From: Spirochaetales bacterium
GTDB taxonomy: Bacteria; Spirochaetota; Leptospiria; Leptospirales; Leptonemataceae
Assembly (NCBI GenBank): GCA_015075425.1
Contig: JABTUL010000002.1
Location: forward strand, 558,001-622,000
DNA length: 64,000 nt
Direction: 5' to 3'
Translations under genes and position numbers: made by a program
Notes under the pieces: generated by a model
Seen by the model: only the letters and a program-made list of their open reading frames with translations
Database searches by the model: none
What the model was told of the DNA's origin: nothing
Shown: piece by piece, positions 1 to 64,000 of the stretch
How the letters are laid out: the number at the start of each line of letters is the position of its first letter
Numbering within the stretch: position 1 is the first letter of the stretch

Positions 1-1
1 T

Positions 2-94
2 CGTCAGGATGGCTGGGAAAAGAAGTCGGGCGAATCGTTAGAGAGCGAACTCCTGCCGGGTTTTACGGTCACGCGGGAGGAACTTGATGAGTAA
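2..94 (+). CDS. Uma2-family protein, C-terminal end only
   Basis: Open from the left edge in frame 2 to a TAA at 92-94. The last residues, SELLPGFTVTREELDE, match the usual Uma2 (DUF820) tail in which a short SxLLPGF segment precedes the final acidic helix. Uma2 proteins have a PD-(D/E)XK nuclease-like fold and are often multicopy; their biological role is poorly known. The catalytic part lies outside the window. A complete paralogue is present at 30257-30811. An insertion sequence begins 78 bp downstream. The assignment rests only on this short tail. Confidence 0.55.
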   Translation, partial: RQDGWEKKSGESLESELLPGFTVTREELDE

Positions 95-172
95 TGGCCG
101 GCTCCAGAAGCCCAGAAGCACCAAGACATTTTAGCATCCAAATGTCAACAGGGAAAGACTTCAGTCCATTTT

Positions 173-196
173 TTTGGGCGCACCCGCCAATCGTAG
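173..196 (+). repeat. Left terminal inverted repeat of the ISKra4-like element
   Basis: Contains CACCCGCCAATCGTAG; its reverse complement CTACGATTGGCGGGTG recurs, with a final A in place of G, at the right end (1619 onwards). It lies 62 bp before the likely transposase start. Confidence 0.8.
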
Positions 197-258
197 GAAA
201 AAGTGCTGGTACCGGCGGCCGTCTGGCCCAAGCTTCCCTGTAATTGCAGGGGGTGCTG

Positions 259-1609
259 ATGTTTTTCACAGATGCGGAAATCGAGGAGTTGGGAGAGCGT
301 TTCAAGGAAAGTCTCCGGAAGGGGGAGGAACACCCGGACCGGACGGCTCCAAACCTGGCGGAAATTCAGGATTGGATGATCCGTCACCATGTAGACCACC
401 CTGAAGTTCTGCTGAAGATTCTGGGAAAAATAGGACCGGGCCTGAAGGCCGGCGAAAAAAAAATGTCCTGAATGCGGAAGCCCGCAGAAATTCCAGGGAA
501 CTCGAGAGCGCAAACTAAATCTGGGCCGAACTGGTGTTATTGGAATTCATCGTGCATATTATACGTGCACTAACAAATCCTGCCGCTGCACAGAATTCCC
601 ACTGGAGAAAATCCTCGGACTGACACCTCATTCGGCGTCAGGAAAATTTGCTGAGCTATTGTGCTGGTTGGGCGCAGCCGTCCCCTTTGATCAGGCGCGT
701 CATTATCTCGGACGCTTTGAAAAAGTCGATATCACAGAGACTATGCTGCGCGAAACGGCCGAGGCGTATGGAGCATCATTCTGTGCTGCAGATGAATACA
801 GAAGCAAAGAGTTCGGTACGGTGTCTGCTGAGAAGACAGAAATTCTCTATGTTCAGGCAGACGGTGGCATGGTGCCGATTCGGGGAAAAACCCCTGAAAA
901 TCGGCTCAAAACCGAGTACAAGGAGGTAAAAGTTGGAGTTGTTTTTCGTACAGAGGATATCATCAGGAGAAAGTCTGCAAAAGGAAAAGAAATATGCCGT
1001 ATTACAAAAAAACGCTTCGCAACATCAATCGGTAAGGGCGTAGAGCACTTCGCACAACTCCTGAAGCGAGTGGCTGCGGAAGCCGGCAGCATGCGCGCGC
1101 AAACGATCGTCTTCATAAGCGATGGCGCGGACTGGCTGGACCATATGCGCGAAAGACTTTTTCCCCGGTCAGTGCACATTCTGGATTGGTACCACGCAAG
1201 TGAACACCTCTGGAATTGCGGGAAAGCCATCTTCGGGGAGAATGAAACCGCAAGCGTCAGGGAATGGGTGGAGCCACTTCGAGAAATGTTATGGAACGGA
1301 ATGGCCGAAGCGGTCTGCGAACGTCTACTCTTCGAAGCCAAGCGCCGGCCCCGAGTCCAGACCCCAATCATTGAATTACACAACTATTACAAAAGTCGCC
1401 TGGATAAGATGCGCTATCCGCATTTCCGCCGCATGGGATTCTTCATTGGGAGCGGTGCGGTCGAGAGCGCTCATAAGTACCTCGTCCAATCCCGGCTCAA
1501 GCAGGCCGGAATGAAATGGACCATCGACGGCGCATCCGCTATTATCCGGCTCCGCCAGATGCTCTACGACGGATCTTGGGACCTGCAATGGGGCCGGTCG
1601 GCCGCCTGA
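259..1609 (+). pseudogene. ISKra4-family transposase, split by a frameshift at an A9 tract
   Basis: The ATG at 259 has an AGGGGG ribosome site in front. Frame 1 runs to a TGA at 469-471. The rest of the protein continues in frame 2 from about 464 to 1609. The join is a run of nine A at 455-463; skipping one A reads straight into CPECGSP, the start of a zinc-finger-like part (CPEC, then CTNKSCRC). Further on are the hallmarks of a DDE transposase: D in ADGGMVPI, D in FISDGADWL, the WYHASEHLW block and the final GSGAVESAHKYL with its Glu. Combined length is about 450 aa, normal for the family. The break may be a dead copy or a slippage site of the kind insertion sequences use; the sequence alone cannot say. 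Confidence 0.8.
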
Positions 1610-1618
1610 ACCCCGGCG

Positions 1619-1643
1619 CTACGATTGGCGGGTACGCCCCAAA
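1619..1643 (+). repeat. Right terminal inverted repeat of the ISKra4-like element
   Basis: Begins CTACGATTGGCGGGTACG, 9 bp after the transposase stop codon, and is the inverted partner of 173-196. Confidence 0.8.
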
Positions 1644-1682
1644 TCCGACATAATTCGCCTGCGGTGCCATTGCGTATAAGTC

Positions 1683-1800
1683 CCAGCTATACGCACTTCG
1701 CAAAACCCGCAAGAAGTCCCCGCGCTTTGCAGCATTACTCTGCTCAACTATCCTTTCGCATACAATTTACGCATAAACAGCAACCCGGGTTATGCGCCAT
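1683..1800 (-). pseudogene. 3' remnant of a tail-collar gene plus its downstream repeat
   Basis: Read on the minus strand this stretch contains codons for CMRKDS and a stop, almost the same ending as CMRKDT in the two intact tail-collar genes at 2973-4115. After the stop comes a sequence (CTTCTTGCGGG, GCGAAGTGCGTATAGC) that recurs at 2536-2602. No coding part upstream of the last residues is recognisable. Confidence 0.5.
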
Positions 1801-1838
1801 TCGCCTTCGGCCGATGTCGAAGAGCGGGACGACCCCTC

Positions 1839-2129
1839 GGAACATCCGTTCGCCGCGGTGGCACCAGCCAGATCTGGAACTATTGCAATAATCTCACTCA
1901 TGGGGGCAAAAGCGACTGGCGGGTCTGGACAAACGATGAAGCCGCAAACCTGAACCTTGCCGCGTCTATGAATGTAGCCACCCTGGGCTATTCAGGATGG
2001 TCAGGCTGGCAGCTACACAGCGGAACAGCTACACAAGGTTACATCCGTTCTTCAGGGATCAGCAGCTTTGCAAGTCTCGGAAATAAGAGTGCCGCCAGCC
2101 CCAGCATTTGTGTACACGATGGTTCGTAG
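1839..2129 (+). pseudogene. C-terminal fragment of a Lcl/DUF1566-like protein
   Basis: An open frame ending in TAG at 2127-2129 reads YCNNLTHGGKSDWRVWT, then a Trp/Gly/Ser-rich stretch, then SICVHDGS. The pattern CxNLxxGGxxDWRxxT is typical of the Lcl C-terminal (DUF1566) domain of secreted proteins. The usual LPT is replaced by VWT and no start codon, signal peptide or N-terminal part is visible; similarity fades upstream of about 1840. I read it as a truncated gene. Its 3' end overlaps the toxin remnant on the other strand. Confidence 0.45.
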
Positions 2130-2191
2130 AAGATTCTGTAGTCTCCGATCCTGAAGCGATTTACGGAATGTCGCGGTTTCCGCGAGCCGGA
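2120..2191 (-). pseudogene. RelE/ParE-type toxin remnant (C-terminal part)
   Basis: The minus strand, two bases after the antitoxin stop, reads SGSRKPRHSVNRFRIGDYRIFYE. RFRIGDYRIFYE is the conserved C-terminal strand of RelE/ParE mRNA-interferase toxins. The N-terminal two thirds of a normal toxin of about 90 aa are absent, so the gene has been deleted internally. It sits where the toxin of an antitoxin-toxin operon belongs. Confidence 0.6.
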
Positions 2192-2193
2192 AA

Positions 2194-2425
2194 CTATTGG
2201 ACAAATTTGAAGCGGCCTTTCTTTATATCTGCCAAAGCGTCCTTGATATTGCGATCAAATTCGGGGTATGCCAGAATTTCCGACATTTCCTCATCTGAAA
2301 CGAATTTTTCTTCCAGAATGAAAGAACGGGCAGCCGTTTCAAGATAGTTTGAAACCGTGCGGTTCTGAGCTGCTGCTGCGAGCTTTATCTCTTTGTAGCC
2401 GGTCATCGACTCGCATCGTAATCAT
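2194..2425 (-). pseudogene. Ribbon-helix-helix antitoxin with a one-base frameshift
   Basis: One frame starts MITMRVDD, the standard beginning of a CopG/RHH antitoxin. A different frame continues GYKEIKLAAAAQNRTVSNYL and ends with a DEEM-containing tail of normal antitoxin type. Removing one C in GATGACCGGCTAC (about 2403) would restore a continuous protein of about 76 aa. As it stands, an ATG at 2404-2406 could still give 70 aa, but without the beta strand that binds DNA. Its partner toxin next door is also truncated, so the module appears dead. Confidence 0.65.
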
Positions 2426-2529
2426 CTTGGCCACGAAATACAATTGATCCTTTCTGAAGCGAACGTATTCACCCGCACGATGTCAAGCATTTACAGTGGG
2501 AAATGAGGAAAACCGGTCCACATTGGCGC

Positions 2530-2870
2530 TATCGTCCCGGCTATACGCACTTCGCAAAGCCCGCAAGAAGTCCCCGCTATACGCACTTCGCCAAACCCGC
2601 AAAAAAGTGCCGGTTTTGCGCAACCCGCGCGAAACCACCCCCGCCCCACCAACCCATGATTGCCATTGCGGCTAACCGGCTTTGCTTGAGCTTTTTTGCC
2701 GCAGTGGAGCTCCGTCGAAGCAAAGCCAAGGCGTGGTTCTCAGCGAACGGGCCTGCCATTGCAGCAATACTCTGCATCAACTATCTTTCCTCATGCAATA
2801 GATCACGCGTGATCAATGGGTAGAGCGCAATGCGCATAAACAGCAACCCAGGTTATGCGCCTGGGCCTCA
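2530..2870 (-). pseudogene. Decayed tail-collar gene end with repeated downstream sequence
   Basis: No gene is recognised between 2426 and 2972. Minus-strand codons near 2785-2811 spell IYCMRKDS and a stop, again the tail-collar ending. Two copies of a roughly 36 bp element carrying TATACGCACTTCGC lie at 2542-2602, one partly degenerate; a third copy is at 1687-1722. An imperfect inverted repeat, GCGCATAA with TTATGCGC, lies at 2830-2861 and nearly recurs at 1768-1797. Confidence 0.5.
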
Positions 2871-2972
2871 CGCGTGTTGCGGTCCACTGCGACGAACCTG
2901 GCAAATTCGCAACATCAGTTCGCTGTGCGGCCGTGGTCCATACTTTAGCCCATCGCCTTTATGGGCACTTCA

Positions 2973-3548
2973 TCAAGTATCTTTACGCATGCAATAAATC
3001 AGAGCCACATTGCGCGGCCGGGTTTCGTTGGCCGTGCGGGGAGTCCCGTTGCCGCCGTCTGCGACGTAAATCCCCGCTCTGCTAAATAGATTGCCCAAGT
3101 CAACAGCCCCGCCTTGTACATGGGAATCACCCTCGGCCCCTATGCCTGAATTATATCTGTGACCATGCCTGTGTCCCTGAAATGCATCCTGTTGCAGGTC
3201 GGCCAGACTGCGCGCACCACCGGGATCCTGGTTCCCATCGGCCCGTGTTCCTGCTGCGGATCCAAAACTGTTCAACCCCCGAATGAATTGCCCGCGCAGA
3301 TCCGGCGTGCTGTTGGTCCCATCAGCAGCAAGCCAGCCACTCGGACAGGCACTCAGATAGAAAGCCATGATCGCGCCTTCGGGAGCGGCCATCTGAAAGT
3401 TGGCGTTGATTTTGGACGCGGACACCACTTCTCCCGAAGTAAAGGTATTGATGCTTTGCGCCACGATAAAGGTCAGGCCAATGAACACCGCCGCGCCGCC
3501 GGCAAAGGCCGCGCCTTTCAGGAATGATTTCTTGAGTTCTTGTTTCAT
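2973..3548 (-). CDS. Membrane-anchored tail-collar domain protein (copy 1)
   Basis: 191 aa. Residues 12-32 form one hydrophobic segment (GAAFAGGAAVFIGLTFIVAQ) that could be a signal anchor. The rest carries the phage tail-collar signature: APEGAIMAFYLSACPSGW, DGTNSTPDLRGQFIRG, and a C-terminal NETRPRNVALIYCMRKDT. Such domains form trimeric adhesive tips in phages; in spirochaetes stand-alone copies are common and their role is unknown. The ATG abuts the TAA of the upstream copy (TAAATG), and its ribosome site AAGGA lies in that gene's last codons, so the two are translated together. The glycine-rich part between residues 85 and 165 differs from its twin. Confidence 0.75.
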   Translation of the reverse strand: MKQELKKSFLKGAAFAGGAAVFIGLTFIVAQSINTFTSGEVVSASKINANFQMAAPEGAIMAFYLSACPSGWLAADGTNSTPDLRGQFIRGLNSFGSAAGTRADGNQDPGGARSLADLQQDAFQGHRHGHRYNSGIGAEGDSHVQGGAVDLGNLFSRAGIYVADGGNGTPRTANETRPRNVALIYCMRKDT

Positions 3549-4115
3549 TTAAGTGTCCTTCCGCATGCAAAAGGTGAGAGCTACGTTCTTCGGCCGCGTT
3601 TCGTTCGCCGTGCGCGGTGTGCCATTTGTGCCATCAGTCCGAGGGGCGCGGACACCGGCATCAAAGACGTTGTTGGTGGCATTGGTTCCTGCAATGTTCC
3701 GGGGAATATAGGGCGGGCCGGGACCAACATCACCGTCGTGGCCATATAGATCATGCCAGTGACCCTGGAATGCATCGTCCTGGGCTGCGCCTTCTGTCCG
3801 CGCACCATCCGGGTCCCGGCTGGTGGCGTTGCCAGGATCACGACCCCGAACAAAACGGCCGCGCAGATCCGGTGTGCTGTTGGTGCCATCGGCCAAAATC
3901 CAGCCATCGGGACAGGCGCTCAAATAGAAAGCCATGATCGCCCCTTCAGGAGCGGCCATCTGAAAGTTAGCATTGATTTTGGACGCGGAGACGACTTCTC
4001 CGGAAGTGAATGTATTGATGCTTTGCGCCACGATAAAAGTCAGGCCAATGAACACCGCCGCGCCGCCGGCAAAGGCCGCGCCTTTCAGGAATGATTTTTT
4101 GATTTCTTGTTTCAT
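3549..4115 (-). CDS. Membrane-anchored tail-collar domain protein (copy 2)
   Basis: 188 aa and a close relative of the gene directly downstream. The first 70 residues are nearly identical, including the hydrophobic anchor and TFTSGEVVSASKINANFQM. The middle (ATSRDPDGARTEG and a GPGPP stretch) has diverged, while the end (ANETRPKNVALTFCMRKDT) is conserved. Start chosen at the ATG at 4113-4115, with AAGGAC 6 bases upstream; a longer reading would run into the remnant of another copy. The pattern of a constant anchor, constant tail and variable middle suggests an array that diversifies by duplication. Function is unknown; surface exposure is inferred from the anchor. Confidence 0.75.
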   Translation of the reverse strand: MKQEIKKSFLKGAAFAGGAAVFIGLTFIVAQSINTFTSGEVVSASKINANFQMAAPEGAIMAFYLSACPDGWILADGTNSTPDLRGRFVRGRDPGNATSRDPDGARTEGAAQDDAFQGHWHDLYGHDGDVGPGPPYIPRNIAGTNATNNVFDAGVRAPRTDGTNGTPRTANETRPKNVALTFCMRKDT

Positions 4116-4172
4116 TTGAGTGTCCTTGCCGTAGATCGGTTCGCCGTGCCGCCGTGGTTCCACACCGTATAC
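4116..4172 (-). pseudogene. 3' remnant of a further tail-collar copy
   Basis: Upstream of copy 2 the minus strand reads GCACGGCGAACC and then GGCAAGGACACTCAA, matching the codons for TANE and KDT at the ends of the intact copies with the part between deleted. It now serves as the leader and ribosome site of copy 2. Confidence 0.5.
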
Positions 4173-4311
4173 GGTTAGCATGGGATTGTGTCTCAAAAAA
4201 ACAAGGATTTTTGCCCTTTTTTTCACTGCGACCGGGTGATGGTGGCTGTTTTTCCGGTCAGGCCCGGAAAACCCTCAACTATCCACCCCATTGCTCGAAT
4301 TAGGGAGTATC

Positions 4312-5610
4312 ATGCTGCCTGTTCTCCGTGCATATCTGCTCTTGCTCTTCACAGCCTCACTGGCAGCCCGGACAGACCAGGCACGGCACTGGCTGGATCA
4401 GGCGGACTGGGAATACCGATCCGGAAGTTTTGAACGCGCCGAATTTCATTTGCGCCAGGCCCTGGCGGCGGACCCCCGGTGGATGGAGAAGGATGCCCGC
4501 GCGCTGAGGTTGCGCGGACTGGTGGATCTGGCTGCCGGAAAAACACTCAGTGGTTACAATTATTTACAATTATCCCTGGAAATTCAGGACGATGCCCGCC
4601 TCTACTATATGGTCGCCGACCATCATCTTTCTTTGCGAAATCATCGCTCAGCGGCAGAGGCCTACGCACGCGCGGTGCGGAGCCAGAAATCGGCGCCCCT
4701 GCATGGCTCCTATACCCATCTTGCCTTTTTGCCGCTGGCCTGTCCGGTCGTCCAGGGAGAAGCCTGGCTTGCTGCCCGGCGCAAAAACGACTTTGCCGAC
4801 TTCAGTCGGCTGCCGCTTCTTGCCGAATCTTCCCTCACCCGGGAGGAGCTGGTGGTTTCCGCTTACCTGGCAGAGGCTCTGGGACGCCTTTATTCTATTG
4901 AGAACAACCGCAGCAGTGAGGAAGCGCTGCAGACTCTGCTTTCCGGTACCTCCGCCAAAGACTTTTTATTTCCTGATACGCTGGAATACATTCGCAATCG
5001 GCACAAAACCGATGCACACGACCGCTGCTTTAATCGCATCCAGGCCCTCTACCGGGAGCAGGAAGCCCGAATCTCTGCGGGGACCACAGAAGCCACACTG
5101 GGCTACCTTCCTTTTTTAAAAGAAAAAACAAAACTTCTTTTCTGGTTGCGCGCGGCTCATGCTCCCGACCCCTCCAGTTACTATTCGTTCAGTTCCTTTT
5201 TGCTTCAGGAAGGAGAATCGCTTGAGGCCTTGCACCTGGCCCGTCGTGCTCTGAAATTGCAGCTCAACTGGCCGGAGCTTCCGCCTGAGCGTCTTTCCGA
5301 TCTGCTGGCAACCATGAGAATGCTCGAACATATCTACCGTGAACGCGGAGAGCCTTCCGCATCCCGCTCGGCGGGTCTTTTCTGCGCGGAACTGGAAAAG
5401 CTGCGCAAAGGAGAAGCAACGCTGGGGCCGCCGGTGCAGCGAAAGCTCCGTGAGATTGCCAGAGAAAATTATGAATGGCGCGAAGGCCTGGTATTTCTCA
5501 TTGCCACGTCAGCAGAGCCAGAAAAAGGCCGCTACCGCAAAATGCTGGATCGGCGGGATGAAAAACACTCGGAAAAAGAACTTTTTTCCGCCTACCAATT
5601 TCTTTACTGA
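4312..5610 (+). CDS. Secreted TPR-like protein
   Basis: 432 aa from the ATG at 4312, which has GGGAG four bases upstream; an in-frame TTG at 4291 would spoil the signal peptide. Residues 1-20 (MLPVLRAYLLLLFTASLAAR) form an export signal. The body is helical with TPR-like units, for example WLDQADWEYRSGSFERAEFH and SAAEAYARAV, and a second pair near residues 285-310 (GESLEALHLARRALKL). No catalytic motif is visible. It probably sits in the periplasm as a scaffold. It stands alone between the collar genes and a nucleotidyltransferase gene. Confidence 0.65.
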   Translation: MLPVLRAYLLLLFTASLAARTDQARHWLDQADWEYRSGSFERAEFHLRQALAADPRWMEKDARALRLRGLVDLAAGKTLSGYNYLQLSLEIQDDARLYYMVADHHLSLRNHRSAAEAYARAVRSQKSAPLHGSYTHLAFLPLACPVVQGEAWLAARRKNDFADFSRLPLLAESSLTREELVVSAYLAEALGRLYSIENNRSSEEALQTLLSGTSAKDFLFPDTLEYIRNRHKTDAHDRCFNRIQALYREQEARISAGTTEATLGYLPFLKEKTKLLFWLRAAHAPDPSSYYSFSSFLLQEGESLEALHLARRALKLQLNWPELPPERLSDLLATMRMLEHIYRERGEPSASRSAGLFCAELEKLRKGEATLGPPVQRKLREIARENYEWREGLVFLIATSAEPEKGRYRKMLDRRDEKHSEKELFSAYQFLY

Positions 5611-5681
5611 GAAAAGGAGCTGTAATTTGCGGCTTGAGTGTCAACATAGGGCCACTAAACACAGTATGTGCTGAAATTGAA

Positions 5682-6017
5682 ATGAATGAATTTACCGCAA
5701 AACTGGATTTTCAAGCCCTGAGTGAATTTTGTCAGCAAAATCACATCAGCCGGTTGGCGATATTTGGTTCTGTCGCTCGTGGTGATGATACTCCCGAAAG
5801 TGACCTGGATGTTCTTGTCGAATTTGAACCGGGCAAAACTCCGGGCTTTGCTTTTTTTGGGTTGTCCGATGATCTTGAGAAGATTTTCCACAGGGAGGTG
5901 GACCTCAATACCCCCGGTTTTTTAAGTATGCACTTTCGGGCAGAGGTGTTGGAGCAGGCCAGAACACTGTATCAAAGCTGCCGCGGGCCGCATCGCGCAG
6001 CCGGGGAGATGGATTGA
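5682..6017 (+). CDS. MNT-type nucleotidyltransferase (MntA-like)
   Basis: 111 aa. Residues 22-42 carry the polymerase-beta nucleotidyltransferase signature: FGSVARGDDTPESDLDVLVEF, that is GS, G and the DxD metal ligands; a third Asp follows in EVDLNTP. Small proteins of this type pair with HEPN proteins as MNT-HEPN toxin-antitoxin systems, in which the transferase adds AMP to the HEPN toxin. Here the only HEPN gene nearby is convergent and frameshifted. The tail after LYQS is unusual and looks like read-through into unrelated sequence. Start taken at the first ATG of the conserved region; no good ribosome site is visible. Confidence 0.75.
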   Translation: MNEFTAKLDFQALSEFCQQNHISRLAIFGSVARGDDTPESDLDVLVEFEPGKTPGFAFFGLSDDLEKIFHREVDLNTPGFLSMHFRAEVLEQARTLYQSCRGPHRAAGEMD

Positions 6018-6029
6018 AACGATACGGTT

Positions 6030-6471
6030 TTACGCCGAAACGAAGCGAATATGGCGCATCCGCCGGATACCACTTATATGTTTACCCATCATGGCCAGAA
6101 TGCGGTCGGCACCCTGGATAGCCTGACTGGCTTCCGCCTTTCCGTAGATTTCAGTGGGAATCAAATCCACATCCCCGTAGAAGGCGATTTCACGATCTTT
6201 CCTGAGGCGCCGGGAAATGGCCGCGGCTTCTTCCAGTTCCGTATCCCGATGTTTCGGAAAGCGATCCCGTAATTGCAGCAGAAACGGGCCCACGACGTGG
6301 GATTTAGGCGGTTCCAAGCCTTTGATGCGCAGCATGGAGAGCCAGCTCCACGATTTCCTGGGCTTTCTGCAGCACATCCGACCAGGCCTCCTTACGAAAC
6401 AAAACATCCAGGATTTCTCTCCGATACTCTGCTTTGCGAAAGTAACTGCGCCCGAGGTCCTGAACCGTCAT
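6030..6471 (-). pseudogene. HEPN-domain protein, frameshifted
   Basis: The ATG at 6469-6471 starts MTVQDLGRSYFRKAEYRR and reads to KAQEIVELALHAA, typical of the first HEPN helices. The frame then fails near 6330. Another frame continues RIKGLEPPKSHVVGP and LRKDREIAFYGDVDL to a stop at 6030. The combined protein would be about 145 aa, full length for this HEPN family. Loss of a five-base CTGCG unit in GCTGCGCTGCGC would explain the break, because LHAALRIKG is the expected reading. HEPN proteins of this group are RNases or their relatives, usually next to an MNT gene; an MNT gene lies 12 bp away on the other strand. Confidence 0.7.
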
Positions 6472-6487
6472 AGCACAGCGGCTGAAA

Positions 6488-7273
6488 CTACCAGGAATCC
6501 AGCACCACGATCGTACCATTGGCCAGAGCATGGGCCAGCAGCGGATACAAAAGCCCATCGGTTTGGATCCGGATCAAAGCCAGCAGAGCCGCCGCCATAA
6601 AATACAGCCAGCCCATCAGCAGAGTGGAAGGTAGATGAAGTGCCGTAAAGAGCAGCGCAGAAAGGATATGACCGGCAAAATGCGGGGATCGTCCAACCAT
6701 GCCTGGAATCAGCTCACGGAAAAGGATTTCCTCAAGCAGAGGTGCCGTCACCGCGCCACTGGCCAGAATCCAGAAATGGATCCCGGTCAGTTTCATCACA
6801 GGGCCTTTGTCCTGCATGCCAATAAAAGCAAGTGTCCAGATGAGAGCAATGCTCATCGCAAAAGTTGTTAGTATTCCTGTAGCATCGATCTGCCAGCGAA
6901 ACAAGAGCCGCGCTCTGTAGGCCGGCAGGAAGTAAAGAGCCAGCGGAGCCAGTGATGCAAAAATCCAGGGTGTAAAAAGAGTCCAGCGCGTCAGTGGCGA
7001 CATAGAAAAGTGCAGGCTATGATAGCTGAACATCGCCCCCGTCGTAAGAAGTAAAAGAAACGTAAGAATGGCCAGCAAAGGACTGTGGCGGGCGGAAAGA
7101 ATTTGCCCCAGATCACGCTGGATTTCTTTTTGCGCCGGAGCTTTAAGCCGCCGGTAATCCGCAGCTGCCTGGTTGAGTTCCTGCAACTGCGTAACTTCGA
7201 GTTCCGGACTGATGGCGCGGCGTCCGCCTGGACCGAGCAGCAGCCAGAGAAGGCCTGCGCGTGAACGATTCAC
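6488..7273 (-). CDS. CPBP-family intramembrane metalloprotease
   Basis: 261 aa with several membrane segments. The three CPBP (Abi/CAAX protease) motifs are present: EEILFRE near residue 180, FTALH near 208 and HALAN near 251; these Glu, His and Asn residues hold the zinc and the active water in the Rce1 fold. Bacterial members cleave membrane or lipidated peptides, sometimes linked to bacteriocin immunity; the substrate here is unknown. The GTG start overlaps the previous stop (GTGA, 7270-7273), so it is coupled to the small gene upstream. Confidence 0.8.
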   Translation of the reverse strand: MNRSRAGLLWLLLGPGGRRAISPELEVTQLQELNQAAADYRRLKAPAQKEIQRDLGQILSARHSPLLAILTFLLLLTTGAMFSYHSLHFSMSPLTRWTLFTPWIFASLAPLALYFLPAYRARLLFRWQIDATGILTTFAMSIALIWTLAFIGMQDKGPVMKLTGIHFWILASGAVTAPLLEEILFRELIPGMVGRSPHFAGHILSALLFTALHLPSTLLMGWLYFMAAALLALIRIQTDGLLYPLLAHALANGTIVVLDSW

Positions 7274-7509
7274 TGCCCTTTGCTGAGGATATGGTCGCGG
7301 AAGCGACCCAGCAAATCGGCGGAGCCGGTAAAAAGCACTTCAATCTCATCTTTTTCCAGATTGTAAATTACAGGGGTCTTGAGCGCATCCGCAAACTCGG
7401 CCGCACTGATCCTTGCCGCCTCATCACGCATGAAGGCATACCAGGTAGCCAGCACCACTTTCAAATGGGCCATCTCTTTGACCGGTATGGAAATCACCTT
7501 CTGGTTCAT
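7270..7509 (-). CDS. Small conserved-looking protein of unknown function
   Basis: 79 aa from the ATG at 7507-7509 (MNQKVISIPVKEMAHL); an in-frame ATG at 7522-7524 is an alternative. I recognise no family. It is soluble, mixed alpha/beta in appearance, and ends RFRDHILSKGQ. It lies between an outer-membrane protein gene and the CPBP protease gene, whose start codon overlaps its stop, so the three probably form one transcript. Confidence 0.5.
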   Translation of the reverse strand: MNQKVISIPVKEMAHLKVVLATWYAFMRDEAARISAAEFADALKTPVIYNLEKDEIEVLFTGSADLLGRFRDHILSKGQ

Positions 7510-7547
7510 GGAGCATACCGGACGCATCCGGCCGGGAAAGGCAAGCG

Positions 7548-8393
7548 CTAAAATCGGACTCCAAAGGAAATGTTCCACTCAAAGACACCGGCGGTAAAAG
7601 CTGCCTTCTCACGGATAAAGCCGATTACAGTTGGCCCTGTTGGCGTATAGATCTCCCTGGTGGCCAGCGCCGCATCAAAGGCATTGAGCAGGGCCAGGCC
7701 ATCATTCTTGAGATAATAATAGTTTGCGGAGAAATCGTTTAAGTGCCCCTGGAAAGGGCCGGCATAAGCATAGGTGAATCGCCATGTCGAACGCAAAAAG
7801 AGATGCTCTTTAAGACTTTGAGAAACTCCCGTTTCCAGCCGGGTGATCAGACCAAACCGACCGGTATGAAAAGCATGCATCTGGTTGGCATTAAAAGCAG
7901 ATAGCCGGTAGCCATCCGCATACCAGTAAGAAAGGGGAATGAAACCATAGCCAAAGCCTGCTTCCCAGGATCTTCCGCGACGCAGGTACTCTACATGGTG
8001 ATAGGTAAAAAGAAAATAGGATAAATCATAGCGAAATCTGAGCTGGAGCATAACTCCATCGCTACGCACTTCGCGAACATTGATATGGGGGGCACGGAAA
8101 ACACCGCCGGTCAGACCAAAGTAGTTCGTTTCTCCCAGAGGACCGGCAAAACGAAAAAATCCCTCAACGCTGTCCAGGCGATAAAACCCATCGCTCTCTA
8201 CCCAGTGGTAAAGGTCCGCCCGTAAACTGGAGTGAAATCTGCGGTAACCATCGTCCAGAGCGTCCGGCACGCGACTGCCATGGTTGTAAGAAAGACCAAA
8301 ATGGAATTCATCGGCCCGAAGAACACCCGGAAGGGCCACCACTGACAAAAGAAAAGTGACAGAAAAAGCGCAAGATACCGCTCTGGTCTTCAT
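7548..8393 (-). CDS. Predicted outer-membrane beta-barrel protein
   Basis: About 281 aa. An N-terminal signal (MKTRAVSCAFSVTFLLSVVA) is followed by ADEFHFGLSYNHGS and many alternating aromatic strands such as YDLSYFLFTYHHVEYL and GYGFIPLSYWYADGYRL. The protein ends in FEWNISFGVRF, a C-terminal Phe typical of barrels inserted by BamA. No specific family is recognised. The start is uncertain: further in-frame ATGs lie at 8411 and 8426, and AAGGAG directly touches the ATG chosen. It is divergent from the psd fusion gene with essentially no space between them. Confidence 0.6.
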   Translation of the reverse strand: MKTRAVSCAFSVTFLLSVVALPGVLRADEFHFGLSYNHGSRVPDALDDGYRRFHSSLRADLYHWVESDGFYRLDSVEGFFRFAGPLGETNYFGLTGGVFRAPHINVREVRSDGVMLQLRFRYDLSYFLFTYHHVEYLRRGRSWEAGFGYGFIPLSYWYADGYRLSAFNANQMHAFHTGRFGLITRLETGVSQSLKEHLFLRSTWRFTYAYAGPFQGHLNDFSANYYYLKNDGLALLNAFDAALATREIYTPTGPTVIGFIREKAAFTAGVFEWNISFGVRF

Positions 8394-10485
8394 GCTCCTT
8401 GATGAAGTCATCGTTGTATTCACCATCCTTGCTGTAGCCAGCGGCGTCTACCTTTTGGTACGCTCGCGATTCCTGATTCTGCGCTACTTTCTGCTGGGCT
8501 GGAAAAGTCTGTCGGGAGCTATGGATCAAAAAAAAACCAGCCACCAGGCCAGTCAGGCAGAGGCCTTCTTTCTGGAGAGCCTGCCGGGCATCATCCCCGG
8601 AGCTATCATTGGCGCGCTGCTTGCTCGCATGGTGCAGCAAGAAGGGATGCTCCTCGTCATCTTACTCTCTGTGCCCCTGGCCATGACTTTGCGCTACAGC
8701 TTCATCACCCTTCTTCTGGCTGCCAGGCAAAGGCATCCGACTGGCAGGGCGCAGCTGCATCTGTTTTCCCCTGCCGGGCAATTGCCCTGGGTGGGCTACG
8801 TGTATCTGATCCTCTTTTTACTCTACACCGCCTGGTTTTCTGCCGTGGCTACCGTGCCCCTTTTGACCGCTGTCCTGGACCTGTCTGGCTTTCAGCTGGC
8901 TATTGTTATGAGTCTCATCTTTTTGGTCATTCCGCGTGTGTATGGCCGACTGCGCCCCCTGCTCATCTACAGCGTCATTGCCGCTTGCGGAGTTATGATT
9001 TTCGCAATTTTTTGGATTTTCTTTATAAAATCACCGGGACTTGATGCCCTGAACACACTCAAGGAAGGTCTCCTGAACGTTCGCCAGGGAAACACCAGTG
9101 CGCTACTTCTGGGACTGGGGCTCTACTGGCTATTTACAGAAATCTTACAACCATCGACAGGTGTCCATGAGACGATTCGCACGGACTACCCCTCCCGCGC
9201 CGGGCTCGCTTCCATGATGGGTCCGCTCTTTTCTGCTCTGATTGCCGTCTTCTGCTTTGCCCTGCCCGCTACATACTTCAACCGCAATTTCTTCAGCGAT
9301 CAGGGCCCGGTGGGCTTCTTACTTTTGGGAAGTCTCTTCCTTCTGGCTTTAAGTGCTTTCATTTCTCATGTGCGCAATCTATTCCGATTAACGGCCCGAC
9401 CGGCGCTCCTTTCCGGGTCCGTACAGATTCTTTTCTTTTTGCTGCTGCTATCTTTCCCCGTCCTTTTTGCCGGCACCGTGGATCTCTCAACCATACTCCT
9501 GGTAGGCGCGGCCCTGGGTGCTCTGGCCCATTTTCCTTTGCTTCTGGCTCTTCTTCTTTCCGGGTCAGAACTGCATCGGCAGAAGTTGCGTTTTCTGGAC
9601 GAAGGACATGCCCGCTATGAGATAGCACGTGATACGTATTTATTTTTGTGGACCATCCTGCCCAAGAATTTGCTCAGCCGAATTTTTGGCTGGATCGCAT
9701 TTTTGCGCTTGCCGCGATTCATCATGCTACCCCTGCTGCAAGCCTTTGCACGTGCTTATAAGATCAATGTGGATGAGGCCGAACTCGAACTCAAAGATTA
9801 TCCATCGCTCAATCAATTCTTCACCCGGGCCCTGCGTGATGGCTCGCGGGTAGTCCACCAGGCTCTGGACACCTTTGTATCACCGGTTGATGGACGCATT
9901 CTACAGCTGGGAAGCATTGATCGGGGCACGATGCTTCAGGCTAAGGGACTGCGTTACACCCTGCCGGACCTGCTGGATCATTCCGATTACACGCCCCGTT
10001 TCCTGCGCGGTAAATTCATGATCGTGTATCTCTCACCCCAGGATTACCATCGCATCCATACGCCTGCCCATGGACAGATTCTGGGATACACCTATTCTCC
10101 AGGGCGCCTTTTCATGGTAAACCAGATTGCCGTGCGCGGCATTCAGGGACTTTTCCCCAAGAATGAACGGTTGACTACCTACTTACAAACCGATTACGGA
10201 CTGATTGCCGTTGTTAAAGTAGGGGCAACCAATGTAGGTAAAATCAGTGTTACCTATGATACGATTCAAACCAACCGCTGGTTCCGGCGCACCGTCCATC
10301 ATTCCTATGAAAAAACGATTCACTACGGTCGCGGGCAGGAACTGGGTCGGTTTGAAATGGGTTCCACAGTGATTCTTCTATTTGAAGAGGGAATGGTGGA
10401 ATTTCGTCCGGATCTTAAAGCAGAGCAAAAAGTCACTTTTGGCGAAAACCTGGGCCGCTTCAAGGGCAGGAGGGGTAGAACATGA
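8392..10485 (+). CDS. psd: AGCS-transporter-like membrane domain fused to phosphatidylserine decarboxylase
   Basis: 697 aa from the ATG at 8392; a GTG at 8356 is an alternative. Residues 1 to about 400 form 9-11 membrane helices resembling the alanine/glycine:cation symporter family, with STGVHETIRTDYPSRAGL in the position of the AGCS segment after the NEAGLGS loop, although that loop is lost. From about residue 415 a phosphatidylserine decarboxylase follows. SPVDGRI and DYHRIHTP carry the Asp and His, and FEMGSTV carries the LGST-type self-cleavage site whose Ser (about 658) becomes the pyruvoyl group. It would make phosphatidylethanolamine at the inner membrane. The last four bases overlap ndh. 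The fusion is unusual, since normal Psd is about 290 aa. Confidence 0.8.
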   Translation: MLLDEVIVVFTILAVASGVYLLVRSRFLILRYFLLGWKSLSGAMDQKKTSHQASQAEAFFLESLPGIIPGAIIGALLARMVQQEGMLLVILLSVPLAMTLRYSFITLLLAARQRHPTGRAQLHLFSPAGQLPWVGYVYLILFLLYTAWFSAVATVPLLTAVLDLSGFQLAIVMSLIFLVIPRVYGRLRPLLIYSVIAACGVMIFAIFWIFFIKSPGLDALNTLKEGLLNVRQGNTSALLLGLGLYWLFTEILQPSTGVHETIRTDYPSRAGLASMMGPLFSALIAVFCFALPATYFNRNFFSDQGPVGFLLLGSLFLLALSAFISHVRNLFRLTARPALLSGSVQILFFLLLLSFPVLFAGTVDLSTILLVGAALGALAHFPLLLALLLSGSELHRQKLRFLDEGHARYEIARDTYLFLWTILPKNLLSRIFGWIAFLRLPRFIMLPLLQAFARAYKINVDEAELELKDYPSLNQFFTRALRDGSRVVHQALDTFVSPVDGRILQLGSIDRGTMLQAKGLRYTLPDLLDHSDYTPRFLRGKFMIVYLSPQDYHRIHTPAHGQILGYTYSPGRLFMVNQIAVRGIQGLFPKNERLTTYLQTDYGLIAVVKVGATNVGKISVTYDTIQTNRWFRRTVHHSYEKTIHYGRGQELGRFEMGSTVILLFEEGMVEFRPDLKAEQKVTFGENLGRFKGRRGRT

Positions 10486-11783
10486 AAGCTGAAAAAAAGC
10501 AGGTCCTCATCGCCGGGGGAGGATTTGGCGGTCTCACTGCAGCGCGTGTTCTGGGCAATCATTCCGGTTTAGAAGTCACGATCATTGACCGGCGCAATCA
10601 TCATCTTTTTCAACCATTACTCTATCAGGTGGCCATGGCTGCTCTGAGCCCCGCAGATATTGCCGTTCCCATCCGCAGCATACTGCATGGCTACAGGAAC
10701 ATCAACGTCCTTCTGGCAGAGATTGAATCAATTGATTTAAAAAATAAAAAAGTTGAAACAAATGTACGGGCTTTTTCTTACGATTATCTCATTCTGGCCT
10801 GCGGCGCCAGCCACAGCTATTTTGGCCATGATGACTGGGAGGAACTGGCGCCGGGCCTCAAGAGTCTGGAAGAAGCTACAGAAATACGGCGGCGCGTCCT
10901 CTTAGCTTTTGAGCAGGCAGAGCATGAAGAAAGCCCGGAGCGACAGCGTGAAATGCTGACCTTTATTGTCGTCGGCGGTGGACCCACAGGGGTTGAGCTT
11001 GCCGGCGCCCTGGGGGAAATGAGTCGCTATACTCTGGCACGGGACTTCCGCCATATCAATCCCGAACGCACGCGAGTGCTCCTCATTGAAGGCGGACCGC
11101 GCATCCTGCCCACATTTGATCCGGAACTGTCAGAGAAGGCGGCGCGCGGTCTGGAAAAGCTGGGCGTTACCGTGTGGACCAATGCCATGGTCTCGCGCAT
11201 GGAGCCGGGCAGTGTTACCATCGGCAGCGATGTCATCCATGCGCGGACCATCCTCTGGGCAGCCGGGGTAAAACCGTCACCCCTCAACAGCGCTCTGGGA
11301 GTGAAACTCGGACCCATCGGCCGCATCATGGTTGAAGCTGATCTGAGTATCCCGGGCTTTCCCTCCGCTTTTGCCATTGGCGATCAGGCCAACTTCAGTC
11401 ACGGCCTGCCGGGTCCGCTACCGGGAATCGCCACCTACGCCATTCAGGAAGGGCGCCATGTGGCCCGCAATCTCATCCGGGAAGCCGCTGGAAAAGAACG
11501 TTTACCTTTTGTACCCCGCGATAAGGGCATCATGGCAACCATTGGCCGCGCTTTTGCTATCGTGGAACGCGGGCGTCTCAAATTCAGCGGTTTCTTTGCC
11601 TGGCTTGCCTGGCTTATCGTTCATATTTTCTATTTAATTGGTTTTCGAAATCGGGTGGTAGTGCTCTTCCAGTGGGCCTGGTCTTACGTTACCTTCCGTC
11701 GCGGAGCACGACTCATCACCAATAGAGACTGGCGGTCCATTGGCCGGCAGAGCGATGTGTCAAAGGCTAAGGGGCGCCCATAG
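10482..11783 (+). CDS. ndh: Type II NADH:quinone dehydrogenase (NDH-2)
   Basis: 433 aa. FAD-binding VLIAGGGFGGLTAARVL at the N-terminus, NAD-binding FIVVGGGPTGVELAGALGEM near residue 160, and AIGDQA with a GIATYAIQEG helix near 300-330, where the quinone and FAD sites meet. The C-terminal 80 residues contain a hydrophobic pair (WLAWLIVHIFYLIGF) that anchors the enzyme to the membrane, as in many bacterial NDH-2 proteins. It oxidises NADH without pumping protons. ATGA overlap with the psd fusion implies coupled translation. Confidence 0.9.
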   Translation: MKAEKKQVLIAGGGFGGLTAARVLGNHSGLEVTIIDRRNHHLFQPLLYQVAMAALSPADIAVPIRSILHGYRNINVLLAEIESIDLKNKKVETNVRAFSYDYLILACGASHSYFGHDDWEELAPGLKSLEEATEIRRRVLLAFEQAEHEESPERQREMLTFIVVGGGPTGVELAGALGEMSRYTLARDFRHINPERTRVLLIEGGPRILPTFDPELSEKAARGLEKLGVTVWTNAMVSRMEPGSVTIGSDVIHARTILWAAGVKPSPLNSALGVKLGPIGRIMVEADLSIPGFPSAFAIGDQANFSHGLPGPLPGIATYAIQEGRHVARNLIREAAGKERLPFVPRDKGIMATIGRAFAIVERGRLKFSGFFAWLAWLIVHIFYLIGFRNRVVVLFQWAWSYVTFRRGARLITNRDWRSIGRQSDVSKAKGRP

Positions 11784-12177
11784 CCGGATCAAAAGCAAAC
11801 TGCCCGCCCGATCGCATGGCACAAACTTTTTCCGCATCTTCTTTAGCCAGAGTCGCCGGCCAGTTGTAGTAGTACTGGGTATACGATACATTCGCGTAGC
11901 TCAGGCTGCGACATTCGCCAATATAGTCGGCCTGTTTGGGGCAATTGCGATCGGCAAAATACTCCACCTTTTGATACACTCCGGCCAATCCCATGCACAG
12001 CTCTCGATTGCCAGCGCCACCGCCGGAAAATTGCCGGCAGATGCCCAGCTTTTCTGTGTCCGCCGCCGTGCCATAGAAGAAGCAAGCGCCACCGGCAGCG
12101 GATTTCTCTGTGCTGGAGGAACAACTCAGGATGAAAAGGAAGATACAAAGGAACGATAACCGGAATGCACTGGACAT
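11767..12177 (-). CDS. Small cysteine-rich lipoprotein
   Basis: 136 aa. A signal peptide MSSAFRLSFLCIFLFILSC ends in a spirochaete-type lipobox ILSC followed by SSS, so lipid attachment at Cys19 is expected. The mature part has six further Cys (ACFFYG, GICRQF, ELCMG, RNCPKQ, GECRSL, KVCAM), suggesting three disulfides. No family is recognised. It is convergent with ndh, and the last 17 bp overlap. Confidence 0.65.
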   Translation of the reverse strand: MSSAFRLSFLCIFLFILSCSSSTEKSAAGGACFFYGTAADTEKLGICRQFSGGGAGNRELCMGLAGVYQKVEYFADRNCPKQADYIGECRSLSYANVSYTQYYYNWPATLAKEDAEKVCAMRSGGQFAFDPAMGAP

Positions 12178-12254
12178 AGCCCAACAAAGCGAATGAGTTC
12201 AGGGTTGCAAGAAATTTGTAACCTGGCCGCAGTTCAAGCATCCAAGACGCTACT

Positions 12255-12497
12255 ATGGAACCCAGAATCGCCCAGAAGGCCCCTTATATACTCGATGAAA
12301 AGGCGGGCAGCAAAAAGGCTTGGTGTGCCTGCGGTCTGTCGGCCAGCCAGCCTTTCTGTGACGGTAGCCATGCCCGGGAAAAAACCGGAATGAGTCCCGT
12401 CATGGTTGTCGTGGAAAAAGATGGAAAGTGTGCCTGGTGCGGCTGCAAGGCCAGTGGCGCCAAACCTTTTTGCGATGGCACCCATCGTTCCCTTTAA
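12255..12497 (+). CDS. Double CDGSH iron-sulfur protein
   Basis: 80 aa with two copies of the CDGSH [2Fe-2S] motif: [16 protein letters not shown] at residues 24-39 and [16 protein letters not shown] at 62-77. Each offers three Cys and one His, so two clusters are expected. Tandem CDGSH proteins of this size occur in many bacteria and are related to mitoNEET. Role is probably redox or cluster transfer; nothing nearby narrows it. No strong ribosome site is seen before the ATG. Confidence 0.85.
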
Positions 12498-12513
12498 CGG
12501 GACCAGACGCTGT

Positions 12514-13983
12514 TTATATTCTAAATATACTTTTTAACCGGAGCCCTTCCTCTGCTTTGCCCTGGATTTTTAGTTTTCCAGAGAGGGCTGCCGTTTCGAT
12601 CCGGCGCTTCTTCAGCAAAATACAGGCCCACAGTCCGGCCGGCAGGGTAACTTTGAGCACGGCATGTTCTGCAAGTTCTCTTTCCAGACGGGCCTGCCCG
12701 TTTTCCACATAAAGAGAGTACACGCGGGAAGGCCCGCCATCTTCTGCCGTCAGCTCAAGAGCGATGCAGGTTTTCCAGTGCCCCGCCTGAACAGCATCAA
12801 AGCGCTCAAGCAGTTGCAGGGTCAGAGCGTCCGCCTGATCGGCATACGCACCTGTGGACTCTCTCTGCCAGAATTTCCAGCGGGTCCTTTTTTCCGGCCA
12901 GCTCCTTTTTCTTGCGCGAAATCGTAAGGGCCAGGAGCGGTCAAGCTCGGCGGGAAAAACAGAACGATTGCGGTTCGCTGACTGTCGCAGGGCCAGCGCA
13001 AAACGCAGAATGGATCGTGCTTGCTCGCCACTGAGCAGTACGTCTGCCTTACCATGCAGCGCGTCGATAAAGTTGTGGGTTGCTCCCTGAAATCCCAGGG
13101 CCCAGTCGGAGGGCATGTCCATGTGTTGCCAGCCCCGGGAACTAAAAAGGGACAGGACAGGACCCGTTACCACCTCACCCGTGCAGCGCCGGATAAGCAA
13201 AATTCCCGCTGACCCTGTAATTTCAATCCATTCATCATTTGCGTAGTATTGCGAAGGAATATCGAGATTGTCAGCCTGCACAATATCGCACATGCCCAGG
13301 CAATGTTCCTTTTTATAGCGCCACATCACCATCGTGGGGCTTTCCGATAAACCATCAAGGCTATCCATCCAGGCCTGCACTTCTTCCACCTCGCCCAGCA
13401 AATACCAGGCCGTTGACCACAGATGGTGCCCATGATCAAATGTAATCATACCGCGACCGGCACGCGCTTCCTTGAGCCTCCATTCCCATGCAGCTGCCGG
13501 AACCGACCATCCCCCTCCTGACCCGCCAATGTATCGGATTCTTAAACTGAGCGGTTGACCAATGGCTCCTTCTTCAATTAAGGCCCGGGCGCGAACAATC
13601 GGTGGATAAAATACATAGTTTTCTGTAACTTTGAAAGTAATGCCGGCTTTGTTCACTTCTTTGAGCATTCGATCCGCCGATCGCAGATCAACGGTCATGG
13701 GCTTTTGCAGAGCGATATGCTTGCCCGCACGAGCCGCCTGGATAACCATTTCCTCATGCAGAAGCTGGGGGGTCAGGATTTCAACGGCGTCCAGGGCAGG
13801 ATCTGCCAGAAGCTCAGTGTAGCTCGAGTAGGCCTTCTCTGCCTGCCACTCGGTTTGCCGCTCTTTTAAGAGCGCCGAATTTGTGTCACAAACCGCATAG
13901 ATCCGGGCCCCGCCGCTTCCGTGGTAACCCGGAGCATGCAAATCGGCAATGCGGCCGCAGCCCACAATGGCAATATTTTTCAT
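12514..13983 (-). CDS. Gfo/Idh/MocA oxidoreductase fused to an SCP2-like domain
   Basis: 489 aa. Residues 1-120 form a Rossmann domain (IAIVGCGRIADLHAPGY; EKxxP-type motif as ALQKPMTVDL). Residues 125-350 form the Gfo/Idh/MocA C-terminal sheet, with FDHGHHLWSTAWYLLG near the active site. An extension follows residue 380: a basic linker rich in Arg and Trp, then a 100-residue module ending AALSGKLKIQGKAEEGLRL, the pattern of SCP2 sterol-carrier domains. Substrate is unknown; a sugar or a lipid-linked cyclic alcohol are both possible. Its ATG overlaps the stop of the upstream transporter gene by four bases. Confidence 0.75.
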   Translation of the reverse strand: MKNIAIVGCGRIADLHAPGYHGSGGARIYAVCDTNSALLKERQTEWQAEKAYSSYTELLADPALDAVEILTPQLLHEEMVIQAARAGKHIALQKPMTVDLRSADRMLKEVNKAGITFKVTENYVFYPPIVRARALIEEGAIGQPLSLRIRYIGGSGGGWSVPAAAWEWRLKEARAGRGMITFDHGHHLWSTAWYLLGEVEEVQAWMDSLDGLSESPTMVMWRYKKEHCLGMCDIVQADNLDIPSQYYANDEWIEITGSAGILLIRRCTGEVVTGPVLSLFSSRGWQHMDMPSDWALGFQGATHNFIDALHGKADVLLSGEQARSILRFALALRQSANRNRSVFPAELDRSWPLRFRARKRSWPEKRTRWKFWQRESTGAYADQADALTLQLLERFDAVQAGHWKTCIALELTAEDGGPSRVYSLYVENGQARLERELAEHAVLKVTLPAGLWACILLKKRRIETAALSGKLKIQGKAEEGLRLKSIFRI

Positions 13984-14450
13984 GAGATTGTGAAGTACAG
14001 CCCGGCCAGAAGCAACGTCAGCCCCAGAATCTTTTTCAGGGATAAAGGATCAACGGGAGAGCCCAGCCAGCCAAAATGCGAAAGCAACAGCCCGATAATA
14101 ACCTGACCGCTCACCAGCAGAATAAAACCATTGCCCGCCCCGCCGGTGCGCGCCGGGATGAGATAGGTCACGGCAAAGACGATAGAGGCCCCCAGCGCGC
14201 CGGCCAGAAAAAGGACAGGAGAGCCCTGCTGCAGCAGGGCGCGCGGCGAAGGTGAGCCCAGAATCAGAAAAAAAACGATAGCAACCAGGGCCCCCGTGAT
14301 CCAGAAGAACCCATTCGCAGCCGCTGCAGCGCGCACATCGCTTCCGGCCAGTTCCTTAAATTGCGCACCCAGTTGCCCGTTCATGGCCAGATGCAAACCG
14401 ACAAGCATGCCGGTTAAAATAGTAAGACCGGAGAAGAACACTCTTTCCAT
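13980..14450 (-). CDS. DMT-family membrane protein (YdcZ type)
   Basis: 156 aa from the ATG at 14448-14450; a longer form starting MNPLKKG (14531) would add a charged tail of about 27 residues. Five hydrophobic helices in the order of the YdcZ family, with GLHLAMNGQLGAQF early and GNGFILLVSGQVIIGLLLSHFGW late, where the family motif GQ...DHFG appears as GQ...SHFG. YdcZ proteins are half-size drug/metabolite-type exporters that often work in pairs. The overlap with the oxidoreductase gene suggests a shared substrate. Confidence 0.7.
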   Translation of the reverse strand: MERVFFSGLTILTGMLVGLHLAMNGQLGAQFKELAGSDVRAAAAANGFFWITGALVAIVFFLILGSPSPRALLQQGSPVLFLAGALGASIVFAVTYLIPARTGGAGNGFILLVSGQVIIGLLLSHFGWLGSPVDPLSLKKILGLTLLLAGLYFTIS

Positions 14451-14529
14451 ACGATTGCCCCGATGAGGATTTTTTTCAGTACTCTTTTTATCCGGCTTGA
14501 ACTGCTCCAATCCTTTTTTTAGTGGGTTC

Positions 14530-15846
14530 ATGCAGAATCTCACTCCGGGCCGCAAGATCGCTTATGCTATGGGCGGCATGGCCATGAACCTGACCAATCT
14601 GGTTATATCCCAGCTCCTTTTCTACCGCTACATTCCGGATCCGGATAAAGGCACAGTCCTCATTCCGGCAACGGCCATTGCTGCCGGAACCCTCTTTGGT
14701 ATCCTCATGACCGCCGGTCGTCTGACAGACGGCATCACCGATCCCCTGGTTGCCTTCTGGAGTGACCAATCGCAATCGAAAAGGGGCAGACGTATTCCTT
14801 TTGTCCTCTGGGGACTTTTACCCTTCTGCCTGGTTTTCTTCCTGCTCTGGACCCCGCCCGTTGAATCTGCCAGCTGGACCAATGCAGTTTATGTTTTCAT
14901 TATGATTCAATTGTATTTTATTCTCTATACGATTGTCGTTACGCCCTATCTGGCACTGCTGCCGGAACTGACCGGCGATCTCAAAGAGCGTGTGAACATT
15001 ACGACACTTCAGGCTGTGTTTGTCATGGTCGGGACTTTTATTTTTGGCATTTCCGGACCACTTGTTGCTTTTGGCGGCTGGTGGGTGCTGGGTCTGACCG
15101 TTGCCATTCTTTCTCTTATTTCCTTTCTGCCCACGATCTTTGCCATCAAAGAAAACCCCGCGGCCATCGCCTCTGTTCAAAAACTTTCCATGTGGAAATG
15201 GCTTTTGATGACCTTGCAGAATAAACCGTTTCGTTTTGTTATTGTGTCCACTTCCCTGTACTGGTTTGGGCTCAATCTCCTGCTTATGGTAGTCCCGGCC
15301 TGGGTAGAAAGCTTCCTGGGGCTGACCAAGGCCGATATGCCTCTTCTGATGATGCCATTCCTTTTAGTGAATGTTATTTTTTTCTTTGTATTTAATACTT
15401 TAAGTAAAAAATACGGAAAGTATGCCATGTATCTTGTCACCTGCTTTGGTTCCGGAATCGTGGTGCCCCTGCTCTATTTTGTAGGCTCCCTTCCCGGCTC
15501 TCCGCTGGTCTGGTCCGCCGTAATTCTGGGACTGGCTGGAATTCCGACAGCCGGTTTCATGATGCTCCCCTTTGCCATCCTCTCTGATGCCGTTGATATC
15601 GATGAAGAACGCACGGGTCAGCGGCGCGAAGGGATCTTCTTTGGCACTCAGGCTATCTTTCAGAAATCGGCCATTGGCTTTTCTGTTGCTTTCTTTCCGG
15701 TAGTGGCCCAGTCAGCCGGTCAGTTCACGGAAATGGGACTCAAGATGGTGGCAATTTCTGCAGCCGCCTTCTTTATCCTGGCCGGTATTTCCTTCCTGCG
15801 CTACCCGATTCGCGAAGTGGCGGGCAAAGCGACTCTGGTTTCTTAG
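14530..15846 (+). CDS. GPH-family (MelB-like) cation:sugar symporter
   Basis: 438 aa, twelve predicted membrane helices. Motifs of the glycoside-pentoside-hexuronide:cation family are clear: GRLTDGITDPLVAFWSDQS with the cation-binding Asp pair, SKRGRRIPFVLWG, and LSDAVDIDEERTGQRREGIF late in the sequence, matching MelB and relatives. It likely imports a sugar or related solute with Na+ or H+. Start chosen at the ATG at 14530 with a weak GTGGG site; a TTG at 14497 is possible. It is divergent from the YdcZ-type gene. Confidence 0.8.
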   Translation: MQNLTPGRKIAYAMGGMAMNLTNLVISQLLFYRYIPDPDKGTVLIPATAIAAGTLFGILMTAGRLTDGITDPLVAFWSDQSQSKRGRRIPFVLWGLLPFCLVFFLLWTPPVESASWTNAVYVFIMIQLYFILYTIVVTPYLALLPELTGDLKERVNITTLQAVFVMVGTFIFGISGPLVAFGGWWVLGLTVAILSLISFLPTIFAIKENPAAIASVQKLSMWKWLLMTLQNKPFRFVIVSTSLYWFGLNLLLMVVPAWVESFLGLTKADMPLLMMPFLLVNVIFFFVFNTLSKKYGKYAMYLVTCFGSGIVVPLLYFVGSLPGSPLVWSAVILGLAGIPTAGFMMLPFAILSDAVDIDEERTGQRREGIFFGTQAIFQKSAIGFSVAFFPVVAQSAGQFTEMGLKMVAISAAAFFILAGISFLRYPIREVAGKATLVS

Positions 15847-15911
15847 CGCAGGCCGCAAAACCGCAGGCCGGAGCGGGGTGCAAGAGCGGCCCGCCGGCCT
15901 GTCGGGGCCGG

Positions 15912-16256
15912 TCATCCGTCCGCTTCGTCAGTTTCTGTGGAATCGGGAACTCCGGAATGATGGCCCAGACGCAGCAGCAATGCTGCTTTTGCCATCATGT
16001 GAGCGCTGACCGGAGCCGTTATAAAAAGAAAAAAAGTTACCAGAATACCGCGCACCGTCCATTCGCCGGCCGTCAGACCAAAATAAAGCCAGGTGGCGGC
16101 AAGGATCGCACCCAGCCCCAGGGTGGTTGCTTTCGTGGGCCCGTGCAACCGCATGAAAAAATCCTGCAACTTGAATAGACCAATCGCCCCAATCAGAACC
16201 AGAAAGGAGCCCGCCAGAAGAACAATGCTAAAAAGAATTTCTGCAAACAGAGCCAT
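15912..16256 (-). CDS. mrpG: Mrp-type Na+/H+ antiporter subunit G
   Basis: 114 aa, three membrane helices. The family signature GAIGLFKLQDFFMRLHGPTK is present. MrpG is a small membrane subunit required for the Mrp complex, which exchanges Na+ for H+ using the proton gradient. It is last in a complete operon; its ATG shares one base with the mrpF stop (TAATG). The final residues (SGVPDSTETDEADG) are an acidic tail. Confidence 0.9.
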   Translation of the reverse strand: MALFAEILFSIVLLAGSFLVLIGAIGLFKLQDFFMRLHGPTKATTLGLGAILAATWLYFGLTAGEWTVRGILVTFFLFITAPVSAHMMAKAALLLRLGHHSGVPDSTETDEADG

Positions 16257-16525
16257 TATTCAATCACATTCCTTCTTAAGATATATTTACAAAGCGCGAC
16301 AGTCCCCACAAAGCCCATTAAAGCGATGAGCATGGCTGCCTCAAAATACACCGAACTTTGATCCCACAGGCCCATGAGCAGCAGCAGGGCAACAGCATTT
16401 ACGTAAAGCGTATCAAGGGCAAGGACCCGATCCAGAACGCTGGGCCCGCGCAGCAACCGAATCATAGTAAGAATCATTGCCAGGGATACCATGATTGTGG
16501 AGGCAAGCAGCGCATAGAAAATCAT
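16256..16525 (-). CDS. mrpF: Mrp-type Na+/H+ antiporter subunit F
   Basis: 89 aa with three hydrophobic helices and the conserved RLLRGPSVLDRVLALDT loop that defines MrpF/MnhF; the Asp in this loop is needed for Na+ transport in studied homologues. It starts within the last four bases of mrpE (ATGA). Confidence 0.9.
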   Translation of the reverse strand: MIFYALLASTIMVSLAMILTMIRLLRGPSVLDRVLALDTLYVNAVALLLLMGLWDQSSVYFEAAMLIALMGFVGTVALCKYILRRNVIE

Positions 16526-17013
16526 GCAAAAATCTCTCTGAGTGGAGTTTCATAGCGTTCTTTGATGGCCTGAGCTTCCTCCTGGGCCTTACCGCTTTCC
16601 AGGTTCAACATATGAACCAGCAACACCTTCTGATCTCCGCTAACGTTGGAAGAGACTGTGCCCGGAGTCAGCGAAATCATATTGGCAAATAGGGCAATCA
16701 CCAGCGGATGCGATGGCTCAAGGGGTATCTGAAGAAATCCAGGCGTAAGCTTTTTTTTGGGGCCCAGAATCAATCGCGCCACCTGAATGTTAGAAATGAT
16801 AATGTCATAGGTGAAAATGCCAAGCAATCGCAAAAGGGCCCATCGGCTACGCACCCTGGGGTAGTCAGGCCAGAAACGACGGGTCAGTAGCGGAATCGCT
16901 AAGGCGATGATCCCGGCGAGTACAAGAGAGCCTGGATCCACGCTATTGACCATCATGAGCCAGCTGGCAAAAACTACCAGACTGAGCATTTTCCGCGGCA
17001 AGATCCACTTCAT
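16522..17013 (-). CDS. mrpE: Mrp-type Na+/H+ antiporter subunit E
   Basis: 163 aa. Two or three N-terminal helices, then a cytoplasmic domain with IISNIQVARLIL and the family motif ANMISLTPGTVS. Length is usual for MrpE/MnhE. Overlaps mrpD and mrpF by four bases each. Confidence 0.9.
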   Translation of the reverse strand: MKWILPRKMLSLVVFASWLMMVNSVDPGSLVLAGIIALAIPLLTRRFWPDYPRVRSRWALLRLLGIFTYDIIISNIQVARLILGPKKKLTPGFLQIPLEPSHPLVIALFANMISLTPGTVSSNVSGDQKVLLVHMLNLESGKAQEEAQAIKERYETPLREIFA

Positions 17014-18545
17014 GGCGCGGCCCCCAGCACAGATTTGATATAGATGGCCGGCTCAAGGGTTTGCGCTGCCGTGGCCACGGTGAGTTGATAGGCCCGGTCC
17101 GCGCCCACGGAAAGGGAAAGAATAAACAGAAGGTGCAATCCAATGGCCAGCCATTGCACCGGTTTGATCGCCCCGGCAGTTCGCAACATCTCCTCGTTGG
17201 AAATTTCCGGGCCCGCCGACTGCGCGGGATGCATTTTCCAGAAGAGAATGCTGATCGCCCGCGAAAGAGCCACCAGAATCAGCAGTGCGCAAACAAGGAC
17301 CAGAGTCCAGATCCCGTAGCCCGCGAATGTATCCGGCATGGCCGAAAGCAAGAGCAGCTTGCCCAGAAAACCCGACAACGGGGGCAGGCCGGCCACAGTC
17401 ATGGCCACTATGGCCGTTAGAAAACCCAGTAGCCCCCAGCGGGGCAATGGCTTTCCAGGGGTGAGCTGGTCGTCCTCTGAACGGGCAGCACTGAGGAGCC
17501 CGCTGACCAGATAAAAAGCGGCGACAGCAATGGTCGAATGAACCATGTAGTACAGGCCCGCAGCCACTGTTTCCAGAGTATGGATGGACAGAGCAAGGAG
17601 CATTGTCCCCACGGAGGCGAGGAGTAGCTGGCCCTGCAGGCCGCGCAGACGCCGACTGCCCAGCGCTCCCAACGTTCCCAGAATCAATGTCAGCGCGGCC
17701 AGGGCAGTGACAACGGGCCAGATGTAGCCGGAGAGGGCCCCGGAGGCCGGACCAAAGAACAGGGTAAAAATCCGCAGAATCGCATAGACGCCCACTTTGG
17801 TCATGATGGCAAAAAGAGAGGCCACGGCAGTCGAGGCCACACCGTAAGTGTGAGGCAACCAGAAGCCCAGAGGCAGTAACGCGGCCTTCAGCGCAAAAAC
17901 GATAAACAAAACCAATCCGGCCGCGCGGGCCAGAAACTGATCCTGTGCGGGCAGCCGGGCAATCTGGGTGGCCAGGTCAGCCATGTTTAAGGAGCCGGTA
18001 AGCCCGTACAGGGTCGTGATTCCCATGAGAAAAATTCCTGAACCAATAAGATTGAGGAATACAAAGCGGATACCCATACGCACTCGTTCGCTTTTGCCGC
18101 CATGCAAAAGCAAAGAATACGATGAGATTAAAAGAACTTCAAAAAATACAAAAAGATTAAATAAGTCACCTGTAAGAAATGCGCCATTAACGCCCACCAG
18201 CTGAAATTGAAACAGAGCATGAAAATAACGACCGCGACTGTCTGAGCCGTCCATGGCAAAAAGAAGAGCGGGGAGTGCTATCGCACTGACCAGAAGAACC
18301 ATGAGAGAGCTGAGCCGGTCTGCCACCAGAATGATACCAAACCGAGCCGGCCAGTTGCTCAAATTGTACACGGTGATCTGACCTTCAGCGGTTAACTCAA
18401 GCAGTAGCAAACTCCCCGCCGCCAGTGTGAGTGTGGCCAGCAGGGCAAGCCCGCGCTGCAGCCATTGCGGGGAACCGGCCAGAAAAACCAGAAGTATCCC
18501 GGTGGCCAGAGGTAAAATGATGGGCAGGATTACCAGGTCATTCAT
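17010..18545 (-). CDS. mrpD: Mrp-type Na+/H+ antiporter subunit D
   Basis: 511 aa, about fourteen membrane helices, related to NuoN/NuoM of complex I. Key charged residues sit in the expected places: Glu in LFVFFEVLLISSYSLLLHG and Lys in LKAALLPLGFWLPHTYGVAS, with a second Lys in FAIMTKVGVYAILRI. These form the proton path of Mrp antiporters. Four-base overlaps with mrpC and mrpE indicate coupled translation. Confidence 0.92.
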   Translation of the reverse strand: MNDLVILPIILPLATGILLVFLAGSPQWLQRGLALLATLTLAAGSLLLLELTAEGQITVYNLSNWPARFGIILVADRLSSLMVLLVSAIALPALLFAMDGSDSRGRYFHALFQFQLVGVNGAFLTGDLFNLFVFFEVLLISSYSLLLHGGKSERVRMGIRFVFLNLIGSGIFLMGITTLYGLTGSLNMADLATQIARLPAQDQFLARAAGLVLFIVFALKAALLPLGFWLPHTYGVASTAVASLFAIMTKVGVYAILRIFTLFFGPASGALSGYIWPVVTALAALTLILGTLGALGSRRLRGLQGQLLLASVGTMLLALSIHTLETVAAGLYYMVHSTIAVAAFYLVSGLLSAARSEDDQLTPGKPLPRWGLLGFLTAIVAMTVAGLPPLSGFLGKLLLLSAMPDTFAGYGIWTLVLVCALLILVALSRAISILFWKMHPAQSAGPEISNEEMLRTAGAIKPVQWLAIGLHLLFILSLSVGADRAYQLTVATAAQTLEPAIYIKSVLGAAP

Positions 18546-18880
18546 GGCCTCTCCTCTCCATCCACATGGTCGCTACCGGAAAGAAAGTAAGAACGAATCG
18601 CCAGCACAATCGACAGGGCCGTCATGGCAAAACCGATAACGATCGCTGTGAGCACCAGCGCCTGCGGTAGAGGATCGGTGTACATGCTAACATCCACGGG
18701 GCCGGGGGCAACAATCGGCGCAGCGTCGGGCCGCAGTCGCCCCATGGAAAAAATGAAAAGATTCACAGCATAAGAAAGAAGAGTCAAACCAAAGATCACA
18801 TCAAAAGTTCGCGCGCGCAAAAGTAGATACACCGCACATCCTGTGAGCACTCCAATTCCACTGGCCATCAGGGCTTCCAT
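18542..18880 (-). CDS. mrpC: Mrp-type Na+/H+ antiporter subunit C
   Basis: 112 aa, homologous to NuoK. Three helices with the hallmark DPLPQALVLTAIVIGFA near residue 68. Its start lies inside the last 13 bases of mrpA. Confidence 0.92.
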   Translation of the reverse strand: MEALMASGIGVLTGCAVYLLLRARTFDVIFGLTLLSYAVNLFIFSMGRLRPDAAPIVAPGPVDVSMYTDPLPQALVLTAIVIGFAMTALSIVLAIRSYFLSGSDHVDGEERP

Positions 18881-21666
18881 GGGTTGCGCTCCTTTCCCAA
18901 TTCGTGATCGTTACCGGGTCGGTACAGTCGCCCGAGCTCCGTCAGAATGAGCATTGTGGTTCCCACCACTACAAGGAACACTCCTGTATCAAAAAGCATG
19001 GCCGTGGCTACTTCAAATTCTCCAACCACGGGCCAGTGCACATGGGTAAATGCCGACGTCAAAAAGGGGAACCCGAGCAGGAGACTGCCCGCCCCTGTCG
19101 CAAAAGCGAGTAGCAGCCCGACGGCGATCAAAATCGCAAAAGGCAGACGCAACCGAGCATGAGCCCACTCGTTGCCACCGGCCACAAACTGCACAACAAG
19201 AGCCACGGACGCAATCAATCCGGCAATGAACCCTCCTCCCGGTGCATTGTGACCGCGCAGAAATACATACAGGGCCACTGCCAGCGCAACAGGAAGAAGA
19301 GGCCGCGTAATGGCCGTGAGAATCAACGGATGTTTATCGAGGGCTCGGTGCACAGCCTGATCCGGCAGCACAGCCTTCATACCCTGAAAAAGCCCGTAGA
19401 TTGCCAGAGCGGCAATGCCCAGTACAGAAATTTCTCCCATGGTATCAAAGCCACGGAAGTCCACCAGGGTCACATTGACCACATTGGCCCCACCACCTCC
19501 GGAAATGCTATTTTTCAGATGATAAGCCGATGTACTTTCATGAGGTCGGGTCAGAATCGACCAGACGATCCCGGCCGTTCCCCCACCGGCCAGAACAGCC
19601 AGCACAAAATCGCGCGCGGACCGCAAATGACCTCTTTCCAATGGGGCCTCTTCCGGGAGTACATTCAGGGCCAGCAGTAAAAGCAAGAGCGTCACGACTT
19701 CTACAGAAAGCTGGGTGAGTGCCAGATCAGGGGCGGAAAATCGCTCAAAAGCGAGAATCACAACCAGGCCAATGACACTCAGTGAAATGATCGCATGCAG
19801 GCGTTGTCTGTACCAGCGCACGCTGACCAGGGAGGCTATGACCAGCAAAAGCCAGGCAACCAGACTGCCAGGATCGATAGCCAGCAGTTCCCGATTCCCG
19901 CCCCGGAAAAAATCACCTGGGAAAGCCATCCAGAGGGCAACAATGAATAAAAAGAAAGTGTAAAGAGCGTAACGTCGGAAGGAGAGGCCGTCAAGCAATT
20001 CTGCAATGTAGCGACTGCTGCGGACGGACCACAATATTACGGAATCAAAAAGGGCTCTGGCTTGAATGCGCGGCAGGATAATGCCCTGAAGGTGAAACCA
20101 GCGTTTCCAGATGAAAAAAAGAATCGATCCACCGACCAGAGCCGCGGCGCTCATCGCCAGTGGCATTGTAAAACCATGCCATAAAGAAAGATGAATATCC
20201 AGACTGCGCGCAGCCGTGGCAAATCCAGCGCTAACCACAATCGGTTGGATAAGAGCGGGGAGAAGACCAATCAGAAGAGCCAGGCCGGTTAGAATCTCCA
20301 CAGGCAGTCGCATGGGCCACGGTGGCTCATGACCGTGACGCGGCGTATGACCTTCTTTACCAAAGAAAGTGCCGATCACAAAACGCAGAGTGTAGGCGAT
20401 GCCAAAAAGTCCGGCACCCAGAGCAAGGTACGGCGCAAAAGAAAGCCAGGGATGAATCTGCTCTGCCTGCAAAGAAGCTTCAAAAAAAAGCTCCTTACTC
20501 AAAAAACCATTCAGTGGGGGCAGACCGGCCATGGCCGCTCCCGCAAAGAGCGACAGAATCATCATTCGCGGCAGAGTGCGACGCAGTCCGCCCAGAACAC
20601 TCAGATCGCGCGTCCCCGTTTCATGGTCCACAATCCCTGCAGTCATAAAAAGAGCCGCTTTGAAAATCGCATGGTTGAGAATGTGGAAGACCCCTGCATA
20701 CGCCGCAGCCGTGGTCCCCAGGCCAAAAAGAGCGGTGATGAGGCCCAGGTGACTGATCGTGGAATAGGCAAGCAGGCCCTTTAAGTCGTCCTGTTTGATG
20801 GCCCAGTAGGCTGCGAGAAATGCCGTGATGAGACCCGTTGAGGTCATAAGAACCACCCAGTAAGAATGGCCGGAAAGGGCCGGGTGCAGGCGAGCCAGAA
20901 GGAAAACACCGGCCTTAACCATGGTGGCAGAGTGCAAATAGGCGCTTACCGGTGTCGGTGCAGCCATGGCATGCGGTAACCAGAAGTGGAAGGGAAACTG
21001 AGCCGACTTGGTAGCAGCTCCCAGAAAGACCAGCAGGAGCGCTGCCGGATAGTAAGGATGGGCCACGATCCGCGGACCGGCCCCGAGGATCGTATCGAGA
21101 TCAAAGCCCCCTGCCATGCGACCGAGCAAAATGGCACCGCCCATGAGTGCCAGACCGCCAAGGCCGGTCACGGTGAGAGCCATCCGGGCCCCCTGGCGGG
21201 CCGCAGCCTGATCATTCCAGTAACCAATCAAAAGAAAACTGCTGATACTGGTAAGTTCCCAGAATACTACCAAAAGTAATATGTTTCCGGACAGAACAAC
21301 ACCCAGCATGGAACCCATGAAGAGGAGCAGGAAGAAAAAGAAACGGGCAAACGCATCCTGCTGACTCAGGTAGAAACGTGCGTATAGAATGATCAAGAGT
21401 CCAATTCCGGAAACAAGACCGGCGAAAAGGAGCCCCATACCATCCATGCGCAGATGGAACTCGAGTCCCAGGGCGGGTAACCAGCTAAAGCTTTCATGCA
21501 GGACCACGCCAGCCAGCACCGCGGGAGCCAGAAACAGAATCGTTCCAAAAGAGCAAACGCCGGCAAAAGCCCCGAGCAGGGTTACCGCATTGCGCCCATG
21601 ACGCGCAAACAAAAGCACGAGTGGCGAGACTGCGAACGGAGCGGCAACGATAAGGAGCAGACTCAT
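18868..21666 (-). CDS. mrpA: Mrp-type Na+/H+ antiporter subunit A with fused B domain
   Basis: 932 aa. Residues 1-500 are NuoL-like, with Glu in VVFWELTSISSFLLIGYW and Lys in ATKSAQFPFHFWLPHAM. Residues 600-770 are the MrpA-specific part (DLALTQLSVEVVTLLLLLLALN), and the last 150 residues (HPLILTAITRPLLPVALAVA, HNAPGGGFIAGL) are MrpB. The A-B fusion is the arrangement found in group 2 Mrp systems. The complete ABCDEFG set means this cell can expel Na+ and tolerate alkali or salt. It follows the helix-hairpin-helix gene by 17 bp, so both may be on one transcript. Confidence 0.92.
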   Translation of the reverse strand: MSLLLIVAAPFAVSPLVLLFARHGRNAVTLLGAFAGVCSFGTILFLAPAVLAGVVLHESFSWLPALGLEFHLRMDGMGLLFAGLVSGIGLLIILYARFYLSQQDAFARFFFFLLLFMGSMLGVVLSGNILLLVVFWELTSISSFLLIGYWNDQAAARQGARMALTVTGLGGLALMGGAILLGRMAGGFDLDTILGAGPRIVAHPYYPAALLLVFLGAATKSAQFPFHFWLPHAMAAPTPVSAYLHSATMVKAGVFLLARLHPALSGHSYWVVLMTSTGLITAFLAAYWAIKQDDLKGLLAYSTISHLGLITALFGLGTTAAAYAGVFHILNHAIFKAALFMTAGIVDHETGTRDLSVLGGLRRTLPRMMILSLFAGAAMAGLPPLNGFLSKELFFEASLQAEQIHPWLSFAPYLALGAGLFGIAYTLRFVIGTFFGKEGHTPRHGHEPPWPMRLPVEILTGLALLIGLLPALIQPIVVSAGFATAARSLDIHLSLWHGFTMPLAMSAAALVGGSILFFIWKRWFHLQGIILPRIQARALFDSVILWSVRSSRYIAELLDGLSFRRYALYTFFLFIVALWMAFPGDFFRGGNRELLAIDPGSLVAWLLLVIASLVSVRWYRQRLHAIISLSVIGLVVILAFERFSAPDLALTQLSVEVVTLLLLLLALNVLPEEAPLERGHLRSARDFVLAVLAGGGTAGIVWSILTRPHESTSAYHLKNSISGGGGANVVNVTLVDFRGFDTMGEISVLGIAALAIYGLFQGMKAVLPDQAVHRALDKHPLILTAITRPLLPVALAVALYVFLRGHNAPGGGFIAGLIASVALVVQFVAGGNEWAHARLRLPFAILIAVGLLLAFATGAGSLLLGFPFLTSAFTHVHWPVVGEFEVATAMLFDTGVFLVVVGTTMLILTELGRLYRPGNDHELGKERNPWKP

Positions 21667-21683
21667 GGAAGATGTTTACAAAT

Positions 21684-22088
21684 TCAGTAGCTGATGGCGC
21701 GCGGCAGCTTTTTGGCCTGAGCGATCCACTCTTTTACCCGACCCGGATTGGGGAGCTGCCGTACCAATTTTTTGCGACCATTGATTTCCTGCATTTTGCT
21801 CATAAGATTCTCCGGAGTACGCTTGGCCAGCTCAACGACTGTATCGACTCCCGACGCTTCCAGAAGGTCTGCGTATTCTTCCCCGACTCCGGTGATGCGA
21901 AATAGATCCACGTGATTCACCCACTCAAGAATGAGTTTGCCGGGGATTCCAGAATTGCTGGCCAACTCTTTGCGACCGGCCGGCGTGGAGCCTTTTTTCA
22001 GTAGATCTCCAGTCGAGCGTACGCCAACGCTGCGTAACGCTGTTGCGTACTTGGGGCCGATACCTTCAACGTATTCAAGTTTTGCCAT
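21684..22088 (-). CDS. Helix-hairpin-helix protein (DUF4332-like)
   Basis: 134 aa from the ATG at 22086-22088, with GGAG nine bases upstream. Two helix-hairpin-helix units are visible: EYVEGIGPKYATALRSVGV at residues 5-23 and RITGVGEEYADLLEASGV in the middle, each with the GxG turn that grips DNA backbone. The tail LPNPGRVKEWIAQAKKLPR is also typical of DUF4332. These proteins are small, soluble and of unknown role. Placement 17 bp before mrpA suggests co-transcription. Confidence 0.75.
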   Translation of the reverse strand: MAKLEYVEGIGPKYATALRSVGVRSTGDLLKKGSTPAGRKELASNSGIPGKLILEWVNHVDLFRITGVGEEYADLLEASGVDTVVELAKRTPENLMSKMQEINGRKKLVRQLPNPGRVKEWIAQAKKLPRAISY

Positions 22089-22184
22089 ATTCTGTAACTC
22101 CTCTAAGCTTGCGGGGCGGGCCCTCAAGCTCATCAAAATCGACCTACCGAACCGCGGGCAAGCAGAAAAAGCTCAAACATCGGA

Positions 22185-23015
22185 TCAGCCCAGCGGCTCC
22201 AGGATTCCGAGGACCAGCAAAAGTAATATGAAAGCACCCAGCGCAATCCGGTACAGGATGAACACCAGAGTCGTGTGAGTTCTAAGAAAGCGCAAGAGGC
22301 CGGCTATTGTGATATAGCCGGTGAGCGCGGAGACAAAAAGGCCAATCCCCAGACCGCTAAAGCCAGCACTGGCCAGATGATCCCATTCCTGGTAGAGCTC
22401 ATAGAGCCCGGAGAGAGCGATGGCCGGCACAGAGAGCAGGAAGGAGAATCGCATGGCTGCCTCACGTGTAAAGCCCAGCATGAGACCCATCGTCAAAGTT
22501 ACACCGGCACGGGAAGCACCGGGAATCAGCGCCAGCGCCTGGGCAAGGCCGATAAACAAGGCATCCTTCCAGGTAATGTCATGGACAATGCGCGTGCGCC
22601 GGGCATAAAATTCCGTGATCCAGAGGGCCAGGGCAAGCACGATAAGACTTGCAGCGATGACATAGAGAGAACGGAAAGGGCCGGTAATAAACCGGGCAAA
22701 AAGGAGACCACAAACACTGACGGGGACCGTACCCAGCACCAGATACCAGGCCATGCGAGCGGCATCATCAGCAAACGGTTTACCAGAAAAAAGCCCGCGC
22801 AACGCGGCGCCGCCAAACTGTAGCAGGTCCTTCCAGAAATAGATTACCAGAGCAAAGAGAGTGCCCAGTTGAATGACAGCGGAGTAAGCAGCTCCCGGAT
22901 CACCCCAGTTTAAAAAAGCTGGCAGGATGCGTAAGTGTGCCGTGCTCGAAACAGGAATGAATTCAGTCAGGCCCTGAATGAGGCCCAGGAGTGTTGCCTG
23001 CCAGGCGGTTACCAT
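22185..23015 (-). CDS. uppP: Undecaprenyl-diphosphatase (UppP/BacA)
   Basis: 276 aa, eight predicted membrane helices. Active-site motifs are LIQGLTEFIPVSSTAHL at residues 12-28 and PGASRAGVTLTMGL near 165, supplying the Glu, Ser, Arg and His of the BacA fold. It recycles undecaprenyl diphosphate to the monophosphate carrier used for peptidoglycan and surface glycans. The neighbouring divergent glycosyltransferase also uses a polyprenyl carrier, a plausible functional link. Confidence 0.93.
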   Translation of the reverse strand: MVTAWQATLLGLIQGLTEFIPVSSTAHLRILPAFLNWGDPGAAYSAVIQLGTLFALVIYFWKDLLQFGGAALRGLFSGKPFADDAARMAWYLVLGTVPVSVCGLLFARFITGPFRSLYVIAASLIVLALALWITEFYARRTRIVHDITWKDALFIGLAQALALIPGASRAGVTLTMGLMLGFTREAAMRFSFLLSVPAIALSGLYELYQEWDHLASAGFSGLGIGLFVSALTGYITIAGLLRFLRTHTTLVFILYRIALGAFILLLLVLGILEPLG

Positions 23016-23138
23016 TCGTTCGGCTTGCGATGCAGCCCTGACCGGTCAAATACAATCGCAGAACCGAAAAAAAAATCCAGGACCTGGGGTGCGCTGGAAT
23101 GGACTTGACGGGGACGGCACTTTAGCCGGCCTTTGGCT

Positions 23139-24062
23139 ATGGCCGCCCGCCGTAAAAAACAGGTATCGATTATCGTTCCCGTGTACAATGAAAGTGAATC
23201 TGTCGGGGAACTGCTTGCAGAAATCGAAAAGGTTGTGCCCGCACGTTACCAGTTTGAAATTCTCTTTGTGGATGACGGTTCAACCGATCAAACCGTCCAA
23301 ACCATCCGCTCTCTGCGTGGCCAGAAAGTCCGCATCCGGCTCATTGAACTGAGCCGGAATTTTGGTAAAGAGGCTGCCATTGTTTGTGGGCTGGATCAGG
23401 TGCAAGCAGCGGCCGCTATCGTCATGGATGGCGATCTCCAGCACCCACCTGCATTGCTCCCGGCCATGATGGCAGCCTGGGAAGATGGCTACGAAGTTGT
23501 CGAATGCGTCAAAGAAGATCGCGGCCGGGAAAGCCATTTATTTAGATTTATAGTGAAATCATTCTATAAAATTCTTAATTTATTCAGCGGAGTGAACCTT
23601 CGCGGCGCCAGCGACTATAAATTGCTGGATTCCCGGGCCATTGCAGCCATTCAAACAATGCCAGAACGAAATATTTTTTTTCGGGGCATGGTCCACTGGA
23701 TCGGTTTTAAAGTGAAAACCATTCCATTTTCTGTGCCAGAGCGACGCTTTGGCAAAACACGCTGGTCCCTCCTGCAGCTGGCCGGGCTGGCCATTACCGG
23801 TGTCCTTTCTTTTACATCGTATCCCCTGCGGCTGGTCACAATCGGCGGGTTTCTCTTTATGCTCTTTGGACTTGTGCTGGGTGCGCAAACGATCTACAAC
23901 AAGTACCATCTGAAAAATGACGTTAGCGGCACGGCAACGATCGTTATACTGATTTTAATTACAGGCAGTCTGATTCTATTGGGGCTCGGCATTATTGGTG
24001 AATACCTGGCGCGAATTTATGCGGAAATCAAGCAACGGCCGCGCTACGTGATCAAGAGATAG
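23139..24062 (+). CDS. GT2 polyprenyl-phosphate glycosyltransferase with two membrane helices
   Basis: 307 aa from the ATG at 23139; a TTG two codons earlier is possible. GT-A fold motifs: VSIIVPVYNESESVGELL, FVDDGSTDQT and AIVMDGDLQHPP (DxD equivalent), then RRFGKTRWSLLQLAGLAI. Two C-terminal membrane helices follow, as in GtrB, ArnC and DPM1-like enzymes that move a sugar from a nucleotide donor to polyprenyl phosphate. Membrane glycosyltransferases that could use the product are at 27265 and 40244. Confidence 0.85.
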   Translation: MAARRKKQVSIIVPVYNESESVGELLAEIEKVVPARYQFEILFVDDGSTDQTVQTIRSLRGQKVRIRLIELSRNFGKEAAIVCGLDQVQAAAAIVMDGDLQHPPALLPAMMAAWEDGYEVVECVKEDRGRESHLFRFIVKSFYKILNLFSGVNLRGASDYKLLDSRAIAAIQTMPERNIFFRGMVHWIGFKVKTIPFSVPERRFGKTRWSLLQLAGLAITGVLSFTSYPLRLVTIGGFLFMLFGLVLGAQTIYNKYHLKNDVSGTATIVILILITGSLILLGLGIIGEYLARIYAEIKQRPRYVIKR

Positions 24063-24138
24063 AAGGCGCGAAGATCACTTGCTGCCAGCGGCAACAAAGG
24101 CGGGTTACGGTCACAACGCCAATCCCAGTTCGCCTTCT
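24061..24138 (+). other. Structured segment after the glycosyltransferase gene
   Basis: AGAAGGCG at 24061-24068 pairs with CGCCTTCT at 24131-24138. Inside lie two smaller hairpins, TGCC-AGC-GGCA and GGCG with CGCC around 24100-24120. It does not fit a tRNA on either strand. It may simply stabilise the 3' end of the mRNA. Confidence 0.35.
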
Positions 24139-24142
24139 TAAT

Positions 24143-24177
24143 TCCCGGTCCAGGGTCATAAAGTCCCCGGGATTTTT
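24143..24177 (+). terminator. Probable intrinsic terminator of the glycosyltransferase gene
   Basis: TCCCGG (24143-24148) pairs with CCGGGA (24167-24172) and is followed at once by TTTTT (24173-24177). The loop is long (18 bases), so strength is uncertain. Confidence 0.45.
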
Positions 24178-24213
24178 ATAGACACGGAGCTTTCAGGCCG
24201 GTCTAAAAAACTC

Positions 24214-24242
24214 TTGACCTGGCCCCTGCCGGACAATACATT
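24214..24242 (+). promoter_or_regulatory. Sigma70-like promoter of the coiled-coil gene, possibly leaderless
   Basis: TTGACC at 24214-24219, a 17-base spacer and TACATT at 24237-24242. The start codon ATG is at 24248, only five bases after the -10 box, which puts the expected transcription start on the ATG itself. The -35 half with its flank recurs in the decayed duplicate at 25882. Confidence 0.5.
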
Positions 24243-24247
24243 AAGGC

Positions 24248-24697
24248 ATGGAAGTGGCTGAGGCCATTCAGATCATAAACGAGCGCTTCGGGACGGAAGC
24301 CTCTCAGGCTATTATCACCTGTCTGAACGAATACCGGGAGGATCGATTCTCTGCTCTCAGGGCCGAGCTTCTCAAGGAAATTGCTGAAGTCCGGGTGGAA
24401 ATCGCTGAAGTCCGGATGGAAATCGCTGAGGTCCGAACGGAAATTGCTGAAGTTCGAGCTGAACTGCTCAAAGAAATTGCCGGAGTTCGAACGGAGCTGC
24501 TCAAAGAAATTGCTGGAGTTCGGACGGACGTTAACAGAGAAATGGCTAAATTCCGTGTGGAAATTGCAGATATACGAACAGAGATGGCAAACATGCGTGC
24601 AGATTTCCAGAAAAATTTGCGTAACCAGACTGCCTGGATGATTGGAACACTGTTTGGCCTGACCGGTCTTTTGATTGCTGCCATCAAATGGCTTTAA
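24248..24697 (+). CDS. Coiled-coil protein with C-terminal membrane anchor (DUF1640-like)
   Basis: 149 aa. A short N-terminal head (EAIQIINERFGTEASQAII) leads into a stalk of near-identical repeats: four heptads of type EIAEVRx, then hendecads of type ELLKEIAGVRT, then degenerating units. One membrane helix, WMIGTLFGLTGLLIAAIKWL, ends the protein. The layout of head, coiled coil and tail anchor resembles CCDC90/DUF1640 proteins; the family link is tentative. It would form a trimeric or dimeric rod on the membrane. An intact relative is at 30831 and fragments are at 25882 and 32798. No ribosome site precedes the ATG, consistent with a leaderless message. Confidence 0.65.
   Translation: MEVAEAIQIINERFGTEASQAIITCLNEYREDRFSALRAELLKEIAEVRVEIAEVRMEIAEVRTEIAEVRAELLKEIAGVRTELLKEIAGVRTDVNREMAKFRVEIADIRTEMANMRADFQKNLRNQTAWMIGTLFGLTGLLIAAIKWL
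24377..24559 (+). repeat. In-frame 21 bp and 33 bp tandem repeats in the coiled-coil gene
   Basis: Four 21 bp units (24377-24460) encode EIAEVR plus V, M, T or A; two 33 bp units (24461-24526) encode ELLKEIAGVRT; a third, diverged 33 bp unit follows. Such arrays change copy number easily by slippage or recombination. Confidence 0.8.
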
Positions 24698-24719
24698 CCC
24701 GAAAAATCCACCAGCACCA

Positions 24720-25841
24720 ATGACGAACCGCTATCCTTACATTGACGTCCTGCGCGGTATTGCCATTTTGCTTGTGCTTGCCCATCATGTGATCTTCCTT
24801 CCGGGCTACAGACACGATCCTTCCTCTTTGCAGTACATCACATATCTGATTGGCTGGGCTGGCGTGGATCTGTTTTTTGTGATCAGCGGCTTTTTGATCG
24901 GTGGCCTGGTTTTCAGGGAAATTCGAGACACCGGCGAATTCAGAATTGGCCGTTTTTACTACCGACGCGCTTTGCGAATCCTGCCCGTGTATTACTTTCT
25001 GCTGGCGATAGTTTTTCTATTAATCTCGTCGGCATCGTGGACCTGGAGCACGCTTCTGGGCCACCTGTTTTTTTTACAAAACTACACAGGTTTCCTTTCC
25101 CCCGCTTCCGGCGCAATGCTCATCCATACCTGGTCGCTTTGCATTGAGGAGCACTTTTACCTGATATTCCCGTTCCTGATCTTCTTGCTCCAGAAAACAA
25201 ACCACACTCCGATCTTCCCCTGGCTGGCTATAAGCCTTTTGCCGATTTGCCTGGTCCTGCGCCTATCCGGGAGTAGCGGAGACTCCGATCAGGACATAAT
25301 GAATTTGCTCTATAAGTCCCATTTCCGTGCCGATGCCCTGGCGCTCGGCACGATCATAGCCTACTTTCACACTTACCGGGGAGAGCACATGGACCGGGTC
25401 CTGGCCCGCAAGTGGTGGCTGATTGGATTATCCGTGGTCTGCTTTATGCCGCTTACTTCCATCCCCATTCATGGACCAGCCAGTATGAAAACCTGGGGCT
25501 TGACGACCAACTTGCTGGGTGCAGCCGCTCTCCTGCTTTTAGCTTTACGCACAAAAACGACCCAACTGAAATGGCTGAGCCCATGGGCATTTATGGGAAC
25601 TCTGACCTACACGCTGTATATGGTTCACCCGTTGGTGGTTAGCCCGGTAGTGCTGGGCGCTGTGCCGGAGCTAAAAGATGCAATCGCAGGTGTCAGCGAA
25701 TGGATTCATACAAGCAGCCTCCCGCTGGCCGGGTTTTTTTATGTGGCAGTGTACGTAGCGATCAGCCTGCCTGTGGCCTGGCTCGTTGCTGTGCTGGTGG
25801 AGACGCCAGGGCTCTGGTTGAGGAAGAGATGGGTAGAGTGA
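24720..25841 (+). CDS. Acyltransferase 3 (OafA/YrhL-like) membrane protein
   Basis: 373 aa from the ATG at 24720. Motifs of membrane acyltransferase family 3: PYIDVLRGIAILLVLAHHV at the start with the catalytic His, then GVDLFFVISGFLIGGLVFRE, RFYYRRALRILPVYY, and HTWSLCIEEHFYLIFPFLIF with the second conserved acidic pair. About ten membrane helices. These enzymes move acetyl or other acyl groups onto surface glycans. The gene begins 22 bp after the coiled-coil gene and probably shares its promoter. The SGNH protein downstream may act in the same pathway, since many family-3 acyltransferases pair with SGNH domains. Confidence 0.85.
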   Translation: MTNRYPYIDVLRGIAILLVLAHHVIFLPGYRHDPSSLQYITYLIGWAGVDLFFVISGFLIGGLVFREIRDTGEFRIGRFYYRRALRILPVYYFLLAIVFLLISSASWTWSTLLGHLFFLQNYTGFLSPASGAMLIHTWSLCIEEHFYLIFPFLIFLLQKTNHTPIFPWLAISLLPICLVLRLSGSSGDSDQDIMNLLYKSHFRADALALGTIIAYFHTYRGEHMDRVLARKWWLIGLSVVCFMPLTSIPIHGPASMKTWGLTTNLLGAAALLLLALRTKTTQLKWLSPWAFMGTLTYTLYMVHPLVVSPVVLGAVPELKDAIAGVSEWIHTSSLPLAGFFYVAVYVAISLPVAWLVAVLVETPGLWLRKRWVE

Positions 25842-25881
25842 AAGGGGGAAGCTCCTTTGTTTTAAGGCCCTGATGGGGTAC

Positions 25882-26130
25882 ACAGGCCGGTCTAAAAACT
25901 CTTGACCTGAAAAATTTTGCAACGAGACTGCCTGGATGATTGGAACGGTTTGGGCTGGCTGGTCTTTGAATCACGCCCATCAAATGGCTTTAACCGACAA
26001 AATCCGCTGCCGCCTATGACTAACCACCATCCTTGCTTTGACCTATTGTGGCGCATTGCCATCGCGCTCGCCCGTCATGTGATCTTCCTTCCGGGAGCTT
26101 TTTTACTAAAAGAATTCGTGGATAGGCCCC
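25882..26130 (+). pseudogene. Decayed partial duplicate of the promoter, coiled-coil end and acyltransferase start
   Basis: Fills the 329 bp gap after the acyltransferase. It begins with the promoter copy (GGCCGGTCTAAAAACTCTTGACC), jumps by deletion to the last part of the coiled-coil gene (ACTGCCTGGATGATTGGAAC, CATCAAATGGCTTTAACC), and continues into a degenerate acyltransferase start (ATGACTAACCACCATCC, CATGTGATCTTCCTTCCGGG). Small deletions break every frame. Confidence 0.75.
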
Positions 26131-26170
26131 TGCGCTCTCGCGGCCGGGGCCATCTGATTGCAGGCTTACA

Positions 26171-27268
26171 TTGAAAAATTCATTGCTTTTGATCGGCTCC
26201 CTCGTTTGCGGAGTCGCGATTGCCGAGGCAGGGCTTAAACTTTTTGTCCCGGAGCTCAATTACCTCAGTCCAACGAGGGTAATGAAGAGTCCCGCCTGGC
26301 CGCCCAATCTCAGCCTTAAGCAGTACCCTGATTCTAAATACATGCGGGGGCTGGGCCCTGTGGCCAGGTTCCAGACAAACTCTTTTGGAATCCGGGGCAG
26401 AGAAATCGACGCGCTTGCGCATTTGCGAATTGTAACGATTGGGGGGTCAACGACGCAATCAGGTTACGTCGACCAGGAGAAAACATGGGTTGCCCTTTTG
26501 GAGAAAAAATTATCAAAAGACAGAAAAATATGGATCGGTAACTTGGGGCGTGATGGGTATTCAATGGCTGACCATATCCATCAAACTCAATTCGTGCTGA
26601 CTTCTGTCCCCGATATTAACTTAGTCCTGTTAATGGCCGGATTGAACGATTTCATTTTTGCACTTGCCAATGTAGAAAATCCGGGCAGAAATCAAGTTAC
26701 TCTCCCGGAAGCAATCCTATTTCCAAAAGTCTGGGAGCAATCCCGTATCTACCGACTTATCGCAACAGTGGCTCGAAAAGATCTTGATGTAATGGATCAA
26801 TATGGTGCGAATATACAGAGGTTGCGCCTGAAACGCCAGAAGTCGAAAAAAATCCATGAACTGCCACCGCTGACGGATCGGATTAGTCTTTACCGCCGCC
26901 ATATTCGTGAACTAATTGACGGGGTTAGATCACGAGATGCCACATTAATTTGCATCACCCATCCGGTACTATGGAAAACGGGGCTATCCACCGAAGATGA
27001 AGCCGTTCTCTGGCTTGGAGCAAATGATAATATATTTGAAGTAGAAAATATTTCATATTATACATCTTCATCGTTGCGTGGCGGCATGGACCATTATAAC
27101 AAGGCCACAGCGGCCGAATGCCAGGCCAACGGGATCGAAGTATTTGATGCATCTGCCAAGCTTTCAGGAGTTAGCGATTACTTTTACGATGATGCTCACC
27201 TGACAGAACGGGGGTCAGGAGCGCTGGCAGACCTGCTTTTCAGGGAAATGGATAAGCGCCGGCTTTGA
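26171..27268 (+). CDS. SGNH-hydrolase-like exported protein
   Basis: 365 aa from a TTG at 26171, the only start that gives a signal or anchor helix (MKNSLLLIGSLVCGVAIAEA). SGNH blocks are recognisable: IVTIGGSTTQSG (block I with Ser), LLMAGLNDFIFAL (block III Asn) and FYDDAHLTERGSGALADLL (block V Asp and His). The family includes esterases and acetyltransferase partners for surface polysaccharides; substrate unknown. The stop overlaps the start of the next gene (TTGA). Base composition is clearly more AT-rich than the core genes, suggesting acquisition. Confidence 0.75.
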   Translation: MKNSLLLIGSLVCGVAIAEAGLKLFVPELNYLSPTRVMKSPAWPPNLSLKQYPDSKYMRGLGPVARFQTNSFGIRGREIDALAHLRIVTIGGSTTQSGYVDQEKTWVALLEKKLSKDRKIWIGNLGRDGYSMADHIHQTQFVLTSVPDINLVLLMAGLNDFIFALANVENPGRNQVTLPEAILFPKVWEQSRIYRLIATVARKDLDVMDQYGANIQRLRLKRQKSKKIHELPPLTDRISLYRRHIRELIDGVRSRDATLICITHPVLWKTGLSTEDEAVLWLGANDNIFEVENISYYTSSSLRGGMDHYNKATAAECQANGIEVFDASAKLSGVSDYFYDDAHLTERGSGALADLLFREMDKRRL

Positions 27269-29124
27269 AAATCAGACCATGGACATACAATTGGGCTAAA
27301 TACCGGTTAAAACTTATTCCCATTGCCATCGTTTTCATTAGCCTTTTATACGCGCTTCTGGCTTTTAAAAAAAATCCCATGGTGCATACTGATGACAGGG
27401 TTAGCTTGCTGAACAATTATCTAATAGAAACAGGCAACCTGCATAGCTTGCTGCAACTTTTGACTCATGTTCAATGGCGCGAATATGCACCTGTTGGTTT
27501 CGGGTTGGCATTTCTAATGGCTCGAATCATTGATTTGACGGCTTTCTCCATGCAATTTATTAACCACGGGCTCCATGTATCAAATTCCCTCCTTGTCTAT
27601 TGGATTAGTAGAAATCTGAAAATACGAACAAGTGGAATAGTAAGTATCGCTTTTCTGGTTCATCCTATGAATAGTGAGCTCTTAGGACTTAGCTCCGGTT
27701 TCTTCTGGCTATTAGGTGCGTTCTTTTCCTTCCTGTCGATGGCCCTATTCGTCAAGTGGATGGAAGAGAAAAAAAAATACTACATTTTCCTGTATTCTAC
27801 TCTATTTTGCCTGGCCCTGCTCACAAAAGCGGGTACATTAATAACTCTGGCTTTTTATTTCTTCTTGTGGATCTGGCGTACTCCGACGCTGAAAGAAGCA
27901 CTACCTTTAGGAATGCCGACATTCATAGCTGTCATTTTCTTACTCGGCACACATTTTATAACTTTTTCAAACATGGAGACACCAGGTTATTTTGGCGGCT
28001 CACTTTATAAATCTCTCTTGGCCCACTTTCCGTTATTTACCAAAACTGTTGTGCACTGGATTCTGCCACTTCAATACTTAGATGGAAACATATCACTGGA
28101 TTTATCGACCCATTATGGTTACCGCTCAGCCAGAACTTTTAAGGAGGGAATGACCCAGCTGATGACGGGAGCCCTTGGCATGGCTGTTACTTTAGCTCTG
28201 TTTTATCCAGCCCGCAAAAACAGGATAGCAAAAACCGGGATTCTTTTTTTCCTATCAGGATGCATTTTCTATCTGGGAGTATCTCCCCAGCAGTTCTGGC
28301 ATATTGCGGATCGTTACACCTACATCAGTGGCTTGGGTCTGATCGTCGCAGTCGCCCTATCCGGACACAGCTTGCTCCGCCAAACACGGTATTTATGGGT
28401 AAAGAGAGCTGTCGGCTTTTCGACACTATGCTACCTAATCGTTCTTTTTGACATGAGTGTGTTTCATGTTAATGAACTCAAAGATCCCGCTTTATTTAGT
28501 AAGATGCTTAAGAGACAACCAGAAGCTCACTATACGAGGATTATAGAAACCGGCTTCTTTGAGGGGGGATCAAAGAAACATGAATATTTGAAAGGGAATC
28601 AAGAACCAATTTTGTCGAATGAAAAATTCGCAAATTTAAAAAATTTAGTGGAGGATCATGACGATTTTGCCCGGTCGGAATCCTTTGCTCAATACCTGGA
28701 TATTTTGGCTGTCCTTGCCATCGAAGAAAACTTCCGAAAAAGTACTGATTGGGAATTAACTGATTTGTTTCTCCGTGAAGCTTTAAAATACCAACGATCA
28801 CTGGATAAGCAGGTGCTGTTGGCCTTTTACTTCACCACTCTGGGCAATACCGGGAAAGCAAAGGTCCATCTATCAAGATGGACGGGTTCTCCCGTCACGC
28901 AATTCGATACGATCTGGACGCAAGGGATTAATCTCGAATTAGCAGCGATAAAGGAACTTCTTCTGAGTGACGGGAATTACCTCGAACGCTACACAATACT
29001 TAAAAATTACCCCCTGGTTTTAGCTCTGCATGAAAAGATCCTGCTTGTAGAAGGAGGTAGAGCCCAGGCTACACGAGCAAAAGACCTCGCTCATCGGCTG
29101 ACTTTACTGAATATCGCATATTGA
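27265..29124 (+). CDS. Polytopic membrane protein, TMTC/PMT-like, with helical C-terminal domain
   Basis: 619 aa. About ten membrane helices in the first 400 residues, with TDDRVSLLNN after the first helix in the place where GT-C enzymes carry an acidic catalytic motif, and FWHIADRYTYISGLGLIV, which strongly resembles the YVADRYLYLPS segment of TMTC-type mannosyltransferases. The last 200 residues are soluble and helical. It is likely a GT-C fold protein for glycan transfer, though the chemistry is not proven. TTG start overlaps the SGNH stop. AT-rich like its partner. Confidence 0.6.
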   Translation: MKIRPWTYNWAKYRLKLIPIAIVFISLLYALLAFKKNPMVHTDDRVSLLNNYLIETGNLHSLLQLLTHVQWREYAPVGFGLAFLMARIIDLTAFSMQFINHGLHVSNSLLVYWISRNLKIRTSGIVSIAFLVHPMNSELLGLSSGFFWLLGAFFSFLSMALFVKWMEEKKKYYIFLYSTLFCLALLTKAGTLITLAFYFFLWIWRTPTLKEALPLGMPTFIAVIFLLGTHFITFSNMETPGYFGGSLYKSLLAHFPLFTKTVVHWILPLQYLDGNISLDLSTHYGYRSARTFKEGMTQLMTGALGMAVTLALFYPARKNRIAKTGILFFLSGCIFYLGVSPQQFWHIADRYTYISGLGLIVAVALSGHSLLRQTRYLWVKRAVGFSTLCYLIVLFDMSVFHVNELKDPALFSKMLKRQPEAHYTRIIETGFFEGGSKKHEYLKGNQEPILSNEKFANLKNLVEDHDDFARSESFAQYLDILAVLAIEENFRKSTDWELTDLFLREALKYQRSLDKQVLLAFYFTTLGNTGKAKVHLSRWTGSPVTQFDTIWTQGINLELAAIKELLLSDGNYLERYTILKNYPLVLALHEKILLVEGGRAQATRAKDLAHRLTLLNIAY

Positions 29125-29137
29125 TGCCAAAGAAGAA

Positions 29138-29161
29138 GGTCGACCCGGCATCGGGTCGACC
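29138..29161. terminator. Bidirectional hairpin between convergent genes
   Basis: A perfect 10 bp stem GGTCGACCCG / CGGGTCGACC with loop GCAT. On the minus strand it is followed by CTTCTTCTTT, a fair T-rich tract; on the plus strand no T run follows. It sits between convergent genes ending at 29124 and 29183. Confidence 0.7.
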
Positions 29162-29182
29162 AATCGCGTCTTAAAATCTATT

Positions 29183-30061
29183 TTAAAGGCTGAAGAAATC
29201 CGTTTGGATTACGGAACCAGCTTTCTTGAGCTTACACTGCTGAGCTCCCATAAACGCGGTTGTTGAGAGTGCTTCATGAATGCGCTCTTCGCCAAACTTA
29301 CTACCGCACCCATAGGCGGCAAGCTTCCCAACAAAGCCCGCCATGTAAAAGTCCATGCAGGTATCTCTTACAGTAGCGGAAAGTCGTGAAATGTAATCCC
29401 TTCCGTTATTGAGAGTTGTGTCAATGGACGCCGCATAGGCGGTCACACTAGCTGTGCTCAAGCCGGTCAACAATCCTGCTCCACCGTTGAGCAAACATAC
29501 AGCGCAGAGACGTCCGCCGGCGATTGCAGTGCCCGCAGCATCCGTACAGGCACCCAGAAGGAACTTCGAGAAATCCCCATGATTGCTTGTTGTTCCAGAT
29601 GTATCAACTTTCATGATGTCGGCGTTGGCTTCGACCATGCAACTGGTAGCAACCTTATCCGCCTCCTCAATTCGGCCCTGACCAAAGCCAATCATAGAAT
29701 TGCGAATATTATCAGTACAATCATTCAGGCTATCCACTGTATAGTACTCATCGTCCACAATCGTCTTGGAAGCCGCAGCAATTGCGCCCGCCAGGGCACG
29801 CTGTTCGTAAACGTCACCAATGTCGGCTGCACCGGTGAACTTGTAGCCACCTGTAAGATCAGCAAACATCCGGGTGGACAGCGACGTACCGTACATTTGC
29901 AGAGACGTCGTCCAGGCGGATCCGGCAGCAGCATTAATGATCTGCTTTGCCTGAGCACCTGTAACTGTATTATAAGGTTTAAGTCCTTCGTTCAGATAGC
30001 CAGTCAAGAAGCAATTAGACATGAAGGCTACTGCAAGAACACCGATTCCGATTTTTTTCAT
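29183..30061 (-). CDS. Lipoprotein of unknown function
   Basis: 292 aa. MKKIGIGVLAVAFMSNC forms a short lipoprotein signal ending in the loose lipobox MSNC. The mature protein is Ala/Gly/Thr-rich and helical, with paired Cys (CTDNI, SCMVEA, GACTDA, LCAVC, DTCMDF, YGCGS). TERW-family and TIGR04452-like Leptospira lipoproteins have a similar look, but I cannot assign a family. A clear ribosome site GAGGAG lies seven bases before the ATG. The 195 bp upstream, to the Uma2 gene, contains a TATAAA but no convincing -35. Confidence 0.65.
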   Translation of the reverse strand: MKKIGIGVLAVAFMSNCFLTGYLNEGLKPYNTVTGAQAKQIINAAAGSAWTTSLQMYGTSLSTRMFADLTGGYKFTGAADIGDVYEQRALAGAIAAASKTIVDDEYYTVDSLNDCTDNIRNSMIGFGQGRIEEADKVATSCMVEANADIMKVDTSGTTSNHGDFSKFLLGACTDAAGTAIAGGRLCAVCLLNGGAGLLTGLSTASVTAYAASIDTTLNNGRDYISRLSATVRDTCMDFYMAGFVGKLAAYGCGSKFGEERIHEALSTTAFMGAQQCKLKKAGSVIQTDFFSL

Positions 30062-30256
30062 CGAGTTTCTCCTCTCCTATAAGATTTAGGAATGTTTAGG
30101 CGTACCTTAGAGGCATGCCCGGGGTCGGCAATTCTTTTTCTAAAGAGGAAGGGCATATTTATACAGCTCATGGTGCATCGCACCGTCGGTGACTCACCCG
30201 GGCTATCGGCACTTTCTGGTTCAGCAGAAACTCCCAGCTGATCAGCGATAATCGGG

Positions 30257-30811
30257 CTAAAGCAATTCGCTAATCTGCAGCGGGTGGCCAAAAACCAGCA
30301 CTGGACTGGCAAAAGGGCTGATTCTTTGCGCTTGGTAGCCAGCGGCCGAAGGTTGTCCAAAGATTTCGATCTGCTGCCCTTCTATGTCTATGATCCAGTA
30401 CTCCGGGATCTGCTGCCGGGCATACAAATTAGCTTTAACCCGGTCGAACTGCAAAGAGCCACGGGAGACTTCCACAACCAGAAGGGCGGTCTCTGGATTT
30501 TCGCTCCTGTAGCGCGAGAGTGGTCCCGCCACGACCATAATATCCGGCTCAAGCTCTGAATCCCCGGCAGAAAGGGAATTCTCTCGAAGAATCAAAGTCC
30601 CCAAAGGGATGCAAGGCCGGAGCAGCTCATAGATTCCCGTCACAAAATAATTATGGTCCGGACTTTTTGTCATCTGTTCAACAACCAAACCTTCGATCAA
30701 CTCTGTGGCCTCGGACAAAAGCCCGGCAGACACGAGATGCCTGTATTCTTCAAGCGACATCCGGTACAGCCGCTCGCTTACAGCGGGGTAATCTAAAACC
30801 AGCGATCTCAT
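30257..30811 (-). CDS. Uma2-family protein
   Basis: 184 aa, normal length. Uma2 (DUF820) signatures: RMSLEEYRHLVSAGLL, ELIEGLVVEQM, LEPDIMVV, ALLVVEVSRGSLQFDR, and KANLYARQQIPEYWIIDIEG. The acidic residues in EPD and EVS with the following Lys match a PD-(D/E)XK-type active site. Family members are abundant in cyanobacteria and leptospires, with no settled function. It starts 20 bp after the stop of a coiled-coil/anchor gene and probably shares its transcript. Confidence 0.85.
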   Translation of the reverse strand: MRSLVLDYPAVSERLYRMSLEEYRHLVSAGLLSEATELIEGLVVEQMTKSPDHNYFVTGIYELLRPCIPLGTLILRENSLSAGDSELEPDIMVVAGPLSRYRSENPETALLVVEVSRGSLQFDRVKANLYARQQIPEYWIIDIEGQQIEIFGQPSAAGYQAQRISPFASPVLVFGHPLQISELL

Positions 30812-30830
30812 AACGTTTTCACTACCACCC

Positions 30831-31244
30831 CTAAAAAAGTTTTTCCAGCAGCCGATTGATCAACGGATAAAGGGTCACCAGGGCCAGGCCCAATACGACC
30901 AGCCAGCGCGTCTGCCCGGCAATGGCTGCATGGATGCCACCGATTTCCCTATGCACCTTTTCAAATTTGTCGGCCATTTCTGTCCGCACCGCTGCAATCT
31001 CCGTCTTTACTTCCGTCCGCAGTTCAGCAATTTTCGTTTTCACCTCCGCCCGTAGTTCAGCAATCTGGACTCTGAGGGCCGAAGTCTCCGCAACCACGCG
31101 ACGCTCAAATTTGTCTACAACCGTTGTGATGATGTCCTCTTTATGCACTTGAAGGGCCCCATTCAAGAAATCAACGAACTGATCGGTGCCATCGGCACCC
31201 AGCAATTCTTCAAGCCGGCGCGGAATCCTCTGCACTACCGGCAT
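30831..31244 (-). CDS. Coiled-coil protein with C-terminal membrane anchor (second copy)
   Basis: 137 aa from the ATG at 31242-31244, which has GGAGG six bases upstream; the ATG two codons earlier touches that site. Head (RRLEELLGADGTDQFVDFLN), then a rod of repeats of type RAEVKTKIAEL and RTEVKTEIAAV, then one membrane helix WLVVLGLALVTLYPLINRLL. Same architecture as the gene at 24248 but with different repeats. It precedes a Uma2 gene in an apparent two-gene operon. Confidence 0.65.
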   Translation of the reverse strand: MPVVQRIPRRLEELLGADGTDQFVDFLNGALQVHKEDIITTVVDKFERRVVAETSALRVQIAELRAEVKTKIAELRTEVKTEIAAVRTEMADKFEKVHREIGGIHAAIAGQTRWLVVLGLALVTLYPLINRLLEKLF

Positions 31245-31385
31245 GCCCATCCTCCTCGCAGGCCAGAACGGCCTGTCAACTTTGATCCTGTATTTTTGTT
31301 CTGCATTTCTACCCCCGTCCTGGATGAAGTGGTCCCGGACAGGCCTTATGTTGCAGTGGATTTTGACCTGGTTGAGCTAATAGTA

Positions 31386-31400
31386 CAGCCGGGCGCAAAT
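31386..31400 (+). repeat. Left inverted repeat of the IS630 element
   Basis: CAGCCGGGCGCAAAT directly after the TA target dinucleotide. Confidence 0.85.
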
Positions 31401-31490
31401 CACCGGTTACGCAAAGAATTCCACGCATGCTGAGCGTAGTTCGGTTTCTGTTCTGCTTGTACTCCGCGGGGCTGCGGATATAGCGTTCCC

Positions 31491-32728
31491 ATGGAGAAAA
31501 GTACGAAGAGAATGATCGTCCTGTCTGAGACCGAGCGCATGACGCTGGAGCGGCTGGTGAGACGGCGCTCTGCCGAGGCCCGCGTCGTCATGCGTGCGCG
31601 TATCATCTTGCTTGTGGATCGGGGCATGCGGTATCGTGCGGTGGCCGAGAAAATGAACATAGATAAGAAGAGCGTGACAACGTGGGTGGCCCGCTGGAAC
31701 GGAACCGCTCCATCCGAAGGGCAGCAGGCTCCGCCCGCTGAAGTGCGGTTGGCGGACTTGCCACGAACGGGTGCGCCTCCGCGGATTACTGCCGAACAGA
31801 AATGTTCGCTTATTGCTCTGGCCTGCCGCAAGCCGGAGGAATTCGGAAGGCCGATCACGCATTGGAGCAACCGTGAACTCGCGGACGAGGCCTTGAAGCA
31901 AGAAGTGGTCGAACAGATTTCCCCGCGCCATGCGGGTCGTATTCTAAAAAAAACGACGTTCGACCTCACAAGGTCCGGTACTGGCTCAATCCCGGTCCCG
32001 ATTCAAATCGGGAAGAGCGCATCCAAGATGTCTGCGCGGTCTACAAAGCAGCAGGCGAACAATTTCGCCTGAACAGCCCTTCGTGCGCCCAGGAGGAAGT
32101 GAAGTTCTGGAGCATTGACGAAAAATCCGGCATGCAGGCTCTACAGAGACTATACCCGGAGCTCGGTGTGAAGCCCGGCTTGATCGCACGTCGCGAGTTT
32201 GAGTACATACGACACGGGACGCAGACGCTCATCGCTGCGATTGACATATCTCGTGGAACTGTTTTCGGCCATTGTGGCGAGACACGGACCGAGAAGGACT
32301 TTGTTGACTTTGTCATTGAGCTTGTGGGCGCACATCCGACTGCAACCAGGCATCACATGGTCGCAGACCAGCTCAACGTCCACAAGTCGGAAAGCCTGGT
32401 GCGCTACGTCGCGGCCCTATCCGGCTTCGATGGCGACCTTGGCGTGAAAGGTAAGAGCGGGATCCTGAAGTCGGTTGTCACGCGCGCAGCATTTCTGTCC
32501 AGGCCGGAGAACCGGATCGTTTTTCACTACACACCCAAGCATTGTTCATGGCTGAACCAGATCGAAATCTGGTTCAGCATCCTGACGCGGAAGGTGCTAT
32601 ATCGCGGTGATTTCCCGAGCACGGCCGATCTGGCCGCGAACGTGCTGGGATTTATCGACTACTTTAACAAAACCATGGCGAAGCCGTTTCGTTGGACTTA
32701 CGCCGGGAAGGTCCTCAGCGCGGCGTGA
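31491..32728 (+). CDS. IS630-family transposase in two overlapping frames (A8 tract)
   Basis: The first frame (from the ATG at 31491) carries the helix-turn-helix part, [20 protein letters not shown] and [20 protein letters not shown]. At CTAAAAAAAACG (about 31945-31953) a shift of -1 moves to the second frame, [19 protein letters not shown], which holds the DDE catalytic core: [26 protein letters not shown] and [14 protein letters not shown]. The stop is at 32726-32728. Joined length is about 412 aa, normal for the family. A AAA AAA in the zero frame is a classic -1 slippery site, so this may be programmed and the element active; a simple indel is the alternative. Confidence 0.8.
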
Positions 32729-32741
32729 ATCCGGGGGAGAA

Positions 32742-32756
32742 ATTTGCGCCCGGCTG
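32742..32756 (+). repeat. Right inverted repeat of the IS630 element
   Basis: ATTTGCGCCCGGCTG, the exact complement of the left end, followed by TA. Confidence 0.85.
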
Positions 32757-32797
32757 TAATAGTTAGTTAACGTGTCGGGACTGGGCTTCAAACCCGG

Positions 32798-32920
32798 TCC
32801 ATGTGGATGCCACCGATTTCCCTATGCATCTTTTCAAATTTGTGGGCCATTTCTGTGCGCACCGCTGCAATCTCCGTCTTTACTTCTGTCCGCAGTTCAG
32901 CAATTTCCGTTTTCACCTAC
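32798..32920 (-). pseudogene. Fragment of a coiled-coil/anchor gene
   Basis: About 120 bp nearly identical (five or so differences) to 30926-31048 inside the intact copy; it encodes only part of the rod (repeats of type AEMAHKFEK and RTEVKTEIAAV). No head, anchor or start is present. It ends three bases before the lon stop codon. Confidence 0.75.
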
Positions 32921-32922
32921 GT

Positions 32923-35346
32923 CTACCACCCGTCCCGATCCGGACGGGTACGGCCCTGGACCTTCACCGCCCGCTTCACCAGAGTCAGCATGTCCTCAAA
33001 ATACTCCACCGTGATCCCGCTGCGTATGTGCTCCGGGATCTCTTCAAAATCGGGCCGATTCTTCTCTGGAAGAAGCACTGTTGTGATCCCGGCCGCCTGC
33101 GCGGCCAGCACCTTTTCCTTGATACCCCCAACAGGCAGAATCCGGCCGCGCAGAGAGATTTCTCCAGTCATGGCCAGGTTGCGCTCCACAAGATGGCCCG
33201 AATACAGACTGGTGATGGCTGTGAGTAAGGTTACACCGGCCGACGGTCCATCTTTGGGTATGGCCCCGCTGGGAATATGCAAATGGATATCGTAGGTCTG
33301 GAAATCGGCATGGGCGATGCCCAGGTCCCGGGCATGGCTCTTGATCCAGGAATAAGCGGCCACAGCCGATTCCTTCATCACATCCCCCAGTTGCCCGGAA
33401 AGTTTGAGCTCACCTTTACCTGGATAGCGAGTTGCTTCTATATAGAGAATATCCCCGCCAACAGGAGTCCATGCCAGACCAATGGCCACGCCAGCCTGGT
33501 GAACTTCTTCACCACTGTCGCGCTGGTAACGGATCCGGCCCAGAAGTTCCTTTATGTCGCTTTTTTCATAGTGGCAGCGCAATTCTTCTGTTCCCGAAAG
33601 GGGCTCCTGACTTTCATCTTCATTTTTTTCCAGGAAACGGCGGATGGTTTTGCGGGCTATAGCTTCCAGCTTCCGTTTCAAAGAACGCACTCCCGCTTCC
33701 CTTGTGTAACCGGTGATCACAGCTTCCAGGGCCTCAGCGGAAAGATCAATGGTCTGGGCCGGGAGTTTGAGCTGAGAAAGTATGTCGGGTAACAGATGCT
33801 TGCGGGCGATGGCTTTTTTCTCCTCCAGGGTATAGCCGGACAGAGGAACTACTTCCATGCGATCTTGCAGAGGCAGCGGAATCGTATCCAGCTGATTGGC
33901 GGTACATATGAAGAGAACCTGGCTTAAATCGTAGGGCAGCCCCAGGTAGTGATCTTCAAACGTGTGGTTTTGTTCAGGATCGAGTACCTCAAGCAGGGCT
34001 GCGGCCGGATCTCCATGGTAAGAAATACCCGTTTTGTCGATTTCGTCCAGCAGGAATACGGGATTGCGTTGCTCGGCTTTTTTCATGGCAGAAAGAATTT
34101 TGCCTGGCAGAGCCCCCACATAGGTACGCCGGTGGCCGCGGATTTCCGCTTCATCGCGCACGCCTCCCAGGGCAGCACGGACCAGCGGGCGATCCATCGA
34201 TTTGGCGATGGAGTGCGCAAGCGAAGTCTTACCCACTCCCGGAGGACCGACAAGGCAAAGGATGGGAGCGCGCGAGCCACCGGTTTGCTTTTCCACAGCC
34301 AGATATTCAAGAATCTGTTTTTTGACTTCTTCCAGACCTTCGTGATCCTGATCCAACAACTGAGCCGCAGACTTTAAGTGGATCACTTTCTTTTCCGGCT
34401 CTTCCCAGGGCAATTCTGCCACCAGTTCCAGCCACGAACGTATCTGACCGGCTTCCATTCCACCCGATTGCGGGCTGTCGTTCAATCTGCGAAAACGTTT
34501 CAGTTCTTTATCGACTGCTTTCTGCACATGCTCGGGAAGCTGCTTTTCACGGAGCGTTTTTTCCAGATCATCCGTATCATCGCTTTCATCCTCACCCAGC
34601 TCTTTACGGATTTGTTCCATCTGTTTGCGCAAATAAAATTCCCGCTGCATACGGGAAGTATCCTGTTCCACACGTTCGCGTACTTCCTGCTCCATGCGCA
34701 GGCTCTGGGTCTCATCCAGGAGCCATTTTTGCACGTAGTCGATTTTTTCCTGAACGGAACTGAATTTCATGAAATCGATCTTCTCCTCAATTTCCATGCG
34801 GGAAAAAAAGACGACCTGATTGGCCAGAGAAGCCGGGTTCTTTAATCTTTTTACAAAAGCCGCTACTTCGTCCGGGATACCGGGATGGATCTTGATAAAT
34901 TCCAGAACGTGAGATTGAAAAATTTTCTGAGCTTCTTCTGTCGCGTCAGCAATTTCCCCGAGAGGAGAGATTTTTGCCTGCAAGTAGGGCTTACCTTCCA
35001 CCTGGCGGACCAGTTCGATTTTTTGCACACCCTGAAGAAACACCTGGTAGCCACCTTCACCCACGGGCATGACCCGATGAACTTCAGCAAGCGTGCCAAT
35101 CCGGTAGAGGCCGGAAACATCAACGTCTTCATCGGAGGCTGACTTCTGGGTAAAGAGACCGATCAACGCGCCAGGCTGTCCCTCCGCTTCAATAAGTTGT
35201 ATGGACTCCGTCCGACCGACAAAAACAGGAAGGAGCACTCCAGGTAGAATAACTGCGTTGCGCAAAGGCACGACAGGCACCACTTCAGGCACCTGGGCCA
35301 GCTCGATTTCCGTCAAATTCTGGTCAGCGTATCGGATTGTGCTCAT
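32923..35346 (-). CDS. lon: ATP-dependent protease Lon
   Basis: 807 aa, full length. N-terminal substrate-binding domain (VPVVPLRNAVILPGVLLPVF), Walker A GPPGVGKTSLAHSIAKSM, Walker B VFLLDEIDKTG, and the protease domain with catalytic Ser702 in KDGPSAGVTLLTA and Lys745 in GGIKEKVLAA. It degrades misfolded and regulatory proteins. GGAG six bases before the ATG sets the start. The last residues (GRTRPDRDGW) lie at a hairpin and abut a duplicated fragment, so the very C-terminus may have been altered; it is not catalytic. Confidence 0.96.
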   Translation of the reverse strand: MSTIRYADQNLTEIELAQVPEVVPVVPLRNAVILPGVLLPVFVGRTESIQLIEAEGQPGALIGLFTQKSASDEDVDVSGLYRIGTLAEVHRVMPVGEGGYQVFLQGVQKIELVRQVEGKPYLQAKISPLGEIADATEEAQKIFQSHVLEFIKIHPGIPDEVAAFVKRLKNPASLANQVVFFSRMEIEEKIDFMKFSSVQEKIDYVQKWLLDETQSLRMEQEVRERVEQDTSRMQREFYLRKQMEQIRKELGEDESDDTDDLEKTLREKQLPEHVQKAVDKELKRFRRLNDSPQSGGMEAGQIRSWLELVAELPWEEPEKKVIHLKSAAQLLDQDHEGLEEVKKQILEYLAVEKQTGGSRAPILCLVGPPGVGKTSLAHSIAKSMDRPLVRAALGGVRDEAEIRGHRRTYVGALPGKILSAMKKAEQRNPVFLLDEIDKTGISYHGDPAAALLEVLDPEQNHTFEDHYLGLPYDLSQVLFICTANQLDTIPLPLQDRMEVVPLSGYTLEEKKAIARKHLLPDILSQLKLPAQTIDLSAEALEAVITGYTREAGVRSLKRKLEAIARKTIRRFLEKNEDESQEPLSGTEELRCHYEKSDIKELLGRIRYQRDSGEEVHQAGVAIGLAWTPVGGDILYIEATRYPGKGELKLSGQLGDVMKESAVAAYSWIKSHARDLGIAHADFQTYDIHLHIPSGAIPKDGPSAGVTLLTAITSLYSGHLVERNLAMTGEISLRGRILPVGGIKEKVLAAQAAGITTVLLPEKNRPDFEEIPEHIRSGITVEYFEDMLTLVKRAVKVQGRTRPDRDGW

Positions 35347-35656
35347 TGGATCTCCTGTTTCATTATGGGACGATTTTCCCTCGCCCTAAAGTAGGCAAGA
35401 ACAAGAGTTACGCATAGCAAAAAGGATGCCTGGCTGAGGGGTTCCGATCGGCCCGTGCTGACACAGCAGCGCAGTGCTCCTGCCAGGATGGCAGACCCAC
35501 TGCCAGAATGAACCGACGATTCCGGAAAGACGCAAGTGCCTGAACGACATTCGGGACAGGCATCCGCAAAAATCGAACAAAAAAGAGCAACCCTCTTCTA
35601 AATTTCACTGGATTCCTGCCGTAGGGATGGGATAGATTCTTGGTGATGAGGGTTTT
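35347..35656. other. Intergenic region between divergent lon and degQ
   Basis: 310 bp that should hold the promoters of both protease genes. I see no convincing gene, no clear sigma70 pair and no inverted repeat of the heat-shock CIRCE type. Short open frames on the minus strand lack ribosome sites and family resemblance. Confidence 0.4.
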
Positions 35657-36757
35657 ATGAGAAAATCACTGCAACCGTTTGCTTTTGCTGCCATTTTGCT
35701 CGGCGTGCCGCCGATCATGGCAAATCCCGGACTTCGCGCCCCCAGCGGTATGAGCCAGTCGGAACTGGACGAGTCCTACAAACAGGCCGCTTCTTTACAA
35801 AACGTTTTTCATGCGGTGTATCAGCAAGTAAGACCTTCCGTGGTTCGTGTTGTGATCGAAAACAAAGTGCAGACCCAGGGCGCGCCTGTGGATCCCTTCA
35901 TCTATCGTTTCTTTGGCCTGCCGGTACCGCGGCAGCCGCAGCAGGGGGAAAAAATCGTTCAGGCTCAGGGCACAGGCTTTGTCATTGAGCAGGGACTTAT
36001 CGTCACCAATGCTCATGTGGTTGGCAAAGCAAAAGAAGTGAAAATCAAACTGGCCAATGGTAAAGAAATCAAAGGACAGGTCAAGGGCGCGGACAATGTC
36101 ACGGACATTGCCCTCATTGCCGTCTCTGAACCTCTCCCCGTGGCCGCGCTGGGCGATTCCGATCAATTGCGTGTCGGGGACTTTGCCATTGCTGTGGGCA
36201 ACCCCTTTGGCCTGGATGGAACGTTTACCACCGGTGTGATCTCTGCAGTAGGTCGCGTGGGCCTTGATGCCAGCGGTGGAAAGTTCATCCAGACGGACGC
36301 GGCCATCAACCAGGGCAATTCGGGTGGGCCGCTTCTCAATCTCAAAGGTCAGGTCGTGGGTATCAATCGCATGATTGTTTCACCCAGCGGGGGCTCTGTA
36401 GGCATTGGCTTTGCCATCCCCGTCAACGAGGTGCTGGGAATCATCCAGCAAATCCGTGATAAAGGAGAAGTCGTCCGGCCGTTTCTAGGGATTGAGATCA
36501 GCCCCCTCCCGGAAGATGTTGCCAGAACCTCCGGCGGCAAGGGCGTGTTTGTGTCTGGAGTGGAAGCGGGCACAGGCGCGGCTGAGGCCGGCATTCAAGC
36601 AGGAGATATAGTACTCAGCATTGAAAAAAAAGAGGTGAACAGCCCGCAGGAGCTCATTCGCACCATTACGGGTCGCAATGCGGGAGATCGTATAACGCTT
36701 GAAATCATGCGACAGGGCCAGAAAAGATCAGTCTCCGCAAGACTCGGTAAGCGTTAG
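35657..36757 (+). CDS. degQ: Periplasmic serine protease, HtrA/DegQ type with one PDZ domain
   Basis: 366 aa. Signal peptide about residues 1-22 (MRKSLQPFAFAAILLGVPPIM). Trypsin-like domain with the triad His120 (LIVTNAHVV), Asp150 (NVTDIALI) and Ser222 (INQGNSGGPLL). A single PDZ domain follows (FLGIEISPLPEDV; AGIQAGDIVLSIEKKEV). One PDZ rather than two puts it nearer DegS/HhoA-type members, but it lacks a membrane anchor. It handles damaged envelope proteins. Its stop TAG shares a base with the GTG of the next gene, so it is coupled to the two MuiA-like genes. Confidence 0.9.
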   Translation: MRKSLQPFAFAAILLGVPPIMANPGLRAPSGMSQSELDESYKQAASLQNVFHAVYQQVRPSVVRVVIENKVQTQGAPVDPFIYRFFGLPVPRQPQQGEKIVQAQGTGFVIEQGLIVTNAHVVGKAKEVKIKLANGKEIKGQVKGADNVTDIALIAVSEPLPVAALGDSDQLRVGDFAIAVGNPFGLDGTFTTGVISAVGRVGLDASGGKFIQTDAAINQGNSGGPLLNLKGQVVGINRMIVSPSGGSVGIGFAIPVNEVLGIIQQIRDKGEVVRPFLGIEISPLPEDVARTSGGKGVFVSGVEAGTGAAEAGIQAGDIVLSIEKKEVNSPQELIRTITGRNAGDRITLEIMRQGQKRSVSARLGKR

Positions 36758-38709
36758 TGCCTGGCCGCCTTACAGTTATTTGGATGGTTGTTTTCTCTGC
36801 CGCCAGAGCCGGGACAGAGACACTCTTTCCGGTCAAGGAAGTTACCCTGTTTGGCGGGGAAGCTCAAGTAGAACGCCACACGGAACTGCAACTGGGAACG
36901 GGAAGCCATTCCCTGCAACTTCTGGCTTTAAGCGATGGTCTGCGCGATGATTCCCTCGAAGTTCGTATAGATCCGCCTTCTTTAGAAATCAAAGCATTGA
37001 AGATCACACCGCGCAACGTGCAACTTTTTCATTCCGATCAAGCCGAAGAAGCACGGCGTTACTATGAACAGGCACGCCGGCAGCTCGAACGGCTGACTCA
37101 TGAGTATCAGGTGCTCAAAGAAGAAGAGCGCTCTTTGCTGGCCCTGCGGGTGAGTATCCCCGAGCCGCGGCAAAAGATCTCCCTTGAACCCCGCAGTTGG
37201 GAAGGAAATTTGAATTTTGTGCAGCAAAGTCTGGCACGCAATCAAAGTCGTATGCTTGAGCTGCTCGATCAGATTGATCAGGCAAGGGTCGACTTTCGCA
37301 TCGCGGAAACGGTTCTGGATCGCTACAGGAGCAGCGAAGCCCGTCGCGTGAAGGATATTTCTTTTATTGTGGATGCACCACAGCCGGTGCGGGCCCGACT
37401 GAGCCTTATCTACCGCTTGCAGGGAGCCAGCTGGTTCCCCGCCTACAGCGCACGGGTCACCACCACGGGCCGGAGCCCTCAGCTCAAATTAACGCTCTAT
37501 GCCATGGCTCGCAACCAGAGTGGAGAATCCTGGGAGAATGTTCGCTTTGCCTTTTCTGCGGCGCGACCCCCTTACACCGGAGCATTACCCGAACTTCGGG
37601 AGTGGCGCATTCGAGCCTCTGAACGGCCAACGGCCCTGCCGGCACCACGCCAGGAGGCGGCTCGCGAAGACCGGAAGGCTACAGCCACAGAACCCGAGCC
37701 GCAGCGTTCCGCCGGAGCACGTGGCCTTCCGGCCAGACCCGCACCTGTGTCAGAGCTCCAGAGCAAAAGCAAAAGTGATTACTATCAACAAAACTTAAAT
37801 ACCATCCAGGAAAAGCGGGCGCGGCAAAATGCCGACAAAATCACCAAAGAACTCGATGCCCTGGAACAGAATAAGAAAGAGAGCAAGAAGTCTTTGCAAG
37901 AAGGTCGCTATGGTGCGGCCGTTAAAGAAAGCAATGCATTTATTGAATCGATCCAGTCGTTGCCTCCTCGTGCTCAGGAGCTTTTCCGGGAGGATTTGCA
38001 GCAAGCGCAGGAAGTCCGGCGAAAGTCACTGGAAATGCTGGAATCGGAAAAGATCATTGCCCGACTGCGCAGTCCCGAAGGCTTCGACCACGAATACCGC
38101 GCAGCCTTTCCGGAAACCATCCAGTCTGACAATGCCTTCCATAAAATTCTCCTGCTGGAGAAAGAATATCCGGTAGAACTATCCTATGAAATTGCAGCGG
38201 AAAAAAATCGGCTGTCCTACCTGACCGGTGAAGCCACAAACAGCGGGGACCCTTTGCTGTACGGGCCGGCCAGCGTTTACCACAACCAGGACTATGCCGG
38301 CGAGAGTATCATCCAGACCACAGGCAATGGCGAGGCTTTCCGGCTTTACTTAGGTGCCGATGAAGATCTGGCAGTCGAAAGGACTGTTCAGGATTTCCGC
38401 GAAAGAGCCGGCCTTCTGGGCGGTGATTTTCGCTACAAACGTAAGATAACCGTTTCCATTGCCAATCGCAAACGCATCGCAGCGCGAATCACCCTCCTGG
38501 AAAGAATCCCGGTGAGCAGCGATGAAAATCTAAAAATTGAGGGTATCGTGCTCAGTCGCAATCCTGACCGCCGCGATCCCTCCGGTCTCATGGCTTTTGA
38601 ACTCCGCTTGCCAGCGGGCAGCAAGGACAGCACCAGTATCGAATACAATGTCCGTTACCCGGCCAATTCGCGTCCCGCTTACCGCGAAGAAGGAGCACCC
38701 ACGTGGTAA
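36757..38709 (+). CDS. MuiA-family protein (DUF4140/DUF4139) with a coiled-coil insertion
   Basis: 650 aa from a GTG that overlaps the degQ stop (TAGTG). A signal segment (LTVIWMVVFSAARAG) is followed by the DUF4140 strand motif VKEVTLFGGEAQVERHTEL, a coiled coil near residues 85-190, then the DUF4139 barrel (RLQGASWFPAYSARVTT, ESWENVRFAFSAARPP). Between about residues 285 and 450 it has a Pro/Ala/Arg linker and a second coiled coil (EKRARQNADKITKELDALEQ) that its neighbour lacks. The barrel resumes at EYRAAFPETIQSD. It is exported by inference; molecular function is unknown. Confidence 0.8.
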   Translation: MPGRLTVIWMVVFSAARAGTETLFPVKEVTLFGGEAQVERHTELQLGTGSHSLQLLALSDGLRDDSLEVRIDPPSLEIKALKITPRNVQLFHSDQAEEARRYYEQARRQLERLTHEYQVLKEEERSLLALRVSIPEPRQKISLEPRSWEGNLNFVQQSLARNQSRMLELLDQIDQARVDFRIAETVLDRYRSSEARRVKDISFIVDAPQPVRARLSLIYRLQGASWFPAYSARVTTTGRSPQLKLTLYAMARNQSGESWENVRFAFSAARPPYTGALPELREWRIRASERPTALPAPRQEAAREDRKATATEPEPQRSAGARGLPARPAPVSELQSKSKSDYYQQNLNTIQEKRARQNADKITKELDALEQNKKESKKSLQEGRYGAAVKESNAFIESIQSLPPRAQELFREDLQQAQEVRRKSLEMLESEKIIARLRSPEGFDHEYRAAFPETIQSDNAFHKILLLEKEYPVELSYEIAAEKNRLSYLTGEATNSGDPLLYGPASVYHNQDYAGESIIQTTGNGEAFRLYLGADEDLAVERTVQDFRERAGLLGGDFRYKRKITVSIANRKRIAARITLLERIPVSSDENLKIEGIVLSRNPDRRDPSGLMAFELRLPAGSKDSTSIEYNVRYPANSRPAYREEGAPTW

Positions 38710-40256
38710 GATCTGTCGGCCCTTTCCTTGCTTTTTTGAGTCTCTGGTCCCTCGGGGCGGAACCGACTTCTTTTACGGCCCGGCCCACAGAAGTTACGCT
38801 CTACCGCAACCGGGCAAGTGTTCTATTCAGCAGCCGAATACAACTGGAAAAAGGCAAGCATACACTGGAACACCGGGAAGCCGTACCGGCACTGATCCCG
38901 GAAAGCCTGCGGGCGACCACAGACTCGGGCCAGATTGTCATTCAAGGAATCAGCAGCTTTCTGGACGCAGCAGAACCAGCCAGGCAACCGGAAATACAGG
39001 AGCTACAGTCCCGCATTCAGCAAAAGGATCGGGAAATTCTGAAACTGGAGTATGAAATCCAAAGAATCCAGACAGATATTGAGGGAATCAATAAATACTA
39101 TGAACTTTTGAATACGGCCCTTTCCCGTCAGGCTGCGGGAGCGGCAGAAGCTCGCGAACAATCACGCACGGTGCTCATTGAAAGGAAGCTCAAACAGACG
39201 GCTCTCCTCGGGGAAACCCGGGAAACCTTGCGCAAGAAAAATGAAGAAGTGATCCGGCTGCGCAGAGATCTGGCAGAAAAGAAGGACCGGCTGTCGCACA
39301 GGCGACGGACAGTGCAGATTACGCTTTATGCAAATGAACCGACCACGTTCCACCTGGGATACCATGCCATCGTACCGGATGCCGGATGGAATGTTTCCTA
39401 CAGCCTTCGTCTTTCCGGCAGGCCGGAACTCAAATACTACGCAGAAGCATACCAGAAAACGGGTCTGGACTGGAATGGTGTAAAGCTCTTCTTCTCCACA
39501 GCAGAACCGCAGCTTGCTTCCGAGCGTCCGCCTCTGCGTCCTCTGTCCGCCAGCCTCGTGCGAGCGCAGGACAATCGCAACATCGTTGTGGAACAGGAAG
39601 CCTCTGAGGAAGTCGTTGATAGTGATGTTGCGGAACCGGAGAGCGCTGAAGAAGCACGACTCGTTTTCCAGGCGGGTCAGGCCAGTCTCAAATCCGGGAA
39701 TGAAAAACATCTGTTTTTGCTGGCCACCTTCCAGCCAGAACTTACGGATACCTTTCTGCGAGTGGCCGGACGCACCGCCACCGGAACCGTTTATCGGCTC
39801 AAACACAACGGGGATACTCCGCTGCTTGCCGGGCCGGTGGATCTCATCAAATCCAGCGGGTGGAGTGGCCGTTCCGCCTTAAAAAGGACTCCGCCAGGAG
39901 TTACTTTTGAACTGAGCACGGCCGGCGCGGCCAATATCAAGCAGGACCGCTCCGTTTCGCATCGCCGGGAGACCAGTCTGGGAGGAAAACAGATTTTCCA
40001 CACGATTGTCCGCAACTCCCTGCAAAATCGCAGTAGAGAAAAGCAGCGTCTGGAAATTCAGGAGCGGTTGCCCGTGTCAGAGCTATCAGAGGTGAGCGTG
40101 GAACTCCTTGATGGTGGAGAATGGCAGGAAAAGAGCCCCACTTCCGGGATACGCCTGCGCCAGGTGATGCTCGAACCCGGACAGAAATGGAACTATGAGT
40201 TCCATTACACTGTCACTGTTCCGCAAACATTCCAGGGAACCCTCTACGGTGATTGA
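38703..40256 (+). CDS. MuiA-family protein (DUF4140/DUF4139), shorter paralogue
   Basis: 517 aa. Signal peptide MVRSVGPFLAFLSLWSLGAE, DUF4140 segment ARPTEVTLYRNRASVLFSSR, a central coiled coil (RIQQKDREILKLEYEIQRIQ), then the DUF4139 barrel (PDAGWNVSYSLRLSG; DWNGVKLFFSTAEPQ) ending in a Tyr-rich strand, WNYEFHYTVTVPQ. GTG start lies 7 bp inside the preceding gene, so all three genes from degQ on are coupled. The last 13 bp overlap the convergent glycosyltransferase gene. Confidence 0.8.
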   Translation: MVRSVGPFLAFLSLWSLGAEPTSFTARPTEVTLYRNRASVLFSSRIQLEKGKHTLEHREAVPALIPESLRATTDSGQIVIQGISSFLDAAEPARQPEIQELQSRIQQKDREILKLEYEIQRIQTDIEGINKYYELLNTALSRQAAGAAEAREQSRTVLIERKLKQTALLGETRETLRKKNEEVIRLRRDLAEKKDRLSHRRRTVQITLYANEPTTFHLGYHAIVPDAGWNVSYSLRLSGRPELKYYAEAYQKTGLDWNGVKLFFSTAEPQLASERPPLRPLSASLVRAQDNRNIVVEQEASEEVVDSDVAEPESAEEARLVFQAGQASLKSGNEKHLFLLATFQPELTDTFLRVAGRTATGTVYRLKHNGDTPLLAGPVDLIKSSGWSGRSALKRTPPGVTFELSTAGAANIKQDRSVSHRRETSLGGKQIFHTIVRNSLQNRSREKQRLEIQERLPVSELSEVSVELLDGGEWQEKSPTSGIRLRQVMLEPGQKWNYEFHYTVTVPQTFQGTLYGD

Positions 40257-41698
40257 ACTCCGGGACGCCGGAGCAGCCTGACACTCCTGAGCGGGGGCGG
40301 TGCCTCGACAGCAAAGGTCTGAAAAGATTCACTGCGGATGTATTGGTGGAGTATGGGCTCCCAGGAATCGTTCTCATCGAGTAAGAAACAGTCAATGCTG
40401 GCAAAACGTTCCTTCAAGCGCCCTTCGATCCCGGGGTAGTAAAGCTTACCTGGAATAAACTCTAAAAGCTCAAGATCCGGGCGCGATTCGCGCAAATGAA
40501 AGTAAGGGTCCGGCCTCAGGCGCATGTATACACTGCGACAGCTGGCTGTCGCAGCAGTGATGTTTTCCATAAATGGACCGATAGCCCTGTCGGTTTCCCG
40601 AAGAAGCTCTCTGACAGAGTAAGTCAGGGTACTTCCTGTGGCAAAAAGGGCCATGGCACAAAGAGGCAGCCGATGCCACCAGCGGCTCCAGTGGCGGTCC
40701 AGATCCGCTATAAAAATCACAACAAAAGGACCCACATAGACGGCATACCAGGCTTCAGAACCGGAAAGGACCATAGCCAGGATGGCCACAAAGGATACGT
40801 AGAGGGGCAGCGCGGTTTTTTGCCGGCGCAGGCTGACAGCCCCAAAAATCAAAATGAGTGAGAAAACAAGACCGGCCGCAAACATGAGAAGGCGCGAAGA
40901 TCCAAACTGCGAAAGAAAAACTACCAGAATGCCCCCGGTATCACTCTGGCCTGCGGCTGCCTGGAGCATCCCGGCCTTGCGAACAATCTGCGACAAAAAT
41001 TGCAGTTCAAATTCGGCAAAATGCGGAATGATATACAGAGCCCAGCCCAGCAATGGCAGAGAAAATCCTAATAAAACAAACAATAGTTTTTTTGACTGCC
41101 GATACAGGAAAATACCATATAACACAGTGATCATGGCTCCACCGGGATGACTGATCACGGCCATGCCCCCATAAAGGCCGGACCAGAACAGGCGGCGTGA
41201 GGTATTGGGCTCCACTGCATAGTAAATCAACAGTAACTGGCGAAAAGCAAGAACCAGAAATAGAAGCGTAAGCATGTCCATACGACCGGTGTTGGCCGCC
41301 CGGCTGAAAGTTAGATCCAGAACCAGAAGAATCGGAATTCCGAAAATGTAGCCGCTCTTGAACCGCAGTCGTTCCAGGAGCTCTGCCAGAACGTAGAGTA
41401 CGCCCACGCCCAGCAGCAGAGAAAATGAGCGCATGACCAGCAGAGATTCACCGGTGAACGAATAAAGAAAACCAAGTAAAACCATGAAGAGAGGTGCGTT
41501 CCACAGTGTCACCTCTCCTATTCCAGGGATAAGGCCGGCCAGTACAGCCGTGCCCATGCGCCCATTGCGGGCCAGCTCAATGGCCGGCGAGGAAAAGAGG
41601 GCCTCATCCGGCCAGAAAAACGGCCAGTGCAAAAAATTCAGGCGGGTCAAAAGGAAAAGCAGAGCACCAGCAAACAGACTGGCGAGAATGGGACGCAA
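40244..41698 (-). CDS. GT-C family membrane glycosyltransferase (ArnT/PMT-like)
   Basis: 484 aa, about eleven membrane helices. The first loop carries the acidic motif WPDEALFSSPAIELARNGRM, as in ArnT/PMT-type enzymes that use polyprenyl-phosphate sugars; SRAANTGRMDMLTLLFLVLA is the second family block. A periplasmic C-terminal part starts near residue 375. It starts at a TTG four bases after the stop of a STAS gene; no other start is available in the frame. Acceptor unknown, probably a surface lipid or protein. Confidence 0.75.
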   Translation of the reverse strand: MRPILASLFAGALLFLLTRLNFLHWPFFWPDEALFSSPAIELARNGRMGTAVLAGLIPGIGEVTLWNAPLFMVLLGFLYSFTGESLLVMRSFSLLLGVGVLYVLAELLERLRFKSGYIFGIPILLVLDLTFSRAANTGRMDMLTLLFLVLAFRQLLLIYYAVEPNTSRRLFWSGLYGGMAVISHPGGAMITVLYGIFLYRQSKKLLFVLLGFSLPLLGWALYIIPHFAEFELQFLSQIVRKAGMLQAAAGQSDTGGILVVFLSQFGSSRLLMFAAGLVFSLILIFGAVSLRRQKTALPLYVSFVAILAMVLSGSEAWYAVYVGPFVVIFIADLDRHWSRWWHRLPLCAMALFATGSTLTYSVRELLRETDRAIGPFMENITAATASCRSVYMRLRPDPYFHLRESRPDLELLEFIPGKLYYPGIEGRLKERFASIDCFLLDENDSWEPILHQYIRSESFQTFAVEAPPPLRSVRLLRRPGVQSP

Positions 41699-41701
41699 TG
41701 T

Positions 41702-42043
41702 TCAGCTCTCGTGGATGAATTGCAGCGCCTGGTCTTCGTTGGGAAAGACCTTGAAAACCTGACCCAGGTCCACTACATCCAGGACTTTCTGAACCACGGG
41801 CGACACATCGCACAGCGCCATCTTGCCATAATGGGTTTTGCAGTGACGGTAAATGGATAGCAGGGCCCGGATTCCGGAGGATGACATATAGGAAATTCCG
41901 GAAAGATTCACGATAATTGTACAATTGTCCGGGCTGAGACGCTGGATCACGCTCTTTTCAAAGTTGTCTGCTTCAATGATGTCCAGACGACCATTGAGCC
42001 GGATGACGTGGCTGCCTTTCTTTTCTTTCCAGGTGATTTCCAT
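41702..42043 (-). CDS. STAS-domain anti-sigma factor antagonist
   Basis: 113 aa, one SpoIIAA-type STAS domain. GRLDIIEADNFEKSV and IIVNLSGISYMSSSGIRALL contain the conserved site; the Ser in MSSSGIR is the residue phosphorylated by a HATPase kinase in partner-switching systems. It is adjacent to a second STAS gene on the other strand, and a HATPase gene and a SpoIIE phosphatase gene lie at 47383 and 63212. Confidence 0.85.
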   Translation of the reverse strand: MEITWKEKKGSHVIRLNGRLDIIEADNFEKSVIQRLSPDNCTIIVNLSGISYMSSSGIRALLSIYRHCKTHYGKMALCDVSPVVQKVLDVVDLGQVFKVFPNEDQALQFIHES

Positions 42044-42086
42044 GGCCGCCCGTGCAGCCTTGCAGAAAAGACATGGCAGTCAATTT

Positions 42087-42290
42087 TTATTTTATGTCAC
42101 ATGAAGGTTCGGGACCGGGAGAAACGCCCTTTTCCCGGCCCAGCCAGATGCGCTTCCAGCTATCCGTCCATGACAGCCAGTCGGCTCTCCTCCGGCGATT
42201 TTCTGCCAGAACGGATTCAATGAGGGAACATTCTTCAATGAGATCATTACGGTACTCTTGAAGGCGTTGCCAGACCTCGTGCTCTTCCAT
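42087..42290 (-). CDS. Small charged protein, unknown
   Basis: 67 aa from the ATG at 42288-42290 (MEEHEVWQRLQEYRNDLIEE). Helical, rich in Glu and Arg, with WLSWTDSWKRIWLG near the end. No family recognised. It lies 43 bp before the STAS gene in the same direction and could be its operon partner. Ribosome site is weak (AGG), so it may not be real. Confidence 0.35.
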   Translation of the reverse strand: MEEHEVWQRLQEYRNDLIEECSLIESVLAENRRRRADWLSWTDSWKRIWLGREKGVSPGPEPSCDIK

Positions 42291-42368
42291 ACCTGCTATT
42301 ATCGACCTGCAGTCCTGCACTCTTGCTTTACGTTTTGCCCTCATTCAGAACGATGGGCCGGGGGCAGC

Positions 42369-42692
42369 GTGAAAGGCAACGACGTCGATATCAGTCTGGA
42401 AAAATGGGAGAATAAAATTGTCATCAGCATCAAGGGGAAGCTGATGCTGCCTGATGTTTCCTTTGTCCGCAAAGAACTGACCCGGATGATAGAAGAAAAC
42501 GATAAAAACGTAGAAATCCATCTAACGGGATTGCAGCATGTGGATTCTGCAGGAATCGGTCTATTGCTGCAAGCTCATAAAAAGGTGCAGGCAGCGGGAA
42601 AGGACATCTCCTTCAGCGGTCTTGGCGCAGAAGTTCAGAAAATCTTTGCTATGGCCGGGCTCCTGGAAATTCTCAATATTCAGGCCAGATAA
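42369..42692 (+). CDS. STAS-domain anti-sigma factor antagonist (second)
   Basis: 107 aa from a GTG at 42369 preceded by GGGGGC; upstream in-frame starts would add a Cys-rich stretch unlike any STAS protein. The core reads KIVISIKGKLMLPDVSFVRK and VEIHLTGLQHVDSAGIGLLL, with the phosphorylatable Ser in VDSAGIGL. It overlaps serS by 13 bp at its 3' end. Probable partner-switching component. Confidence 0.8.
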   Translation: MKGNDVDISLEKWENKIVISIKGKLMLPDVSFVRKELTRMIEENDKNVEIHLTGLQHVDSAGIGLLLQAHKKVQAAGKDISFSGLGAEVQKIFAMAGLLEILNIQAR

Positions 42693-43942
42693 GGTTTCAG
42701 GCATTCCGGAAGTTCAAAATTCCCATCGGCTGTCTGGTAGTTTTCCAGAATGGCCGCCATGGCCCGGCCTGCAGCAACGCCGGATCCGTTAAGAGTATGG
42801 ACAGGGACCGGTTTTGACGCGGGTCCTGCGGGCCGGTAGCGGATCATGGCCCTGCGTCCCTGAAAATCCAGACAGTTGGAAACCGATGATATTTCCAGGT
42901 AGCGCTTCAGTCCGGGCATCCAGACCTCAAAATCATAAGTTTTAGCCGCGGCAAAACCCATATCACCGGAGCAGAGCAAAAGAATGCGGTAGGGCAGACC
43001 CAGCCGGCCCAGCAAAGATTCAACACAGGACACCATCTCTTCATGGATGCGCTGCGAATCCTCCGGCCGGCAAATCTGGACCAGCTCTACTTTCTGGAAC
43101 TGGTGTACCCTGACCAGACCGCGTGTATCTTTCCCCGCAGCCCCGGCTTCACGACGAAAGCAAGAAGTTGCGGCCGACAGAGCAATGGGCAACTGGTCAC
43201 CCGGAAGGATTTCATCCCGATAGAGATTGACCAGAGGAACCTCAGACGTGGGAATCAAATTGAGCCCGTCCTCGGCAAGCCGATAAAATTCGCCGGCAAA
43301 TTTGGGATACTGCCCGGTGCCTTCCATGCAAGCGTCATTCACCAGTAACGGAACAAAGACCTCCGTATAGCCGTGCTCGCGCGCATGATCCAGCATGAAA
43401 TTGATCAGCGCCCGCTCCAGGCGGGCGCCCATGCCAAAATAAGTATAGAATCGCGAGCCGGCCAGTTTGACTCCCCGCTCAAAATCAAAGAGGCCCAACT
43501 TTTCACCGATTTCATAATGCGGTTGGACTGCAAAGTCCTTTCGGGGAATTTGTCCTCCTTTTTTGATTTCTACATTTCCTTTATCATCAGCTCCGTCCGG
43601 GACATCAGCGGCCACCCAGTTGGGCAGCTCGAGCAGGGAAGTACGGAAGTCCGTTTCTGCCTGACGAAATTCTTCCTCCAGGCCATCAAGCTCGGTACTG
43701 ATTTCTTTTACTTCCTTCTTTAGCGCCTCCGCATCCTTTTGCTTTTTCTGGGCCATGAGTTGACCGATGTTCTTACTCAGGGCATTTTTGCGCCCGCGAA
43801 GTCCGTCCATCTGGCCCTTCAGCGTCTTAAAGCGCTCGACCTGATTTCTGATGGCCTCCACGCCAAATCCGCTGTAATGGCGGCGTGCAAGCATCGTCTC
43901 CAGCTGATCCGGGTCATCGCGGAGCAAATTGCTATCGAGCAT
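42680..43942 (-). CDS. serS: Seryl-tRNA synthetase
   Basis: 420 aa, full length class II synthetase. The N-terminal long antiparallel coiled coil (residues 30-105) binds tRNA-Ser. Motif 2 is SCFRREAGAAGKDTRGL, with the serine-binding TSE loop as LIPTSEVPL; motif 3 is GSGVAAGRAMAAILENYQ. AGGAAGG before the ATG sets the start. It charges tRNA-Ser. Its start overlaps the tatD stop by 11 bp. Confidence 0.96.
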   Translation of the reverse strand: MLDSNLLRDDPDQLETMLARRHYSGFGVEAIRNQVERFKTLKGQMDGLRGRKNALSKNIGQLMAQKKQKDAEALKKEVKEISTELDGLEEEFRQAETDFRTSLLELPNWVAADVPDGADDKGNVEIKKGGQIPRKDFAVQPHYEIGEKLGLFDFERGVKLAGSRFYTYFGMGARLERALINFMLDHAREHGYTEVFVPLLVNDACMEGTGQYPKFAGEFYRLAEDGLNLIPTSEVPLVNLYRDEILPGDQLPIALSAATSCFRREAGAAGKDTRGLVRVHQFQKVELVQICRPEDSQRIHEEMVSCVESLLGRLGLPYRILLLCSGDMGFAAAKTYDFEVWMPGLKRYLEISSVSNCLDFQGRRAMIRYRPAGPASKPVPVHTLNGSGVAAGRAMAAILENYQTADGNFELPECLKPYLA

Positions 43943-44795
43943 ACAGTCCTTCCTGTAAGATCCGTTTCCATTTCAAGAATCGCAGAGAATTTTCATAAAT
44001 AGCACTGATTACATTTTCAGAGGACTCGCCGCATTCGCGCTCCCGCAACCGGGAAAGGAATTCCAGGGTGTGCCGCACGTAGCCTGGCCGATTCACCTCA
44101 CCACGATGGGGCACCGGGGACAGAAAAGGAGCATCAGTTTCCACCAGTAACTGAGAGAGAGGGACGCGACAGGCTCCGGACTGCAGGGCCGTGGCAGTCT
44201 TAAAAGTTAAAATACCACTGTATGAGACAAACCAGCCACGCTCAATAAAGGGAGCCGCTTCTTCATAGGTGTAAGTGAAGCAATGCAGGACTCCCCGAAC
44301 AGAAGGAAACTGGTGCAGAATCTGCAGGGCATCACGCACGGATCTGGTCTCACCGGGCTCATAGACACGACTGTCGCGCAGATGCAAAATGACCGGCAAT
44401 CCCAGGCGTTCCGCCAGTTCAAAAAATGTACGTAAGATAGATTTCTGCTCAGGCGCAAACTCCGTGCTATGAAAGTAATCCAGACCGCATTCGCCAATGC
44501 CCAGAAAATTTCCGTCTGATTCATGGTCTTCAATAAAAGAAACGATTGCCGGAACACTTCCACCCTGGTCTGCAGCTTCCGGATGGAGGCCCGCTGTATA
44601 GGACATTTCGGGCATGTCCGATGCTGCGTTCCAGCGTGAACAGAGTTCCCGGCCCTGCCGGGCTGTTGTCAGATCTGTGGCAATCTGTACGGCATGAGTC
44701 AGACCGTCAGCACAGGCCTCACGCAAAGCCAGGTCCATATCAATGCCCTGACCGGCCATGAGATTGAGATGGCAATGCGTATCGATAAACCGCAC
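43932..44795 (-). CDS. tatD: TatD-family metal-dependent hydrolase (DNase)
   Basis: 287 aa, TIM-barrel amidohydrolase. Metal ligands: FIDTHCHLNLM at the start, FLGIGECGLDYFHS, VILHLRDS, GVLHCFTYT and VETDAPFLSPVPHRGEVNRP. TatD proteins have 3'-5' exonuclease activity and belong to general DNA upkeep. A GTG start is used. Overlaps serS. Confidence 0.92.
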   Translation of the reverse strand: MRFIDTHCHLNLMAGQGIDMDLALREACADGLTHAVQIATDLTTARQGRELCSRWNAASDMPEMSYTAGLHPEAADQGGSVPAIVSFIEDHESDGNFLGIGECGLDYFHSTEFAPEQKSILRTFFELAERLGLPVILHLRDSRVYEPGETRSVRDALQILHQFPSVRGVLHCFTYTYEEAAPFIERGWFVSYSGILTFKTATALQSGACRVPLSQLLVETDAPFLSPVPHRGEVNRPGYVRHTLEFLSRLRERECGESSENVISAIYENSLRFLKWKRILQEGLYAR

Positions 44796-44874
44796 AGGCT
44801 ATGGCCGGACGGTTCCGGTTTGTGCAAAGCAATTTTTATTTGTCGGCCTGAGCGGGGCTTGAATCTGAAGACCT

Positions 44875-46614
44875 ATGAATGCCTCCCTTGCCGCCGCGCT
44901 GGCCCTGCTCGCTTATGCTCTGGGGTACTGGTTGTACAGCGGTTACCTTTCGCGGAGTGTCTTTGGCCTGCGTCCGGATGTGGCCACCCCGGCAGTGCGC
45001 TTGAACGATGGCGTGGATTACGTACCGACAAATCCCTGGGTATTGTTCGGGCATCACTATGCTTCCATTGCAGGTCTGGCTCCCATGCTGGGCCCGGCCG
45101 TGGCCGTGATTTGGGGCTGGCTTCCGGCTTTGATCTGGGTGGTACTGGGTGCTTTATTCATCGGTTGCGTTCATGACTTTGGTTCTATGGTTGTCAGTCT
45201 GCGCGCACGTGGGCGGAGCATTGGTATGGTGGCCGAAGGCATCATGGGCCGTCGCGCCAAAACTCTATTTCACCTTATCATTTTCTTTCTGGTGGCTCTG
45301 GCCATGGGAGTGTTTGTTTATGTGATCGCCCTTTTGTTCAGCCCGGCCCCCACACCGGAAGATGCCGCTGTGCATTTTCCCCAGGCAGTTCTGCCAAGCG
45401 CAGCCCTCATGGTCATTGCCGCACTCATGGGTTTCTTACATTACCGGCGTGGCCTTCCCTGGAAAATCCTGGCACCCATCGGCTTTGCTCTGACACTCCT
45501 TTTTACTTACGTTGGCCAGAGACCCGATGTCGTTTCTTTTACCGGCCTTGATGTTCATGGCTATGCCCCGGACGTTCAGGGCTGGAGCTTCATACTGCTG
45601 GGTTACGCATTCCTGGCCTCTGTCCTGCCAGTATGGTCTTTACTCCAACCGCGCGACTTCCTGAACAGCCTTCTGCTCTATTTGGGGCTCATTGCCCTGT
45701 ACGGCGGACTTTTTCTGTTAAGCCCGGAGTTCACGGCTCCGGCATTCCGCGCCAATCCGGAAGGAGCACCTTCCATTTTTCCCGCTGTTTTTATCATCAT
45801 CGCCTGTGGCGCAGCCAGTGGTTTTCATAGCCTGGTTTCCAGCGGCACCACAGCCAAGCAGATAGCGCGGGAAACGCATGCCAGACCGATTGGTTACGGA
45901 GGTATGATTGGTGAATCTTTGCTCGGACTTTTAGCCGTTCTGGCCACAACGGCGGGTATCATGTCAGACCAGTGGGAAGTGCGCTACGCCAGCTGGAAAT
46001 CGATGGGCGGGCTGGGGGCGCAAATCGGCGTCTTTATCCAGGGCTGCGGAACTTTCCTTTCTGCCTGGGGGATTGATCCCTATCTGGGTTCTTCTTTTGT
46101 GAGTTTGATTGTGGTAAGCTATGCCCTGACCTCTCTCGATAGCGCTACGCGACTTTTGCGCTACAATATAGAAGAAATGGCCGAAAGCGCCCGTATCCCT
46201 TTACCTCAGGGGGTCTACCGTTCCCTCATTACCGGCAGCATGGCCGTGGCCGCGATTGCGTTTTTTGCCTTCTACCGTATCAACGGAAAGGCAGCCGGGC
46301 TTGCTCTCTGGGAGTTGTTTGGAACTACGAACCAGCTTCTCGCTGCCCTGGCGCTTCTTGTTGTATCTTTGTATCTTTACCAGCGCCGTCGCAATTACCT
46401 CGTTGCTCTGGTGCCCATGCTTTTCCTCCTGGTGGCTACAGTTCATTCCATGTGGGAGAATATCCAGAAATTCTGGGATCATAAGGAATGGCCCCTGTTT
46501 GTTGTCGGTGCCGCTCTTCTGGGGCTTGCTGCCTGGCTGATCCTGGAAGCCATAGCTACGGCCCGGCGGTTCAAAAAATCAAATCCGGAAACGGAACCGG
46601 ATATTCTGGTATAG
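44875..46614 (+). CDS. cstA: CstA-family carbon starvation/peptide or pyruvate transporter
   Basis: 579 aa, about sixteen membrane helices. CstA signatures are clear: GVDYVPTNPWVLFGHHYASIAGLAPM is replaced here without gaps, with VPTNPWVLFGHHYASIAG and GPAVAVIWGWLPALIWVVLG; later AAVCGAxSGFHSLxSSGTT appears as GAASGFHSLVSSGTTAKQ. The family takes up pyruvate or peptides during carbon limitation. Shorter than E. coli CstA (701 aa), typical of the DUF-containing short group. Divergent from tatD. Confidence 0.9.
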   Translation: MNASLAAALALLAYALGYWLYSGYLSRSVFGLRPDVATPAVRLNDGVDYVPTNPWVLFGHHYASIAGLAPMLGPAVAVIWGWLPALIWVVLGALFIGCVHDFGSMVVSLRARGRSIGMVAEGIMGRRAKTLFHLIIFFLVALAMGVFVYVIALLFSPAPTPEDAAVHFPQAVLPSAALMVIAALMGFLHYRRGLPWKILAPIGFALTLLFTYVGQRPDVVSFTGLDVHGYAPDVQGWSFILLGYAFLASVLPVWSLLQPRDFLNSLLLYLGLIALYGGLFLLSPEFTAPAFRANPEGAPSIFPAVFIIIACGAASGFHSLVSSGTTAKQIARETHARPIGYGGMIGESLLGLLAVLATTAGIMSDQWEVRYASWKSMGGLGAQIGVFIQGCGTFLSAWGIDPYLGSSFVSLIVVSYALTSLDSATRLLRYNIEEMAESARIPLPQGVYRSLITGSMAVAAIAFFAFYRINGKAAGLALWELFGTTNQLLAALALLVVSLYLYQRRRNYLVALVPMLFLLVATVHSMWENIQKFWDHKEWPLFVVGAALLGLAAWLILEAIATARRFKKSNPETEPDILV

Positions 46615-46621
46615 CCGACTT

Positions 46622-47386
46622 TTAGCTCCTGGCATCAGGAGCTGATCTGGAAAAGTAGATTTCCGCAGCTCCGGCCAGACCGATGGACGGGGCCAGTATG
46701 ACCCCCGCGCCTGGTAGAAATAAACAGAGAACGTAGCCCAGACCAAGGCCCAGCATTTCGGGTCTAAACTCGCGCAGTTTCTTTTTGCGCTCTGAATGCA
46801 TCTTGTGTTCTTTTTCAATAAAGAGAATCATCAAACTGCGAGCGTTGAAATAGGCCTCAAAGGGCATGATGAAAAGGATTTGCAATGGTCCCAGAAAGAT
46901 CGTTGTGATGAGCAGGAAGAGCGACAGTAGAGCCTGCCATAGACTGGCCCAGAAGCCACGCAAAGCATTGACTATGTCCTGGGCAAAGGTCGTGGTAAGC
47001 CGACGGCCATAAAAGGCTTCTTCCAGCTTCTCCTGCATGGGTCCGAGAAACGGGACAATCCAGAGCGCTGCCAGCAACCGAAAACTAAAAATAAAAACAA
47101 GGAAAGTGGTAAAGAAAGCAAAGCCGGCAGCCAGGACATCCAGCCAGCCTGGCAATCCCAGCTCCCGCAACCATTCCTGAAATAAATTCACAAAATACAC
47201 CAGAAGAAAAACAGCCAGCGCTGTTCCGGTCAAAAGACTCAGAATCCCTGGCAGTATCACATAAGAATAAAGATTACGCTTGCGAATGGTGGCCCAGCCA
47301 TGAACAAAAGCCTGTAGACCCTGGACAATTCGCTTGAGATGAAAAAGGGAGGCCCAGCCGAGCAGACGATCCCGGAGCAATTTCAT
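46622..47386 (-). CDS. EI24/CysZ-like membrane protein
   Basis: 254 aa with four long hydrophobic segments. IVQGLQAFVHGWATIRKRNL at the start and FRLLAALWIVPFLGPMQEKL in the middle match the EI24/CysZ (DUF540) family, as does FEAYFNARSLMILFIEKEHK, which resembles its FLDYPMERRRL-type loop. CysZ imports sulfate in enterobacteria; no sulfur genes are nearby, so substrate is open. ATGA overlap with the HATPase gene. Confidence 0.7.
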   Translation of the reverse strand: MKLLRDRLLGWASLFHLKRIVQGLQAFVHGWATIRKRNLYSYVILPGILSLLTGTALAVFLLVYFVNLFQEWLRELGLPGWLDVLAAGFAFFTTFLVFIFSFRLLAALWIVPFLGPMQEKLEEAFYGRRLTTTFAQDIVNALRGFWASLWQALLSLFLLITTIFLGPLQILFIMPFEAYFNARSLMILFIEKEHKMHSERKKKLREFRPEMLGLGLGYVLCLFLPGAGVILAPSIGLAGAAEIYFSRSAPDARS

Positions 47387-48078
47387 GTTTGTGCCGCGGC
47401 CAGCTCCCGGCTACTGTGATAGTTCTCCGTAAAAGGGAACTCCACGCGCGCAACAGTACGATCGCTTAAAGTAAAAATCCTGAACAATCCAGGATCAATG
47501 TTTTCGCTCTTGAGCATGATGAGTATCAGAGCAATTCCAAGACCAGCCCCTTCCGCATTGTCCATATTATCCATGTAAAATTCCGCAATATCGTTGTAGC
47601 CCATCCCTTTTTTCATTTTTTCGCGCAGGCGTTTCTCTTCAATGGGTGTGATTGTGGAATTGTTTTCGATTTCTATTTTCATCCCGTCAGGGCTGTGGCT
47701 GATGAATATCTTTACACTGATGTCCCGTTCGCGCGCCTTTTTGCCGTAGACTTCATTCATTTGTGGATCACGAAATTCTTGTTTGAAGGCGGTCATGCCC
47801 CGCTCATATTCTGACTCATTCAAAAGATCCAGGTTGTTGTCCTCAAAAAAGATGCGCTTCTGGTTGGCTTTCACTCCGTTGATGGTCAGTTCTTTGGTGA
47901 TGGTGTAGACCGTATCCAGGAGGTCTCCCCGGCCGTACTTCTCAAGGATGAGTTTTAAGGTGTGCAGGATGTATTTTTCCACCTTTTCATTGATTTTGCT
48001 CGATTGGAGAGCCACCCCTTCCGACTGATTTACAATGAGAGCGATGTCCCGTTCCAGGTCAAAAAAGCTCTTTCCCAT
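47383..48078 (-). CDS. HATPase-domain protein, likely anti-sigma/serine kinase type
   Basis: 231 aa from the ATG at 48076-48078. GHKL-type ATP-binding motifs: N-box TKELTINGVKANQKRI and the G1-box region DNAEGAGLGIALILIMLK. The N-terminal 60 residues lack a phosphorylatable His domain, so it is not an ordinary sensor kinase. It resembles the cytoplasmic ATP-binding proteins of spirochaetes that are thought to act in partner switching with STAS proteins, of which two lie 5 kb away. Function inferred. Confidence 0.7.
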   Translation of the reverse strand: MGKSFFDLERDIALIVNQSEGVALQSSKINEKVEKYILHTLKLILEKYGRGDLLDTVYTITKELTINGVKANQKRIFFEDNNLDLLNESEYERGMTAFKQEFRDPQMNEVYGKKARERDISVKIFISHSPDGMKIEIENNSTITPIEEKRLREKMKKGMGYNDIAEFYMDNMDNAEGAGLGIALILIMLKSENIDPGLFRIFTLSDRTVARVEFPFTENYHSSRELAAAQT

Positions 48079-48194
48079 AATTTTGCGCGCCCTCGGAGGC
48101 AAATGCCTCAGTACCTATGTTTATCGGCAGGACGATCAGAAAAAAGTCGCCATTCGGGGTAGCTTTTTTTTCCTTGCCTCACCAAGGAAGCCCT

Positions 48195-48791
48195 ATGAAA
48201 AATAGCAAATTATCGCATAAACTCATCCCTCTCATGCTGGCACTGTTTCTGTCCGGGTGCGGCTACAATGCCATTCAGGAGACTGACGAGCAGGTCAAAG
48301 CGGCCTGGGCAGAGGTACTGAACCAGTACAAACGGCGTGCAGATTTAATTCCCAACCTGGTCAATGTCGTAAAAGGCTACGCTGCCCATGAAAAAGAGGT
48401 CCTGCAGGGTGTGGCTGATGCCCGATCCCGGGTTGGATCCATTCAGGCCACTCCGGAGCTGATCAACGACCCGGCAGCCTTCAATAAATTCATCGCTGCT
48501 CAGAATGGCATGCAATCGGCTCTGTCCCGATTGATGCTGGTGGTGGAAAACTATCCCAACCTCAAGGCCGATGCAAATTTTCGCGATCTACAGGCCCAGA
48601 TTGAAGGGACTGAGAACAGGATCACTGTGGCTCGCAATCGTTATATAAAGGCAGTTCAGGAATACAATCTTATGATCCGGCGATTCCCGTCCAATATCAC
48701 GGCCCGAGTTTTTGGCTATGTGATCAAGCCCACCTTTGAGGTGGAAAATGAGGCGGAAATTTCCCGCCCGCCGGAAGTAAAGTTTGAATAG
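48195..48791 (+). CDS. lemA: LemA-family lipoprotein
   Basis: 198 aa from the ATG at 48195 with AAGGAAG in front. Signal ends in LFLSGC, so lipid attachment is likely. LemA signatures follow: EQVKAAWAEVLNQYKRRADL, IPNLVNVVKGYAAHEKEVL, and RLMLVVENYPNLKADANFRD, a coiled helical bundle. LemA genes are almost always followed by TPM-domain genes as here; the pair's function is unknown, perhaps envelope stress. Overlaps the next gene by eight bases. Confidence 0.92.
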   Translation: MKNSKLSHKLIPLMLALFLSGCGYNAIQETDEQVKAAWAEVLNQYKRRADLIPNLVNVVKGYAAHEKEVLQGVADARSRVGSIQATPELINDPAAFNKFIAAQNGMQSALSRLMLVVENYPNLKADANFRDLQAQIEGTENRITVARNRYIKAVQEYNLMIRRFPSNITARVFGYVIKPTFEVENEAEISRPPEVKFE

Positions 48792-49614
48792 ATTTTCCTT
48801 TACGGTATTTGCTCTGGGCCTGAACCTTGCGCTCCTGGCGCAAGAAGTGGAAATCCCTCCTTTACAGAGGCGGGTGACGGATCTTACGTCAACGCTGAGT
48901 TCGGGCCAGGTGGAGCAGATTGAAGCCCGGCTCAAAGCTCTTGAAGATAGCAAAGGCAGCCAGATTGCTGTGCTGCTCGTACCCACAACGCAACCGGAAG
49001 CCATTGAACAGTATTCCATCCGGGTGGCAGAAAAGTGGAAGCTGGGCCGCAAAGGTGTCGATGATGGCGTGCTCTTTCTGATTGCCATTCAGGATCGGGC
49101 CATGCGCATAGAGGTCGGCTACGGCCTGGAAGGGGCCCTCACGGATGCGCTCACCAAACGGATCATCGCTGAAGTCATAACACCCTACTTCCGGGCAGAA
49201 GACTACAATGGCGGCATCAACGCGGGAGTGGATGCTATGATCGCCGTGATCAACGGTGAAGAGCTACCCGCTCCGACGGACAAAGAGTCCGGTTCAAGCT
49301 CGGGTATCAGTGAAACGTTCCTCAACATCCTTGTAGCCGTTGGCCTGGTTGGAGGACTCATTCTGCGTGGCCTCCTGGGTCGTTTACTGGGCTCAACCGT
49401 TATGGGACTCGGTGTTTTTCTGGTTTCTTTAATATTCCTGAGTTTTCTGCAAGCAGCTCTCGCTGGCTTTATTGTGTTCATCATCGTGCTTCTTGCTGGA
49501 GTGGGTGGCGGTAGCGGTGGAAGCTGGTCCTCGGGTAGTGGCGGCTTCAGTTCCGGAGGTTTCTCCGGGGGCGGCGGCAGTTTTGGTGGGGGCGGATCCT
49601 CGGGCAGGTGGTAA
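48784..49614 (+). CDS. TPM-domain (YgcG-like) membrane protein with glycine-rich tail
   Basis: 276 aa from a TTG inside the lemA end. Signal peptide (FSFTVFALGLNLALLAQ), then the TPM domain (VTDLTSTLSSGQVEQIEARL, GVDDGVLFLIAIQDRAMRIE, VGYGLEGALTDALTKRII), two membrane helices (residues 178-235), and a tail of GGSGGSWSSG-type repeats that ends GGGGSSGRW. Same layout as YgcG/Psb32-family proteins. Middle gene of the lemA operon. Confidence 0.88.
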   Translation: MNRFSFTVFALGLNLALLAQEVEIPPLQRRVTDLTSTLSSGQVEQIEARLKALEDSKGSQIAVLLVPTTQPEAIEQYSIRVAEKWKLGRKGVDDGVLFLIAIQDRAMRIEVGYGLEGALTDALTKRIIAEVITPYFRAEDYNGGINAGVDAMIAVINGEELPAPTDKESGSSSGISETFLNILVAVGLVGGLILRGLLGRLLGSTVMGLGVFLVSLIFLSFLQAALAGFIVFIIVLLAGVGGGSGGSWSSGSGGFSSGGFSGGGGSFGGGGSSGRW

Positions 49615-49618
49615 CAGT

Positions 49619-50113
49619 ATGCTGAAACGATTTTTAAGACATTTGTTTATGGGACGCTGGCGGGTGCATCATCTCTTTCCGGATGCAGCCATGCAAGAGA
49701 TCACGGCGGCCATCAAGACCTCAGAGAACACGCACAGGGGAGAAATCTGTTTTGCCGTGGAAGCATCGCTTTCCCCGGTGGAAATTTTTCAGAAGAAATC
49801 CGGCCGGGATCGCGCGGTCGATGTATTCTCACAATTGCGTATCTGGGATACGGAAGAAAATACCGGTGTGCTCATCTACCTCCTGCTGGCTGACCATGAT
49901 ATTGAAATCATTGCCGATCGCGGCATCCATCGGGCGGTGAATTCAGCTACCTGGGAAGAAATCTGCAAAGAAATGGAAAATGCTTTCCGGGCCGGACTTT
50001 TTGGCAAGGGTGTTGTGGAAGGGATCAAGCGCATCACGCACGTCCTGGCCACCCATTATCCGTCTGCGGGGGGTGGATCCAATGAATTGCCGGACAAACC
50101 CGTGATCCTTTAA
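49619..50113 (+). CDS. TPM-domain soluble protein
   Basis: 164 aa from the ATG at 49619, five bases after the stop of the previous gene. No signal peptide or membrane helix. TPM features: HHLFPDAAMQEITAAIKTSE, GEICFAVEASLSP, RIWDTEENTGVLIYLLLADH, and EIIADRGIHRAVNSATWEEI. It is the third member of the common lemA-TPM-TPM set and probably works beside the membrane-bound relative. Confidence 0.85.
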   Translation: MLKRFLRHLFMGRWRVHHLFPDAAMQEITAAIKTSENTHRGEICFAVEASLSPVEIFQKKSGRDRAVDVFSQLRIWDTEENTGVLIYLLLADHDIEIIADRGIHRAVNSATWEEICKEMENAFRAGLFGKGVVEGIKRITHVLATHYPSAGGGSNELPDKPVIL

Positions 50114-50120
50114 TAATACC

Positions 50121-50846
50121 GTGCAGGTATCGGTTATCATTCCTGCACTCAATGAAGAAGAGACCCTGGGGCGGACGCTGCGCTGCCTGAACTCAATGGA
50201 ACCACCGGCATTCGAGTGCATTGTAGTGGATGGTGGCAGCTCCGATCACACAGTTGCCATTGCCGACTCTCTGGGAGCGCGGGTTCTTGTGGAAAAACCA
50301 GGGCGGTCCCGGCAACTCAATTCAGGGGCCCGGGAAGCCACAGGCGATATTTTGTGTTTTGTGCACGCCGATACTCTGGTTCCCGATGATCTGGTAGTTG
50401 TCCTCAGGCGCACCCTGGCCGATGAGCGAATTTCCCTGGGTGGCTTCATTTCTCTGATGGCCGGGCCCGACCGTACCCGCTGGGGGACCTCATTTCATAA
50501 TTTTATAAAAACCTACTATGCTCCTCTGCTCTTCCGGCCTTTCCTCTTTTTGCGCGGCGGACGGCTCCTTTTTGGAGACCAGGTGATGTTTTGCCGCCGC
50601 GCCGACTTCCTGAAAGTAGGTGGATTTGATCCGGATCTGCCCATCATGGAAGAGGCCGATCTATGCATCAAACTCTCCTATCTGGGTCGTGTCCGCCAGG
50701 TAAATCGTGTCGTCCAGTCCTCAGACCGACGCGTGGCTAAATGGGGCGCCCTGAAGGCCAATGCGATCTTCCTGTACATTGGCATGCTCTGGGGGCTGGG
50801 AGTTTCTGGACATTTCCTGAAGAAGGCCTACAAAGATGTGCGTTGA
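50121..50846 (+). CDS. GT2 glycosyltransferase (TIGR04283-like)
   Basis: 241 aa from a GTG. VSVIIPALNEEETLGRTLRC, CIVVDGGSSDHTVAIA, RSRQLNSGAREATGDILCFV, then HADT as the metal-binding motif and FGDQVMFCRRADFLKVGGF. These segments, especially GRSRQLNxGA and HADT, define the TIGR04283 group of family 2 glycosyltransferases often found near selenium or radical SAM genes; none are visible here. Seven bases after the TPM gene, so it may share the lemA transcript. Confidence 0.82.
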   Translation: MQVSVIIPALNEEETLGRTLRCLNSMEPPAFECIVVDGGSSDHTVAIADSLGARVLVEKPGRSRQLNSGAREATGDILCFVHADTLVPDDLVVVLRRTLADERISLGGFISLMAGPDRTRWGTSFHNFIKTYYAPLLFRPFLFLRGGRLLFGDQVMFCRRADFLKVGGFDPDLPIMEEADLCIKLSYLGRVRQVNRVVQSSDRRVAKWGALKANAIFLYIGMLWGLGVSGHFLKKAYKDVR

Positions 50847-51702
50847 TTTTTCTGTAAGGATCCAGAGGGTTTTGCGACAAATGAGCGTGGGCTGGCGGCA
50901 AGCGTTGATCCTCTTGAGTCTTTGTGGAACTCTGTCCTGCTACCGGGATATGACCCTTGTGCGTCGGCTTTTCTACCCCGCGGAAATGGATATGCGCGGT
51001 GGACCCGGACCCGACACGGCCGGGAGAGCGACTTCCTATCCTCTCTACGCGCGGCTCCTGGGTCGCTATGTCAGGGACGGCTTTGTCGACTACGGCGCAT
51101 TGAAGCAGGAGAAGACCGCACTCGATCAGGTGCTGGCTGCCATGTCAGCAGAAAAGGTGGATTCCCTCAGTAAATACGAACAAATCGCCTTTTATATCAA
51201 TCTCTACAATGCAGCAACATTGCGTCTGATTCTTGACTATCCAGGCATCAAAAGCATCCACGACATCCCGGCTGAGAAACGCTGGAAAGACCGGCGCTGG
51301 AATGTCCAGGGAAAACTACTGAGCCTTGATGACCTCGAACATGAAATTTTACGCAAAGAGTACAGGCTACCCTGGGTGCATTTCGTTTTAACCTGTGCCT
51401 CGCAGGGCTGCCCGGTTCTGCGCTCGAGCCCCTATTCCGGAAAAGGATTACAGCAACAGTTGCAGAAGCAAACAGAAATTTTCTTTGCACGGTCGGATAG
51501 CTACCGGCTGGACAGGAAAAAGAAAATACTGTATCTTTCTGAACTGCTGGACTGGTATCGTGGGGATCTCGTCAGCTATTCTGGATCGGTACTCGACTTC
51601 ATGATGGATTATGCACCGGATTCTGACCGGGCATTCCTTCGTGAACAAAGACCGCGCATTGGTTACTTGAAATATTCCTGGGATCTCAACGGTTCCTGGT
51701 AA
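50836..51702 (+). CDS. DUF547 lipoprotein
   Basis: 288 aa from the ATG at 50836, overlapping the glycosyltransferase by 11 bp; an ATG at 50881 would give a tighter lipoprotein signal (ALILLSLCGTLSC). DUF547 features: YEQIAFYINLYNAATLRLIL, KLLSLDDLEHEILRKEY, and VHFVLTCASQGCPVLRSSPY with the Asn, His and Cys residues that suggest a papain-like active site. Function is unknown. It commonly neighbours TIGR04283 glycosyltransferases, as here. Confidence 0.85.
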   Translation: MCVDFSVRIQRVLRQMSVGWRQALILLSLCGTLSCYRDMTLVRRLFYPAEMDMRGGPGPDTAGRATSYPLYARLLGRYVRDGFVDYGALKQEKTALDQVLAAMSAEKVDSLSKYEQIAFYINLYNAATLRLILDYPGIKSIHDIPAEKRWKDRRWNVQGKLLSLDDLEHEILRKEYRLPWVHFVLTCASQGCPVLRSSPYSGKGLQQQLQKQTEIFFARSDSYRLDRKKKILYLSELLDWYRGDLVSYSGSVLDFMMDYAPDSDRAFLREQRPRIGYLKYSWDLNGSW

Positions 51703-51714
51703 AACCGGTAGTTT

Positions 51715-53172
51715 TTACCGGGACCACTCGTGCGGTTGGGGCTTGACGGCAACATCCCATTCTTCCCGGAATTGATCCGGAATACCGGCGTCGCGGACGC
51801 GAGTGATTTCCGGCAAGCCCCCGGTCAGGCGCAGGCGAACGAAAAGTTCACTGATCGATTCCTCTGATTTAATAATTCCGGTAAAAACCATGCCTTCGCT
51901 ATCTTCTACCGCGCATGCCGGGTAACGTAGATGGAGGTACATAGACCTCTTATCCGCGCTGACTCGCATTTCCTGCCCAAACCGAATGCTGTCGACCGGA
52001 CCCCATTCACATACTCCAGCTCCGGGTAGATCATCTTGGTGGGGCAACGCCAGTACTTGATCCGATAATAGTAAAAGTAATGTTGTAGATGTATGCGGAC
52101 AACAACAGCTACAAAAACTCTCGAAAAGCTCAACTGATTGAGCTACAGGTCCCGGCCTGATCCGCAGCCCCGCAGCCGGACTGAATTCCACCATCCTGCC
52201 AGAGCCAGTTTTATGAATCTGCAATGAGGAAACGGGTTCAGTTTCACAAGCATCGGGAGCGGGTGGTTTACGAAATAAGGTTAAATCGTATCCATATAAT
52301 TTCTGTACTTCTTCTGAACCACTTACTGCCGGCAAAAAATCGGTAGTCATCGGGACATCTTTTGGTGTCTCATAAAGACTCTGAAAATATTCGAGGCTCG
52401 CCACATTCATTGCGGAAAGTAAATGATCTGGCGATTCCCCTATCACAGCAAAACCGGAGAAGACCCATCCGGTTTTTCCTTGATACTCAATTTGCATCCA
52501 TGACCCCGTACGCCCCTCAATAGTGAATTTCCTGGGCTGGCGAAAAAGTGCTCGACCAATACCTTTGAATGGGATGACCTCTTTGCGTGCCGCCTGCAAG
52601 GAAGGATGTTCCCGCAAGTTCAGTCCTGATCTTGCAATACTTGCAAAATAGAAAGTAGCGCGCTCATCTGATAAAAGACGCTCATTGATCCAGCCCGATG
52701 CTGTTGAGTCTTGAGAGCGGATCCGAATCCAGGTTTCTAAACTTTCAGGATTCCGACCCGCTCCGATTTCCCGGGCTTCAATGGACAAAACTTTCTGCCC
52801 GTGATTCAATCGCTTGATCTCCCGGCCGCCCGGTACCTCAAAAAGAGGCCCTCCCGAAAGCGATTTCACGTATTTATACGTTACCAGTTCATCTGCAAAT
52901 ACTTTGACATCGTCAGCCCAGATTCGTGCAGGGCTATCCTTGTATTTGATGCTGTAGAACTGCCCGGATCTGCCAAGAAGAAGGACTTCTTTGTTGTAAG
53001 CCAGCCTGATTCCTGAAATAGGTAATCCAGAATCTATCGGATAAATAAAAGCCCCTGTGAGTTTTGCTATGCGTCCCTTCACCGGAAAATCTGATTTTCC
53101 CCCTCCGCAAGAAGCAAGGAGGATAATTCCGATTACCGTTCTCAAAGAGGTATCCACGCAGGCGTAATTCAT
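51715..53172 (-). CDS. Lipoprotein with SH3-like domains
   Basis: 485 aa from the ATG at 53170-53172. Signal SLRTVIGIILLASC gives lipidation at the Cys of LASC. Two or more bacterial SH3-like modules: KSLSGGPLFEVPGGREIKRL to GWINERLL, and ARSGLNLREHPSLQAARKEV to GKTGWVFSGFAVIG. The C-terminal 150 residues are unassigned and contain CSCCCP. Such SH3 proteins bind cell wall or protein partners in the periplasm. Codons upstream of 53172 are open but show no better start. Confidence 0.65.
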   Translation of the reverse strand: MNYACVDTSLRTVIGIILLASCGGGKSDFPVKGRIAKLTGAFIYPIDSGLPISGIRLAYNKEVLLLGRSGQFYSIKYKDSPARIWADDVKVFADELVTYKYVKSLSGGPLFEVPGGREIKRLNHGQKVLSIEAREIGAGRNPESLETWIRIRSQDSTASGWINERLLSDERATFYFASIARSGLNLREHPSLQAARKEVIPFKGIGRALFRQPRKFTIEGRTGSWMQIEYQGKTGWVFSGFAVIGESPDHLLSAMNVASLEYFQSLYETPKDVPMTTDFLPAVSGSEEVQKLYGYDLTLFRKPPAPDACETEPVSSLQIHKTGSGRMVEFSPAAGLRIRPGPVAQSVELFESFCSCCCPHTSTTLLLLLSDQVLALPHQDDLPGAGVCEWGPVDSIRFGQEMRVSADKRSMYLHLRYPACAVEDSEGMVFTGIIKSEESISELFVRLRLTGGLPEITRVRDAGIPDQFREEWDVAVKPQPHEWSR

Positions 53173-53233
53173 ACGCAGACAAATTCTACGACAAGCTAAA
53201 AATATTGTTTCTCTACTTTTACACGGATTTTCG

Positions 53234-54094
53234 CTATGGACTTGCCAATTCCTGTTCGCGGGCATACTTCAGCTGCAACTGAAACATCGCCTCCGGATCT
53301 TTGACAAACTTCTTCTGGATCGTATAGCGATGCACGGTCCCGGTAAAGGGTTGGCGCAGATCCAGCGGAATGCTATCCGTCGTTACCAGTACCTTATAGC
53401 CTTCTTTCTTAAGCATCTCTGCGATCTGTGGATTGTGATAGCCCATCGGGTAAGCAAAGGAAAAACGATCAAACGACGGTACGCGCTCCCCCAGGACTTT
53501 CCCGGACAAAATAATTTCTTTAATGATTCGATTGCGGTAACGTTCAGCGCTTTCTCCTGGATAAGGTTTGCTGAGCTTTGTATGTGAAAATGAATGATTC
53601 TGAATGTCAAATCCCTCGCCGGCAATGCGATTGAGGTCCTCCCAGGACATGCCTTCCTCCGGCGATCCTTTGATGTCCTTAATATAAACAAAAAAAGTGG
53701 CTGGATAGCTGTACTCACGAAGAATCGGCGCAGCCACCCTGACTATGTTGGTATAATCATCATCAATGGTAATGACCAGAGATGGTTTCTGGAAGAACTG
53801 ATTCTGGCGCGCAGCTTCATAGAGTTCGCGCAAGGATATGACCTGCACTCCCGCTTCTTTGATCTTTTCCATGTAGGAACGGAACTCATGGCGCGAAACG
53901 GAATAGGGCCCCCTGCCGTCCAGATCATGAAAACAAAGCACAGGAACTTTGAAATAAATCCGGGGCAGCTCTTTTTCTGGCGGCGCATAGAAAGCCCGCA
54001 GTTCTGGATAGAGCACGGGAAATGCTAAAGACAGGAAGCAGGCCAGAGCAAAAAACGCCAGGGAAGACAGGAACTGTTTTTTGCGGTGAGCCAC
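53234..54094 (-). CDS. Polysaccharide deacetylase (NodB domain)
   Basis: 286 aa from a GTG. N-terminal membrane anchor (FLSSLAFFALACFLSLAFPV), then the carbohydrate esterase 4 domain: VPVLCFHDLDG, LVITIDDDYTN with the catalytic and metal Asp, FDIQNHSFSHTKLS with the metal His pair, and FSFAYPMGYHN. It removes N-acetyl groups from glycans such as peptidoglycan or poly-GlcNAc. The IDDDY variant of the usual DDG is slightly unusual but keeps the first two Asp. Confidence 0.85.
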   Translation of the reverse strand: MAHRKKQFLSSLAFFALACFLSLAFPVLYPELRAFYAPPEKELPRIYFKVPVLCFHDLDGRGPYSVSRHEFRSYMEKIKEAGVQVISLRELYEAARQNQFFQKPSLVITIDDDYTNIVRVAAPILREYSYPATFFVYIKDIKGSPEEGMSWEDLNRIAGEGFDIQNHSFSHTKLSKPYPGESAERYRNRIIKEIILSGKVLGERVPSFDRFSFAYPMGYHNPQIAEMLKKEGYKVLVTTDSIPLDLRQPFTGTVHRYTIQKKFVKDPEAMFQLQLKYAREQELASP

Positions 54095-54136
54095 TCAGAT
54101 TTAGTATCGGCGCCGCGCAATCAGGGCAAAACGCAC

Positions 54137-54149
54137 GGCCCTGCGGGCC
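54137..54149 (-). terminator. Possible terminator after the tRNA pair
   Basis: GGCCC-TGC-GGGCC hairpin followed on the minus strand by GTGCGTTTTGCC. The stem is short and the T run has only four T. Confidence 0.35.
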
Positions 54150-54163
54150 ATGCAGGGAAAATC

Positions 54164-54246
54164 TGGGCAGAGGAGGGTTCGAACCTCCGTAGACGTTTGT
54201 CGACAGATTTACAGTCTGTTGCCTTTAACCACTCGGCCATCTGCCC
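54164..54246 (-). tRNA. tRNA-Tyr (anticodon GTA)
   Basis: Acceptor stem GGGCAGA pairs with TCTGCCC, discriminator A. The anticodon stem-loop CAGACTGTAAATCTG gives GTA. A long variable arm of class II type is present (CGACAAACGTCTACG region), and the T arm is GGAGGTTCGAACCCTCC. The 3' CCA is not encoded. Second gene of a tRNA pair. Confidence 0.93.
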
Positions 54247-54251
54247 GGAAA

Positions 54252-54324
54252 TGCTGCCTGTAGGCTTCGAACCCACGACCCGCTGATTACAAGTCAGCCG
54301 CTCTACCATCTGAGCTAAGGCAGC
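54252..54324 (-). tRNA. tRNA-Thr (anticodon TGT)
   Basis: Acceptor GCTGCCT pairs with AGGCAGC, discriminator A. D arm AGCTCAGATGGTAGAGC, anticodon loop CTTGTAA giving TGT, T arm GTGGGTTCGAAGCC. No encoded CCA. It lies five bases upstream of tRNA-Tyr, so both come from one precursor, similar to the Thr-Tyr clusters of other bacteria. Confidence 0.94.
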
Positions 54325-54373
54325 AGTGTTTTCTAAAAAAACGAAGCTGGCTCCTCTGTCAACCGCAAATGGA

Positions 54374-55066
54374 TCAGCGGGCGCGGGCCGTTATTGTGGA
54401 GATGAGCCAGCCCATGCCGACAAGCAATGCTGCAAGCTCCACCAGTGGCCCGGAGAACAAAAGACCCAAAAATCCCATCATAGCGCTACTGCTGTAAAGA
54501 ATGCCGGTGAAAAGATGGAATCTTCCTCCCAGGCGAGCATACCCCACACCGATCAAGGCCGATATCGTAAATAAGGAAAGCCACTTGGCATGGGTCCAGA
54601 AGATGAGACTCGAAAGGCTGAAGGCCTCGATTTCCCGGGAAGCCAGGTCCAGCAGCCGCAGCAGTTGCACATTTTCGAAAATGTCTCCTGCGGCCATGAT
54701 GACGGCAAGTAGCACCCCGATGTACAGTGAGCCCACGCGCAAAACTCGTCGGCCGTAAAGATACAGAAGTATCAAAGCACAGAGTGTCGAATAGCACAGA
54801 AGAAAGGGAAAATCAAGCCAGGTGCTGCGCTGCAGGCCCAGGCGCAGATTCGATCCCGCTTCGTTGCCAATGGCAGACACTACCTGGGTCGGTGTGCGGG
54901 AAAGTTCCAGAGCAACGATGGCCGTTTGAAAGCCGCTTTCAGGATTGACCGGACGGACATCGCTACCTCCGGCCAGCGACATCAGGACAGCAAAGAAAAG
55001 AGTAAGAATTCCCGTAACCGTGATGGAGCGCACGCTGCAGAGGAAGCCGGCGGCGGCGCGCGTCAA
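54374..55066 (-). CDS. Membrane protein of unknown function
   Basis: 230 aa from a TTG, with five or six hydrophobic segments (for example SITVTGILTLFFAVLMSLAG and LDFPFLLCYSTLCALILLYL). An exported loop near residues 35-75 contains PVNPESGFQTAIVALELS. No family recognised. It lies downstream of nothing in its direction and divergent from the gene at 55110. The start codon is uncertain. Confidence 0.55.
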   Translation of the reverse strand: MTRAAAGFLCSVRSITVTGILTLFFAVLMSLAGGSDVRPVNPESGFQTAIVALELSRTPTQVVSAIGNEAGSNLRLGLQRSTWLDFPFLLCYSTLCALILLYLYGRRVLRVGSLYIGVLLAVIMAAGDIFENVQLLRLLDLASREIEAFSLSSLIFWTHAKWLSLFTISALIGVGYARLGGRFHLFTGILYSSSAMMGFLGLLFSGPLVELAALLVGMGWLISTITARAR

Positions 55067-55109
55067 TCAATTCCTCTTGCAAACCTGATCCGGTCAGACA
55101 GCCTGGATT

Positions 55110-55778
55110 GTGCAACGGCTACGGGAAAGATTTCGAGCCTATGTCAGCTCACTGCGGCAGGCTTTCCAGAACTACCAACAAAACCTGAATCAACAGAGCA
55201 GCACCCGTTTTCTGACCTTTGCCTGGTCCTGCGCCATTTCCTTTGTCGCCTTTTTTCTCTTGGCCGCATTTCCGCCCGTGTACCTGCTTCTGCCCGGTGC
55301 GCTCTATCCAGCACCCCGGGCGGACCTCCGCGTGGCCCTCCCCGTGGCTACCTTCACCCACGGTGGCAAGCCCGTCCTCGTGGATCGCTTCATCCATCCG
55401 GATTACAGTGCAGAAGAGCGAATCAAACTCATGGCTCATTTCATCAGTCAGTTGCCGTCTCCCGGCGAGTATCCAGCCAATATGCCTGATTTGATGCCCC
55501 TGCCCCATCTGGGACTGGCTATACGCAAAGTCTGGAAAACGGAAAATGGGGTAGTCATTGATCTGAGACGTAAAACAATCGATACAGAAGTTGATGTCTT
55601 TTTGAAATCTCATGCGACCAAGAAAAAAAGCGAAGTTCTCGATGCCTGGTTTCAAGCCTTCACGGCGGGCATTCTGCAACAATATCCGGGATCGTATGTC
55701 GAATACCGGTTGGATGGCGAGGTGGAAGAACTCGAAGATCTGGATTTTGCTCTGGATCGCCGTCACCTCAAGCCCTGA
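55110..55778 (+). CDS. Membrane-anchored GerMN-like protein
   Basis: 222 aa from a GTG. Helical N-terminus (RFRAYVSSLRQAFQNYQQNL), one membrane helix (WSCAISFVAFFLLAAFPPVY), then an exported domain. The end, FQAFTAGILQQYPGSYVEYR followed by LDGEVEELEDLD, resembles the closing part of GerMN domains, where a TL/TA..F..I..V.F.VDG pattern occurs. The link is tentative. The next gene starts inside it in another frame, so they are coupled. Confidence 0.55.
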   Translation: MQRLRERFRAYVSSLRQAFQNYQQNLNQQSSTRFLTFAWSCAISFVAFFLLAAFPPVYLLLPGALYPAPRADLRVALPVATFTHGGKPVLVDRFIHPDYSAEERIKLMAHFISQLPSPGEYPANMPDLMPLPHLGLAIRKVWKTENGVVIDLRRKTIDTEVDVFLKSHATKKKSEVLDAWFQAFTAGILQQYPGSYVEYRLDGEVEELEDLDFALDRRHLKP

Positions 55779-56448
55779 GATTGCCCAGGAGCTCCCAAAA
55801 GAAAGGGAGCAGATCCGCGACGCCAATCGCCAGCAGATGCAGTCGTCCTGGGATAAAATCATCCATACAGCACAGGGCCTAATCTTTGAAGGGATGGCCA
55901 TGGACGGAAGCAAAGTCCATGCTGAGTACGTGCGACGGCAAAGGAAAGTTATCCTCCTGTTTCCGGACTATGGCCAGACCGTGACTCAGAAGACGCGTGA
56001 ACATTTTCGGGAGTATGGTCTGCTACTGCCGCAGTTCCAGAGAATTTTTCCGGAGGAGTTACCTCTGGCGGAAGGAGAAAAGACTCTGCTCGATTTGCGT
56101 GAAATCTTTCATCTTATGAGCCTGCCAGAGTTTCAAGAGAATCGCTTTTGCATTGTAGCCGGTATGTACTATTCCACCATGCTTATGCTGGAAAAAGGAA
56201 AGGCACCCTGTGTGGTCCTTTTGTCGCCCAGAAGGTACTTCAACAGCCACGATCTACTGCCCCGCGTCCAGATCACCGGTCGCGTACTCCTGGCCGGAAA
56301 TGAATTTCTGGAAAGCGAGATTCTGGCCATAAAGGAGCGAATTCCGGCAGCCACCGTGGTCACCGTGCGCGGGGGCACCTCCGGGCTGCGCCTTCTCGAC
56401 CACCCGCATGTGCTCGATCGGATCCGGAATTTCGTCCGTCAGAACTGA
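55714..56448 (+). CDS. Exported protein of unknown function
   Basis: 244 aa from the ATG at 55714, which gives a clear signal peptide (MARWKNSKIWILLWIAVTSS); this start lies 65 bp inside the preceding gene in another frame. The mature part has IIHTAQGLIFEGMAMDGSKV, VILLFPDYGQTVTQ, RVQITGRVLLAGNEFLES and TVVTVRGGTSGLRLLDHPHV. The alternation suggests an alpha/beta fold, perhaps hydrolase-like, but no catalytic motif is clear. Probably cotranscribed with the GerMN-like gene. Confidence 0.6.
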   Translation: MARWKNSKIWILLWIAVTSSPEIAQELPKEREQIRDANRQQMQSSWDKIIHTAQGLIFEGMAMDGSKVHAEYVRRQRKVILLFPDYGQTVTQKTREHFREYGLLLPQFQRIFPEELPLAEGEKTLLDLREIFHLMSLPEFQENRFCIVAGMYYSTMLMLEKGKAPCVVLLSPRRYFNSHDLLPRVQITGRVLLAGNEFLESEILAIKERIPAATVVTVRGGTSGLRLLDHPHVLDRIRNFVRQN

Positions 56449-56493
56449 TGTATTCTGCTTGAAACTGAAGCCCGCCTGCCCGATAGTCAGGAA

Positions 56494-57390
56494 GTGCAAG
56501 GAGAAGCAGGTTTCTACAGGCAGGGCCTGGCCGCAGAGACCGCCGGGCAGTTCGAGGCAGCTCTCAAATACTACCAGGCTGCTCTGAAAGCCAACCCCGA
56601 ATATCGACCGGCACTCCTGAACCTGGGTGCCCTCTACAGTAAAGCCCGGCGCAGCGAAAAGGCCCTGGCCTGCTTTGAGCGGGCCCGTGAGATAGCTGAA
56701 GACGCCGCCGTCCTTTTCAACATAGGCAGCGAACTGTATCGACTCGATCGCCTGCCAGAAAGCCAGAAGACTCTGAAACAATGCCTGCAACTGGATCGCC
56801 GTCTGCTCAAGGCGCATCTCCTTCTGGCTTACATACACGGTAAACGCAGTGAATACGATAAGGCCGTAATCTATTTCAAAAACGCGCTGGTCATTGACCC
56901 GGCGAGTCGCATGGCTGCACTTGGACTGACCGTTGCTCTCACAGATTCAGGACAGCACGAACTGGCTTTGAAAACGGCAGAAGACTATTTGCGCAGCGCT
57001 CCGGGCGATGCCACCTTCCTTAAATTGCGCTCCGGACTTCTCCTGGAATTGGGAAAAAATGATGAAGCCGCTCTTTCTTACCAGGCCCTGGCCCGAACCT
57101 CCCAGCGGTTCACTTCTTTCTCTGATCATCTCAAAGAGGCCCGCGAGACCGGAGATGAAATGCAACAGGCCATGTTTGAAAATCTTTCGGAAAAAATGGA
57201 GCAGCGTTCGCAGAGCCTGCGCGCGCGGATAGCAGCAAGAAAAACACAAAAGCAGGCCTTAAGCCCTGAAGATAAACAGGCGACAGCCCGGGAACTGATT
57301 GATTTGAGCTTTTTACATCTTTTCAACGGTGACGAAGAAAAAGCTCTCAAGCTACTCTTTGATGCCCGCAAGTTCAAGCCGGCCCCCTGA
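56494..57390 (+). CDS. TPR-repeat protein
   Basis: 298 aa from a GTG at 56494. About five TPR units at residues 1-190, for example GLAAETAGQFEAALKYYQAA, GALYSKARRSEKALACFERA and YIHGKRSEYDKAVIYFKNAL. A charged helical region (QRSQSLRARIAARKTQKQAL) and one last TPR follow. No signal peptide, so it is probably cytoplasmic. The frame is open back to 56452 without a common start. Followed after three bases by the astacin-like gene. Confidence 0.7.
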   Translation: MQGEAGFYRQGLAAETAGQFEAALKYYQAALKANPEYRPALLNLGALYSKARRSEKALACFERAREIAEDAAVLFNIGSELYRLDRLPESQKTLKQCLQLDRRLLKAHLLLAYIHGKRSEYDKAVIYFKNALVIDPASRMAALGLTVALTDSGQHELALKTAEDYLRSAPGDATFLKLRSGLLLELGKNDEAALSYQALARTSQRFTSFSDHLKEARETGDEMQQAMFENLSEKMEQRSQSLRARIAARKTQKQALSPEDKQATARELIDLSFLHLFNGDEEKALKLLFDARKFKPAP

Positions 57391-57393
57391 TTC

Positions 57394-59292
57394 ATGCACA
57401 GAATTCTCGGTTCCGTTTTGGTCGTGATGCTGCTATTTTGTGGGCGGCTCAGCGCGCCGGAAAGGGCCTGGCAAAAGCTGGAAAGCCTACCGGACCCCAT
57501 GCAGATCCTGAGCTGGCAGGAAGAAACGCCATTCGTCCTTAAAGATCATTTTCTGGTTACGGAAGGCGACCTGATCATTGGCGAGATCAAACCGCAGTAC
57601 CGCAGCCGATTCTTAGAAATCAAAAGACCGAACCTCGATTCCCTGCAAGCAATGGGCCACCTGCGTCCTCATGGCAGAATCTGGGCGGAGAAAAAGATAC
57701 CGGTTCAAATTACCGGATTTCAGAGAAACGAATCCCTGATGATTGAACAGGGCCTGCGCCTGTGGCAGAGTCGTCTGGCGCTTCAATTTATCGAGCAAAG
57801 CGCAGAACAGGATTTCATTGTATTCCAGAAAGGCAGCAGCTGCTTTGCCGATCAGGGCAAGAAAAACGGGCCGCAATACATTGTTCTGGCCTCCGATTGT
57901 TTTGAACCGGGAATCATCACCCATCTGATTGGCCACGCACTGGGTCTGGGCCACGAACACAATCGCCCGGACCGGGATGAATACATCGCCTTAATGGATC
58001 AGGAAATACCGCCGGTGCTGCAGTCCTTTTTTAGCGCCCGACCACCTGGCGAACCTGGACGTTTCAACCCTCATTCCATCATGCTGCTCGGGCCAGAGGC
58101 TTTTGGTCAGGGCAGAGTAACCATGAAGGGTCGCTTCTTTGACTTAATGCGCCGCCCTGGTCCTGGTGGTGCCGATTTCCAGCGGGCCGGCCTGCTTTAC
58201 GGCCGCGGCTGGTACTTTTTGCCCGCTCATTTGAACCGGGAACAACAGCTGGATCTCATCGAGATTGCAGCAGGCAAAGCCCGGGCCTATCTGAGCCGGA
58301 GCGGATCGCTGGAACTTTCGGTGAGTTTTGGTTCCGCAGAGAATCTATCCCCCATGCATGAAGAACCGCTGTATCTGGTGTGCGATTGCAACGGCGATGG
58401 CAGAAGCGATCTCATCGAAGTCCACCGCCAGAGCCAGACGGCATCGGTCTGGAAAGGACATGAAGCAACGTTCAGCCTGAAAAGCTCTTACGGTGCGGCT
58501 CAGAATTTAGCTCCGGCCGCAGAGCTTGCCGTGTATCTTTGTGCTGATGTTTCCGGCGATGGGAAGAGTGATCTACTGGAAATCAATCGTTCGCGGCGAC
58601 ACATACGGGTATTTCTGGCAACCGAACACAGCCTGATCCTGGATCCTCAATTCCGCGGAGCGGCTGCAGCGGGGAGCTTATCCGACCAGCTCGGATACGC
58701 CACGGGAGATTTCAATGGCGGCGGCAGGTTCGATATTCTGGAGATCAACCGCACTTCACGTCAGGCATCCATCTTTCCGGGTTCACAGCAGGGACTCTTG
58801 CCTCCAGCGGCCTTCGCTCGCGTGTACGACCTGCCACCGGCAGATGCCACGGTGCACTATCGCATCGCTGATTTCAATGGTGACGGCAAAAGCGACATCT
58901 TAGAAATCGAACCCCAAAGAGAGGCCCTGCGTCTTTTGCGGGGAAGCGAAGGCGGGTTTCTAACCCAGCGGGCCGGCTTTCCGGCGCTGAATTCCCCGGG
59001 CGCCCACTATACCACCGGAGATTTCAACGGTGATGGCTTAACGGACCTGCTCCAGATAGATGCTCAAAGCTACGCCTTCTTCCAGGGATCAGCAACAGGT
59101 ATGGTATCCGGACCAACGGGTGCATGGCCTGCGGCCGCGTACATGGAAGTCCAGTATCTATCCGGCGATACCAATGCCGATGGGCGGGCGGAGCTCATTG
59201 AAATCAATTTTAGCAGCGACACTCTGAGCACTTACAGTCATGGGCCGGACGGTTTTACGCTGCTGTCAAAGATTCCCTACCTGCTGGATTGA
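57394..59292 (+). CDS. Astacin-like protein lacking the catalytic Glu, with FG-GAP/VCBS repeats
   Basis: 632 aa. Signal peptide MHRILGSVLVVMLLFCGRLS. Residues 85-275 are an astacin-type (M12A) domain: the zinc motif reads ITHLIGHALGLGHEHNRPDRDEY, in which all three zinc His are kept but the catalytic Glu of HExxH is Leu (codon CTG at about 57922). The Met-turn is SIMLLG instead of SIMHY, so the Tyr is also gone. Six repeats of FG-GAP/VCBS type follow, each with a Ca2+-binding loop such as DCNGDGRSDLIEV and DFNGDGKSDILEI. They should form a beta-propeller. It is likely a secreted binding protein, not a protease. Confidence 0.8.
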   Translation: MHRILGSVLVVMLLFCGRLSAPERAWQKLESLPDPMQILSWQEETPFVLKDHFLVTEGDLIIGEIKPQYRSRFLEIKRPNLDSLQAMGHLRPHGRIWAEKKIPVQITGFQRNESLMIEQGLRLWQSRLALQFIEQSAEQDFIVFQKGSSCFADQGKKNGPQYIVLASDCFEPGIITHLIGHALGLGHEHNRPDRDEYIALMDQEIPPVLQSFFSARPPGEPGRFNPHSIMLLGPEAFGQGRVTMKGRFFDLMRRPGPGGADFQRAGLLYGRGWYFLPAHLNREQQLDLIEIAAGKARAYLSRSGSLELSVSFGSAENLSPMHEEPLYLVCDCNGDGRSDLIEVHRQSQTASVWKGHEATFSLKSSYGAAQNLAPAAELAVYLCADVSGDGKSDLLEINRSRRHIRVFLATEHSLILDPQFRGAAAAGSLSDQLGYATGDFNGGGRFDILEINRTSRQASIFPGSQQGLLPPAAFARVYDLPPADATVHYRIADFNGDGKSDILEIEPQREALRLLRGSEGGFLTQRAGFPALNSPGAHYTTGDFNGDGLTDLLQIDAQSYAFFQGSATGMVSGPTGAWPAAAYMEVQYLSGDTNADGRAELIEINFSSDTLSTYSHGPDGFTLLSKIPYLLD

Positions 59293-60221
59293 AGCCAGGG
59301 AAGTTTCTCCTGGATAAATCGTTCCATACATTCCATCACCTCTTCCGGCCTGTCATGGTGCATGTTATGACCGGCACCGCCAATTTCAATATAACGTATA
59401 TCTTTAAAATTACTGAGTATTTCCTGCATGGCCTGGGGAGCAGCCAGTTCATGAAGGGCACGCGGCGCCGCACCGGTTGCGTCCTGACCCGGATCGTTCT
59501 GCGCGCCCGGACGAAACTGCGTGTGCTCACCAAAGAGAAGGAGAACAGGGCAGGCGATTTCTGACCAGAGGTAGCGGCTCAGCTCGGCAGAAAATGGGAT
59601 CGGAGAAAAGTGGGCTTTCAGCAGCGGATCCTGGTGCCAGGAGTAGCTGCCATCGCTGTTCCTCCGGGTGAGACTGTGGGTCAGAATTTCGATGCGTTCC
59701 GCTGTTACCCGCGGGTGGATTAAAGACAATCGCTTACGGGCTTCGGCAAAGGTCATCGTCTTTTCCCGGACTTCACCTCTGGACCGGCGCAAAAAGCGAA
59801 TCGACTCCCGTAGCCTGACTGCATCGCGAGCGGGCCCGGCCAGTCCGCCAAATCCCTCAAGGAGAAAGAGGCCCTTCACTTCAGCGGGCAAAAGGCCGGC
59901 CAGGCGGGCTGCAATGCCTGCACCCATCGAGTGACCGAGGACGCAGTAACTTTCCGGGAGGACATCGGATGTGAAACGAACCACATCAGCCAGAAGTCCG
60001 CCGGTGGTGTAGTACCCTTCTGTAAGAGCGGGGGATTGCCCGTGACCGCGGAAATCCAGGGCATAAACATCAAAATAACGGTTGAGCAGTGGCAAAAGAA
60101 AGACAAAGCTTTCTGATGTATCATTGAATCCATGCAGACAGAGGAGAGCGGGCCGGCCCGGATTTTCATAGCGGCGGTAGAAAATCTTACCACGATATTC
60201 AAAAATGTGCTCGCTCTGCAT
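59277..60221 (-). CDS. Alpha/beta hydrolase
   Basis: 314 aa. ALLCLHGFNDTSESFVFLLP (oxyanion HG), LDFRGHGQSP, nucleophile elbow VLGHSMGAGIAARL with Ser near residue 96, and catalytic His in EIGGAGHNMHHDRPEEVMEC. The acid is probably the Glu of LLLFGEHTQF. Broad family of esterases and C-C hydrolases; substrate unknown. It is convergent with the astacin-like gene (16 bp overlap) and divergent from another alpha/beta hydrolase. Confidence 0.82.
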   Translation of the reverse strand: MQSEHIFEYRGKIFYRRYENPGRPALLCLHGFNDTSESFVFLLPLLNRYFDVYALDFRGHGQSPALTEGYYTTGGLLADVVRFTSDVLPESYCVLGHSMGAGIAARLAGLLPAEVKGLFLLEGFGGLAGPARDAVRLRESIRFLRRSRGEVREKTMTFAEARKRLSLIHPRVTAERIEILTHSLTRRNSDGSYSWHQDPLLKAHFSPIPFSAELSRYLWSEIACPVLLLFGEHTQFRPGAQNDPGQDATGAAPRALHELAAPQAMQEILSNFKDIRYIEIGGAGHNMHHDRPEEVMECMERFIQEKLPWLQSSR

Positions 60222-60249
60222 CCGCTAGATATGGTAAAGGGGCCCTGCT

Positions 60250-61041
60250 TTGCAATCTCAAATCGGCCTGAATCCATCCGTGCCGCTGGCCTTTGAAAGC
60301 CAGGGAAAGGGACCACCGCTGGTTTTTTTGCACGGACTCTTTGGCTCCGGACGCAACTGGGGCAGCATCGCTCGCGAACTGAAGTCCCATTTTCAGGTGT
60401 TCCTTCTGGATCAGCGCAATCACGGGAATTCACCCCACAGTGCCAGCCATACCCTGAAGAATCTGGTAGCGGATCTGCACGCCTGGCAATTAGCAAATGT
60501 TAAAGAACCCATTCACCTCCTGGGTCATTCCATGGGCGGTCTGGTAGCCATGGCTTATGCCCTGCATTTTCCGCAAAACATACAGAGTCTTTGCATTGTG
60601 GATATTGCGCCGCGCAGCTACCCCTTCCTGCATGAAAGGGAATTTGCTCTGTTGCAGCAGGATTTTCGCCAGGCAGAGAATCGTTCCCAGGTCGACGGGG
60701 CAGCAGCTGCGATCGTAAGTGATCCTCTGGTGCGTGGATTTCTACTCACGAACCTGGAACGAACTTCGTCCGGATATCAATGGAAAATCAACGTGCCTGT
60801 GCTTTACCAATCGCGTCTGACTGCCGAATTCCCGGAACAGTCGGGCACATGGAATGGACCCGCTCTCTTCATCCATGGCAGTGAATCGGCCTACTTCCAG
60901 AAAGGCGATGAAGCGGTTTGTCGCTCGTTTTTTCCCGCTGCCCGATTCGAGAGCATAAGGGGTGGCGGCCACTGGTTGCATGTTTCCCATAAGGCGGAAT
61001 TCTTACAGATTCTGAAGGGCTGGTTGCTGCACGCCGCTTAG
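60250..61041 (+). CDS. Alpha/beta hydrolase (YbfF-like)
   Basis: 263 aa from a TTG. PPLVFLHGLFGSGRNWGSIA, LLDQRNHGNSPHS, HLLGHSMGGLVAMAYAL with Ser near residue 98, and RGGGHWLHVSHKAEF with the catalytic His. LDQRNHGxSPHS and the GLFGSxxNW segment are typical of the YbfF/ABHD11 esterase group, which acts on acyl-CoA or short esters. Only 28 bp separate it from the divergent hydrolase, so both promoters must overlap. Confidence 0.82.
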   Translation: MQSQIGLNPSVPLAFESQGKGPPLVFLHGLFGSGRNWGSIARELKSHFQVFLLDQRNHGNSPHSASHTLKNLVADLHAWQLANVKEPIHLLGHSMGGLVAMAYALHFPQNIQSLCIVDIAPRSYPFLHEREFALLQQDFRQAENRSQVDGAAAAIVSDPLVRGFLLTNLERTSSGYQWKINVPVLYQSRLTAEFPEQSGTWNGPALFIHGSESAYFQKGDEAVCRSFFPAARFESIRGGGHWLHVSHKAEFLQILKGWLLHAA

Positions 61042-61754
61042 CGGCAGGATGGATCGACATTGCTTACGTAAAGCCTGCTCAACTTCTGGAAATGCTCGGA
61101 ACCGGCAAAATTCACACCCGCAAAAGCCGTGGGCGGAAGAGAGAGCCATTCTTTCAAAAAGACAACCGATAACGGTCGATACGACCAGTGCCAGCGTTCC
61201 TCCTGGTAGCCTTCGCCCTGACGGGACGCTGTATAGGGCTGGCAAAAACCAAAGCGGGCCGCATGACTGACCATCCAGTCGTAAAAAACCTTCCCCTCAC
61301 CACGACGATAGTAAGTGTTATTCAATTGATTGAAATCGATATCCGTGCCCCAGTGGTGGCGCGAGGTAGCGGGCATGGATGAGTATTCCAGAATTTTGCG
61401 CGCTCGATCAGGGCCGGGTTTGATGCTGGAGGCCTGCCACTTACGCTCCCAGATTCCTTTTTGGGACACAAAATTGCGGGTTGTACTTACGATCTGGACC
61501 GGAACCGCCGGATGGTCCTTCTTAAAAGCCGCGACCATTTGATCCAGCGCCGCTTTTGTTTCCCGGCGCAGGTACTGCGGACGGCTCACAGAATAGAGGC
61601 GCCCGCCTTTCAGTAACACAAACTCGCTCTGCTTTTCCGGCTGGAATTTTCCGGTCAGATAGTCCTCTGCCTTGAGCGCACCGTAAAGGGATCCTCCTCC
61701 CGGGGCCTGGCTTAAGGACAGAACGGCAACCGTAGAAACAAGCAGGCGCTTCAG
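61038..61754 (-). CDS. M15B (VanY-type) D,D-carboxypeptidase with apparent CTG start
   Basis: 238 aa. Zinc site motifs: SRHHWGTDIDFNQLNN (His and Asp ligands) and ERWHWSYRPLS (catalytic Glu and His ligand). It trims the last D-Ala from peptidoglycan stems. The coding frame continues without ATG, GTG or TTG through a good signal peptide (KRLLVSTVAVLSLSQAPGGG) up to a CTG at 61752-61754. That CTG overlaps the upstream stop (CTGA) and has AGGAG four bases before it. A GTG at 61619 would remove the signal and 45 residues of conserved-looking sequence (LKAEDYLTGKFQPEK). CTG is a rare start in bacteria. Confidence 0.78.
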   Translation of the reverse strand: MKRLLVSTVAVLSLSQAPGGGSLYGALKAEDYLTGKFQPEKQSEFVLLKGGRLYSVSRPQYLRRETKAALDQMVAAFKKDHPAVPVQIVSTTRNFVSQKGIWERKWQASSIKPGPDRARKILEYSSMPATSRHHWGTDIDFNQLNNTYYRRGEGKVFYDWMVSHAARFGFCQPYTASRQGEGYQEERWHWSYRPLSVVFLKEWLSLPPTAFAGVNFAGSEHFQKLSRLYVSNVDPSCR

Positions 61755-62284
61755 GCTGCTCCTGCCTGTCGCAATTGACCGCGCTCTTTCAGGAGTTCTT
61801 CCACTTTCTTCTGTATTTCCGTGCGCAGACCCAGACGGAAGAAAACATCGGCAACGACAAAGATTGGCGCGGAAAAGAGAGCCTGAAACAGATTGTCAAA
61901 AAGCGCCGGTCGCTTTTTTTCGAAGGCGTAGTGACCAAAGAACTGCACAGCCCAGCCGCCAAAAAAGAAAATCCCGGCGATGGTCCAGGCCATTGCCGGT
62001 GGGAGCGAAACAACCCACTGGGCACCGGCCAGGCAGGCAGCGTAAACGAGCGTGGCAGCCAGAGCAAAAACAATATCCAGAAAAAAGTAATACGTAAGGA
62101 CAGCCAGTGTGAAGACCATGGCCAGATTGATCATCACCCCGGCGAACTCAAAGAGGGGAACCATGGCCAGTGGAATGAGCACGGAGAAGGAAATCGCCGG
62201 CACTCCAAAAATATGGATGATAATATTCCGGTTCTCCTGGTGATAGGCGGCGTAAAAACTCATCTCTTCTGCGAATGATTTCAT
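61751..62284 (-). CDS. Mpo1/DUF962-like membrane protein
   Basis: 177 aa with four membrane helices. AAYHQENRNIIIHIFGVPAI at the start and GWAVQFFGHYAFEKKRPALF in the middle carry the conserved His pattern of the DUF962 family; yeast Mpo1 is an Fe2+-dependent 2-hydroxy fatty acid dioxygenase. A role in lipid alpha-oxidation is plausible for a spirochaete that lives on fatty acids, but unproven. The stop overlaps the CTG of the peptidase gene. Confidence 0.85.
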   Translation of the reverse strand: MKSFAEEMSFYAAYHQENRNIIIHIFGVPAISFSVLIPLAMVPLFEFAGVMINLAMVFTLAVLTYYFFLDIVFALAATLVYAACLAGAQWVVSLPPAMAWTIAGIFFFGGWAVQFFGHYAFEKKRPALFDNLFQALFSAPIFVVADVFFRLGLRTEIQKKVEELLKERGQLRQAGAA

Positions 62285-62348
62285 ACCGACACCCTGTTCC
62301 TACCGGACGGAAACTCAAGCAAAAAACAGACCTGAAAAAAGGTGGCCA

Positions 62349-63215
62349 TCATTGCACAGCAATGACTGCTATCGTAGCGCCCTGATTGGTAAAGTTTCCT
62401 TCCAGAATTGAGCAAAAGGTAAGTCCGCTCCGCCCGCGGATCAGATACACACCGGGCGTAGCCGGTGCCCTCAGAGTGTCATTGAAAGGCTTGTAGAATA
62501 CCGGATCCGGGCTCACCCATGTATGGTAGGTGGACGGTGGATTATGATTCTCAATGCAGGCCATCTGATCTGCCTGCGGTGCCGGGCCGGCAATGCCGAT
62601 GAATGCCGGCCGTATGCAGGTCCCACAGCCTGAACCCTGAATGGCATAATCCAGAGAAATATTGAAGAGGGCACCCGCTGTTACCATGGCCACATCACCC
62701 TGACCATCCACATTGACATTCTGGTAAAGGGCCGGGCCGGTGCTCTGTGGTGCTGGTGGCGGAGTACAGAATAGATGAATGGATGTAACATTACTGGAAC
62801 TGATTGTCCCGCTGGAATTGGCAAAAGCGCAACCAACCTGTCCGCCTGGCTGATTTAACACACTGATGTTGTAGTTCTGCCCGTCTTCCAGGCCGGTGGA
62901 GAACGTGTAGGAAGAGGAGCCGGCCCCCACCGAAAGATTTTGGGCCACAGATCCGGACATTGAAAGAGTCAGACCGGTCCCTGTTAGACCATAGATGGTT
63001 CCGCCTACGGTAAAAAGCGGCGGGCCACCCTGGCCGCCACTTCCAGCCGATTCATCGGCTGCGGAGGCAGCAGTCGCTGACCCGGCAGCCGGTGATAGAG
63101 CCGCGAAGGACAAAAATCCGACAGGCGAAGACGGGTCCACCGGCTGGATCACGAGTAACTGACAGGAAAGCCCGCCGAGCATGGCCAGAAAAATGCCTGT
63201 TTGATACCCATTCAC
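62349..63215 (-). CDS. Lipoprotein of unknown function
   Basis: 288 aa from a GTG that overlaps the phosphatase stop (GTGA). Signal TGIFLAMLGGLSC gives a lipobox GLSC. An Ala/Ser/Gly linker (SPAAGSATAASAADESAGSG) precedes a domain with TVGGTIYGLTGTGLTLSMSG and FCTPPP, a pattern seen in many leptospiral and deltaproteobacterial surface proteins (Ig-like strands). No enzyme motif. Exposed at the cell surface or in the periplasm by inference. Confidence 0.65.
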   Translation of the reverse strand: MNGYQTGIFLAMLGGLSCQLLVIQPVDPSSPVGFLSFAALSPAAGSATAASAADESAGSGGQGGPPLFTVGGTIYGLTGTGLTLSMSGSVAQNLSVGAGSSSYTFSTGLEDGQNYNISVLNQPGGQVGCAFANSSGTISSSNVTSIHLFCTPPPAPQSTGPALYQNVNVDGQGDVAMVTAGALFNISLDYAIQGSGCGTCIRPAFIGIAGPAPQADQMACIENHNPPSTYHTWVSPDPVFYKPFNDTLRAPATPGVYLIRGRSGLTFCSILEGNFTNQGATIAVIAVQ

Positions 63216-64000
63216 CCCAATTTCCCCATCAAATCGCGGGCCCGCTTGCTATCCGGATCCAGCTCCAGGTATTCTTCCAGAAGCTGCCGGGCCCGCCCCT
63301 GCACTCCCATAGTAACATAGGCCCGGATCAAGTTCCACAAATTTTCTTTAAAGCCAGGATCTCTCAAGCGAATGCGTTCGGAAAGTTCAGCCGATAGATC
63401 CAGCAGTCCCTTTTTTCGGGCAAGGACTGCATAAAGATACAGCATACGTGTATCCGCCGGGCGAAAATCGTGGTAATCTTCGGCAAGCTGAAAGGCACGG
63501 TCCAGATCGCCCAGACGGTAAGCCAGGCGAGCAGCGATTTTCATGGCCCCCGTATTGTGCTGATCGGCTGCGATCATGGAGAGCGCATGATCCAGCGCCT
63601 GAGCGATGGACCCGGATTCCTCAAGGCCCCTCAGTACCTGTAGTTGATCGGGAGGCGCCGGGCGAGCTATGCGCTGCCCCCGGTAACCGATGCGGACCAG
63701 TGAAAGGTCATCCGTCAATTCCCCGTACTCTTTGAGCAAACTCACAATGCGACCCATGTCGCCTTCTGCCTGGCGGACAATTTCCAGAAACAATGCCTCG
63801 TCTTCATTGATGATGCGTACACCCTCGCGATGATCCAGCAAAAGATCATCCCGCCCATCTGAACCGGACACAACTACATCCCCTGGTTGCAATTGATAGG
63901 TCTGGATGGCCAGCCGTCCATCCAGATCCGGCATGCCTACCTTGCGAAACTTCAGTTCATTTTCAATGAAAGTCGCCTCACTGTTGCGATACAGTACAAG
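63212..64000 (-). CDS. SpoIIE-type PP2C phosphatase with C-terminal TPR domain (5' end outside)
   Basis: Open to the right edge: codons before the ATG at 63934 read LVLYRNSEATFIENELKFRK, continuing the same domain, so the gene starts beyond 64000. VVVSGSDGRDDLLL is the last metal-binding motif of SpoIIE phosphatases (SDGxxD). EYGELTDDLSLVRIGY closes the domain with its final Asp. Residues after about 115 are TPR-like (AARLAYRLGDLDRAFQLAED). It would dephosphorylate a STAS protein in partner switching; two STAS genes lie at 41.7-42.7 kb. Overlaps the lipoprotein gene by four bases. Confidence 0.82.
   Translation of the reverse strand, partial: LVLYRNSEATFIENELKFRKVGMPDLDGRLAIQTYQLQPGDVVVSGSDGRDDLLLDHREGVRIINEDEALFLEIVRQAEGDMGRIVSLLKEYGELTDDLSLVRIGYRGQRIARPAPPDQLQVLRGLEESGSIAQALDHALSMIAADQHNTGAMKIAARLAYRLGDLDRAFQLAEDYHDFRPADTRMLYLYAVLARKKGLLDLSAELSERIRLRDPGFKENLWNLIRAYVTMGVQGRARQLLEEYLELDPDSKRARDLMGKLG

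Follow-up and report, generated by a model that had tools for sequence, protein, structure and literature searches.

The 64,000-nucleotide stretch of DNA analysed here, referred to throughout as the window, comes from a Spirochaetales bacterium and carries one long gene that encodes a multi-pass membrane domain and a phosphatidylserine decarboxylase (Psd) together. The initial annotation had described one uninterrupted frame joining the two parts, and the same frame of 697 codons was recovered; a GTG at 8356, also in frame, is an alternative start. A genome search showed that the fused gene is present once and is the only psd of the source genome. Its parts and the adjacent genes are listed in Table 1, in which the membrane-helix numbers are those of the predicted structure model.

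Table 1. Positions in the window of the fused psd gene, its parts and the adjacent genes.
Feature	Position	Strand	Remarks
ORF of 102 aa	7270..7578	-	no Pfam match
Divergent gene of 292 aa	7548..8426	-	signal-peptide-like start; no Pfam match
Whole fused gene	8392..10485	+	single open frame from ATG 8392; 697 aa plus stop; single copy in genome
Eroded AGCS-type membrane domain, residues 1-406	8392..9609	+	11 predicted TM helices (TM0 + 10)
Position of AGCS TM1 motif GTGN, here IPGA (residues 68-71)	8593..8604	+	alignment/profile comparison; TM1 a continuous helix in the model
Position of AGCS motif NEAGLGS, here TEI-LQPS (residues 249-255)	9136..9156	+	alignment/profile comparison
Psd N-terminal amphipathic helices, residues 407-455	9610..9756	+	model helices 407-422, 425-437, 442-455
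PF02666 phosphatidylserine decarboxylase domain, residues 473-688	9808..10455	+	E 6.8e-60
Predicted Gly657-Ser658 self-cleavage site of the GST motif	10360..10365	+	sequence; invariant in 40 relatives; cleavage inferred
NDH-2-like NAD(P)/FAD oxidoreductase	10482..11783	+	begins with ATG inside the psd stop region (overlap 4 bases)

The decarboxylase half

The C-terminal 290 residues make up a complete PsdA-type enzyme. The PF02666 domain scored 202.6 bits in the Pfam scan (cut-off 22), and TIGR00163 scored 201.9 in the NCBIfam scan (cut-off 111.75). E. coli PSD is a monotopic protein anchored by three N-terminal amphipathic helices, and its self-cleavage is driven by D90/D142-H144-S254 (PMC7952604). 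The PDB match to this enzyme began at residue 412 of the window protein, so the match includes the amphipathic helices, and the structure model placed three helices where those of the E. coli protein sit. Residues D500, D551, H553 and S658 (the G-S-T motif) aligned with the E. coli residues and were invariant across 40 fused relatives: the Asp, His and GST Ser that the initial annotation had read as intact are all in place. Cleavage at G657/S658 would yield a 40-residue alpha chain (658-697) and a beta chain bearing the membrane part, and the position of the site near the C-terminus supports the earlier expectation that the membrane part stays with the beta chain. Judged by its residues, the window protein should process itself to a pyruvoyl enzyme and decarboxylate phosphatidylserine (PS). 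Since pssA was also found in the genome, above cut-off, the route from PS to the membrane lipid phosphatidylethanolamine (PE) looks complete.

Similar to E. coli PsdA (PDB 6L06, 7CNW; PMC7952604), the window protein has the whole enzyme, the amphipathic helices, the D/D-H-S residues and the GST cleavage motif. E. coli PSD has no transmembrane domain, whereas the window Psd is preceded by a domain of 11 helices.

Occurrence and surroundings of the fusion

The initial annotation had proposed looking for the same fusion in other Leptospirales genomes, and it proved to be widespread. Searches of 48 genomes of the class with PF02666 found a Psd in 45, and in 40 of these the membrane domain and the enzyme were joined in one frame, across 23 genera and 4 families. 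Two further genomes carried the fusion in broken form, one interrupted by contig ends (G003) and the other by a frame break (G020). An unfused Psd was confined to G010 and the two genomes of family f5. A profile that left out the five most diverged N-terminal domains (N-domains) still matched them, but matched no reversed controls. When the intact fusions were used in a scan, no fusion was seen outside the class among the best 80 of at least 583 AGCS relatives; the Leptospiraceae MAG SKYG28 was the only one of these 80 aligned through the Psd part.

That adjacent genes were joined by an error of sequencing or assembly is barely conceivable. Nothing in the window points to such an error and the broken frame inside the N-domain of G020 is a feature of a relative; against it, the same open frame was present in 40 independent assemblies, which excludes assembly error. 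In G020 itself (L103:4000-6238) the split within the N-domain may be a recent mutation or a sequencing error.

Two other irregular sequences were noted. Besides a full fusion, G025 has part of another Psd at the end of a contig (C148:3-578), from either contamination or a second copy. A 618-aa frame of G054 with a Psd-like match was considered as a fusion and rejected: a phmmer search with the window Psd did not match it, and its N-terminal part for the most part did not resemble a membrane domain.

The surroundings of psd differed among families. The genes after psd were proC and thiL, recognised by sequence, in 13 genomes drawn from f3, f4 and f5 (for example at loci L071, L077, L080 and L099), and this arrangement is usual in those families. 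The unfused Psd of f5 has the same proC/thiL neighbourhood, which makes it more likely that f5 lost the membrane domain than that it never had it.

In the window, the 292-aa gene, from its annotated start, shares 35 bases with the beginning of psd. Relatives of this gene adjoin the fused psd, often upstream, in 11 genomes of the window's own family (f1) and of f2, the family that we take to comprise Leptospira and its neighbours; its product looks like an outer-membrane protein. G006 and G018 carry relatives of the 102-aa ORF close to their fused psd. The 4-base overlap of the NDH-2-like gene with the end of psd suggests that the two are probably translated together. The NDH-2-like gene was not a conserved neighbour of psd in the relatives compared.

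Psd-made PE belongs to a core membrane pathway, and the class, to which the agents of leptospirosis probably belong, appears to make it through a multi-pass fusion enzyme unlike the monotopic one of E. coli. In the literature searched, no description was found of the fusion or of Psd in these spirochetes; automated domain-architecture listings may hold the fusion. Both halves belong to known families, and what appears to be new is a PsdA enzyme bearing a pseudo-transporter membrane domain of AGCS origin.

Ancestry and erosion of the membrane half

The N-terminal 411 residues alone matched no Pfam or NCBIfam model in single-sequence scans, and a single-sequence scan of the genome contigs found no relative. 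The ancestry of the domain was therefore drawn from its relatives, from profiles and from structure. PF01235 (Na_Ala_symp) was matched by 18 of the 19 orthologues in the alignment (E 0.01 or better), with the window protein unmatched. Comparison by hhalign of the f1 alignment with ten standalone AGCS proteins gave E 3e-36, and E 6.8e-50 once f2 was added. The window protein was modelled with AlphaFold (pTM 0.68, mean pLDDT 84.7), and a Foldseek comparison of the model with the PDB gave the AgcS symporter as the top membrane hit, with a TM-score of 0.69-0.71 at 14-16% identity, ranking above other transporters such as Nramp/MntH. Profile-profile comparison and predicted fold trace the membrane part to the AGCS Na+:alanine symporters, and the resemblance to AGCS claimed in the initial annotation is upheld. 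A membrane part unrelated to transporters was rejected on the orthologue matches, the hhalign result and the AgcS fold.

To measure how far the domain has departed from its ancestors, 72 positions invariant in the ten standalone AGCS proteins were counted in every fused domain; the substrate-site residues counted are thus invariants of the AGCS family, as distinct from residues taken from a solved AgcS complex. Six fused domains (G030, G031, G035, G039, G040 and G043) kept 62-70 of the 72, with GTGN and NEAGLGS intact. Fewer were kept in f2 (34-38), in the genus Turneriella together with G047 (22-25) and in f1 (12-33). The window protein shares fold and ancestry with AgcS (PDB 6CSE) and retains 14 of the 72 invariants; it falls short of the curated PF01235 cut-off, lacks both motifs and carries a C-terminal enzyme that AgcS does not have. 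The initial annotation had reported the NEAGLGS loop as missing: the motif is indeed lost, but the loop has been eroded to TEI-LQPS and not deleted.

A further fused domain, that of G034 (L073:3807-6137), kept 51 of the 72 positions, with GVGS for GTGN; the same genome encodes a standalone AGCS as well. This looks like an intermediate case, with erosion under way.

The predicted structures differed at the same site. In the model of the intact relative G043, TM1 was broken at the motif (81-92, 95-108), as compared with a single unbroken helix at 55-81 in the window model. The intact fused relatives were 43% identical to AgcS, with a TM-score of 0.89-0.90 for the fold of the G043 model. These comparisons suggest that Na+-coupled alanine or glycine transport has been lost in the window domain, and that the fused symporter probably still transports in the few lineages with an intact domain. 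No AGCS was detectable by PF01235 in the source genome.

In a tree of AGCS domains, the standalone proteins formed one group (99/99) with every fused domain outside it, which is consistent with one fusion. Turneriella grouped with the intact domains, on a branch with full support and away from f1 and f2, and erosion must on this tree have occurred at least twice. The likeliest order, then, is a single fusion of a working symporter, followed by two or more erosions of its transport site. The Psd tree leaves the deep order of the families unsettled; deep branches were weak in both trees, which include several long rows. The living series from intact to eroded domains allows the turning of a secondary transporter into a non-transporting enzyme domain to be tested, as well as which face of it is kept.

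Selection on the eroded domain and its possible role

Within genera that have eroded domains, the dN/dS of the N-domain was 0.02 to 0.27 where it could be computed, with dS saturated in most pairs; in G026/G027, the one unsaturated eroded pair, it was 0.022. Substitution rates thus indicate that the eroded domain is under purifying selection. Conservation was scored by zone as the mean frequency of the commonest residue, the zones resting on predicted helices and the inferred AGCS topology (N-terminus out, C-terminus in). Intact AGCS domains were most conserved in the membrane core (0.71), followed by the cytosolic (0.56) and periplasmic (0.51) faces. In 20 eroded domains of f1 and f2 the cytosolic face ranked first (0.56), ahead of core (0.47) and periplasmic face (0.36). 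Residues conserved in the eroded set only were cytosolic in 11 cases, in the core in 3 and periplasmic in none (Fisher p 5e-4, an optimistic value as the sequences are related). The cytosolic-first ranking held with a second alignment and with three choices of boundary; no such shift was seen in the Turneriella set of seven closely related sequences. In the modelled topology, the cytosolic face, on which Psd lies, has replaced the membrane core as the most conserved zone of the eroded f1 and f2 domains.

We hold with moderate confidence that the former symporter, fused once in an ancestor and eroded later, has been kept as a membrane platform that docks and positions, or regulates, the cell's only Psd. 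In an ancestor of most of the class, an AGCS-type Na+:amino-acid symporter would have become the in-frame N-terminal part of a normal PsdA-type enzyme. Its ion and substrate site would later have become dispensable in most lineages and would have eroded on the Leptospira/Leptonema side, the window included, and separately in Turneriella. What is left would be an 11-helix membrane domain, still folded, whose C terminus lies in the cytosol; selection would act on its cytosolic face, most likely for docking of the Psd domain. The docked enzyme would be positioned or regulated at the membrane, the site of both PS synthesis and decarboxylation, and after self-cleavage the beta chain would keep the platform and the alpha chain would carry the pyruvoyl group. 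The fusion, the AGCS ancestry, the erosion series, the purifying selection and the shift in conservation are shown by the data; loss of transport, self-cleavage, docking and any regulatory effect on Psd are deductions from them. The presence of Psd without the domain in the f5 genomes and G010 counts against a platform, as the enzyme can evidently work without one.

The initial annotation had proposed that the domain lost transport and became an anchor, a lipid-handling module or a serine/ethanolamine-related channel. Loss of the transport motifs agrees with the first part of this. That the domain is no more than an anchor is unlikely, since Psd has retained three amphipathic membrane helices of its own and since anchoring would not explain conservation specific to one face; for the channel, no support was found. 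The same own anchor weakens another explanation, which we consider unlikely: that the domain is a historical passenger, a useless symporter retained only since expression, folding or insertion of Psd needs some membrane domain in front. The fast and uneven divergence of the N-domain and its apparent loss in f5 and G010 would fit a passenger, but the low dN/dS, the newly conserved cytosolic residues and the 11-helix fold that is still predicted would not.

It is also rather unlikely that the domain still transports something else, its site remodelled for another solute, or the domain moving lipids or feeding them to Psd (PS inwards, PE outwards or across). The AGCS fold has been kept, the N-domain is under purifying selection, and E250 of the NEAGLGS motif is retained with several glycines of TM1 and TM3. 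Yet the core and periplasmic face were the least conserved zones of the eroded set, no new conserved pocket was seen, TM1 was continuous in the window model, and f1 domains diverge strongly among themselves. Transporters that work with enzymes are known from other families; LplT belongs to the MFS family. In LplT-Aas a membrane transporter is physically coupled to a phospholipid enzyme, as one ORF in some species, and CbrA transports histidine, so that enzyme-coupled transporters can stay active (PMC11416262, PMC7096432). LplT differs from the membrane platform favoured here in being an active lysophospholipid flippase that works with an acyltransferase (PMC11416262), and both its transporter family and its lipid reaction are other than those of the window protein.

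More tentatively, the domain may be a regulatory module, a pseudo-transporter whose cytosolic face and residual cavity sense the state of the membrane or of a metabolite, or assist in PS delivery, thereby controlling how fast PE is made. If true, phospholipid composition throughout Leptospira, Leptonema and Turneriella would be under a transceptor-like form of control. Likewise, a symporter and cytosolic enzymatic domains share one chain in CbrA and other SLC5-STAC histidine kinases, whose transporter domain seems to influence the enzyme (PMC7096432). CbrA differs from the window protein in that its transporter is of the SLC5 family and remains active, and in that its output is a kinase and not lipid synthesis.
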